36,212 nt of DNA from an uncultured Pseudomonadota bacterium. GTDB lineage: Bacteria; Pseudomonadota; Gammaproteobacteria; Steroidobacterales; Steroidobacteraceae. Within the stretch, counting starts at the first letter, position 1. Every line of letters starts with the position of its first letter. Made by a program: the position numbers and the translations under genes. Location: positions 1 to 36,212 of the forward strand of contig CAIMCI010000009.1 of the NCBI GenBank assembly GCA_903839465.1. The letters run 5' to 3'. Under the pieces are notes generated by a model. The model was not told the DNA's origin. It saw only the letters and a program-made list of their open reading frames with translations, and made no database searches. This document shows positions 1-36,212 of the stretch, piece by piece.

Positions 1-765
1 GCGCACAACGCAGCGCCCGGCGCCGAAGCCCCGCCGCAGCGCAGCGGCGACGCGCTGACCCGCAGCGACGCACCGGCCGACGGCGAAAGCGTTACCGATT
101 CCTCGTTCAGCTTCTCGCCGGTCGCGAGGGCGGTCGCCGCCACGGCGCCGCCGGCGCCGACCGGCATTCCGGCGAAGTGGGTCGAGAACAAGAACTACAC
201 GATCCTGCTGCCCGTCCAGCCGACCGACGCCGCCGCCGGCAAGGTCGAGGTGCTGGAGGTGTTCTGGTACGGCTGCCCGCACTGCTTCCACCTCGACCCG
301 TTTCTCGAGAACTGGCGCAGCAAGGGCAAGCCCGCCTACGCTGACTTTCACCGCATGCCGGTGATCTGGCCGGGCAACGAGGTCAACCGCGCGCACGCCC
401 GCCTCTTCTACACGATGGAGGCGCTCGGCAAGCTGGAGGCCCTGCACGCGGAAGCCTTCCGCGAGATCCACGTCAACGGCAACCCGCTGGTCGATCCGCG
501 CGACCCGGCGCACACCGAGCAGCTCCAGAAGTCCTTTCTGGTGGCGCACGGCGTGTCGGCGGCGGACTTCGACCGGACCTACAAGTCGTTCTCGGTCGAG
601 AACAAGCTGCAGCATGCCGAACAGTTCACGCTGCGCTACAAGGTCACGGGCGTGCCGCTCATGGTGGTCGCGGGCAAGTACACGACCGATGTGAGCCAGG
701 CCGGCACCGAGACCGACCTCCTGGCTCTCATCGGCGACCTGGCGGGCGCCGAGCGACGCCACTGA
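1..765 (+). CDS. dsbA: DsbA-like thiol:disulfide interchange protein (5' end outside window)
   Basis: A periplasmic thioredoxin-fold oxidase that introduces disulfides into exported proteins. The frame is open from base 1, so the start lies upstream. The 254 visible residues include the active site CPHC (visible residues 92-95, in YGCPHCFH) and the cis-Pro loop VTGVPLMVV (Pro at about 219). The DsbA core begins at about residue 65 (KWVENKNYTILLP). Before it lie at least 60 residues rich in Ala, Pro and Ser, longer than the plain signal peptide usual for DsbA, so this may be a linker to another domain or a membrane anchor. A GTG at 250 would start inside the fold and is not credible as the start. 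corA follows 13 bases after the stop, so the two may be cotranscribed. The family assignment is firm. Whether it is the primary DsbA or a paralogue cannot be told. Confidence 0.9.
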   Translation, partial: AHNAAPGAEAPPQRSGDALTRSDAPADGESVTDSSFSFSPVARAVAATAPPAPTGIPAKWVENKNYTILLPVQPTDAAAGKVEVLEVFWYGCPHCFHLDPFLENWRSKGKPAYADFHRMPVIWPGNEVNRAHARLFYTMEALGKLEALHAEAFREIHVNGNPLVDPRDPAHTEQLQKSFLVAHGVSAADFDRTYKSFSVENKLQHAEQFTLRYKVTGVPLMVVAGKYTTDVSQAGTETDLLALIGDLAGAERRH

Positions 766-778
766 AGCCGTCGCGACG

Positions 779-1762
779 ATGATCAGGGCGTACGTCAGGA
801 CCGAGGCCGGCGTGCGGGTCGCCGCCGCCAGCCACGGCGCGCCGCTGATCGAGGAGGCCGTCTGGGTCGACGTCATCGCGCCGACCGCGGCCGAGGACGC
901 CGAACTGGAACGGGCCTGCGGCGTCCGCATCCCGTCGCAGGCCGAGATGTACGATCTCGAAACGTCCAGCCGCCTGTACGAGGAAAACGGCATCCTCTAC
1001 ATGACGGCAACACTCGCCACCAAGCTCGATTCGCAGCGGCCGGAAGCGAGTGCCGCCTGCTTCATCGTCACCGGCGAGCGCCTGGTGACCGTGCGCTTCT
1101 GCGATCCGGTACCGTTCCAGCGCTTCGTCGCGTTCGCCGAGTCGCACCCCGCCTGCTCGGGCAGCGTCGCGCTCATCCTCGAGGGTCTGCTCGAGCGCAT
1201 CATCGAGCGCATCGCCGAGGTACTCGAGCGCCTGGGTCTCGAGCTCGACGCGCTGTCGGCCGAGGTGTTCGCGATCGACCAGCGGCACAGCAAGGCCAGC
1301 CAGCGCGACCTGAAACTGCGCGACGTGCTGCGCCGTATCGGCTGGCATGCGGACCTCCTGTCAAAGTCCCGCGAGAGCCTGGTGTCGCTGGGGCGCCTCG
1401 CCTCCTTCGCCCGCCAGCAGGGCCAGGCGCTGCTCGGCGCCGACAGCCAGCCGCGCCTCGCCAGCAGCGAGCGCGACATCCAGGCGCTTGCCGACCACGC
1501 GAGCTTCGTGTCGAGCAAGGTCAACTTCATGCTCGACGCGACGCTCGGCTACATCAACATCGAGCAGAACGGCATCATCAAGATCTTCTCGGTCGCCGCG
1601 GTCGTCTTCCTGCCGCCGACCCTGATCGGGACGATCTACGGCATGAATTTCCATGCCATGCCGGAACTCGAGTGGGCGTGGGGCTATCCACTCGCGCTGG
1701 TCGGGATGGTGGCCTCGGCCGTCCTGCCGTACTGGTATTTCAACCGGCGCGGCTGGCTCTGA
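779..1762 (+). CDS. corA: CorA-family magnesium/divalent cation transporter
   Basis: Inner-membrane channel of the CorA metal-ion transporter family, forming a pentamer that admits Mg2+ (some members carry Co2+, Ni2+ or Zn2+). The protein is 327 residues, normal for the family. The N-terminal ~230 residues are the soluble domain with long charged helices (for example VEVLERLGLELDALSAEVF near 145-165). The C-terminus has the two expected membrane helices, the first ending in the signature YGMN (GMN at 288-290) followed by the short loop FHAMPELEWAWGYP. The last residues, YFNRRGWL, are the basic tail. The ATG lies 13 bases after the dsbA-like stop, with only a weak Shine-Dalgarno. Substrate choice within the family cannot be read from sequence. 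Confidence 0.92.
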   Translation: MIRAYVRTEAGVRVAAASHGAPLIEEAVWVDVIAPTAAEDAELERACGVRIPSQAEMYDLETSSRLYEENGILYMTATLATKLDSQRPEASAACFIVTGERLVTVRFCDPVPFQRFVAFAESHPACSGSVALILEGLLERIIERIAEVLERLGLELDALSAEVFAIDQRHSKASQRDLKLRDVLRRIGWHADLLSKSRESLVSLGRLASFARQQGQALLGADSQPRLASSERDIQALADHASFVSSKVNFMLDATLGYINIEQNGIIKIFSVAAVVFLPPTLIGTIYGMNFHAMPELEWAWGYPLALVGMVASAVLPYWYFNRRGWL

Positions 1763-1878
1763 GCCAATGCCTGGCGTCCGTCGTGGCGCAGACCGCGCCC
1801 GGCCGCAGCCGGGGCTGAGCCGCGGTCGGACGCGGCAGCACGCACCCGGCGGGATGCGGGCCACGGGAGTGAGGAAAA

Positions 1879-1955
<77 letters not shown>

Positions 1956-1969
1956 GTTGAAGGGCGCGT

Positions 1970-2000
1970 ATTGTACGCGGCCGGTCGCTCAAGCGTCCAA
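1970..2000 (-). promoter_or_regulatory. putative promoter of tRNA-Arg
   Basis: On the minus strand a TACAAT hexamer (plus 1970-1975) ends 14 bases before the tRNA 5' end, which fits a -10 with a short 5' extension. The best -35 is TTGGAC (plus 1995-2000), with a rather long 19-base spacer. The call is by position and hexamer match only. Confidence 0.45.
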
Positions 2001-2009
2001 CCAACTCTG

Positions 2010-2038
2010 TTAAAGGTTGGCCCCGGAATCGCTATAAT
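2010..2038 (+). promoter_or_regulatory. putative sigma-70 promoter of the cytochrome c5 gene
   Basis: A consensus -10 TATAAT (2033-2038) is preceded, after a 17-base spacer, by TTAAAG (2010-2015), a weak -35. The expected start of transcription is near 2045, giving a leader of about 46 bases before the TTG start at 2091. Confidence 0.55.
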
Positions 2039-2090
2039 CGACGGCTGAACCGCCGGAGTATCGTCCGGGACCCACCGCTGGAGAGGCCTC

Positions 2091-2606
2091 TTGAGCAAGC
2101 ACGACTCGAAGTTTTTCAACACGTTCAGTGTCGTCATCGGCGTGCTGGTGGCCATTACGCTGGGAATCATGGCGCTGGCGCGCCATATCGGCGACCCGTT
2201 CGAGCAGGCCCGCGCCGAGGACGACAAGTCGCTGCGCGCCGCGGTCGCCGAGCGCACCGCGCCGACCGGCCCGGTGGCGATCGCCGGCAAGGACAACTCG
2301 GCGCTCGCGATCGTCGCCTCGACGGCCGGCGGCGAGGCCCCGAAGGCCGCCCTGCCCGCCAACGGCGAGGAAACGTACAAGTCGGTCTGCACGGCCTGCC
2401 ACGCCCAGGGCGTCGCCGGTGCGCCCAAGTTCGGCGACAAGGCGGCCTGGGTTGCCCGCCTCGCGCAGGGCAAGCCGACCCTCTACGACCATGCGCTGAA
2501 CGGCTACAAGAACAAGGGCGTGATGCCGGCGCGCGGCGGCAACCCGGCGCTGACCGACGACCTGGTCAAGGAAGCCGTCGACTACATGGCCAAGGCCGCG
2601 CAGTAA
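2091..2606 (+). CDS. membrane-anchored cytochrome c5-family protein
   Basis: A monohaem c-type cytochrome for periplasmic electron transfer. Residues 12-30 form an uncleaved N-terminal membrane anchor. An Ala/charged linker follows to about residue 90. The c5-type haem domain holds CTACH (Cys100, Cys103, His104) and the distal ligand motif GVMPARGG (Met145). The length of 171 residues suits anchored c5 proteins. The start is a TTG at 2091 placed 4-10 bases after the Shine-Dalgarno-like GGAGAGG, and a consensus TATAAT lies about 50 bases upstream. ubiK converges from the other strand 12 bases after the stop. The family is firm. The electron partners are unknown. Confidence 0.92.
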   Translation: MSKHDSKFFNTFSVVIGVLVAITLGIMALARHIGDPFEQARAEDDKSLRAAVAERTAPTGPVAIAGKDNSALAIVASTAGGEAPKAALPANGEETYKSVCTACHAQGVAGAPKFGDKAAWVARLAQGKPTLYDHALNGYKNKGVMPARGGNPALTDDLVKEAVDYMAKAAQ

Positions 2607-2618
2607 GCGCGCACGGCC

Positions 2619-2885
2619 CTACGGCGCGGGCGTGGCCGCGCCGAGCTTTGCCTCGATCTCCGCCAGGCGCGCTTCCAGCGCCTCGAGCTTGGCCCGGGTC
2701 CGGGCGAGTACTCCCGCCTGCACGTCGAAGTCCTGCCGGGTCACCAGATCCATCCGGGCGAGCCCCGCCTGCAGTACGGCGCGGAAATTGCCCTCCAGAT
2801 CGGCCTTGAGCGTCTGCAGCCCGCCGGGCAGTGCCTCGGTCAGCCGCTTCGCCAGTTCGTCGAGCTTGCCTGCCTCGAAATTCAT
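2619..2885 (-). CDS. ubiK: ubiquinone biosynthesis accessory factor UbiK (BMFP family)
   Basis: A small (88-residue) coiled-coil protein of the BMFP/YqiC family. In enterobacteria UbiK binds UbiJ and helps the Ubi enzymes act on lipid intermediates under aerobic conditions. The sequence shows the family N-terminus (NFEAGKLDELAKRLTEALP), the central QAGLARMDLVTRQDFDVQ block and a C-terminal coiled coil ending in LEALEARLAEIEAKL. I chose ATG 2885 because GGAGG sits 7 bases upstream. The in-frame GTG one codon earlier would be too close to it. ubiE-ubiJ-ubiB lie about 17 kb away, so the pathway is split over two loci. Confidence 0.93.
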   Translation of the reverse strand: MNFEAGKLDELAKRLTEALPGGLQTLKADLEGNFRAVLQAGLARMDLVTRQDFDVQAGVLARTRAKLEALEARLAEIEAKLGAATPAP

Positions 2886-2915
2886 CACCGATCCTCCGCC
2901 GCGTCGGGGCCAGCC

Positions 2916-2944
2916 ACTTCATCCGGCGGCACCCGTTAAGTCAA
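2916..2944 (-). promoter_or_regulatory. putative promoter of ubiK
   Basis: On the minus strand TTGACT (plus 2939-2944) matches 5 of 6 -35 positions. A 17-base spacer follows, then TGAAGT (plus 2916-2921), a poor -10. The start of transcription would lie about 25 bases before the ubiK ATG. The -35 is good and the -10 weak. Confidence 0.3.
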
Positions 2945-2995
2945 GCGACCGGCCACGCTGGTAGACTCACGCGGGGTTGCCGCGATAGGCGCGAC

Positions 2996-3011
2996 TGTGA
3001 CGCGCATCACC
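2996..3011. promoter_or_regulatory. possible CRP/Clp-type operator
   Basis: TGTGA-N6-TCACC matches 9 of 10 positions of the CRP-family half-sites TGTGA-N6-TCACA. It lies about 120 bases before the DUF4124 gene and about 50 bases upstream of a TTATGA hexamer (3056-3061) that could be its -10. That geometry would suit an activator bound near -64. One such match is expected by chance in a window this size, so confidence is low. Confidence 0.25.
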
Positions 3012-3130
3012 GGAATCCGCGCCGGACCCGGTCAGACTGCGACGGACCGGTGACCTTATGACAGGCCCGGCGGTGTCCGGCAGGGACCGTTTGGCGGCTC
3101 GCACCGCCAGCCCACAGGCGAGGGACAGCA

Positions 3131-3652
3131 ATGATACGTAAGGCCCGTGCCGCCCGTCGGCCGGCATCGCACTCGGTGACGCTGGTGGTGCTGGGCATGC
3201 TCGGGCTCGTCGCCACGGCGGCCCTCGCCGACGGCACCGTCTACAAATGGGTCGACGAACAGGGTCGCGTGCACTACAGCGACCGGCCGCCGCCGGGACA
3301 GGAAAACCGGGCCGAAACGGTCGCCAACCCGTACGCGAAGTCCGCCCGGCCGAGCGCGCCGGTGGCGCCGGCAGGCGCACCGGCCGCCGCCGCGAACGGC
3401 AAGGCCGCTCCCGGCACGCCCGCGGCCGACGATCCGAAGAAGAAGGTCGCCGCCGACGTGGCCGCGGCCCACGCCGAGGACTGTGGCAAGGCGCGCGACG
3501 CCTACGAAACGGCCGTCCGCTCGCGTCGGCTCTACCGGACCGGCGAAAACAACGAGCGCGTCTACCTGACCGACGCCGAACTCGACCAGACCCGCCTCGA
3601 ATCGCGCCGCCTGATGGACGAGGCCTGCGGCAGCGGCACCAGTCCGCAGTAG
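3131..3652 (+). CDS. exported DUF4124 domain protein
   Basis: A secreted or envelope protein of unknown role. After a basic start and a hydrophobic signal (about residues 16-33, ending ALA-D) comes the DUF4124 hallmark TVYKWVDEQGRVHYSDRPPP (about 36-56), a short beta motif found at the N-terminus of many gammaproteobacterial envelope proteins. The middle (about 65-110) is Ala/Pro/Lys-rich linker. The C-terminal 50 residues are charged, with a Cys pair (CGKARDAYE and EACGSGTS). The ATG follows GAGGGA with good spacing. Nothing in the neighbours defines a function. Confidence 0.85.
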   Translation: MIRKARAARRPASHSVTLVVLGMLGLVATAALADGTVYKWVDEQGRVHYSDRPPPGQENRAETVANPYAKSARPSAPVAPAGAPAAAANGKAAPGTPAADDPKKKVAADVAAAHAEDCGKARDAYETAVRSRRLYRTGENNERVYLTDAELDQTRLESRRLMDEACGSGTSPQ

Positions 3653-3709
3653 CGGCCGCCGGCCCGGTCGTTGAGGCACAATAGGAGCCTGCCTCGGAGG
3701 GCTCCTCAC

Positions 3710-4585
3710 GTGAAAACCGGCTTCATCGGTCTTGGCGCCATGGGCGCGCCCATGGCGCGCAACCTGCACCGCGCGGGCCTGCTGACCGCGGTCTGGAACC
3801 GCAGCGCCGACAAGGCCGTCGCGTTCGGCGCCGAGACCGGCGTCCGCGTCGCCGCGAGCCCCGCGGACCTTGCCCGCGACTGCGATGTCATCGTGACCTG
3901 CGTATCGGCGGACGGTGACCTGCTGGCGACGCTGAACGCGCTCGCCCCCGGCGCCGCGCCCGGGCTGACCGTCATCGACTGCTCGACCGTCGCGGCCGCG
4001 ACGGCGCGCGAGGCCGCGAGCCTCCTCGCGGCGCGCGGCGCCGCGTTCCTCGACGCACCCGTCAGCGGCGGCGTCGAGGGCGCGAAGAACGCCGCCCTGA
4101 CCATCATGGCCGGTGGCGCGCCGGCCGACTTCGAGCGCGTGCTGCCGGTCCTGAAGGCGATGGGCAAGGCAGCGACGCTGATGGGTCCGGTCGGCCACGG
4201 CCAGGCGACCAAGGCCACCAACCAGATCATGTGCGCCGGGATCATCCAGGCGGTCGGCGAGGCCATGGCCTTCGCCAAGGCAGAGTGCCTGCCGCTCGCC
4301 GCCGTGGTCGAGGCACTCGGCCAGGGCGCGGGCTCGAGCTGGTACTTCGTCAATCGCGCGCCGTTCATGGTCAAGGGCAGCTATCCGGCGGGTTTCCGCG
4401 TCCGCCTGCACGACAAGGACCTGAAGATCTGCCGCGACATGGCGGCCCGCCACTCCGTCGCCCTGCCGGTCGTCGAGTCCACGCTCGCCGACTACCAGCG
4501 CCTGATCGATGCCGGTCACGGCGACGAGGACATCTCGACCATCTTCCGCCTCAAGGATGCGCTGTTCGGCGCATCCGGCGCCTAG
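3710..4585 (+). CDS. 3-hydroxyisobutyrate dehydrogenase-family NAD(P)-dependent oxidoreductase
   Basis: A beta-hydroxyacid dehydrogenase acting on small 3-hydroxy acids (3-hydroxyisobutyrate, tartronate semialdehyde and similar). The GTG at 3710 has GGAGG nine bases upstream and places the dinucleotide fold FIGLGAMG at residues 5-12, as the family requires. A TTG 39 bases earlier has no such support. Further family motifs are DAPVSGG (115-121, substrate binding) and GHGQATKATNQ (163-172) with the catalytic Lys168 and Asn171. Its 291 residues are the usual length. The hemC Shine-Dalgarno overlaps this stop, so cotranscription with hemC-hemD is likely, though no metabolic link is evident. The exact substrate is not predictable from these motifs. 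Confidence 0.9.
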   Translation: MKTGFIGLGAMGAPMARNLHRAGLLTAVWNRSADKAVAFGAETGVRVAASPADLARDCDVIVTCVSADGDLLATLNALAPGAAPGLTVIDCSTVAAATAREAASLLAARGAAFLDAPVSGGVEGAKNAALTIMAGGAPADFERVLPVLKAMGKAATLMGPVGHGQATKATNQIMCAGIIQAVGEAMAFAKAECLPLAAVVEALGQGAGSSWYFVNRAPFMVKGSYPAGFRVRLHDKDLKICRDMAARHSVALPVVESTLADYQRLIDAGHGDEDISTIFRLKDALFGASGA

Positions 4586-4594
4586 GGAGTGCCC

Positions 4595-5515
4595 TTGAAG
4601 CTCATCATCGCCACCCGACGCAGTGCGCTTGCGCTATGGCAGGCCGAACACGTCAAGTCGCTGCTCGAGCAGACCCACGCGGGTCTTACCGTCGAACTGC
4701 TGCCGGTCGTCACCGAGGGCGACCGGATCCAGGACCGTCCGCTCTCCGAGGTCGGAGGCAAGGGCCTGTTCATCAAGGAACTGGAAGTGGCGATGCACGA
4801 GGGGCGGGCGCACCTCGCCGTGCACTCGATGAAAGACGTGCCGTGGAACATGCCGGCGGGCTTTACGCTGGCCGCCTTCCTGCCACGCGCCGATCCGCGC
4901 GATGCATTCGTCGCCAACCGCTACCCGACGCTCGAGTCGCTGCCCGAGGGTGCCTGCGTCGGCACCTCGAGCCAGCGCCGGCAGTGCCTGCTGCGCGCGG
5001 CGCGGCCGGACCTCGCGATCACGCTCCTGCGCGGCAACGTCGATACCCGCCTGCGCAAGCTCGACGCCGGTGATTACGATGCGATCGTGCTGGCCGCCGC
5101 CGGCCTCGGCCGGCTGGGCCTCGGCGGACGCATCACCGCGACCCTTGCCCCCGAACGCTTCGTGCCCGCCGTCGGCCAGGGCGCGATCGGCATCGAGTGC
5201 CGCACCGATCCCGAGGTGCAGGCGCTCCTCGCGCCGCTCAACGACGCCCACACGGAGATCTGCCTGCGCGCCGAGCGCGCCTTCGCGGCGGCACTCGGTG
5301 CCGGCTGCACCTCGCCGATCGCGGCGCACGCGACCCTGCTCGACGGTGCCCTGTCGCTGGCGGCGATGATCGGCTCGGCGACGAGCGGCGAGCTGGTGCA
5401 CGGTTCGGCGACGGGCGAGGCCGGCATGGCCGAGGCGATCGGCGGGCAGCTGGCGCACGAGCTCCTCGGGCGGGGCGGCCGTGCCCTGCTGCAGTCCGCG
5501 ACCCATCCGCACTGA
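4595..5515 (+). CDS. hemC: porphobilinogen deaminase (hydroxymethylbilane synthase)
   Basis: Cytosolic haem-pathway enzyme joining four porphobilinogens into hydroxymethylbilane. Family marks: IATRRSALALWQAEHV at the start, GGKGLFIKELE, the catalytic Asp81 in HSMKDVP, the basic pocket GTSSQRRQ, RGNVDTRL, and the dipyrromethane-cofactor Cys238 in ALGAGCTSP. The TTG at 4595 is preferred because AGGGAG ends 5 bases before it. A GTG at 4589 would overlap that Shine-Dalgarno and add two residues. The length is 306 residues, normal for the family. hemD begins 4 bases after the stop, so the two are translationally linked. Confidence 0.96.
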   Translation: MKLIIATRRSALALWQAEHVKSLLEQTHAGLTVELLPVVTEGDRIQDRPLSEVGGKGLFIKELEVAMHEGRAHLAVHSMKDVPWNMPAGFTLAAFLPRADPRDAFVANRYPTLESLPEGACVGTSSQRRQCLLRAARPDLAITLLRGNVDTRLRKLDAGDYDAIVLAAAGLGRLGLGGRITATLAPERFVPAVGQGAIGIECRTDPEVQALLAPLNDAHTEICLRAERAFAAALGAGCTSPIAAHATLLDGALSLAAMIGSATSGELVHGSATGEAGMAEAIGGQLAHELLGRGGRALLQSATHPH

Positions 5516-5519
5516 CGCC

Positions 5520-6296
5520 GTGCGCGAACTGGACGGCATCGGCGTGCTGGTGACGCGCCCCGAGGCGCAGGCCTCGCACCTGACCCGGGCGCTGGCCGCC
5601 GCCGGTGCCACGGTCTTTCATCTGCCGACCCTCGATACGCGGCCGCGCACGGGCTTTGCGCCGCTGCGCGCCTCCCTCGGCCCGATCGACCGCTACGACT
5701 GGATCGTCTTCATGAGCGCCAATGCGGTCCGCCACGGCAGCGCGCTGCTCGAGGGCCGAATGGCGCCGAAGCTGTGCGCGGTGGGACCGGCCACGGCCGC
5801 GGCGCTGCGCGCGCTCGGCCAGCCGGTCGCCCTGGTGCCACCGGACGGTTTCACGAGCGAGCACCTCTTGGCGATGCCGGAGTTCGCCGAGGTGCGCGGC
5901 CGGCGCATTCTCGTGGTGCGCGGCGTCGAGGGCCGCGACCTGATCATCGATACCCTGCGCGGCCGCGGCGCGACGGTCGAGATCGCCGAGGTCTATGAAC
6001 GGGTCTGCGCCGAACCGCCGCCGGGCGCCGTGCCGGCGGTCGAACGGGCGCTGGCCCGCGGCGAGATCCGCGTCGTGACCGCGACGAGCGGCGAGGTCCT
6101 GCGCTGCCTGATCGAACTCCTCTCGCCGGACGGCCGGGCACTGCTGCGCGCCAGTACGCTCCTGATCGGCGGCGAAAGGCTGGCGGCGGCGGCCCGCGGC
6201 ATGGGCCACGACGGCGAGATGATCGTCGCCGAGTCGCCGGAGTCCAATGCCCTGCTGGCGGCACTGCACCGCTGGCATCGTGCGATCCGCGCCTAG
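5520..6296 (+). CDS. hemD: uroporphyrinogen-III synthase
   Basis: Closes hydroxymethylbilane to uroporphyrinogen III with inversion of ring D. The sequence is poorly conserved, as in all HemD proteins, but it has the expected layout: VLVTRPEAQASHLTRALAAAG at the N-terminus, WIVFMSANAVRHG (about 61-73), KLCAVGPATAAALRALG, GRRILVVRGVEGRD, the VYERV strand, and VTATSGEVLRCL, which corresponds to the T-S-x-x-x-v-x-x-L helix. The 258 residues are typical. The GTG start lies 4 bases after the hemC stop. The hemX/hemY genes that often follow hemD are absent. Instead a reductase gene converges 7 bases downstream. Confidence 0.92.
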   Translation: MRELDGIGVLVTRPEAQASHLTRALAAAGATVFHLPTLDTRPRTGFAPLRASLGPIDRYDWIVFMSANAVRHGSALLEGRMAPKLCAVGPATAAALRALGQPVALVPPDGFTSEHLLAMPEFAEVRGRRILVVRGVEGRDLIIDTLRGRGATVEIAEVYERVCAEPPPGAVPAVERALARGEIRVVTATSGEVLRCLIELLSPDGRALLRASTLLIGGERLAAAARGMGHDGEMIVAESPESNALLAALHRWHRAIRA

Positions 6297-6303
6297 GGCC
6301 GGC

Positions 6304-7326
6304 TCACGGCACCGGCAGGTCGGAGTGGAAGCGGCCGAGGTCCATGCCGCGGCCGATGAGCGCATCGCGCAGGGCCTTCAGCATCGGCGGCGGTCCCGCG
6401 GCATAGAACGAGGCATCGGCGAACTGCGCGAAATCGGCGCCGACCGCCTCGTGCAGCCAGCCACCGCGCAGCGGTGGCGGCGGCACCTGTTCCGACAGGA
6501 CCGCCACGTAACGCAGGCGCGGCGAGTCGCGACCGAGCTTGAGCAGTGCCTCGTGGTCATAGAGCTCGTCGGCGTTGCGCGCGCCACGGTACAGGAACAC
6601 CGGGAACTCCCCGGCGGCGAGCGCCGCGTAGAGGATGGCCCGCACCGGCGCGAACCCGGTGCCGCCGGCCACGAGGACGAGTGGCCGGGCCGGATCGTGG
6701 GCCTCGAAGGCGAAATCACCGAACGGTCCTTCGATCTCGAGCAGGCCGGCCGGCGCCAGCGCGTCGTAGAGGCGCGCGCCGACTCCGCCGGGCGTGCCGC
6801 GCCGGATGTGCAGTTCGACCGGCAGGCCCGGCTCCGGGGCCGAGGCGATCGAGTAGCTGCGCCGCTCGCCGTCGGCCGTCAGGATGTCCAGATACTGGCC
6901 GGCGCGGAAGGCGAACGGCTCGGCGCGCGGCAGCTTGAGCAGCACGCGGCGCAGGTCCGGTGCCAGCGTCTCGATGCTGACGATGCGGGCCGGCAGGCGC
7001 CGGGCGCCGCCACTGCCCGCGGCCCGGATCGGGCGGATGTCGAGCCTGAGGTCACTCATCGCGTGCGCCCGGCAGAGCAGCACCCGGTCGTCCGGCACGG
7101 CCCGCAGCTCCAGCGCGGCCGGTTGCCCGTCCGGGTAGGCGCAGCGCCCCTCGAGCAGGCGCGCCGCGCAGAGCCCGCAGCGTCCGCCGCGACAGGCATG
7201 CGGCAGATCGATGCCGGCACGCCGCCCCGCGTCGAGGACGGTCTCGCCGTCGGCAACGTGAAAAGGCGCCTCGCCCGGCCCCAGCCGCACCAGCCATTCG
7301 TGTCCCGGTTCCCCACTCGCCACCAT
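6304..7326 (-). CDS. 2Fe-2S ferredoxin / FAD-NAD(P)H oxidoreductase fusion
   Basis: An electron-transfer flavoprotein with an N-terminal plant-type ferredoxin domain (residues ~10-95: Cys45, Cys50 and Cys53 in CRGGRCGLC, plus Cys85). It is followed by a ferredoxin-NADP reductase module: FAD site RRSYSIAS, and NAD(P) site AGGTGFAPVRAIL. This architecture is shared by CDP-6-deoxy-glucoseen reductase-like proteins and reductase subunits of ring oxygenases. No oxygenase or sugar gene is nearby, so the partner is unknown. The ATG at 7326 is used, but GTG 7323 or GTG 7341 are possible because AGGGAG sits only 2-3 bases from the ATG. The length is 340 residues. It is divergent from the SDR gene with 44 bases between them. 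Confidence 0.85.
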   Translation of the reverse strand: MVASGEPGHEWLVRLGPGEAPFHVADGETVLDAGRRAGIDLPHACRGGRCGLCAARLLEGRCAYPDGQPAALELRAVPDDRVLLCRAHAMSDLRLDIRPIRAAGSGGARRLPARIVSIETLAPDLRRVLLKLPRAEPFAFRAGQYLDILTADGERRSYSIASAPEPGLPVELHIRRGTPGGVGARLYDALAPAGLLEIEGPFGDFAFEAHDPARPLVLVAGGTGFAPVRAILYAALAAGEFPVFLYRGARNADELYDHEALLKLGRDSPRLRYVAVLSEQVPPPPLRGGWLHEAVGADFAQFADASFYAAGPPPMLKALRDALIGRGMDLGRFHSDLPVP

Positions 7327-7358
7327 CGCTCCCTGAAGCACGCCCCGGCCGTTGGTCG

Positions 7359-7370
7359 TAGAATGGCAGT
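7359..7370 (+). promoter_or_regulatory. possible -10 element giving a leaderless SDR mRNA
   Basis: TAGAAT (7359-7364) matches 5 of 6 -10 positions and ends exactly 6 bases before the ATG, so transcription would start at or next to the A of the start codon. No Shine-Dalgarno and no clear -35 are visible. Confidence 0.35.
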
Positions 7371-8252
7371 ATGACTGGAGTCGTGCGCTATTTGATCGTC
7401 GGCTGCGGCTATCTCGGCACCCGCGTCGCCAAGGCGCTGGTCGCGCGCGGCCCGGTCGTCGGCATCACCAGTCGCAGCGAGTCGGCCACCGCGCTCGACC
7501 GCCAGGGCATCGACGGTTTTGCATGGAACCTCGACGACGAGCACGCACCGGTGCCGCGCCTGCTGTCGCTGCCGGCCGCTGTCCTGTACTTCGCGCCACC
7601 GCCGGCCGAGGGCGCGACCGACCCGCGCCTCGAGCGCTTCCTGCGCAAGGCAACCGCCCTGCCGACCCGGCTCCTTTATGTCAGCACGACCGGGGTCTAC
7701 GGCCATGCGGACGGCGCACCGGTCAACGAGGACTCGCAGCTCAAGCCCGGCACCGACCGGGCCCGGCGCCGGGTCGATGCCGAGCAGCAGGTCATGATCT
7801 GGGGAGCGGCCAACCGCGTGCCGTGGACGATCCTCCGGGTACCGGCGATCTATGGCCCGGGCCGCCTGCCGACCGAGCGCCTGAAACGCGGCGAACCGAT
7901 GCTCCGCCATTCGGAAGCGCCGCCGTCGGCGCGCATCCACGTCGACGACCTCGTGGCCGCGGTGCAGCTGGCGCTGGCCGCGCCGCAGGCGAAGAACCGC
8001 ATCTACAACGTCACCGACGGCAACGCGACCACCATGACCGAGTATTTCGAGCGGGTCGCGACGCTGTGCGGTCTGCCGCCACCGAGCCTCATCGGCCGCG
8101 ACGAAGCCGAGCAACGGGTATCGCCCGAGTTCTGGTCGTATCTGCGGGAGTCGCGCCAGGTCGACAGTCGGCGCATTCGTGAGGAGCTGGGGTTCAGCCC
8201 GCGCTTCACCGACCTGCGCCTCGGGATCCTGGCCTCGCTGCCGGCGCCTTAG
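7371..8252 (+). CDS. atypical SDR-family NAD(P)-binding epimerase-like protein (YeeZ type)
   Basis: An extended short-chain dehydrogenase/reductase fold. The nucleotide site GCGYLG (residues 11-16) follows the first strand. LLYVSTTGVYG (about 101-111) is the Ser/Thr strand. WTILRVPAIYGPGR and the RIHVDDLVAAVQLAL strand are characteristic of NAD-dependent epimerases. At the place of the catalytic YxxxK the sequence reads RARRRVDAEQQ, so Tyr and Lys are missing. This is a known property of the atypical YeeZ-like SDR group, whose substrates are undefined. The length of 293 residues is normal. No Shine-Dalgarno is seen before the ATG. Confidence 0.85.
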   Translation: MTGVVRYLIVGCGYLGTRVAKALVARGPVVGITSRSESATALDRQGIDGFAWNLDDEHAPVPRLLSLPAAVLYFAPPPAEGATDPRLERFLRKATALPTRLLYVSTTGVYGHADGAPVNEDSQLKPGTDRARRRVDAEQQVMIWGAANRVPWTILRVPAIYGPGRLPTERLKRGEPMLRHSEAPPSARIHVDDLVAAVQLALAAPQAKNRIYNVTDGNATTMTEYFERVATLCGLPPPSLIGRDEAEQRVSPEFWSYLRESRQVDSRRIREELGFSPRFTDLRLGILASLPAP

Positions 8253-8316
8253 GCACCGGGCGCTGCCAGTCGCTACACTGGCGTAGCCGCGAACGGCCCG
8301 ACGCCAAGGATCCGCC

Positions 8317-8703
8317 ATGACGAAACGCTTTCCCGCACTGATTCTGCTGGCCAGCCTCGCGCTGTCGCTGACGGCGCCGGTGACCCATGCAGCGCCCGGC
8401 CTGGCCGCCGTCCTCAAGGGCAGGAACTTCATGTCCTTCAGCGAGGCCGACATGAAGCTTTTCATCAACATGGCCGAGACGACCGTCGCCTCGCAACCGG
8501 ACGGCGTGCCGGTGCGCTTCAACGGCCAGCAGGCCGGCGTGTCGGCGACGATGAGCGTCGCCCGCAGCTACACGCGGGACGCCTATTCCTGCCGCGCACT
8601 GACCGGCGAGACCACGGTGAACGCGTCGACCGAGCCGTTCACGCTGCATTACTGCCGGGACAAGGCCGGCGCCTGGCGCCTGGCGAGTTCATCCTCGCCC
8701 TGA
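8317..8703 (+). CDS. exported protein resembling the 17-kDa surface-antigen / RT0821-Lpp0805 family
   Basis: A 128-residue secreted protein. A signal peptide ends at about residue 25 (THA-A). The C-terminal half shows the pattern of the RT0821/Lpp0805-type domain: TVASQPDGVPVRFN, then ARSYTRDAYSCRALTGETTV, and a final YCRDKAGAWRLAS, with two Cys that could form a disulfide. Such domains are found in envelope proteins and inhibitor-like lipoproteins. The true role is unknown. There is no lipobox, so it should be periplasmic or outer-membrane associated. A TACACT hexamer (8274-8279) about 38 bases upstream may be the -10, and AAGGA precedes the ATG. Confidence 0.7.
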   Translation: MTKRFPALILLASLALSLTAPVTHAAPGLAAVLKGRNFMSFSEADMKLFINMAETTVASQPDGVPVRFNGQQAGVSATMSVARSYTRDAYSCRALTGETTVNASTEPFTLHYCRDKAGAWRLASSSSP

Positions 8704-8729
8704 GCCGCGGCGCGGCAGGCGGCACCGGC

Positions 8730-8778
8730 GTGCCCGACCGCCGGCGGGCGGCGGCGGGCACCGGTTCCGCGGCGGAAC
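8730..8778. terminator. U-less hairpin pair between convergent genes
   Basis: GTGCCCG (8730-8736) and CCGCCG (8738-8743) pair with CGGCGG (8749-8754) and CGGGCAC (8755-8761), giving a 13-bp GC-rich stem with one bulged A and a 5-base loop. A second stem GTTCC/GGAAC follows at 8764-8778. Neither has a T-run. Lying between the ends of two convergent genes, the pair may block read-through from both sides. Confidence 0.45.
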
Positions 8779-8781
8779 GCG

Positions 8782-9372
8782 TTACTTCGCGTCCGGGTGC
8801 GGCGGGTAGTTCTTGAACGCCGCCTCGGCGTTGCGCTCGGCTTTTTCAGCCGTCTTCTTCAGGTCGCGCTCCATCGTCTGCACGAGGTAGGCGCGCCAGG
8901 CGAGTTCCTTCGACTTCGCGTCGATCAGGTCAACGATCAGCGTGCCCTCGTGGTAGTTGTTCACCACCACCTGATCGTAGGCCGGACCCCAGCGACCTCC
9001 CCAGTACGGACCGTAGGCATAGCCGTAGCCGGCGGTCGGGATCGTATCGATCTCCTGCTTTTCCTTGACGCCGACCCAGTAGCGCACGACCAGGTCCGCG
9101 GGCTGGCCGGCGGCGACCTCGGTCAGGCCCTTCGCGGTCAGCTGCCGGGTGACGATCTCTTTGACGCGCTTGTCGACCAGCGAGTTCTCGAGCAGGCCGG
9201 AGTTGGTGATGTCCTTGCCGCCGGCCCAGATGTAGGTGTGGAACTTGGTGAAGTCCGCGCCGGGATCGAAGTCGGTGCGGGCGTTGGTCGACGCGCAGCC
9301 GCCGGTCAGCAGCATCGACAGGCCGAGCACCGCGGCGCCAAGCGTGGCGGTGAGACGGGTTGGGAACGACAT
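8782..9372 (-). CDS. DUF4136 lipoprotein
   Basis: A lipoprotein of unknown function. The signal peptide carries the lipobox LLTGGC (modified Cys26), and Ala at +2 suggests sorting to the outer membrane. The mature domain is DUF4136-like: DFTKFHTYIWAG near the start, PADLVVRYWVGVKEKQE, a Gly/Tyr-rich YGYAYGPYWGGRWGP segment, and EGTLIVDLIDAKSKELAWRAYL, a typical DUF4136 strand pair. The protein ends in a Lys/Glu-rich helix. Its 196 residues are the normal length. GGAGG lies 6 bases before the ATG. It shares a symmetric -10 region with the divergent gene starting at 9497. Confidence 0.88.
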   Translation of the reverse strand: MSFPTRLTATLGAAVLGLSMLLTGGCASTNARTDFDPGADFTKFHTYIWAGGKDITNSGLLENSLVDKRVKEIVTRQLTAKGLTEVAAGQPADLVVRYWVGVKEKQEIDTIPTAGYGYAYGPYWGGRWGPAYDQVVVNNYHEGTLIVDLIDAKSKELAWRAYLVQTMERDLKKTAEKAERNAEAAFKNYPPHPDAK

Positions 9373-9443
9373 GAATACCTCCAGGGAACGACGTCGGTCG
9401 GGGCGCCGGTCGAGTCGACAGTCGCGATCGGCCGCGCAGGTGA

Positions 9444-9455
9444 CCTAGTATAAGG
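9444..9455. promoter_or_regulatory. symmetric bidirectional -10 element
   Basis: The near-palindrome CCTAGTATAAGG gives TATAAG on the plus strand (9449-9454) and TATACT on the minus strand (plus 9447-9452), each 5 of 6 to consensus. It could serve both the SnoaL-like gene (ATG 36 bases after the expected start) and the DUF4136 lipoprotein (leader about 68 bases). No convincing -35 is seen on either side. Confidence 0.4.
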
Positions 9456-9496
9456 TCTCAGGGCCGGGGCGAGGCGTCCGGCGCACAGGAGCCGTC

Positions 9497-10393
9497 ATGC
9501 ACCGACCCAGCCGACGTCCAGGACCGCGCAGCTCAGGCCCGTGGCACGGCGCGGGCATCGTCCTCCTGCTGCTCGCGGCGGCGCCGGCGCCCGGCGCGGA
9601 ACCCGCCTCGCCGCTGGTCGATGCCGAGTCGCGCTTCGCGGCCGCCGTCGCCGCCGATGGCATCCGCGCCGGCTTTCTCGCGTTCCTGGCCGACAGCGCG
9701 GTCACCCTCGCGCCGGCGCCGCGCCCGGCACGGCCGATCTTCGAAGCCTCGGCCGACGACGGCTCGCGCCTCGTCTGGCGACCGGACGTGGCCACGCTGT
9801 CCTCGGGCGGTGACTTCGGCTGGACCAGCGGGCCGTACCTCTCCTACCCCAGGGACTCGGCGACCGCGGCCGAGGCGGGCCATTTTGTGACCATCTGGCG
9901 CCGGGATCCGGCGACCGGCTGGCGGGTACTGCTCGACGCGGGCATCGACTACCCGCTGCCGCCCGAACAGCGCGACCGTCACCTGGCGGTCGGGACCCGG
10001 CTGCGGGCGGGCGGCGGCGCGGTCGGCGCCGACGTACCGACCTGCGACCGCCGCTTCTTCGAGGCCTGGCGCGGCAAAGGCCGGCGCCGGGCGCTCGAGG
10101 AATTCGCGGCCCGCGACGTGCGCCTGCTGGGCCCCGGAACGGCGCCGCTCGACGGGGCGGGGGCGGCCGAGCGCGATCCGTTGCACGGTGTGGTGCTCGC
10201 CGCGGCCCGGGTCGCGAGACGCCTGCAGTCGGCGAGCGGCGACCTGCTGGTCGCCTACGGCGAATACGATTACGCGGCCACCGCCGAACGCGCGCGCGGC
10301 CACGAGAACTTCGCTCTCGCCTTCGACGCCGGCCGCGGCTGTCGCCTCGCGCTCGAACTGCGCGTGCCGGCGGGCAACGCCGGCACGCCGTAA
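9497..10393 (+). CDS. exported protein with two SnoaL/DUF4440-like domains
   Basis: A 298-residue protein with an N-terminal signal (hydrophobic GAGIVLLLLAAAPAPGAE, about 18-36). Two similar alpha/beta modules follow. The first begins DAESRFAAAVAADGIRAGFLAFLADSAVTL and ends with HFVTIWRRDPATGWRVLLDAG. The second begins DRRFFEAWRGKGRRRALEEFAARDVRLLGPG and ends GHENFALAFDAGRGCRLALEL. The pattern of a helix, 'F..D.v.L', and a W/R-rich final strand is that of NTF2-like (SnoaL/DUF4440) folds. No catalytic residues can be assigned. AGGAG precedes the ATG. The stop lies 7 bases from the convergent rimO stop. Confidence 0.65.
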   Translation: MHRPSRRPGPRSSGPWHGAGIVLLLLAAAPAPGAEPASPLVDAESRFAAAVAADGIRAGFLAFLADSAVTLAPAPRPARPIFEASADDGSRLVWRPDVATLSSGGDFGWTSGPYLSYPRDSATAAEAGHFVTIWRRDPATGWRVLLDAGIDYPLPPEQRDRHLAVGTRLRAGGGAVGADVPTCDRRFFEAWRGKGRRRALEEFAARDVRLLGPGTAPLDGAGAAERDPLHGVVLAAARVARRLQSASGDLLVAYGEYDYAATAERARGHENFALAFDAGRGCRLALELRVPAGNAGTP

Positions 10394-10400
10394 GCGCGGC

Positions 10401-11720
10401 TCAGGCCAGCCGGCCCGCCAGGTCGTGCGTGTCGGCCGCGACGATGTCGACTTCCGCGAATTCGCCGGCCACCAGCCGGGTCACGCCCCGGCCACCGATG
10501 ACCACCGTCCCGTCGATGTCCGGTGCCTCACCGTAGGAGCGGCCGAAGGCCTTGCGGGCGGATACCGAATCGATGAGCACGCGGGTGCGCTCACCGACGC
10601 GCGCCGCCAGCCGCGCCGCACTGATGCGCGCCGCCGCCTGCATGAAGCGGGACTCCCGCTCGGCCTTGAGCGCCTCCGGCACGGGATCGGGCAGGTCGTT
10701 GGCAGCGGCACCGACGACCGGCGAATACTTGAAACAGCCGACGCGGTCGAGCTGCGCCTCCTCGAGCCAGTCGAGCAGCACCTGGAAATCCGCCTCGGTC
10801 TCGCCGGGAAAGCCGACGATGAAGGTGCTGCGCAGCGAGAGCTCCGGTACCGCGGCCCGCCACGAGCGGATGCGCGCCAGGGTGTTCTCGGCGTGCGCCG
10901 GCCGGCGCATCAGCTTCAGGATGCGCGGGCTGCCGTGCTGGAACGGAACGTCGAGGTAGGGCAGCACCTTGCCCTCAGCCATCAGCGGCAGGATGTCGGC
11001 GACGTGCGGATACGGATAGACGTAGTGCATCCGGACCCAGATGCCGAGCTCACCCAGTTCCCGCGCCAGTTCGTAGAATCCCGTGCGCACCTCGCGCTGG
11101 CCGAGCTTTTCCGGAGCGAACCGCAGGTCGGCGCCGTAGGCGCTCGTGTCCTGTGAAATCACCAGGAGCTCGCGGACACCGGCATTGCGCAGGCGGATCG
11201 CCTCATTGAGGATGTGCGAGAGCGGGCGGCTGGCAAGACCGCCGCGCATCGACGGAATGATGCAGAAGCTGCACTTGTGGTCGCAGCCCTCGGAAATCTT
11301 CAGGTACGCGTAGTGGCGGGGCGTCAGGCGGATGCCCTGCGGCGGTACGAGGTCGGTATAGGGATCGTGGGGCCGCGGCAGCTCGCGGTGCACCAGCTGC
11401 ATCACTTCGTCGTAGGCATGGGGACCGGTGATGCCGAGCACGGCCGGGTGACGCTCGCGTATCGTCTCCGGTCGGGCACCGAGGCAACCGGTGACGACGA
11501 CCCGGCCGTTCTGTGCCAGCGCCTCGCCGATCGCATCCAGCGATTCGTGGATGGCATCGTCGATGAAGCCGCAGGTGTTGACCACGACCAGATCGGCTTC
11601 CTGGTAGGAACCGGATACCGCGTAGCCCTCGGCACGCAGCTGGGTCAGGATCCGCTCGGAATCGACCAGCGCCTTCGGGCAGCCGAGGCTGACGAAGCCG
11701 ATCCGGGGTGCCGTGCTCAT
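10401..11720 (-). CDS. rimO: ribosomal protein S12 methylthiotransferase RimO
   Basis: A radical-SAM enzyme that adds a methylthio group to an aspartate of ribosomal protein S12. The N-terminal UPF0004 domain supplies three Cys for the auxiliary 4Fe-4S cluster (Cys14, Cys50, Cys79). The radical-SAM motif CDHKCSFC (Cys146, Cys150, Cys153) binds the SAM cluster. [16 protein letters not shown] and [10 protein letters not shown] are conserved MTTase blocks. A C-terminal TRAM domain (about 375-439) recognises S12. The 439 residues are typical. The ATG has no strong Shine-Dalgarno. It is divergent from dapF over 64 bases. Confidence 0.96.
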
Positions 11721-11772
11721 GAAATATTGCTCATCGGGCGGCTATGGTAGCGGCTCGCCGCCCCGGCCGCGA

Positions 11773-11784
11773 TATGATGTGCCG
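11773..11784 (+). promoter_or_regulatory. possible -10 element giving a leaderless dapF mRNA
   Basis: TATGAT (11773-11778) matches 5 of 6 -10 positions and ends 6 bases before the dapF ATG, so the message would begin at the start codon. No Shine-Dalgarno and no obvious -35 are present. Confidence 0.35.
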
Positions 11785-12618
11785 ATGCGGCTTTCCTTTG
11801 CCAAGATGCACGGCCTCGGCAACGACTTCATCGTTTTCGACGGCGACGCGCTCCTGCCCGACGCCGCGGCGCTTCGCCGTCTCGCCGATCGCCACACCGG
11901 GGTCGGCTTCGACCAGGCCCTGGCGCTCTACCCGCCGCGCCGGCCGGGCACGGATCTCTACTACCGGATCTTCAATTCCGACGGTGGCGAGGTCGAGCAG
12001 TGCGGCAACGGCGCCCGCTGCATCGCCGCGCACGCCGCGGCACGCCTCGCCGGCCGGCCGGCCGCCCTGACGATGGACAGCCCGAGCGGTACGGTGCTCG
12101 CCCGCGTCCTCGACGGCGGAGTCGTGGCCGTGACCATGGGCATTCCGGACTTCGCCCCGGCCGCGCTGCCCTTCCTCGTCGCGGAGCGCGCCGATTTCTA
12201 CGACCTCGCGGATGTCCGCGGCATGGCCTCGGCGGTCCGGGTGTCGGCGGTGTCGATCGGCAATCCCCATGCCGTGCTCCTGGTCGACGATACCGACACG
12301 GCGCCGGTGGGAAGCCTCGGCCCGGCACTGGAGTATGATCATCGCTTTCCGAGGCGCACCAACGTGGGCTTCCTGCAGGTCGAGTCCGAAGCGCGGGTCC
12401 GCCTGCGGGTGCACGAGCGCGGCGTGGGCGAGACGCTCGCCTGCGGCACCGGCGCGTGCGCTGCGGTCGCGGTCGGCAGGCAGCTTGGCCTGCTCGGTCC
12501 GCGCGTGGACGTAGAACTGCCCGGCGGGCGAGTGACGGTCGAATGGCCGGCCGCCGGCGAACCGATCTGGCTGACAGGCCCGACTGCCACTGCATTCGAA
12601 GGACACACCGAACTATGA
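11785..12618 (+). CDS. dapF: diaminopimelate epimerase
   Basis: Converts LL- to meso-diaminopimelate for lysine and peptidoglycan synthesis, using two cysteines as acid and base. Both are present: Cys73 in QCGNGARC and Cys220 in ACGTGACA. Other family marks are KMHGLGNDFIV at the N-terminus, DSPSG and RTNVGF. The 277 residues are the standard length. The ATG at 11785 matches the family start; an upstream in-frame ATG adds 24 unrelated residues. It heads a run of dapF, DUF484, xerC, hslV and hslU. Its stop overlaps the DUF484 start (ATGA), implying translational coupling. Confidence 0.97.
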   Translation: MRLSFAKMHGLGNDFIVFDGDALLPDAAALRRLADRHTGVGFDQALALYPPRRPGTDLYYRIFNSDGGEVEQCGNGARCIAAHAAARLAGRPAALTMDSPSGTVLARVLDGGVVAVTMGIPDFAPAALPFLVAERADFYDLADVRGMASAVRVSAVSIGNPHAVLLVDDTDTAPVGSLGPALEYDHRFPRRTNVGFLQVESEARVRLRVHERGVGETLACGTGACAAVAVGRQLGLLGPRVDVELPGGRVTVEWPAAGEPIWLTGPTATAFEGHTEL

Positions 12619-13331
12619 CGACGCAGGCCAAACCCGCCGCCCCCGCCCGCCCCCGCCGCAGCACCGAGATCGACGATGCGGCGGTCGTCGAGTACCTGGC
12701 GGCCCACCCGGATTTCTTCACCGAACACACCGAGCTCGTTGCCGACCTGCGGCTGCCGCACGTGCGCAGCGACGGGCACACCCTCTCGCTCGTCGAACGG
12801 CAGGTCGAGGTACTGCGTGACCGGGCCCGCGAGCACGAGGCCAAGTTCCGCGAACTGATCGACATCGGCCACGGCAACGATGCGCTGGCCAGGAAAATGC
12901 ATCACCTGGCGGTTGGCCTGATCCATGCGCGCGATTCGGTCGCCCGGTTCAACGTGATCGAGCGCAGCCTGCGCGAGGATTTCGCGGCCGACGCCTTCGT
13001 CCTCCTGCTGCACGACCGGGCGCTGGCCGCGGCGATCGGCGAGGGCCGGGCGCTGCGCTATGTCGAGAAGAGCGACGAGGCCCTGCGCGCCTTCGATTCG
13101 CTGTATGCGAGCGGCAAGCCGCGCTGCGGCCAGATCCGCGACTCGAGTCGCGACTACCTGTTCCCGACGGCGACCTCGGAAGTAGGCTCGGTAGCCCTCG
13201 TCCCGCTCGGACCCGGTGGCGAGCGCGGCCTGCTGGCCATCTGCTCGCCCGACGCGGACCGCTTCAATCCGACGATGAGCACCGACTACCTGGCGCGGAT
13301 CGGCGAAATGATCGCCGCCGCGCTGACCTGA
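12615..13331 (+). CDS. DUF484 family (GAF-like) protein
   Basis: A conserved 238-residue cytosolic protein of unknown biochemical function, routinely found between dapF and xerC in gammaproteobacteria. Family features seen: VVEYLAAHPDFFTEHTELVADLRLPH near 25-50, SLVERQVEVLRDR, a coiled coil running into MHHLAVGLIHARD, then a GAF-like domain ending GSVALVPLGPGGERGLLAICSPD and a final RIGEMIAAAL helix. The start overlaps the dapF stop by 4 bases. Synteny suggests a link to XerC or to the cell envelope, but this is not established. Confidence 0.9.
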   Translation: MTTQAKPAAPARPRRSTEIDDAAVVEYLAAHPDFFTEHTELVADLRLPHVRSDGHTLSLVERQVEVLRDRAREHEAKFRELIDIGHGNDALARKMHHLAVGLIHARDSVARFNVIERSLREDFAADAFVLLLHDRALAAAIGEGRALRYVEKSDEALRAFDSLYASGKPRCGQIRDSSRDYLFPTATSEVGSVALVPLGPGGERGLLAICSPDADRFNPTMSTDYLARIGEMIAAALT

Positions 13332-13350
13332 CGGGCGGACCGGGCCCGCG

Positions 13351-14280
13351 GTGCAGGACCAGGAGCTCGGCTGGGTCGAGCGCTACCTCGACAGCCTCGC
13401 GCGCGAACGCCGGCTGTCGCCGCACACGATCAGCGCTTACCGGGCGGACCTGGTGTCGCTGGTGAACTGGCTCGATGCCAATGCCATCGCGAGCTTCGGC
13501 AGCGTCATCGGCCAGGACATCCGCCGCTTTGCCGCGGAATGCCATCGCGACGGCCTCGGTCCGCGCTCGATCCAGCGGCGCCTGTCGGCGGTGCGGGGCT
13601 TCTATGGCTACCTCGCCCGCGAGGCGGCGGTCCGCGGCAACCCCGCGGACGACATACGCGCACCGAAGGGCGCCAAGCGCCTGCCGAAGACGCTCGACGT
13701 CGACCAGATGGCACGCCTGCTCGGCGAGCGTCAGGGGCCGACCGCCAGCGATGCGGACGAGGCGCTCCTCTGCCGCGACCACGCCGCGCTCGAGCTCCTG
13801 TATTCGAGCGGCCTGCGCCTCGCCGAGATCCTCGGTCTCGACCTTCCCGACCTCGACATGAAGGATCACACGGCGCGCGTCCTCGGCAAGGGTGGCAAGA
13901 CGCGCATCGTCCCGGTCGGGCGGATGGCCCTGCGCGCCCTCGAGCACTGGCTCGGCATCCGCACCGGCCTTGCCGCGGTCGGTGAACAGGCGGTCTTCAT
14001 CGGTCGCAACGGCCGCCGGCTGGGCTCCCGGGCGCTGCAGCTGCGGGTCGCCGCCTACGCCCGCCGCCAGGGCATCACGAGCCATGTCCACCCCCACCTC
14101 TTCCGGCACTCGTTCGCCTCGCACCTCCTCGAGTCGTCCGGCGACCTGCGCGGCGTCCAGGAACTCCTCGGTCACGCCAACATCAGCACGACGCAGGTCT
14201 ACACGCACCTTGATTTCCAGCACCTCGCCCGCACCTATGACGCGAGTCACCCCCGCGCCCGCCGGCGCGCCAAGCCATGA
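13351..14280 (+). CDS. xerC: site-specific tyrosine recombinase XerC
   Basis: With XerD it resolves chromosome dimers at dif. All catalytic residues are visible: Arg156 in SSGLRLAEI, Lys180 in LGKGGKTR, His249 and Arg252 in [14 protein letters not shown], His275 in LLGHANIST and Tyr284 in TTQVYTHLD. The N-terminal SAM-like domain (residues 5-95) has [12 protein letters not shown]. Length is 309 residues. Its place after dapF-DUF484 is the usual chromosomal locus of xerC, not of an integrase. The GTG at 13351, 19 bases after the DUF484 stop, is the most plausible start but lacks a clear Shine-Dalgarno. Confidence 0.95.
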
Positions 14281-14293
14281 CAGGCGGAGTTCC

Positions 14294-14851
14294 ATGAGCG
14301 AGTCACCGGCCATGCACGGCACGACGATCGTGTCGGTCCGCAGGGGCGCGCACGTCGCGATGGGCGGCGACGGGCAGGTCACGGTCGGCAGCACCATCAT
14401 GAAGGGCAACGCGCGCAAGGTCCGCACCCTGTATGGCGGACGTGTACTGGCCGGCTTCGCCGGCGGCACGGCGGATGCGTTCACGCTCTTCGAGCGCTTC
14501 GAGGGCAAGCTCGAGAAATACGGCAACCTGTCGCGCGCCGCGGTCGAACTCGCCAAGGACTGGCGGACCGACCGCAGCCTGCGGCGCCTGGAGGCCCTGC
14601 TCTGCATCGCCGATGCGGCAAGCTCGCTCATCGTCTCCGGCAACGGTGACGTGATCGAGCCGGAGGACGGCCTGATGGCCATCGGATCCGGCGGCGCCTA
14701 CGCCAAGGCGGCGGCCGAGGCACTGCTCGGCCACAGCCCGCTCGATCCGCGCGCCATCGTCGCCGAGGCGCTGCGGATTGCCGGCGGCATCTGCATCTAC
14801 ACCAATGACCAGGTGACGATCGAGGAGCTCGGCGCACCCGCTGCGCCGTGA
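14294..14851 (+). CDS. hslV: ATP-dependent protease subunit HslV
   Basis: The proteolytic subunit of the HslUV (ClpYQ) protease, a double hexamer with an N-terminal threonine nucleophile. The family sequence is clear: [79 protein letters not shown]. The predicted chain starts MSESPAMHG before the catalytic Thr10, so a 9-residue propeptide must be removed. GGAG 5 bases before ATG 14294 supports this start, though the ATG at 14312 would leave only a 3-residue leader. hslU follows 7 bases later. Confidence 0.96.
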
Positions 14852-14858
14852 GCAGACA

Positions 14859-16190
<1,332 letters not shown>

Positions 16191-16238
16191 GCGGTGCGCG
16201 CATCGCCTGCCGGCGATACCTGCGCTGCGGAGTCGACC

Positions 16239-16625
16239 ATGACGAGCGAAACCGAAGTCACCGCGCCGAGCGAAATCCGCCTGCGGCGCAAGTCGCGGGT
16301 GCTGGAGATCACCTATCCGGACGGCGCGCGTGACGTGCTGTCGTTCGAGTACCTGCGCACGCATTCGCCGTCCGCCGAGGTCCAGGGCCACGGGCCCGGC
16401 CAGGACGTGCTGCAGATCGCCAAGGAGAATGTCGAGGTCACGCGCGTCGACCAGATCGGCCGCTATGCGGTGCGCCTCGTGTTCAGCGACGGCCACGACA
16501 CCGGCCTGTACACCTGGAAGTACCTGCGCGAGCTGGCGCTCGGCCGGGAGGCGAACTGGGCCCGTTACCTCCAGCGCCTCGAGGGCATAGGCTACGAACG
16601 AAAGCCCGCTACGCGCTCGGAATGA
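16239..16625 (+). CDS. DUF971 (gamma-butyrobetaine hydroxylase-like N-terminal domain) protein
   Basis: A 128-residue single-domain protein of the DUF971 family. The domain, also found at the N-terminus of gamma-butyrobetaine hydroxylase, binds zinc in some proteins. Family marks are IRLRRKSRVLEITYPDGARDVLSFEYLR, then VGRYAVR-like IGRYAVRLVFSDGHDTGLYTWKYL. ATG 16239 has GGAG 6 bases upstream and is preferred over an upstream in-frame start at 16194. It usually follows hslVU in Xanthomonadales, as here. Its last 17 bases overlap the end of the convergent YkgJ-type gene. Biochemical role unknown. Confidence 0.88.
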   Translation: MTSETEVTAPSEIRLRRKSRVLEITYPDGARDVLSFEYLRTHSPSAEVQGHGPGQDVLQIAKENVEVTRVDQIGRYAVRLVFSDGHDTGLYTWKYLRELALGREANWARYLQRLEGIGYERKPATRSE

Positions 16626-16980
16626 AGTCGTCGTCGCCCTGCTGCTCGCGCTCGAACTTCAGGAAATCGAAATAGCCGCAGCGATTGCCGTAGGGGTATT
16701 TGCGGCAGACACCCGGCCGGGCCTCGTAGACCGTGCAACGCCGCTCGTCGCGGTCGAAGAAGCGGCAGATCGACTTGTAGACGTGGTCCTTGTGATGCCG
16801 GAGCACCCATTCGTCGACGCCGCCGGCCGTGTAGTGGTACGTGAAGCGCCGGCGCGCGACGGCGGGCGCCAGCGAGAAATGCCGGGCGAGGCGCTCGATG
16901 TCGTAGCTGGTGACGCTGATCCGGGAATAGGAGCAGCAGTAGCCGGGGCACTGGCTGCAGTCGTAGCGGGCGGCGGTCAT
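16609..16980 (-). CDS. YkgJ-type Cys-cluster (zinc/iron chelating) protein
   Basis: A 123-residue cytosolic protein of the YkgJ family (CxxCxxxCC domain), thought to bind a Zn ion or Fe-S cluster. The first cluster is CSQCPGYCC (Cys8, Cys11, Cys15, Cys16). More Cys follow in ICRFFD, RRCTVYEARPGVCRKYPYGNRCGYF, the classic YkgJ C-terminal block. The protein otherwise has a tyrosine- and arginine-rich helical middle. The function is unknown. It lies downstream of cysK on the same strand, but a perfect 18-bp hairpin separates them, so it may have its own transcript. Its stop overlaps the DUF971 gene by 17 bases. Confidence 0.88.
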   Translation of the reverse strand: MTAARYDCSQCPGYCCSYSRISVTSYDIERLARHFSLAPAVARRRFTYHYTAGGVDEWVLRHHKDHVYKSICRFFDRDERRCTVYEARPGVCRKYPYGNRCGYFDFLKFEREQQGDDDFIPSA

Positions 16981-17026
16981 CGCGGCGGGACTCCTGCGTC
17001 GTTCCCGCGGCGGTGAACGGCAGATC

Positions 17027-17071
17027 GTGCCGCGGGACGGCGCATTTAAGCATTGCGCCGTCCCGCGGCAC
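17027..17071. terminator. perfect 18-bp inverted repeat after cysK (U-less terminator candidate)
   Basis: The arms 17027-17044 and 17054-17071 are exact reverse complements over 18 bp, with a 9-base AT-rich loop (TTTAAGCAT). The repeat lies 14 bases after the cysK stop on the minus strand and 46 bases before the YkgJ-type gene. No T-run follows on either strand. It could be a U-less terminator, an RNA-stability element or a protein site. Confidence 0.6.
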
Positions 17072-17085
17072 CAGCCGGGGCGAGC

Positions 17086-18027
17086 TCAGGGCTCGGGATC
17101 GGAGCCCTCGTTGACGCCTTCGAACAGCACCGTCGACAGGTAGCGTTCGCCGGTGTCGGCGAGGATGGTCAGGATCACGCTGCCCGGAGGCGCCGCGGCG
17201 GCGACCTTCTGCGCGGCGGCGAACGAGCCGCCCGAGGAGATACCGACGAAGATCCCTTCCTCGCGGGCGAGTGCGCGCGAGGCGGCGATCGACTCCTCGT
17301 CGGTCACCGGGACGTTGTCGTCGAACACGGTCCGGTCGAGCACCTTGGGCACGAAATCCGGCGTCCAGCCCTGGATCTTGTGCGGCTTCCACTCCGCGCC
17401 CGCCAGCAGCCTCGCGCCGGCCGGTTCGGTCGTGACGATGCGCACGTCCGGGCGGGCGAGCTTGAGGATCTGCCCGGCGCCGGTCATCGTGCCGCCCGTA
17501 CCCCAGCCAGCCACGAAGTAGTCGAGCCGCTTGCCGGCGAAGTCGGACAGGATCTCGGGGCCGGTCGTCTGCCGGTGGTAGGCGGGATTGGCCTCGTTAT
17601 CGAACTGCGAGGCGAGGAACCAGCCGTGCTTCTCGGCCAGCTCCCGGGCCCGGCGCACCATGCCGCTGCCGCGCTCCGCGGCGGGCGTCAGGATCACGCG
17701 CGCGCCGTAGGCACGCATGAGCTTGCGACGCTCGACGGAGAAGGTTTCCACCATCAGCGCCACGAACGGGTAGCCCTTGGCCGCGCAGACCATGGCGAGC
17801 GCGACGCCCGTGTTGCCGGACGTCGCCTCGACGACGGTCTGGCCGGGCTTGAGCACGCCGCGCCGTTCGGCGTCCTCGATGATGCCGATGGCCAGCCGGT
17901 CCTTGACCGAGCCGCCCGGGTTGAACGACTCGATCTTGGCGTAGATGGTCGCGTGGGCCGGCGCCAGACGGTTGATCCGGACAATCGGGGTACGCCCGAT
18001 GGTTTCAAGAATACTGTTGTAAATCAT
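17086..18027 (-). CDS. cysK: cysteine synthase (O-acylserine sulfhydrylase)
   Basis: A PLP enzyme making cysteine from an O-acyl-serine and sulfide in the cytosol. Landmarks: the PLP lysine Lys42 in NPGGSVKDR, the substrate loop EATSGNTGVALA, the phosphate-binding GWGTGGTMTGAG, and GISSGGSFAAA. The 313 residues are typical of CysK/CysM. The ATG at 18027 starts the family-typical MIYNSILETIGRTP and has AGGAG about 10 bases upstream. The open frame extends 47 codons further but through the intergenic region. It is divergent from the metX-type gene 143 bases away, which may supply its acylated substrate. CysK and CysM types cannot be separated by eye. Confidence 0.95.
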   Translation of the reverse strand: MIYNSILETIGRTPIVRINRLAPAHATIYAKIESFNPGGSVKDRLAIGIIEDAERRGVLKPGQTVVEATSGNTGVALAMVCAAKGYPFVALMVETFSVERRKLMRAYGARVILTPAAERGSGMVRRARELAEKHGWFLASQFDNEANPAYHRQTTGPEILSDFAGKRLDYFVAGWGTGGTMTGAGQILKLARPDVRIVTTEPAGARLLAGAEWKPHKIQGWTPDFVPKVLDRTVFDDNVPVTDEESIAASRALAREEGIFVGISSGGSFAAAQKVAAAAPPGSVILTILADTGERYLSTVLFEGVNEGSDPEP

Positions 18028-18163
18028 AGCTGTGCAGCTCCTTGGACGGCTCCATGCGGCGCCGTAATGAGGCAAAGTGTAGGCTCCACGGCAGACCACC
18101 GCGAAACCCGGTGGGGCATGATTCCATAACCAACGGTTCTCGGGCGACGCAGGGGTTGCGGCA

Positions 18164-18170
18164 GACAATT
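18164..18170 (+). promoter_or_regulatory. possible -10 element giving a leaderless metX mRNA
   Basis: GACAAT (18164-18169) matches 4 of 6 -10 positions. Transcription 7-8 bases on would start at ATG 18177 of the metX-type gene. There is no Shine-Dalgarno and no clear -35. The preceding ATG at 18171 would then be too close to use. Confidence 0.3.
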
Positions 18171-18176
18171 ATGGCC

Positions 18177-19313
18177 ATGAACGCCCCCGCGTCCGAACAC
18201 GCCTCCGCCAACCGTGGCCGCCAGCACCGCGTCCGGCTGCCGAGCCCGTACCGGTTCCACGCCGGTGGGGAACTCCCGGAGGCGACTCTCGCCGTCGAGA
18301 CCTGGGGATCCCTGAACGCCGCGCGCGACAACGCCGTCCTCCTCTTCACGGGCCTGTCGGCCTCGGCGCACGCCGCAAGCACCGCCGAGGACCCGAGCGC
18401 GGGCTGGTGGGAAGGCCTGATCGGCCCCGGCCGGGCCCTGGATACGGATCGCTATTTCATCGTCTGCGCCAACTCGCTCGGCAGCTGCTTCGGCTCGTCG
18501 GGCCCGGGTGACACCGATCCGGCAACCGGCCGACCGTACGGCTATGCCTGGCCCGAGCTTCGCGTCGAGGACATCGCGCGCAGCGCCCAGGCGGCGGTCG
18601 AACACTTCGGCATCGACGTCCTGTACGCGGCGATCGGCGCCTCGCTCGGTGGCATGAGCGTGCTGGCGCATGCCGCGCTCTTTCCGGGCCGGGCGCGGCG
18701 CCTCGCCTCGCTGTCCGGCACCATGACGGCCAGCGCCTTCGCGATCGCGACCCGCGCCCTGCAGCGCGAGATGGTCGGCACGGCGCTCGCCGGCGGCGCC
18801 ATCGACCTCGGCCTTGCGTTCCGCTATGCGCGCAAGGTCGGCATGCTGTCCTACATCGGCGCCGCCCTGCTCGAGAACCGCTTTGCCCACGCCACCGGCA
18901 GCCAGGCGATCGGGGCATCCGGTACCCGTTTCGAAGTCGAGTCGTGGCTCGACCACCAGGCACAGAAGTTCGCCGCGCGCTTCGACCCCTGGTCGTTCTG
19001 GTACGTGTCCCGGGCCATGGATCTTTTCGAGTTCGGCGCGTTCGGGCGGGAGCCTGGCACCGGCACCACGCACTTTGGCCTGAAGCTCGAGCAGGCGCTC
19101 GTGATCGGCGTGCACGAGGACCAGCTCTTTCCGCTCGGCCAGCAGGCGGAGATCGCCGCCATGCTCAAGGCCGAGCACGTGCCGACCCGCTACGTCGACC
19201 TGAGCTCGCCGTACGGGCACGACGCCTTCCTCGTCGAGGACCGGATGTTCGCACCGCTGCTCGCCGAGTTCCTGGACGGCCCCGCCGGCCAGCGCGACAA
19301 GTCGCCGTTCTGA
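18177..19313 (+). CDS. metX: MetX-family O-acyltransferase (homoserine O-acyltransferase, or serine O-succinyltransferase)
   Basis: An alpha/beta-hydrolase-fold acyltransferase that activates an amino-acid hydroxyl for sulfur transfer. From ATG 18177 it has 378 residues (380 from ATG 18171). The nucleophile is Ser156 in IGASLGGMS. The other triad residues lie in VHEDQLFP (Asp) and YGHDAFL (His). LFTGLSASAHAAS and CANSLGSCFGSSGP replace the usual TGDSHV and NVLGGCYGTTGP of acetyl-homoserine enzymes. Some Xanthomonadales members of this family are annotated as serine O-succinyltransferases feeding CysK. The divergent cysK makes that role plausible here. The reaction is inferred; the family is certain. 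Confidence 0.88.
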   Translation: MNAPASEHASANRGRQHRVRLPSPYRFHAGGELPEATLAVETWGSLNAARDNAVLLFTGLSASAHAASTAEDPSAGWWEGLIGPGRALDTDRYFIVCANSLGSCFGSSGPGDTDPATGRPYGYAWPELRVEDIARSAQAAVEHFGIDVLYAAIGASLGGMSVLAHAALFPGRARRLASLSGTMTASAFAIATRALQREMVGTALAGGAIDLGLAFRYARKVGMLSYIGAALLENRFAHATGSQAIGASGTRFEVESWLDHQAQKFAARFDPWSFWYVSRAMDLFEFGAFGREPGTGTTHFGLKLEQALVIGVHEDQLFPLGQQAEIAAMLKAEHVPTRYVDLSSPYGHDAFLVEDRMFAPLLAEFLDGPAGQRDKSPF

Positions 19314-19449
19314 CGGGCGGATCGGCCGGCTCGCGGGTGCGCATCGGTGAGCCCGGCGCTACAATCGCTGGCCGGGTCCAGCGCGCCGACCCTCCGGGCT
19401 GTGCAGGCCAGAAACCGGCGCGACCCGCCCGCCGCAGAGACAGCCGCCG

Positions 19450-20220
19450 ATGACCGACGCTCCCGACCCGCCCGCTGGTACCGATACCGTCGACTTCGGC
19501 TATGCCCGCGTGGCGCGCCACGAGAAGGCGAGCCACGTCCGGGCCGTCTTCGACTCGGTTGCCGGCCGCTACGACATCATGAACGACCTGATGTCCTTCG
19601 GCGTGCACCGGCTGTGGAAGCGGTTCACGCTCGGCCAGGCGCGGCTGCGCCCCGGGCAGGCGGCGCTCGACGTGGCCGGCGGCACGGGCGATCTCGCCCT
19701 CGGTCTCGCCCGCCAGGTCGGCGAGCAGGGCCTCGTCGTCCTGTCCGACATCAACGCCTCGATGCTCGGCCACGGCCGCGACCGGCTGCTCGACGCGGGA
19801 GTCACGTCGCCCGTGCGCTACGCGGTCGCCAACGCCGAGCACCTGCCGTTCCGGGACTCCGCATTCGACTGCGTCACCATCGGCTTCGGGCTGCGCAACG
19901 TCACCGACAAGGACGCCGCGCTGCGCTCGCTGTACCGCGTCCTGAAGCCGGGCGGCCAGCTCCTCATCCTCGAGTTCTCCAAGCCCGTGCTGCCGCTCCT
20001 CAGCCGGGTCTACGACGCCTACTCGTTCTCGGCTCTGCCGGCACTCGGCAAGCTGGTCGCGAACGACAGCGCGAGCTACCGCTACCTCGCCGAGTCGATC
20101 CGCATGTTCCCGGACCAGGAAACGCTGAAGGGCATGATGCAGGCGGCGGGTTTCGAGGGCACTCGCCACCATAACCTGTCGGGCGGAATCGTCGCGCTGC
20201 ACCAGGGCTGGCGCTACTAG
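19450..20220 (+). CDS. ubiE: ubiquinone/menaquinone biosynthesis C-methyltransferase UbiE
   Basis: A SAM-dependent enzyme that C-methylates the benzoquinol (or demethylmenaquinol) ring. Motif I is [14 protein letters not shown], preceded by [25 protein letters not shown], the UbiE N-terminal signature. [25 protein letters not shown] and [17 protein letters not shown] are motifs II and III. The C-terminal [15 protein letters not shown] is also typical. The 256 residues match the family. A TACAAT hexamer (19360-19365) about 85 bases upstream may be the -10. ubiJ starts directly after its stop. Confidence 0.97.
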
Positions 20221-20841
20221 ATGCCACTGCGCGACCCTGCCCCGGTGCTGCTCGGGCCGCTGGCGGCCGTCCTCAACCGGAACCTCGCCGAATCGACGCC
20301 GGGCCGTGCGCTGCTCGGTCGCCTGAGCGGCCGCTCGGTGGCGGTCCGCATCAGCGGTGCCGGGCTGCGCGTGCGCATCGCGGCCGGCGCCACGGCGCTC
20401 GCGCTCACCGTCGACGAGGAACCTGCCGATGCGGAAGTGGTCGGCGCGCCGTTCGCGCTCCTCGCGCTGCTGCGCACGGCGACGCCCGTGGCCGGCTCCG
20501 CGGGGGTGAGCATCAGCGGCGATCCGGAGATCCTCCAGCAGTTCAAGACGCTCTTCGAGCGGGCACGGCCCGAACCGGAGGCGGAACTCGCGCGCCTGAT
20601 CGGCGAAGCGCCGGCGCACCTCGCCGGCCGGGCCGTGGCGGGGCTCATGGCCTTCGCCGGGCGGATCCGGACCACGGCCCGCGCCAGCGTCGCCGAGTAC
20701 CTTACCGAGGAAAGCCGCGATCTCGCGGCGCGCGGCGAGACCGACCTCCAGGCGCGGGAGGTCAACCGCCTGCGCGACGACGTCGAGCGCGCCGCCGCGC
20801 GCATCGCCCTCGTCGAATCGCGGCTCAAGGAACGTCAGTAG
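20221..20841 (+). CDS. ubiJ: ubiquinone biosynthesis accessory factor UbiJ (SCP2 domain)
   Basis: A lipid-binding SCP2-domain protein that, with UbiK, assists the soluble Ubi enzyme complex. The sequence shows [31 protein letters not shown] at the N-terminus, the SCP2 core [19 protein letters not shown] (about 97-115), and a C-terminal coiled coil ([25 protein letters not shown]) matching the UbiJ layout. It is 206 residues, usual for UbiJ. The ATG is the codon immediately after the ubiE TAG. The stop overlaps the ubiB GTG by one base, so ubiE-J-B is a coupled operon. Confidence 0.93.
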
Positions 20842-22481
20842 TGTTCAGCGTTCGCGTGGTCCGCCGCCTGCTCGTCATCCAGCGCGTGCTCCTGCGCCAT
20901 CGCCTGGACGACTACGTCAGCCGCACCCACCTCTACCGGCCGCTGCGTTTTCTGGCGCTGCTGCAGCCGAGCACGCGCCGCGAGCGCGAGCGGGCGGGCT
21001 CGCGCGGCGAACGGCTGCGCCTCGCGCTCGAGGAACTCGGCCCGATCTTCATCAAGTTCGGCCAGGCACTCTCGACCCGCCGCGACCTCCTGCCGGCGGA
21101 CATCGCCGACGAGCTCGCGAAGCTGCAGGACCGCGTGCCACCCTTCCCGGCGGACGAGGCGCGGGGGCGCATCGAGACCTCCCTCGGCAAGCCGGTGGCG
21201 GAGCTTTTCGCGCGCTTCGACGAGGCGCCGCTCGCGGCGGCATCGGTCGCCCAGGTGCACACGGCGGCACTGCCGGACGGCCGCGAGGTCGTCGTCAAGG
21301 TGCTCAGGCCCGGCATCGAGGGGCTCATCCGCCGCGATCTCGAGGTCATGCACGCCATCGCCGCACTGGTCGAGCGCTACTGGAGCGAGCTGCGCCGGCT
21401 GCGGCCGATCGAGGTCGTGCGCGAATACGAAAAGACGATCATGGACGAGCTCGACCTGCAGCGCGAGGCCGCCAATGCCACGCAGCTGCGGCGCAACTTC
21501 GCCGGCTCGTCGCTGCTGCACGTCCCGGAGATCCACTGGGATCTCTGCCGCGCCGACGTAATCGTGATGGAGCGCATCTACGGTGTGCCGATCAGCGACA
21601 TGGCGCGCCTGCGTGAGCTCAACGTCAATATCCAGAAACTCGCCGAGCACGGCGTGGAGATTTTCTTCACGCAGATGCTGCGCGACAATTTCTTCCATGC
21701 CGACATGCACCCCGGCAACATCTTCGTCGACGTGACGGACCCCGAGAACCCCAAGTACGCGGCGGTCGACTTCGGCATCGTCGGCACGCTCGATCCGCGC
21801 GACCAGAGCTACATTGCCGCCAATTTCCTCGCCTTCTTCGACCGCGACTACCGGCGCGTGGCGGAGCTGCACGTCGAGAGCGGCTGGGTGCCGGCCGGAA
21901 CGCGGGTCGATGAGCTCGAGAGCGCGGTCCGCACGGTCTGCGAGCCGATCTTTGACAAGCCCCTCAAGGAAATCTCCTTCGGAATCGTGCTCCTGCGCCT
22001 GTTCGAGACGGCGCGGCGCTTCAAGATGACGGTCCAGCCGCAGCTCGTACTGCTGCAGAAGACGCTGCTGAACATCGAGGGCCTCGGCCGCGAGCTCTAT
22101 CCGGACCTCGATCTGTGGAAGACGGCCCAGCCCCTGCTGCGCCGGTGGATGAAAGAACGCATGGGGCCGCGCGCGGTGTGGAAGGCCTGGCGGGGCCGCG
22201 GTCCGGATCTGATCGAGGCGATCAAGCAGTTGCCGCTCGTCGCCGAACGCGTCATCGAGCAGCGCGTCAACGCGTCCCCGGCCGCGGTCGATGCGCGCGC
22301 CGACTGGGCGGCCCTGCGTGCGGAACTGCGGGCGGACGGCCGGCGGCGCGACCTCGCACTCTTCGCCTGCGCGGCGGTGCTGACCGGCGGCTTTCTGCTG
22401 GCCGCGCGCGTCGCACCCGACTGGGCGGCGTGGGCGGTGATCGCGACCGGTGTGGGCGCGTTCGCCTGGCGACTGCGCTGA
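20841..22481 (+). CDS. ubiB: atypical kinase/ATPase UbiB
   Basis: A membrane-anchored protein-kinase-like ATPase of the UbiB/ADCK family needed for ubiquinone synthesis, perhaps to extract lipid intermediates. The defining KxGQ motif is KFGQ (72-75) within [16 protein letters not shown]. The Ala-rich loop replacing the glycine-rich loop is AAASVAQVH (132-140), and the nucleotide Lys is in [19 protein letters not shown] and VDFGIVGTL are the catalytic-loop and DFG segments. Two hydrophobic helices near 500-546 are the C-terminal anchor. The length of 546 residues is normal. The start is a GTG overlapping the ubiJ stop. Confidence 0.96.
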
Positions 22482-22514
22482 ACGGTTCCTGACCGGCGAG
22501 CCGGCAGTACCCGC

Positions 22515-22976
22515 TCAGGTGTCGCGCCAGTAGCGCTGCATCTCGACAAAGGTAAAGCCTGCCGACCACGAGAGGAGCATGAAGCCGGCCAGCGCTTCGG
22601 TTCCGACCAGGAAGCGGATCGCGCCGGATGGCACGACGTCGCCCAGGCCCAGCGTCGTGAAGATCACGGCCGAGAAATACACGCAGTCGAGCAGCGAGCC
22701 GGCGTCGGATGCCGGACCCGTCAGGGCGCCGTTGGCCGGCGTCGCGAGCAGCAGCCGGTAGCCGATGCCGAAGCACCAGATCTCGGCCAGGTGCAGCCCG
22801 AACAGAGCGAACACCATCAGGAGGATTCGCCGTCGGTGCCAGGCGGCCGTCCTGCCAAGCAGGATCGACAGGCCCTTGAGCACCTCGTAGTGCAGCAGCA
22901 CCGAGGCGCCCACCAGCGCAAAGGTCGTCGCAACCAGCGTTGCCGTGTCCACCGTCAGCAGGGGGCCTTGGTTCAT
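22515..22976 (-). CDS. small ion-channel (Ion_trans_2) protein with TLGLGD filter
   Basis: A 153-residue membrane protein of the two-TM potassium-channel type. Hydrophobic segments occur at about 12-40 and 50-75, then the pore helix CVYFSAVIF, the filter TTLGLGD (107-113) and a last helix at about 119-142 ending in AGFTFVEMQRYW. Canonical K+ channels read TVGYGD. Leu in place of Tyr is known in some bacterial members but may alter selectivity. There is no cytoplasmic RCK domain. The ATG at 22976 is chosen because the chain starts just before the first helix. In-frame upstream codons lie in ordinary intergenic sequence, and no strong Shine-Dalgarno is seen. Confidence 0.82.
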   Translation of the reverse strand: MNQGPLLTVDTATLVATTFALVGASVLLHYEVLKGLSILLGRTAAWHRRRILLMVFALFGLHLAEIWCFGIGYRLLLATPANGALTGPASDAGSLLDCVYFSAVIFTTLGLGDVVPSGAIRFLVGTEALAGFMLLSWSAGFTFVEMQRYWRDT

Positions 22977-23144
22977 TGCCCCACGGTACGCCGCGCGGGG
23001 GTCCGTCGGCATCTCGCAATTCGAAATGCCGGATGCGCCGGCGGCCGGCGCGCGGTCGTCGTGCGGCCGCCATGTCGCAACCTCCGCGTAGCCGGAGCGT
23101 CGCGTTAAGGTAAATACGGAGTCATCCGCTGCCGCAAAGATCCG

Positions 23145-23187
23145 GAGTGCCGTCAGCGTGCCGGGAATCCGCCTGCGGACGGCACTC
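23145..23187. repeat. 10-bp inverted repeat upstream of the PEP-CTERM gene
   Basis: GAGTGCCGTC (23145-23154) and GACGGCACTC (23178-23187) are exact reverse complements separated by 23 bases. The second arm ends about 37 bases before the PEP-CTERM ATG and just before an A/C-rich tract. It could be an operator or an mRNA leader hairpin. No T-run follows. Confidence 0.55.
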
Positions 23188-23224
23188 GACCCACACACAC
23201 CACAAAATACACAAGGGAAAACTC

Positions 23225-23818
23225 ATGCACACCGTAATGACCCTGCGGGCCGCCGCCCGCACGGCGCTGGTGGCCGCCACCGTCATCGCCGGCCTCGCCT
23301 CCGGCACGGCCGGCGCCACGACGACCGACATCAGCTCCACCGCCGGCACCTGGAACATCTTCGACGTCGACAACTTTACCGCGCAGAGCAGCGGCACGGA
23401 GTGGATCGACATCGCCGACGGCTCCGCCCTGACCTTCACCATCACGAACGCCGCGCCGGTCGCCATCACGATCGTCGACGGCGGCTTTGCCGGCGACCAG
23501 TTCCACGTCTATGACAACGGCGCGCTGCTCGGCACGACCTCGGCCGTGGCCAACAACTACCCGACGAGCATCGGTCTCAACTTCGACGCCGCCCTCGCCG
23601 GCGGCGCGTACAGCACGGCTACCTTCTTCCTCGCCGCCGGCACCCACGCGATCACGGGCGATCTCGCGGTTTCTGCCCTCGACGGCACGGGTACCGCCAT
23701 CAACGCCACCGTCGGCGCCCTGCAGATCAGCGCCGTGCCGCTGCCGTCGAGCGCGCTGCTGCTGCTGTCCAGCACGGGCCTGCTCGGCTTCATCGCCCGT
23801 CGCCGCCGCGCCGCCTGA
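23225..23818 (+). CDS. secreted PEP-CTERM-type sorted protein
   Basis: A 197-residue exported protein with an N-terminal signal (about residues 7-31, ATA...AGATT). A Thr/Ser/Ala/Gly-rich beta-type body (about 32-168) follows. The C-terminal tripartite sorting signal is VPLP (171-174), then a hydrophobic helix (SSALLLLSSTGLLGFIA) and a basic end RRRRAA. This is a PEP-CTERM variant, expected to be cut and anchored by an exosortase, typically in exopolysaccharide-producing bacteria. No exosortase gene lies in the window. AGGGAA precedes ATG 23225. The body resembles many secreted beta proteins and gives no specific function. The next gene is a secreted 5'-nucleotidase. Confidence 0.85.
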   Translation: MHTVMTLRAAARTALVAATVIAGLASGTAGATTTDISSTAGTWNIFDVDNFTAQSSGTEWIDIADGSALTFTITNAAPVAITIVDGGFAGDQFHVYDNGALLGTTSAVANNYPTSIGLNFDAALAGGAYSTATFFLAAGTHAITGDLAVSALDGTGTAINATVGALQISAVPLPSSALLLLSSTGLLGFIARRRRAA

Positions 23819-23856
23819 CGCCACACACCACACCAGATAATCGGGAGCAACGAAAC

Positions 23857-25629
23857 ATGCGTCGTCTTATCACTGCGGCCGCGAGCCTCGCGCTCGGCCT
23901 GACCCTGGCGAGCTCTGCGCTCGCTCAGACAACCATCAAGATCATCGGCTTCAACGACTTCCACGGCAACCTGCAGTCACCCGGCACGTTCTGTCCGGTC
24001 AGGGGCTGCGCTGCCGCGGCCAAGGTGCCGGCCGGTGGCGCCGACTACTTCGCCGGCTACATCGCCAGCCTCAAGGCCCAGAATCCGAACAACGCGGTGG
24101 TCGCGGCCGGTGACCTCGTCGGCGCCAGCCCGCTGGTTTCGGCTTTCTTCCATGATGAAGGCACCATCGAGGTCATGAACCGCATGGGCCTCGACTTCTC
24201 CTCGGTGGGCAACCACGAGTTCGACGCGGGCCAGACCGAGCTCTTGCGCAAGCAGCGCGGCGGTTGCGCCCCCGCCTCGAACATCGCCACCTGCCAGGGC
24301 TCGGCCCTGAATGCGGGCACGACGACGCCGGTTCCTTTCGAGGGCGCGAAGTTCAAGTACCTGTCGGCGAACGTGACCTACACGGCGACGGGCCGGACCC
24401 TGCTGCCCGCGTACGGCATCAAGACCTTCGGCAGCCACCGGGTCGCCTTCATCGGCATGACGCTCAAGGACACGCCGACCATCGTCTCGTCCGCGGGCAT
24501 CGTCGGCCTGAGCTTCAACGACGAGGCGGCGACCGTCAACGCGCTGATACCGCGCCTGCGTGCTCTCGGCATCGAGGCGATCGTCGTCCTGATCCACCAG
24601 GGCACGAACGCCGGCGCAACCTACAGCGGCTGCCCGACCGTCGCGGCCGGCGACCCGATCGGCTCGATCGTCTCGCAGCTGGACGACGCGGTTGACCTCG
24701 TCGTGTCCGGCCACTCGCACAACGCCTACGTCTGCTCGCTGCCGAACTCCAAGGGTCGCAATATCCCGGTCACCCAGGCCGCGTCCTACGGCAACATCAT
24801 CACCAACATCGACCTGACCCTCAACGACTCGACGGGTGACGTGGCAAGCGTCACGGCCAGCAACATTGTCGTCGATCGCACCAATGCCTCGATCACGCCG
24901 AACACGACCGTCCAGCAGATCGTCCAGGGCTACGCGAATCTCGCCTCGCCCCTGACGAGCCAGGTCGTCGGCACGATCCTCAGCCCCGGTGCGCCGAACA
25001 CGGCGGCCGCATCGGGCGAGAAGCCGGCGGGCGACCTGATCGCCGATGCCCAGCTCGCAGCGGCCTCGACGCCGGCCAACGGCAGCGCCGTCATCGCCCT
25101 CATGAACACCGGTGGCGTGCGCGCCAACGGCTTCGTGAACAACGGGGTCACGCCCACCTACCCGTACAACCTCACCTACGGTGACGCGTTCACGGTACAG
25201 CCGTTCGGCAACCTGCTGCAGACCGTCACGCTGACCGCGGCGCAGCTGAAGACGACGCTCGAGCAGCAGTTCGGCGGTTGTCTGGGCCAGACGGCGGGCA
25301 CGGACCGCGTGCTGCAGGTGTCGCGCGGCTTCTCGTTCGCGTGGAGCGCGAGCGCGGCCTGCGGCTCGAAGATCCAGACCGTGACCCTGAACGGGGTGTC
25401 GATCGTCCAGGGCGGCGTCGTCCTGTCGCCGTCGACGAACTACCAGGTGGTGATCAACAACTTCATGTACGGCGGCGGCGACAACTTCACCGCGCTGAAG
25501 GGTGGCCTCAATCCGGTGGGCGCCGGCCAGGACATCGACGCGCTGGTGGCGTACCTGGCGAACTACAAGTCGCCGAACGCCCCGTACGATCCGACGACGG
25601 TGACGCCGCGCATCACCAAGCTTCCGTAA
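23857..25629 (+). CDS. secreted bifunctional metallophosphatase / 5'-nucleotidase
   Basis: A periplasmic or extracellular enzyme hydrolysing nucleotides to nucleosides and phosphate (UshA/NadN-type). A signal peptide ends at ALA-Q (residue 23). The metallophosphatase domain has the metal ligands in GFNDFHGN (Asp34, His36), AAGDLVGAS (Asp86), VGNHEFDAG (Asn119, His120) and SGHSHN. The C-terminal 5_nucleotid_C domain (about 365-575) includes ALMNTGGVRANG and YGDAFTVQPFGN. Several Cys (46, 51, and near 130 and 265) suggest disulfides. The length of 590 residues is normal. GGGAG lies upstream of the ATG. It shares a leader motif with the PEP-CTERM gene 38 bases upstream. A strong intrinsic terminator follows the stop. 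Confidence 0.94.
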   Translation: MRRLITAAASLALGLTLASSALAQTTIKIIGFNDFHGNLQSPGTFCPVRGCAAAAKVPAGGADYFAGYIASLKAQNPNNAVVAAGDLVGASPLVSAFFHDEGTIEVMNRMGLDFSSVGNHEFDAGQTELLRKQRGGCAPASNIATCQGSALNAGTTTPVPFEGAKFKYLSANVTYTATGRTLLPAYGIKTFGSHRVAFIGMTLKDTPTIVSSAGIVGLSFNDEAATVNALIPRLRALGIEAIVVLIHQGTNAGATYSGCPTVAAGDPIGSIVSQLDDAVDLVVSGHSHNAYVCSLPNSKGRNIPVTQAASYGNIITNIDLTLNDSTGDVASVTASNIVVDRTNASITPNTTVQQIVQGYANLASPLTSQVVGTILSPGAPNTAAASGEKPAGDLIADAQLAAASTPANGSAVIALMNTGGVRANGFVNNGVTPTYPYNLTYGDAFTVQPFGNLLQTVTLTAAQLKTTLEQQFGGCLGQTAGTDRVLQVSRGFSFAWSASAACGSKIQTVTLNGVSIVQGGVVLSPSTNYQVVINNFMYGGGDNFTALKGGLNPVGAGQDIDALVAYLANYKSPNAPYDPTTVTPRITKLP

Positions 25630-25645
25630 CTGCCGATACCGGCCG

Positions 25646-25679
25646 GCGGCGCCCCCCAGCGGGGGCGCCGCTTTTTTTT
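25646..25679 (+). terminator. intrinsic terminator of the 5'-nucleotidase gene
   Basis: A perfect 11-bp GC stem (25646-25656 with 25661-25671) and a 4-base loop are followed by eight T. This is the only ordinary L-shaped terminator I see on the plus strand. It lies 17 bases after the stop and 4 bases before the convergent gene's end. Confidence 0.95.
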
Positions 25680-25682
25680 GCC

Positions 25683-26975
25683 CTACGGGCGCATAGCCGT
25701 GACGAAGACCGAGACGACACTCGGCGCCAGTTTCTCGTAGAGCTCCACGATCGTCGGCTTCGGCCGCGTGACGTCGACCACCGTATCGGCCGACTCGCCG
25801 GCCATGACGACTCCGAGCTCCTCGGCAAACGACTCGGTGGCGGCAGCGAGCGCCACCGCCTCGGGATGGCCGGCGGCACTGCCAGGCCCCGCGTCGATGC
25901 CGAGCAGGCGGCCGCGGCTGTCGAAGACCGCGGCGCCCCTGAGCGAGCCATCGGCATCGGCGGTGATGGCCACGAAGACCGAGTCCGGCAGCTTGCGAAA
26001 GACGATGCCGGGATAGACGGCGGGAACGCCGCGCCGGTCCGGATCGGCAACCCGGTTGCCGAGCGCAAAGCAGAAGCGGGCGGCGGCGGCACGGGCGTAG
26101 GCGGTCCTGGCAAGGGCCATCGCCGGCGGGAATGGCCGGCCGAGCTTAAGCACGGTGACGCCACCGATGACCCGCTCGACGACACCGTCACGTACGAGGC
26201 CGGCCCCGTTGCGGACCACGACCCGCGTGCCGACCGGCGCGTCGAGCAGCGTCAGTACCCGGTGACCGTCGGCGACCGTGACGCCGCCGGCCGAAGGATG
26301 CACGTCGCCAGTCAGTTGCACGGGCTCGCTGTAGGGCGCCGGCCACGCCGCGGGACCCTCGTCGTGCCCGCCCGCCACGGGCGTCGAGCCCAGCGAGCGC
26401 GTCGCCCGGCGGCGCATCGCCTCGACGCCGGAATCGACCGGCTGCGCGGGCAGGGCATCGAGCGCGTCCAGTGCCTCCCTGGGTCGGCCACGGTCTATCA
26501 GGAGCTCCGCGCGCACCGTGGCCAGCAGGCGCGCTTCGCGCGCGTCACGCGCCTTGAGCGTGTCGAGGCTTTCGAGTGCGAGTTCGGGCTTGCCGGTCCG
26601 ATCGACGATGAAAGTCAGCCAGAGCTGGGCATCGAGCGACTCCTTGTTCTCGCCCGCGACACGGCTCGCATAGGCGACGGCCTTGCGCGTTTCGCCGTTC
26701 GCGAACGCCGCCCGCACCATGCCGACCTCGGCGTCGACGAAGTCACCCTCGCCGCTCAGCTGCTCGTAGAGGTTGAGTGCCGATTCCGCGTCACCGGCAT
26801 CGAGCGCGCGGGAAGCAGCCTTCAGCCGCTCGGCGACCGACGCCTCGGCGTGGGAGCCGACCGGCGCCGGGTCCGCCGCCGGCGGCGCGACAGGGGCCGC
26901 GACGGCAAGGCGGGTGCCCGCGAGTAGCGCCGCGACCATCGGCCCGATCAGCGACGTACTTGCCTGAATGTTCAC
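25683..26975 (-). CDS. exported protein with TPR-like half and trypsin-fold-like half, function unknown
   Basis: A 430-residue exported protein that I do not recognise. From GTG 26975 there is a signal-like stretch (STSLIGPMVAALLAGTRLAVAA), then about 150 residues of paired amphipathic helices (for example ALDAGDAESALNLYEQLSGEG and SLDTLKARDAREARLLATV) in TPR style. A Pro/Gly-rich linker leads to a beta-rich half with VVVRNGAGLVRDGVVERV and AAVFDSRGRLLGIDAG, reminiscent of the two barrels of trypsin-like proteins. No GDSGG motif or catalytic triad is visible, so it is probably not an active protease. GGAG lies 9 bases before GTG 26975. GTG 26999 is an alternative. Convergent with the 5'-nucleotidase gene. 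Confidence 0.6.
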   Translation of the reverse strand: MNIQASTSLIGPMVAALLAGTRLAVAAPVAPPAADPAPVGSHAEASVAERLKAASRALDAGDAESALNLYEQLSGEGDFVDAEVGMVRAAFANGETRKAVAYASRVAGENKESLDAQLWLTFIVDRTGKPELALESLDTLKARDAREARLLATVRAELLIDRGRPREALDALDALPAQPVDSGVEAMRRRATRSLGSTPVAGGHDEGPAAWPAPYSEPVQLTGDVHPSAGGVTVADGHRVLTLLDAPVGTRVVVRNGAGLVRDGVVERVIGGVTVLKLGRPFPPAMALARTAYARAAAARFCFALGNRVADPDRRGVPAVYPGIVFRKLPDSVFVAITADADGSLRGAAVFDSRGRLLGIDAGPGSAAGHPEAVALAAATESFAEELGVVMAGESADTVVDVTRPKPTIVELYEKLAPSVVSVFVTAMRP

Positions 26976-27045
26976 GAAGGGGCTCCGGGGTTGGGTCACC
27001 CTCGGCAGTGTCCGTCACCGACGTGACAGCGCGAGGAAAGCGACT

Positions 27046-27669
27046 TCAGCGGGATGCGGGCGGCGGGACCGCGGCGATCGCCGGGTTGCGGAACACCTCG
27101 GCGAGGTAGCGGCGGGAGTCCAGGCTGTCCCACTCGCGGGCGCCGTGGACGCGGTCGAGGACGCGCCCGTCGGCGCCGACCAGGACGGTCAGTGGCAGCC
27201 GGCTCGCGCCGAGGAGATGCTCGAGCTCGAGCCCCTGGTCGATGTAGTGGCTGATGGTGGCGTTCGAGTGGCGGAGCCACGCCTTGGCCTGCGCCACGTC
27301 ATCGTCGGTGGAGATGCCGATCACGGCGAAGTGCTGGCCGCCGTCGAGCCAGGCGAGCCGCTCCAGCGACGCGCTTTCGGCACGACAGGGTCCGCACCAG
27401 CTCGCCCAGACGTTGATGATCAGCGGTCGGCCGGCGAGGTCGGTCAACCGCCGGTCGGGACCGTTCAGCCCCCGGATCCTGGTTGCCGGCAGGGCGGCGC
27501 CGACCGGTACTTCGCCGGCACCGGCGCTGGGCGGTCGCGTACCGCCGAGCAGCAGCACGAGCGCGGCGGCGGCCAGGAGCCGCCGCGCGCGGCCCGGGCC
27601 GGCCGCCGGCCCGGTCGCCTTACGGCGTCGCCGGTGTGCCGGGCTTGGCGACGGACAGCAGTTCGACAT
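27046..27669 (-). CDS. TlpA-family thiol:disulfide oxidoreductase
   Basis: A membrane-anchored thioredoxin-fold protein facing the periplasm, likely reducing disulfides (cytochrome c maturation or similar). The N-terminus is basic (RRRRK), with a hydrophobic anchor near 30-45. The redox motif is WCGPC (Cys92, Cys95) in INVWASWCGPCRAES, and the cis-Pro loop is ASRLPLTVLV. The predicted ATG at 27669 overlaps the end of the FKBP gene by 50 bases and has no clear Shine-Dalgarno. No other start keeps the anchor intact. So the two genes are probably one transcript, and the N-terminal ~16 residues are uncertain. Confidence 0.85.
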   Translation of the reverse strand: MSNCCPSPSPAHRRRRKATGPAAGPGRARRLLAAAALVLLLGGTRPPSAGAGEVPVGAALPATRIRGLNGPDRRLTDLAGRPLIINVWASWCGPCRAESASLERLAWLDGGQHFAVIGISTDDDVAQAKAWLRHSNATISHYIDQGLELEHLLGASRLPLTVLVGADGRVLDRVHGAREWDSLDSRRYLAEVFRNPAIAAVPPPASR

Positions 27670-28345
27670 CGAAGATCAGCAGCGAGCCGCCGGGAATGCT
27701 CGGCCGTCCGGCGTGGCCGTAGGCGAGGTCGGGCGGCACGAACAGCTGCGCCTTGGCGCCCGGCTTCATCAGCTGCAGGCCCTCGGTCCAGCCCTTGATC
27801 ACGCCGTCCAGCGGGAACGTCGCCGGCGCACCGCGCGCGTAGGAGCTGTCGAACTCGGTGCCGTCGAGCAGCTTGCCGCGGTAGTGCACGGTGACCTGGT
27901 CGGTGGCCAGCGGCGCCGTGCCCTTGGGGTCGCCGGCCGTCACGACCTTGTACTGCAGGCCGGACGCCGTCGTCACCACACCCTTCTCCTTGCCGTTCTT
28001 GGCGAGAAAGGCCTTGGCCGCCTCTTCGTTGCGAACGGCCGATGCCTCGACGGCATCGCGGACGAAGCGGGCGATACGCTGCTGCTCCTCGCCGCTCGGC
28101 TTCTTGCCGGCAAGGCCATCCTTGATGCCACGGGCGATCGCCGCCTCCGACAGGTCGTGGCTCAGGCCGCGCTGGGCGAGCTGGGCGGCGAAGTCGACGC
28201 CGATCAGGTAGCTCGCCTCGTCACCGGACAGCGGCGCCGGTGCGGCGGGGGCCGCCGGCGTCTGGGCGAGCGCCGGCAGGGCGGCGGCGCAGAGCACCGC
28301 CATGGCAGTGCCGAGCGTAAGCAGACGGAGGGGATGACTGGCCAT
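27620..28345 (-). CDS. exported FKBP-type peptidyl-prolyl isomerase (Mip/FkpA type)
   Basis: A periplasmic proline isomerase and chaperone. A signal peptide ends at about residue 27 (ALA-Q). The N-terminal dimerisation domain (about 40-120) has SYLIGVDFAAQLAQRG and the KNGKEKGVVTTASGLQYKV joint found in Mip/FkpA proteins. The FKBP domain (about 130-235) contains VHYRGKLLDGTEFDSSYARG, FPLDGVIKGWTEGLQLMKPGAK, and LAYGHAG with IPGGSLLIFDVELL. Length 241 residues. AAGGAAA precedes ATG 28345. It lies 74 bases after trpA, where a 7-bp hairpin covers the trpA stop, so it may have its own promoter. It overlaps the TlpA-type gene. Confidence 0.94.
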   Translation of the reverse strand: MASHPLRLLTLGTAMAVLCAAALPALAQTPAAPAAPAPLSGDEASYLIGVDFAAQLAQRGLSHDLSEAAIARGIKDGLAGKKPSGEEQQRIARFVRDAVEASAVRNEEAAKAFLAKNGKEKGVVTTASGLQYKVVTAGDPKGTAPLATDQVTVHYRGKLLDGTEFDSSYARGAPATFPLDGVIKGWTEGLQLMKPGAKAQLFVPPDLAYGHAGRPSIPGGSLLIFDVELLSVAKPGTPATP

Positions 28346-28419
28346 GTAACGTTTCCTTCGTGACGGTGAACGGTGGGTGCCCACTGTAGCGCGGGCAGAT
28401 GACGGTCGTGGCAATACCG

Positions 28420-29190
28420 TCACAGGTGCAGTTCCCGAAGGAACGCGGCCGGATCCTCGCCGCGCTCGAGGACCTCGACCAGCGCCGAGCCGACGATCAC
28501 GCCGTCGACGTGCGGCGCGAGGCGCTCGACCTGGCCGCGGTTGCGGATGCCGAAACCCGCGCAGACCGGGGCACCGGACGCCGCCCGGACGGCATCGAGA
28601 TAGGACAGTACCTCGTCGGGGACATCGACGCTCCTGCCGGTGATCCCGGTCATCGTCACCGCGTAGACGAAGCCATCGGCATGGCGGCACAGCGCCTCGA
28701 GGCGCTCGCGCGGGGTCACGGGCGTCACCATCTGCACGAGCGCGAGGCCCTCGGCCTTCAGCGCGGTCGCGAACTCGTCGCCCTCCTCGTTCGGCAGGTC
28801 CGGCACGATGAACCCGGAGACGCCGGCGGCGCGCGCCGCCGCCGGCAGCCGGTCGAAGCCGAAGCGCAGGAGCGGGTTGAGATAGCTCATCAGCAGCAGG
28901 GGCGCCGCCGGACGTGCCGCAGCCCCGCGCAGCTCGTCCAGGATCCACGCCAGGGTCACGCCGTCCTTGAGCGCCGCTTCGCTCGCCCGCTGGATCGTCA
29001 TGCCGTCCGCCATCGGGTCGGTGAACGGCACGCCGATCTCGATGACATCGGCAGCGCTGCCGATCCGCGTCAGCGTCTCCAGGAACGTCGCGCGCCGCGG
29101 GAAGCCCGCCGTCATGAACGCGACGATCGCCGGCCGGCCGGCCGACTTCGCCGCGGCGATCGCCTCCGCAATGTTCAGGCTCTTGCTCAT
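28420..29190 (-). CDS. trpA: tryptophan synthase alpha chain
   Basis: Cleaves indole-3-glycerol phosphate to indole and glyceraldehyde 3-phosphate and passes indole to TrpB. The catalytic residues are present: Glu51 and Asp62 in EIGVPFTDPMADG. Other marks are MTAGFP, FIVPDLPNEEGDEF and GFGIRNRGQV. The 256 residues are somewhat shorter than the enteric protein, as is common. The ATG shares a base with the trpB TAA (TAATG), so the two are translationally coupled. It is the last trp gene of the operon. Its stop codon lies in a small hairpin (28400-28422). Confidence 0.97.
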   Translation of the reverse strand: MSKSLNIAEAIAAAKSAGRPAIVAFMTAGFPRRATFLETLTRIGSAADVIEIGVPFTDPMADGMTIQRASEAALKDGVTLAWILDELRGAAARPAAPLLLMSYLNPLLRFGFDRLPAAARAAGVSGFIVPDLPNEEGDEFATALKAEGLALVQMVTPVTPRERLEALCRHADGFVYAVTMTGITGRSVDVPDEVLSYLDAVRAASGAPVCAGFGIRNRGQVERLAPHVDGVIVGSALVEVLERGEDPAAFLRELHL

Positions 29191-30434
29191 TACAGCTTCC
29201 CCTTGAGGAGCGTTCGGGTCAGGGTCGGCATGTCCTTGTCGCCGCGACCGGACAGGCCGATCAGGATGCGCGCGCCGGGATGCGTTGCCGCGTAGCGCTT
29301 GGCGGCAGCGAAAGCGTGCGCGGTCTCGATCGCCGGCAGGATGCCTTCGCTGCAGGACAGCTCCTCGAGCGCCTCGAGCGCCTCGTCATCGCCGATGCTG
29401 CCGTACTTGACGCGGCCGATGCTGCTCAGGAACGCATGCTCGGGTCCCACGCCCGGATAGTCGAGGCCCGCCGACACCGAGTGCGTCTCCTGAATCTGGC
29501 CGTGCTCGTCGTGCAGGAGCAGGCTGTAGGCCCCCTGCAGCACGCCGGGCGTGCCAAAGCAAATGGTTGCCGCGTTGTCACCGAGCCCCGGTCCGCGCCC
29601 ACCGGCCTCGATCCCGTGGATCTCCACGTCACGGTCGGCGACGAACGGATAGAACATGCCGATCGCGTTGGAGCCGCCGCCCACGCAGGCGAACACGGCG
29701 GTCGGCAGGCCGCCGGCCTGCGCCTGCATCTGCACGCGCGCCTCCCGGCCGATGATCGCCTGCAGCTCGCGCACGAGGTACGGATACGGATGCGGGCCGA
29801 TGGCCGAACCGAGCAGGTAGTAGGTGCCGTTCGGATCGGACACCCAGTCGCGCAGCGCCTCGTCGACCGCGGCGCGCAGCGTCTGGTCGCCACTGGTGAC
29901 CGGCTTGACCGTGGCGCCCATCAGCTTCATGCGCCCGACGTTGGGCGCCTGACGCTCGATGTCGACCGCACCCATGTAGACCGTTACCGGCAGACCGAGG
30001 CGCGCGCAGGCCGCGGCGCTGGCGACGCCGTGCTGACCGGCACCGGTCTCGGCGACGACGCGCTTGGCGCCGAGGCGCTTGGCGAGCAGCGCCTGGCCGA
30101 TGGCGCTGTTGATCTTGTGCGCGCCGGTATGGGCGAGGTCCTCGCGCTTCATCCAGATGTCCGCACCCCAGCGCGCCGACAGCGTCGTCGCGTGGCTCAA
30201 GGGCGTCGGCCTGCCGACCCAGGTATTGAGCTCGCGCGCGAGGTCCGCCTGGTAGTCCGGATCCTTGAGCCAGCGCCGCATGCCGGCCTCGAGCCGGTCG
30301 AGGGCGGGAATCAGCGTTTCCGGCACGTAGCGGCCGCCGAACGGGCCGAAGCGGCCGCGGGCATCGGGAAAGTCGCCGCGTATCTCGCGGGCCAGAAGCT
30401 CGGCGGCCGCGGCCGGATCGATCATCGCGCTCAT
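29190..30434 (-). CDS. trpB: tryptophan synthase beta chain
   Basis: A PLP enzyme condensing indole with serine to make tryptophan. The PLP lysine is Lys107 in TGAHKINSAIGQ. Family blocks include FGPFGGRYVPETLIPAL, ETGAGQHGVASA, and the phosphate loop VGGGSNAIGMFYPF. The protein is 414 residues. ATG 30434 has GGAG 7 bases upstream and overlaps the trpF stop as ATGA. An upstream start at 30449 would add five unrelated residues. It lies between trpF and trpA with zero-gap coupling on both sides. Confidence 0.97.
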   Translation of the reverse strand: MSAMIDPAAAAELLAREIRGDFPDARGRFGPFGGRYVPETLIPALDRLEAGMRRWLKDPDYQADLARELNTWVGRPTPLSHATTLSARWGADIWMKREDLAHTGAHKINSAIGQALLAKRLGAKRVVAETGAGQHGVASAAACARLGLPVTVYMGAVDIERQAPNVGRMKLMGATVKPVTSGDQTLRAAVDEALRDWVSDPNGTYYLLGSAIGPHPYPYLVRELQAIIGREARVQMQAQAGGLPTAVFACVGGGSNAIGMFYPFVADRDVEIHGIEAGGRGPGLGDNAATICFGTPGVLQGAYSLLLHDEHGQIQETHSVSAGLDYPGVGPEHAFLSSIGRVKYGSIGDDEALEALEELSCSEGILPAIETAHAFAAAKRYAATHPGARILIGLSGRGDKDMPTLTRTLLKGKL

Positions 30435-31042
30435 GTTGCAACTCCACACAGGTTGCGCGCCTCGGCGCGCGCGTTTGAGACAAACTCTCGTATCAGTTCG
30501 GGATCCTTGATGCCCGGTGCGCTTTCGACGCCGCTGGACACGTCGACGCCCGCCGGCCGCACCGCGCGCAGGGCCGCGGCGACGTTCGCCGGGCTCAGGC
30601 CCCCGGCCAGCAGCAGGCCGCCGTGGCGGGCAAGCCGCGACGCCTCGTCCCAGTCGGCCACGCGCCCGGCACCGCTGTGCGCCCCTTCGTAGAGGAATCG
30701 CTCCGGCAGCGGCTCGGGCACGGGCAGTCCCGAGCGGACGACGGGCAGCACGCCAAGGCCGGCCGGCAGCACGAGGTGTGGCAAGTCACCGGCATCGGTC
30801 TGCAGGCGCGCCGGGCGGAGGACCCGTGCGATCTCGTCGACGAGCGACTGCGCCGGATGGCGCGACACGGCGATCACATCGACCGTCGACGGCACGCCGC
30901 GGGCAAGCTCGGCGGCACGGGCCACGCTGACCTGCCGTGGCGAGCTCGCCATCACGAAACCGATCGCGTCGGCACCGGCCTCAACCGCGGCGGCGACCGC
31001 CGCCTCGCTCGTCAGGCCGCAGATCTTGATGTAGAGGCTCAC
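30431..31042 (-). CDS. trpF: phosphoribosylanthranilate isomerase (divergent active site)
   Basis: The isomerase step between TrpD and TrpC. This 203-residue TrpF keeps KICGLT (Cys8, the catalytic thiol position), GADAIGFVMASSPRQV, AGGLSPANV and VDVSSGVESAPGIKD. Two usual blocks differ. Where most TrpF have a QLHG-type strand it reads ARLQTDAGD (78-86). Where the catalytic Asp is normally in a LLD-type strand it reads FLYEGAHSGAG, with Glu119 instead. The GTG at 31042 overlaps the trpC stop as GTGA. It is a separate gene, not fused to trpC as in enterics. Its activity is probable from the operon, but the Asp-to-Glu change needs testing. Confidence 0.9.
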   Translation of the reverse strand: MSLYIKICGLTSEAAVAAAVEAGADAIGFVMASSPRQVSVARAAELARGVPSTVDVIAVSRHPAQSLVDEIARVLRPARLQTDAGDLPHLVLPAGLGVLPVVRSGLPVPEPLPERFLYEGAHSGAGRVADWDEASRLARHGGLLLAGGLSPANVAAALRAVRPAGVDVSSGVESAPGIKDPELIREFVSNARAEARNLCGVAT

Positions 31043-31886
31043 GAGCCGCTGTCGGTCTGCCGGGCGGCGCGCCCCGCCTCGATCATCCGCCGGCCGAGCG
31101 CCACCGGATCCGGCGCGCTCATGAGCGCGGTGCCGACGAGCGCCAGGCCGTAGCCGGCGGCTGCCAGGCGCGCCGCGTCCCCGGCATCGACCAGGCCGCT
31201 CTCGGCGACCCGCGGGTGCCGCGTCGGCAACGACGGGCAGAGCTCCAGGAGCCGCTCCGGCACCACCTTCAGGGTCACGAGGTCGCGGCTGTTGACGCCG
31301 ATGAGCAGTTCGGCGGCCGGCCCGCTCCAGGTCGCGGCGGCGCGCGCCGCACGGTCGATGTCGGTGGCATCGAACGCCTCGAGCAGCACGAACAGGCCGA
31401 GCTCTGCGGCGACGGCGAGAAGCTCGGCAAGGACCGCGTCCGTCAGCATGCGCACGATCAGCAGCACACCGCCGGCACCGGCGGCGCGCGCCTCGTAGAG
31501 CTGATAGGCGTCGACCAGAAAATCCTTGCGCATGGCCGGCACGCCGTACGGTCGAAGCACCCCGGCCGCCGCGCGCAGATGCGCGAGATCGCCCCGGAAG
31601 CGCTCGGGTTCGGTCAGCACCGAGACGATGGCGGCCCCGGCCCTGGCATAGCCCTCGACCTGGGCGGCGATGTTGAGCGCATCGCCCGCGAGCACGCCGT
31701 TGGCGGGCGAACTCAGCTTGAGCTCCATGATCAGGTCGAAGCCGGCCGGTGACAGCGCGAGTCGTGGCGCAGGCGGGCTGGTGCGGGCGAGTTCCCGCAC
31801 CGCCTCGAGCGACAGCCCAGCCGCCGCGCGCGCCGAGCGCGCGGCGCTGGCGCGGGCCATGCCGGCCAGGAAGTCGGGCTCGCCGC

Positions 31887-31890
<4 letters not shown>
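31039..31890 (-). CDS. trpC: indole-3-glycerol-phosphate synthase (divergent)
   Basis: Closes the indole ring from carboxyphenylamino-deoxyribulose phosphate. The 283-residue protein has the TIM-barrel pattern and all expected catalytic positions: Glu56 and Lys58 in MELKLSSPANG, Lys122 in MRKDFLVD, Glu171 in LLEAFD, Asn200 in IGVNSRDL and Glu230 in VAESG. Several motifs depart from the norm: EIKRASPSKG is replaced by ELKLSSPANG, INNRD by VNSRD, and the EVH block by EAF. The GTG start overlaps the trpD stop (GTGA), and its own stop overlaps the trpF start. Together with trpF it is the least conventional part of the operon. Confidence 0.92.
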
Positions 31891-32918
<1,028 letters not shown>

Positions 32919-32934
32919 CCGTTGCTGCTCCGGC

Positions 32935-33522
32935 TCAGGCCGCCGCACGGCCAAAGGCGAGGAAATTGCCGAGCAGGCGCTGGCCTTCGGGCGTCAGCAC
33001 CGATTCGGGGTGGAACTGCACGCCCTCGACGGCGAGTGAGGCGTGCCGCACGCCCATGATCTCGCCGTCCTCGGTGCGCGAGGTGATCACGAGCTCGGTG
33101 GGCAGCGATGCCTCGGCGGCGATCAGCGAGTGATAGCGACCCGCCTGGAACGGGTTGCCGAGGCCCCGGTACACGCCCTCGCCGTCGTGGGTGACGAGCG
33201 ACGTCTTGCCGTGCATGAGGCGCGAATGGCGGACCACCGAACCGCCGTAGACCTCGACGATCGACTGGTGCCCCAGGCAGACCCCGAGCACCGGCACGTG
33301 GCCGGCAAAGGCCGCGATCATCGCCATCGACACGCCCGCTTCGCGCGGCGTTCCGGGACCCGGCGAGATGCACAGGTGGCTGGGATCGAGGCGCCGCGCC
33401 TCCTCGATCGTGATCTCGTCGTTGCGCCGTACCGTGACCTCGGCCCCTTCCATCTGGAAGGCCTGCACCAGGTTGTAGGTAAAGGAATCGTAGTTGTCGA
33501 TCAGCAGGAGCTTCACGGTCAC
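32935..33522 (-). CDS. trpG: anthranilate synthase component II (glutamine amidotransferase)
   Basis: Supplies ammonia from glutamine to TrpE. The class-I amidotransferase triad is Cys82 in GVCLGHQS, His171 and Glu173 in [22 protein letters not shown] and [11 protein letters not shown] are typical for TrpG/PabA. It has 195 residues. GTG 33522 overlaps the trpE stop (GTGA) and lies 4 bases after AGGAGG. GTG 33516 gives two residues less and better spacing. Its place directly after trpE favours a tryptophan role, although TrpG may also serve folate synthesis. Confidence 0.96.
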
Positions 33523-34919
33523 AGTTCCTCCTTCGCCAGCGTGAGCGCGCGGCCGAGCACCGCGCTCTTGGCGAGGACTTCGTCGTATTCGAGGTCGGGC
33601 ACCGAGTCGGCGACGATGCCGGCGCCGGCCTGGTAGGAGTAGCCACCGTCACCGAAGACCAGGGTGCGGATCGTGATCGCCTGGTCCATCTGCCCACCAG
33701 CGCCGAAGTAGCCCACCGTGCCGCCGTAGAAGCCGCGGCGCATGGGCTCCAGCTCCTCGATGATCTGCATCGCCCGCACCTTCGGCGCGCCGACCAGCGT
33801 GCCGGCGGGGAAGGCTGCGCCGAAGAGGTCGAAGGCATCGCAGCCGTCCTTCAGGCGCCCGGTGACCCCGCTGACCATGTGCATCACGTGGCTGTAGCGC
33901 TCGATGACCCGGAACGGATCGACGCGAACCGTGCCGGGCACCGCGACCCGACCGAGATCGTTGCGGGCGAGATCGACGAGCATCACGTGCTCGGAGTTCT
34001 CCTTGACGTCGGCGAGGAGCTCGCGCGCGTTGGCGTCGTCCCGGTCGACGTCGGCACCGCGCGGCCGGGTGCCGGCGATCGGCCGCAGGCTCGCGGTGCC
34101 CGCCTGCAGCCGCACCAGCGCCTCGGGCGAGGAGCCGACGATCGTGTGCCTGCCGAGCTCGCAGAAGTACATGTACGGCGACGGGTTCAGCAGGCGCAGC
34201 GCGCGGTAGGCGAGAAACGGATCGAGTTCGCACTCGCCGGAGAAACGCGCGGACAGCACCAGCTGGTAGACATCGCCGGCGGCGATGTAGTCCTTCGCGC
34301 GGTGCACGCGCTCGACGTAGTCCGCGCGGTTGAGCGAGGCGAGGGGCGCCGCGACGCGGGCCGGCCGGCGGCCCGCGCCATAGCCGCCCTGCAGGGCGCG
34401 CACGATCTCCCGCTTCAGCGCCTGGCGCTCGGTCTCGGGTCCCGCGTGCAGCAGTGCGATGCGATGCGTGACGTGGTCGAAGCAGAGCAGGGATTCCGGC
34501 GCCAGGTAGCAGGCGTCCGGCACCTCCGGCTGGACCGGGTGGCGGCTCGGCACGCGCTCGAGGTAGCGGACGAGATCGTAGGCCGCGACACCGACCAGGC
34601 CACCGGCGAGCGGCACGCCGGGCAGCACCTCCGGTCGCGGCGCGGCGGCGAGCGCCTCGCGCAGCAGCGCATAGAGCGCCGCGGCATCGGCGGGCTTCGC
34701 CCGCCGTTCGGCCACGCCGCCGCCGGCGCGGGCGAAGTCGACGCCGTCGTGGCCGAGCGTGAGGCTCAGGCAGTCGCCGAAGCCGATGAACGAGTAGCGG
34801 GCAACCCGCTCGCCGCCTTCGACGCTCTCCAGCAGAAAGCGCGGCCGGAAGGGTCGGAGCTTGAGGTACGCCGAGACCGGCGTGTCCAGGTCGGCAGCTA
34901 TGTCAAACAGGCTGTGCAT
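33519..34919 (-). CDS. trpE: anthranilate synthase component I
   Basis: Makes anthranilate from chorismate with ammonia from TrpG. The feedback site motif LLES (29-32) is present, implying allosteric inhibition by tryptophan. The catalytic domain carries [69 protein letters not shown] and [11 protein letters not shown]. The length of 466 residues is usual for gammaproteobacterial or TrpE-type proteins. ATG 34919 has GAGGA about 5 bases upstream. The frame extends 19 codons further, but that segment runs through the attenuator terminator and is not coding. Expression is controlled by the trpL attenuator just upstream. Confidence 0.97.
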
Positions 34920-34956
34920 GCATTCCTCGGCTGCGGCGAGTCCGGGGAGCGGGCAC

Positions 34957-34992
34957 AAAAAAACCCACCCCGGCACTCGTCGGAGATGGGTT
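34957..34992 (-). terminator. trp attenuator terminator hairpin
   Basis: On the minus strand AACCCA plus CTCCG pair with CGGGG plus TGGGTT as an 11-bp stem with one bulged T and an 8-base loop. Seven T follow in succession (plus 34957-34963), two of them in the stem. It lies 38 bases before the trpE start and 46 bases after the leader-peptide stop. Its 5' arm TCTCCG (plus 34981-34986) is also the partner of the antiterminator. Confidence 0.88.
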
Positions 34993-35037
34993 CGCGATTC
35001 TGACCGGTAAGCCCCTAACGGGGCGCCATGGACCCGC

Positions 35038-35091
35038 TCACCTCTCCGAGGAGAGGCGCCACCAACGCGTCTTCTGTGCGAGTCCCTTCAT
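35038..35091 (-). CDS. trpL: trp operon leader peptide (17 residues, two adjacent Trp codons)
   Basis: A short reading frame, ATG at 35091 to TGA at 35038-35040, encoding MKGLAQKTRWWRLSSER. The adjacent Trp codons 10 and 11 (plus 35059-35064) are the sensor. They are followed at once by CCTCTC (plus 35051-35056) and GAGAGG (35041-35046), which form a hairpin with a 4-base loop. CGGAGA (plus 35043-35048) can instead pair perfectly with TCTCCG (34981-34986), the 5' arm of the terminator. Ribosome stalling at Trp would cover the first arm and favour that antiterminator. The ATG has no Shine-Dalgarno and the promoter -10 ends 10 bases before it, so the message is almost leaderless. Confidence 0.85.
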   Translation of the reverse strand: MKGLAQKTRWWRLSSER

Positions 35092-35101
35092 GATGGCGTG
35101 G

Positions 35102-35131
35102 AGTATCCCGTGCCCCGCCGCGCCCGGTCAA
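35102..35131 (-). promoter_or_regulatory. trp operon promoter
   Basis: On the minus strand TTGACC (plus 35126-35131, 5 of 6 to -35) and GATACT (35102-35107, 4 of 6 to -10) are 18 bases apart. The -10 ends 10 bases before the trpL ATG, so the 5' end would be about 3-4 bases before AUG. The promoter lies in the 51 bases between the araC-type gene and trpL. Confidence 0.65.
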
Positions 35132-35142
35132 GGGCGCTCCGG

Positions 35143-36180
35143 TTACTCGGGCGTGGCGAAGCGTCGGTAGCCGGCCTCGGCCGGCACGCCGACGGCGACC
35201 GGATGCGACGGCACGGGCCGCAGCTTCGACTGCGCGCGGGCCCGCACCAGGTCCGACAGCAGGCTGTCCGGGACAGCCTCCGGGCCGCGGCCCTGCAGGT
35301 CGCGCCGGTACTGGTCGGGCGTCGTCGCCCGGTAGTCGATGAATAGGCGCAGGAGCGTCGAGCGGTCGGCGATACCCACGCGCCGGGCAATGACCCCGAG
35401 CGGCGCCGACTCGGCCAGCAGCAGGCGGCTTGCCACCGCGACCCGCTTGCAGCGCAGGTACTCCATCGGCGTGATGCCGTGCACGGCGACGAACATGCGC
35501 AGGTAATGGAACTTCGCGAGGCAGGCGACGTCCGCGAGGAGCTTCAGCTGCAGCGGCTCGTCGTAATGCGACAGCAGGTGGTCGGTCGAGTCCGAGACGC
35601 GCCGGTAGATCTCGTGGCGGGTCCGCTCGCGCGCATGGGTGAGGGAAATCACGTGGTCGCACTCGCGCCGCCGCGCCGCCAGGAGCGCGGTCAGCAGTTC
35701 CTCGGCGCGCCGTTCCCACGTCTCGCGGCTCGTCGAGGCGGCCGCGTCGCCGGCGCCGGCAAACGCACGGATCAGCGACGCCACGGCCGGTTCGTAGGGC
35801 CGCAGGCGCTCGATGAAGCCGACCGTCTCGCCCCGGCTCGTGCCGGCGACGCGCCCGAGGCAGTGCTTCAGCGTCGCCTCGCTGAAGTAGATGGCGCAGT
35901 AGGTGTATGTCTCGTCCGCCGGCAGCGCGACACTGGCCGTCGACTGGGCATTGACAACGAGGAACGCGTCGTCGTCGACGTTGAGGCGCGCGTCGCCCAC
36001 GCGGTGCGCGATCCGGCCACCGAACACGGCCCGCAGCGACACGCGGTCCGCCAGGGTCGGCAGCGGCGGGTCGCCGGCGCGCGCGATCACGATGACCGAG
36101 TCACCGTCCAGGCCCGACCAGAAGGCCGTCCGCTCGGTCTGGCTTGCAAACTCCGGCACCGATTCCAGAAAGATTCCCAT
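35143..36180 (-). CDS. AraC-family transcriptional regulator
   Basis: A 345-residue DNA-binding regulator. The N-terminal ~180 residues form a sensor domain with a jelly-roll-like pattern (for example DDDAFLVVNAQSTASVALPADETYTYCAIYF) and no recognisable ligand site. The C-terminal HTH pair of AraC proteins lies at about 196-296: LQLKLLADVACLAKFHYLRMFVAVHGITPMEYL and the second helix set ending RSTLLRLFIDYRATTPDQYRRDL. About 50 residues follow beyond the usual end, rich in Pro and Arg, which is atypical. ATG 36180 has AAGGA about 8 bases upstream. The gene ends 36 bases before the trp -10. It may or may not control the trp operon; nothing in the sequence links them except position. Confidence 0.9.
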   Translation of the reverse strand: MGIFLESVPEFASQTERTAFWSGLDGDSVIVIARAGDPPLPTLADRVSLRAVFGGRIAHRVGDARLNVDDDAFLVVNAQSTASVALPADETYTYCAIYFSEATLKHCLGRVAGTSRGETVGFIERLRPYEPAVASLIRAFAGAGDAAASTSRETWERRAEELLTALLAARRRECDHVISLTHARERTRHEIYRRVSDSTDHLLSHYDEPLQLKLLADVACLAKFHYLRMFVAVHGITPMEYLRCKRVAVASRLLLAESAPLGVIARRVGIADRSTLLRLFIDYRATTPDQYRRDLQGRGPEAVPDSLLSDLVRARAQSKLRPVPSHPVAVGVPAEAGYRRFATPE

Positions 36181-36212
36181 CGCTGCACTTCCTTGACGTT
36201 GTCGCGCCGTCC

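Follow-up and report, generated by a model that had tools for sequence, protein, structure and literature searches.

The trp attenuator of Escherichia coli operates through the alternative pairings 1:2, 2:3 and 3:4 and carries tandem Trp codons at positions 10-11 of its leader gene, trpL, which has a longer untranslated stretch and is translated from a site led by a Shine-Dalgarno sequence. Sequestration of this leader site is known from older E. coli work. Attenuators based on leader peptides are widespread in Proteobacteria (PMC2965389). In the alphaproteobacterium Sinorhizobium meliloti, trpE(G) is one of three trp operons and is attenuated by trpL, a short reading frame with consecutive Trp codons in the part that encodes the C-terminal half of its peptide; the corresponding transcript, rnTrpL, is reported to start at the trpL ATG, and roles in trans have been reported for both rnTrpL and the peptide peTrpL (PMC7298713). 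A Bradyrhizobium leader peptide, MSTAVAPARLWWRTS, has a Trp-rich tail similar to the one described below (PMC7298713). In the titles and abstract openings of the open-access papers searched, no report of leaderless trp attenuators in Gammaproteobacteria was found.

This analysis concerns the region preceding trpE in a stretch of 36,212 nucleotides from an uncultured member of the Steroidobacteraceae, referred to here as the window. The attenuator found there is classical in kind, and its less usual property is a leader that is predicted to be leaderless. It shares with E. coli the 1:2, 2:3, 3:4 logic, the position of the Trp codons at 10-11 and the contrast between stalled and terminating ribosomes in simulation. 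The two systems differ in their dimensions. The last Trp codon and the terminator are 65 nt apart in the window and 54 nt apart in E. coli, and 89 leaders likewise have a median of 65 nt; the terminator comprises 12 pairs over 33 nt in the window and 8 pairs over 21 nt in E. coli. The suggestion of the first-pass annotation that the segments are much shorter than in enteric bacteria and lie closer to the Trp codons was therefore not borne out. Furthermore, the 1:2 helix begins directly after the Trp codons in the window, whereas the fold of the free E. coli leader has it beginning at these codons, and trpL of E. coli is led by a Shine-Dalgarno sequence, whereas the leader described here is predicted to lack one. 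E. coli also possesses the Trp repressor TrpR, while none was found in three genomes of the window's genus.

With regard to S. meliloti trpLE(G), the leader start at the ATG was mapped there, whereas here it is predicted from the position of the promoter. In addition, S. meliloti has three trp operons, whereas the window, from what is probably a gammaproteobacterial group, carries all of trpEGDCFBA as one operon. The Rfam Trp_leader family (RF00513) matched the window over its full length with only 18.8 bits (E 0.19), below the gathering cut-off of 41, and by this gathering-score criterion the leader lies outside RF00513. None of 59 genomes, the window's own included, gave a match above the cut-off in a search whose stricter filters lose some weak matches and in which the E. 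coli control was positive. Three weak matches were obtained over these genomes (L188, L189 and L190), two of which (L188 and L189) were not located at trpE and were treated as chance.

Architecture and conservation of the leader region

All elements lie on the minus strand. A sigma-70-like promoter, TTGACC-18-GATACT, was found at 35102-35131 by promoter scan, followed by the 17-codon leader trpL at 35038-35091, which encodes MKGLAQKTRWWRLSSER and ends in TGA. Its tandem Trp codons 10-11, the sensor of the system, occupy 35059-35064. Segment 1 (35051-35058) follows them directly and forms an 8-bp 1:2 hairpin, CGCCUCUC/GAGAGGUG, in which 35058-35051 pairs with 35046-35039. Segment 2 (35039-35048) supplies the 3' arm of this hairpin and the 5' arm of the antiterminator 2:3, and it includes CGGAGA (35048-35043), which is complementary to TCTCCG (34986-34981). 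The latter belongs to segment 3 (GAACCCATCTCCG, 34981-34993), the 3' arm of the antiterminator and the 5' arm of the terminator, and segment 4 (34961-34972) provides the 3' arm of the terminator. The terminator thus spans 34993-34961 with 12 pairs (-16.7 kcal/mol) and leads into a T-run at 34957-34963. Folding of the leader RNA gave a z of -2.8 relative to shuffles, 2 of 200 of which folded equally well. A small hairpin, GCCCC-GUUA-GGGGC, was also seen between segments 2 and 3 in the minimum-energy fold (35024-35011, minus strand), perhaps as a spacer.

Downstream, trpE is the first gene of the operon (33519-34919, ATG at 34919; Pfam Anth_synt_I_N and Chorismate_bind), followed at 28420-33522 by trpG, trpD, trpC, trpF, trpB and trpA, which were recognised by the Pfam families GATase, Glycos_transf_3, IGPS, PRAI (corresponding to trpF), PALP and Trp_syntA. 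The gene order is accordingly trpE-G-D-C-F-B-A. The first-pass annotation had proposed a minus-strand promoter and a 17-codon leader with Trp codons 10-11, all of which are present at 35131-35038, as well as a hairpin directly after these codons, a terminator with a T-run before trpE, an exact CGGAGA/TCTCCG complementarity and a full trp operon; each of these was recovered. Upstream, a gene for an AraC-type regulator (HTH_18, 35143-36180, minus strand) ends 11 nt before the trp -35 box on the same strand.

Conservation was assessed in 118 genomes, the window's own included, that belong to its genus, family or order; 103 of them had usable sequence before a full trpE start. The other 15 were left out: one contig (G002) has only 10 nt before trpE, a contig end cuts trpE in G066 and G089, and the remaining 12 gave weaker or paralogous matches alone. 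The set includes Steroidobacter gossypii (L033) and Steroidobacteraceae metagenome-assembled genomes (L057, L066). A Trp leader precedes trpE in 97 of the 103 genomes, 94 having been identified by script and three by eye (L143, L147, L153), and 92 of the 94 leaders found by script have two, three or four Trp codons in a row. By eye, the peptides appear poorly conserved in their N-terminal parts, outside this run. A run of at least four T at the expected terminator place was not found in five scripted leaders (L015, L030, L150, L157, L165), nor in the three added by eye. No leader was present in six of the 103 genomes (L114, L177 and L182-L185), the last four of which represent one other family. 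Upstream of trpE, L114 (genome G042) keeps an ATG and a similar promoter, but neither a Trp leader nor a terminator with a T-run was found there; it is perhaps a decayed attenuator. At the level of the class, the 28 loci with more distant TrpE that were available among 86 matches outside the order group contained no WW leader in 25 cases and a WW leader in 3.

A few records carry unexpected titles. The trpE gene and leader of L054 (CAMCBU010000002.1), titled Klebsiella pneumoniae, resemble those of the window's family, and similar leaders are borne by metagenome-assembled genomes titled Acidimicrobiia, Actinobacteria and Gemmatimonadetes (L061, L062, L064). These four records are probably mislabelled or mis-binned.

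Covariation and the predicted pairing switch

Covariation was evaluated by permutation, comparing the complementarity of each leader's own segments with that of segments swapped between species. Two leaders without a terminator call (L021, L157) and three others (L151, L163, L166) were dropped from the pairing tests, leaving 89 leaders, which were thinned to 55, 26 or 10. Among 26 diverged leaders, helix 3:4 was the best supported (z 10.1, reached by 0 of 10000 permutations), and helices 1:2 (z 3.3, 6 of 10000) and 2:3 (z 3.5, 4 of 10000) were also recovered. The control pairings 1:3, 2:4 and 1:4 were null in the swap test, and the outcome for helices and controls was the same with 55 leaders. 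With 10 leaders, 3:4 was still strong (0 of 10000), while 1:2 and 2:3 weakened to 364 and 295 of 10000. Given that segment 3 is nearly invariant, just 14 of 55 leaders lie above their own row median for 2:3, and the support for this helix comes from lineages with a changed segment 3, such as L131, L120, L160 and L173.

The minimum-energy fold of the window contains a further helix, in which leader codons 3-5 (GGACTCGC, 35078-35085) pair with the stretch past segment 2 (GCGGGTCC, 35030-35037). For this outer helix, the swap test with 55 leaders was reached by 1 of 20000 permutations, duplex energies by 31 of 20000, and six settings by 0 to 16 of 10000. Under stricter thinning the signal was weak, with 552 to 2003 of 10000 at 26 leaders and 82 to 1236 at 10. 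The window's own pairing is unremarkable, standing at row percentile 0.51 and being equalled or beaten by 8 of 25 foreign partners. The comparative evidence for this outer helix, by which the leader start would be shut off, is suggestive only. In the same model, the region before the leader start of the free E. coli leader pairs with a distal stretch, which resembles the leader-site sequestration described in that organism.

The pairing switch was simulated with a thermodynamic model in which leaders were cut just before segment 4 and the footprint of the ribosome was kept unpaired, and the share of segment 3 in pairs with the segment-2 region served as the readout. Across 55 leaders, the mean share was 0.65 with the ribosome stalled at the last Trp codon and 0.68 at the first, compared with 0.13 at the stop codon and 0.35 in free RNA. 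Stalling exceeded the stop position by more than 0.05 in 50 of the 55 leaders, the reverse being seen in 2, and it exceeded free RNA in 35, with the reverse in 3. The window behaved likewise, with shares of 0.64 (last Trp), 0.68 (first Trp), 0.00 (stop) and 0.39 (free), so that the masked folding proposed in the first-pass annotation gave the pairing of segments 2 and 3 upon stalling and not at the stop codon; in its free RNA, part of segment 3 already pairs with the segment-2 region. For the E. coli trp leader, the limits of segment 3 were widened by 10 nt and those of the segment-2 region by 4 nt relative to the 55 leaders; the shares were 0.53 at the last Trp codon, 0.26 at the first, and 0.00 both at the stop and in free RNA. 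The only other leader at hand from the same genus (L004) was not separated, with 0.59 upon stalling and 0.62 at the stop codon. In full-length RNA at equilibrium, the terminator stays in every ribosome state (P about 0.9), and it is likewise dominant in the complete E. coli RNA. The switch model therefore depends on co-transcriptional timing, that is, on the order of synthesis.

Promoter position and the predicted leaderless start

A feature absent from the first-pass annotation is the short distance between promoter and leader. TTGACC-18-GATACT is the only promoter-like match within 34700-35400, where shuffles average 0.1, and it ends 10 nt before the leader ATG. When the best-scoring promoter was chosen first and the first in-frame start codon second, 91 of the 94 scripted leaders had a promoter ending 6-10 nt ahead of the start codon, with gaps of 6, 7, 8, 9 and 10 nt in 29, 15, 26, 11 and 10 leaders, respectively. 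The outlying gaps of 56, 67 and 83 nt (L151, L163 and L166) likely reflect mis-called promoters. In 81 of 94 leaders an exact ATACT is placed 6-10 nt ahead of the start, compared with a 6.6% chance that a randomly placed stretch of five start positions contains an ATG. Over the 60 nt preceding the start, 13 leaders have no ATACT and one has a further copy at 46 nt. The pattern TTGAC-(18-20)-ATACT-(6-10)-ATG has a single match in the 3.86 Mb genome, at the trp leader itself; this and the Trp leader in 97 of 103 genomes take the arrangement beyond chance. The pattern is found in 35 of 40 genomes (own included). Its 46 listed places in these 40 genomes comprise 28 just before trpE, in 28 genomes, and 18 elsewhere, compared with 11 matches for the backward control pattern in the same genomes.

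Transcription starts about 7 nt past a -10 box. Together with the gap of 6-10 nt, this places the predicted start at the leader AUG or within 3 nt of it, which in the window would correspond to approximately 35094-35091, 0-3 nt before or at the ATG. The trp leader transcript is therefore predicted to be leaderless. One alternative is that the attenuator has an ordinary 5' untranslated region, in which case transcription would start further upstream and the leader would be translated from a Shine-Dalgarno site, as the longer untranslated stretch of E. coli trpL might lead one to expect. A weak match to the anti-Shine-Dalgarno sequence does exist in the 20 nt before the window's trpL (-4.1 kcal/mol, compared with -5.9 before trpE), but those bases overlap the promoter, and the median over 92 leaders is only -2.7 before trpL as opposed to -5.8 before trpE. 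Given also that the sole promoter-like site of the region ends so close to the ATG and that this spacing is kept in nearly all scripted leaders, we consider an ordinary untranslated region unlikely.

Proposed mechanism and wider meaning

The anatomy, the conservation, the covariation and the predicted pairing switch are all supported computationally. Since a Trp leader is present in 97 of 103 genomes, the helices 1:2, 2:3 and 3:4 covary and the masked folds switch, we hold with high confidence that transcription of the trp operon is attenuated here in a ribosome-mediated manner, by way of a leader peptide whose message is predicted to be leaderless. The Trp attenuation logic put forward in the first-pass annotation is upheld by the same evidence, which includes null control pairings and E. 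coli as a positive control. The annotation had named relatives without the Trp codons or the complementarity as the observation that would speak against it, and the relatives examined instead retain both features broadly. RNA polymerase would start at the leader AUG or at most about 3 nt from it, and a ribosome would load on the 5' end of the RNA without a Shine-Dalgarno site and translate toward UGG-UGG. When charged tRNA-Trp is scarce, the ribosome would stall at these codons and cover segment 1, which would expose segment 2 (GGAGAGGU) and let it form a helix with segment 3 (ACC..UCUCC); the 3:4 terminator would then not form and trpEGDCFBA would be transcribed. When Trp is plentiful, the ribosome would proceed to the UGA and cover segment 2, so that 3:4 could form and transcription would stop at the T-run. 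In RNA free of ribosomes, the 1:2 hairpin, perhaps held by the outer helix between codons 3-5 and the stretch past segment 2, would also favour termination.

Of 40 genomes searched, 30 gave a match for the Trp repressor (PF01371), whereas the three from the window's genus (G000, G001 and G002) gave none. The leader was seen in G000 and G001, and the contig of G002 ends too early to show it. In this genus, TrpR has apparently been lost and the attenuator kept, and since no TrpR was found there, Trp-specific control may rest mainly on attenuation. Transcription that is possibly unrepressed in genomes with no TrpR found, together with the similar leaderless layout and the Trp-rich tail shared with peptides such as that of Bradyrhizobium (PMC7298713), would be compatible with a role beyond cis, in which the leader RNA released by termination, or the peptide, acts in trans by analogy with rnTrpL and peTrpL of S. 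meliloti. The apparently poor conservation of the peptides' N-terminal parts argues against such a role, which we regard as quite improbable. A plain terminator or another Trp switch, bound by protein or built on an aptamer, with the short ORF being accidental, would agree with 3:4 being the best supported helix, but it is extremely improbable in view of the widely kept Trp codons, the covariation of 1:2 and 2:3, and the Rfam search of the window at gathering scores, which matched tRNA alone and no attenuator, riboswitch or T-box.

Considering the leaderless attenuator as a whole, it is conceivable, though doubtful, that the Steroidobacteraceae and their order possess a distinct attenuator class, which would combine leaderless initiation within the switch, a 5' end closed on the completed RNA by pairing past segment 2 and a possible trans-acting RNA or peptide outside Alphaproteobacteria. 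The locus represents a widely conserved trp attenuator, supported by computation, that scores below the cut-off of the Rfam model. It is also a probable example, in a gammaproteobacterial group, of a leaderless message that encodes a leader peptide. The natural variants, namely Trp runs of 2-4 codons, altered pairs between segments 2 and 3 and one apparently decayed copy, offer material on attenuator evolution. In the window's genus, predicted leaderless initiation, attenuation and the apparent absence of TrpR would together make up a compact design for sensing Trp.
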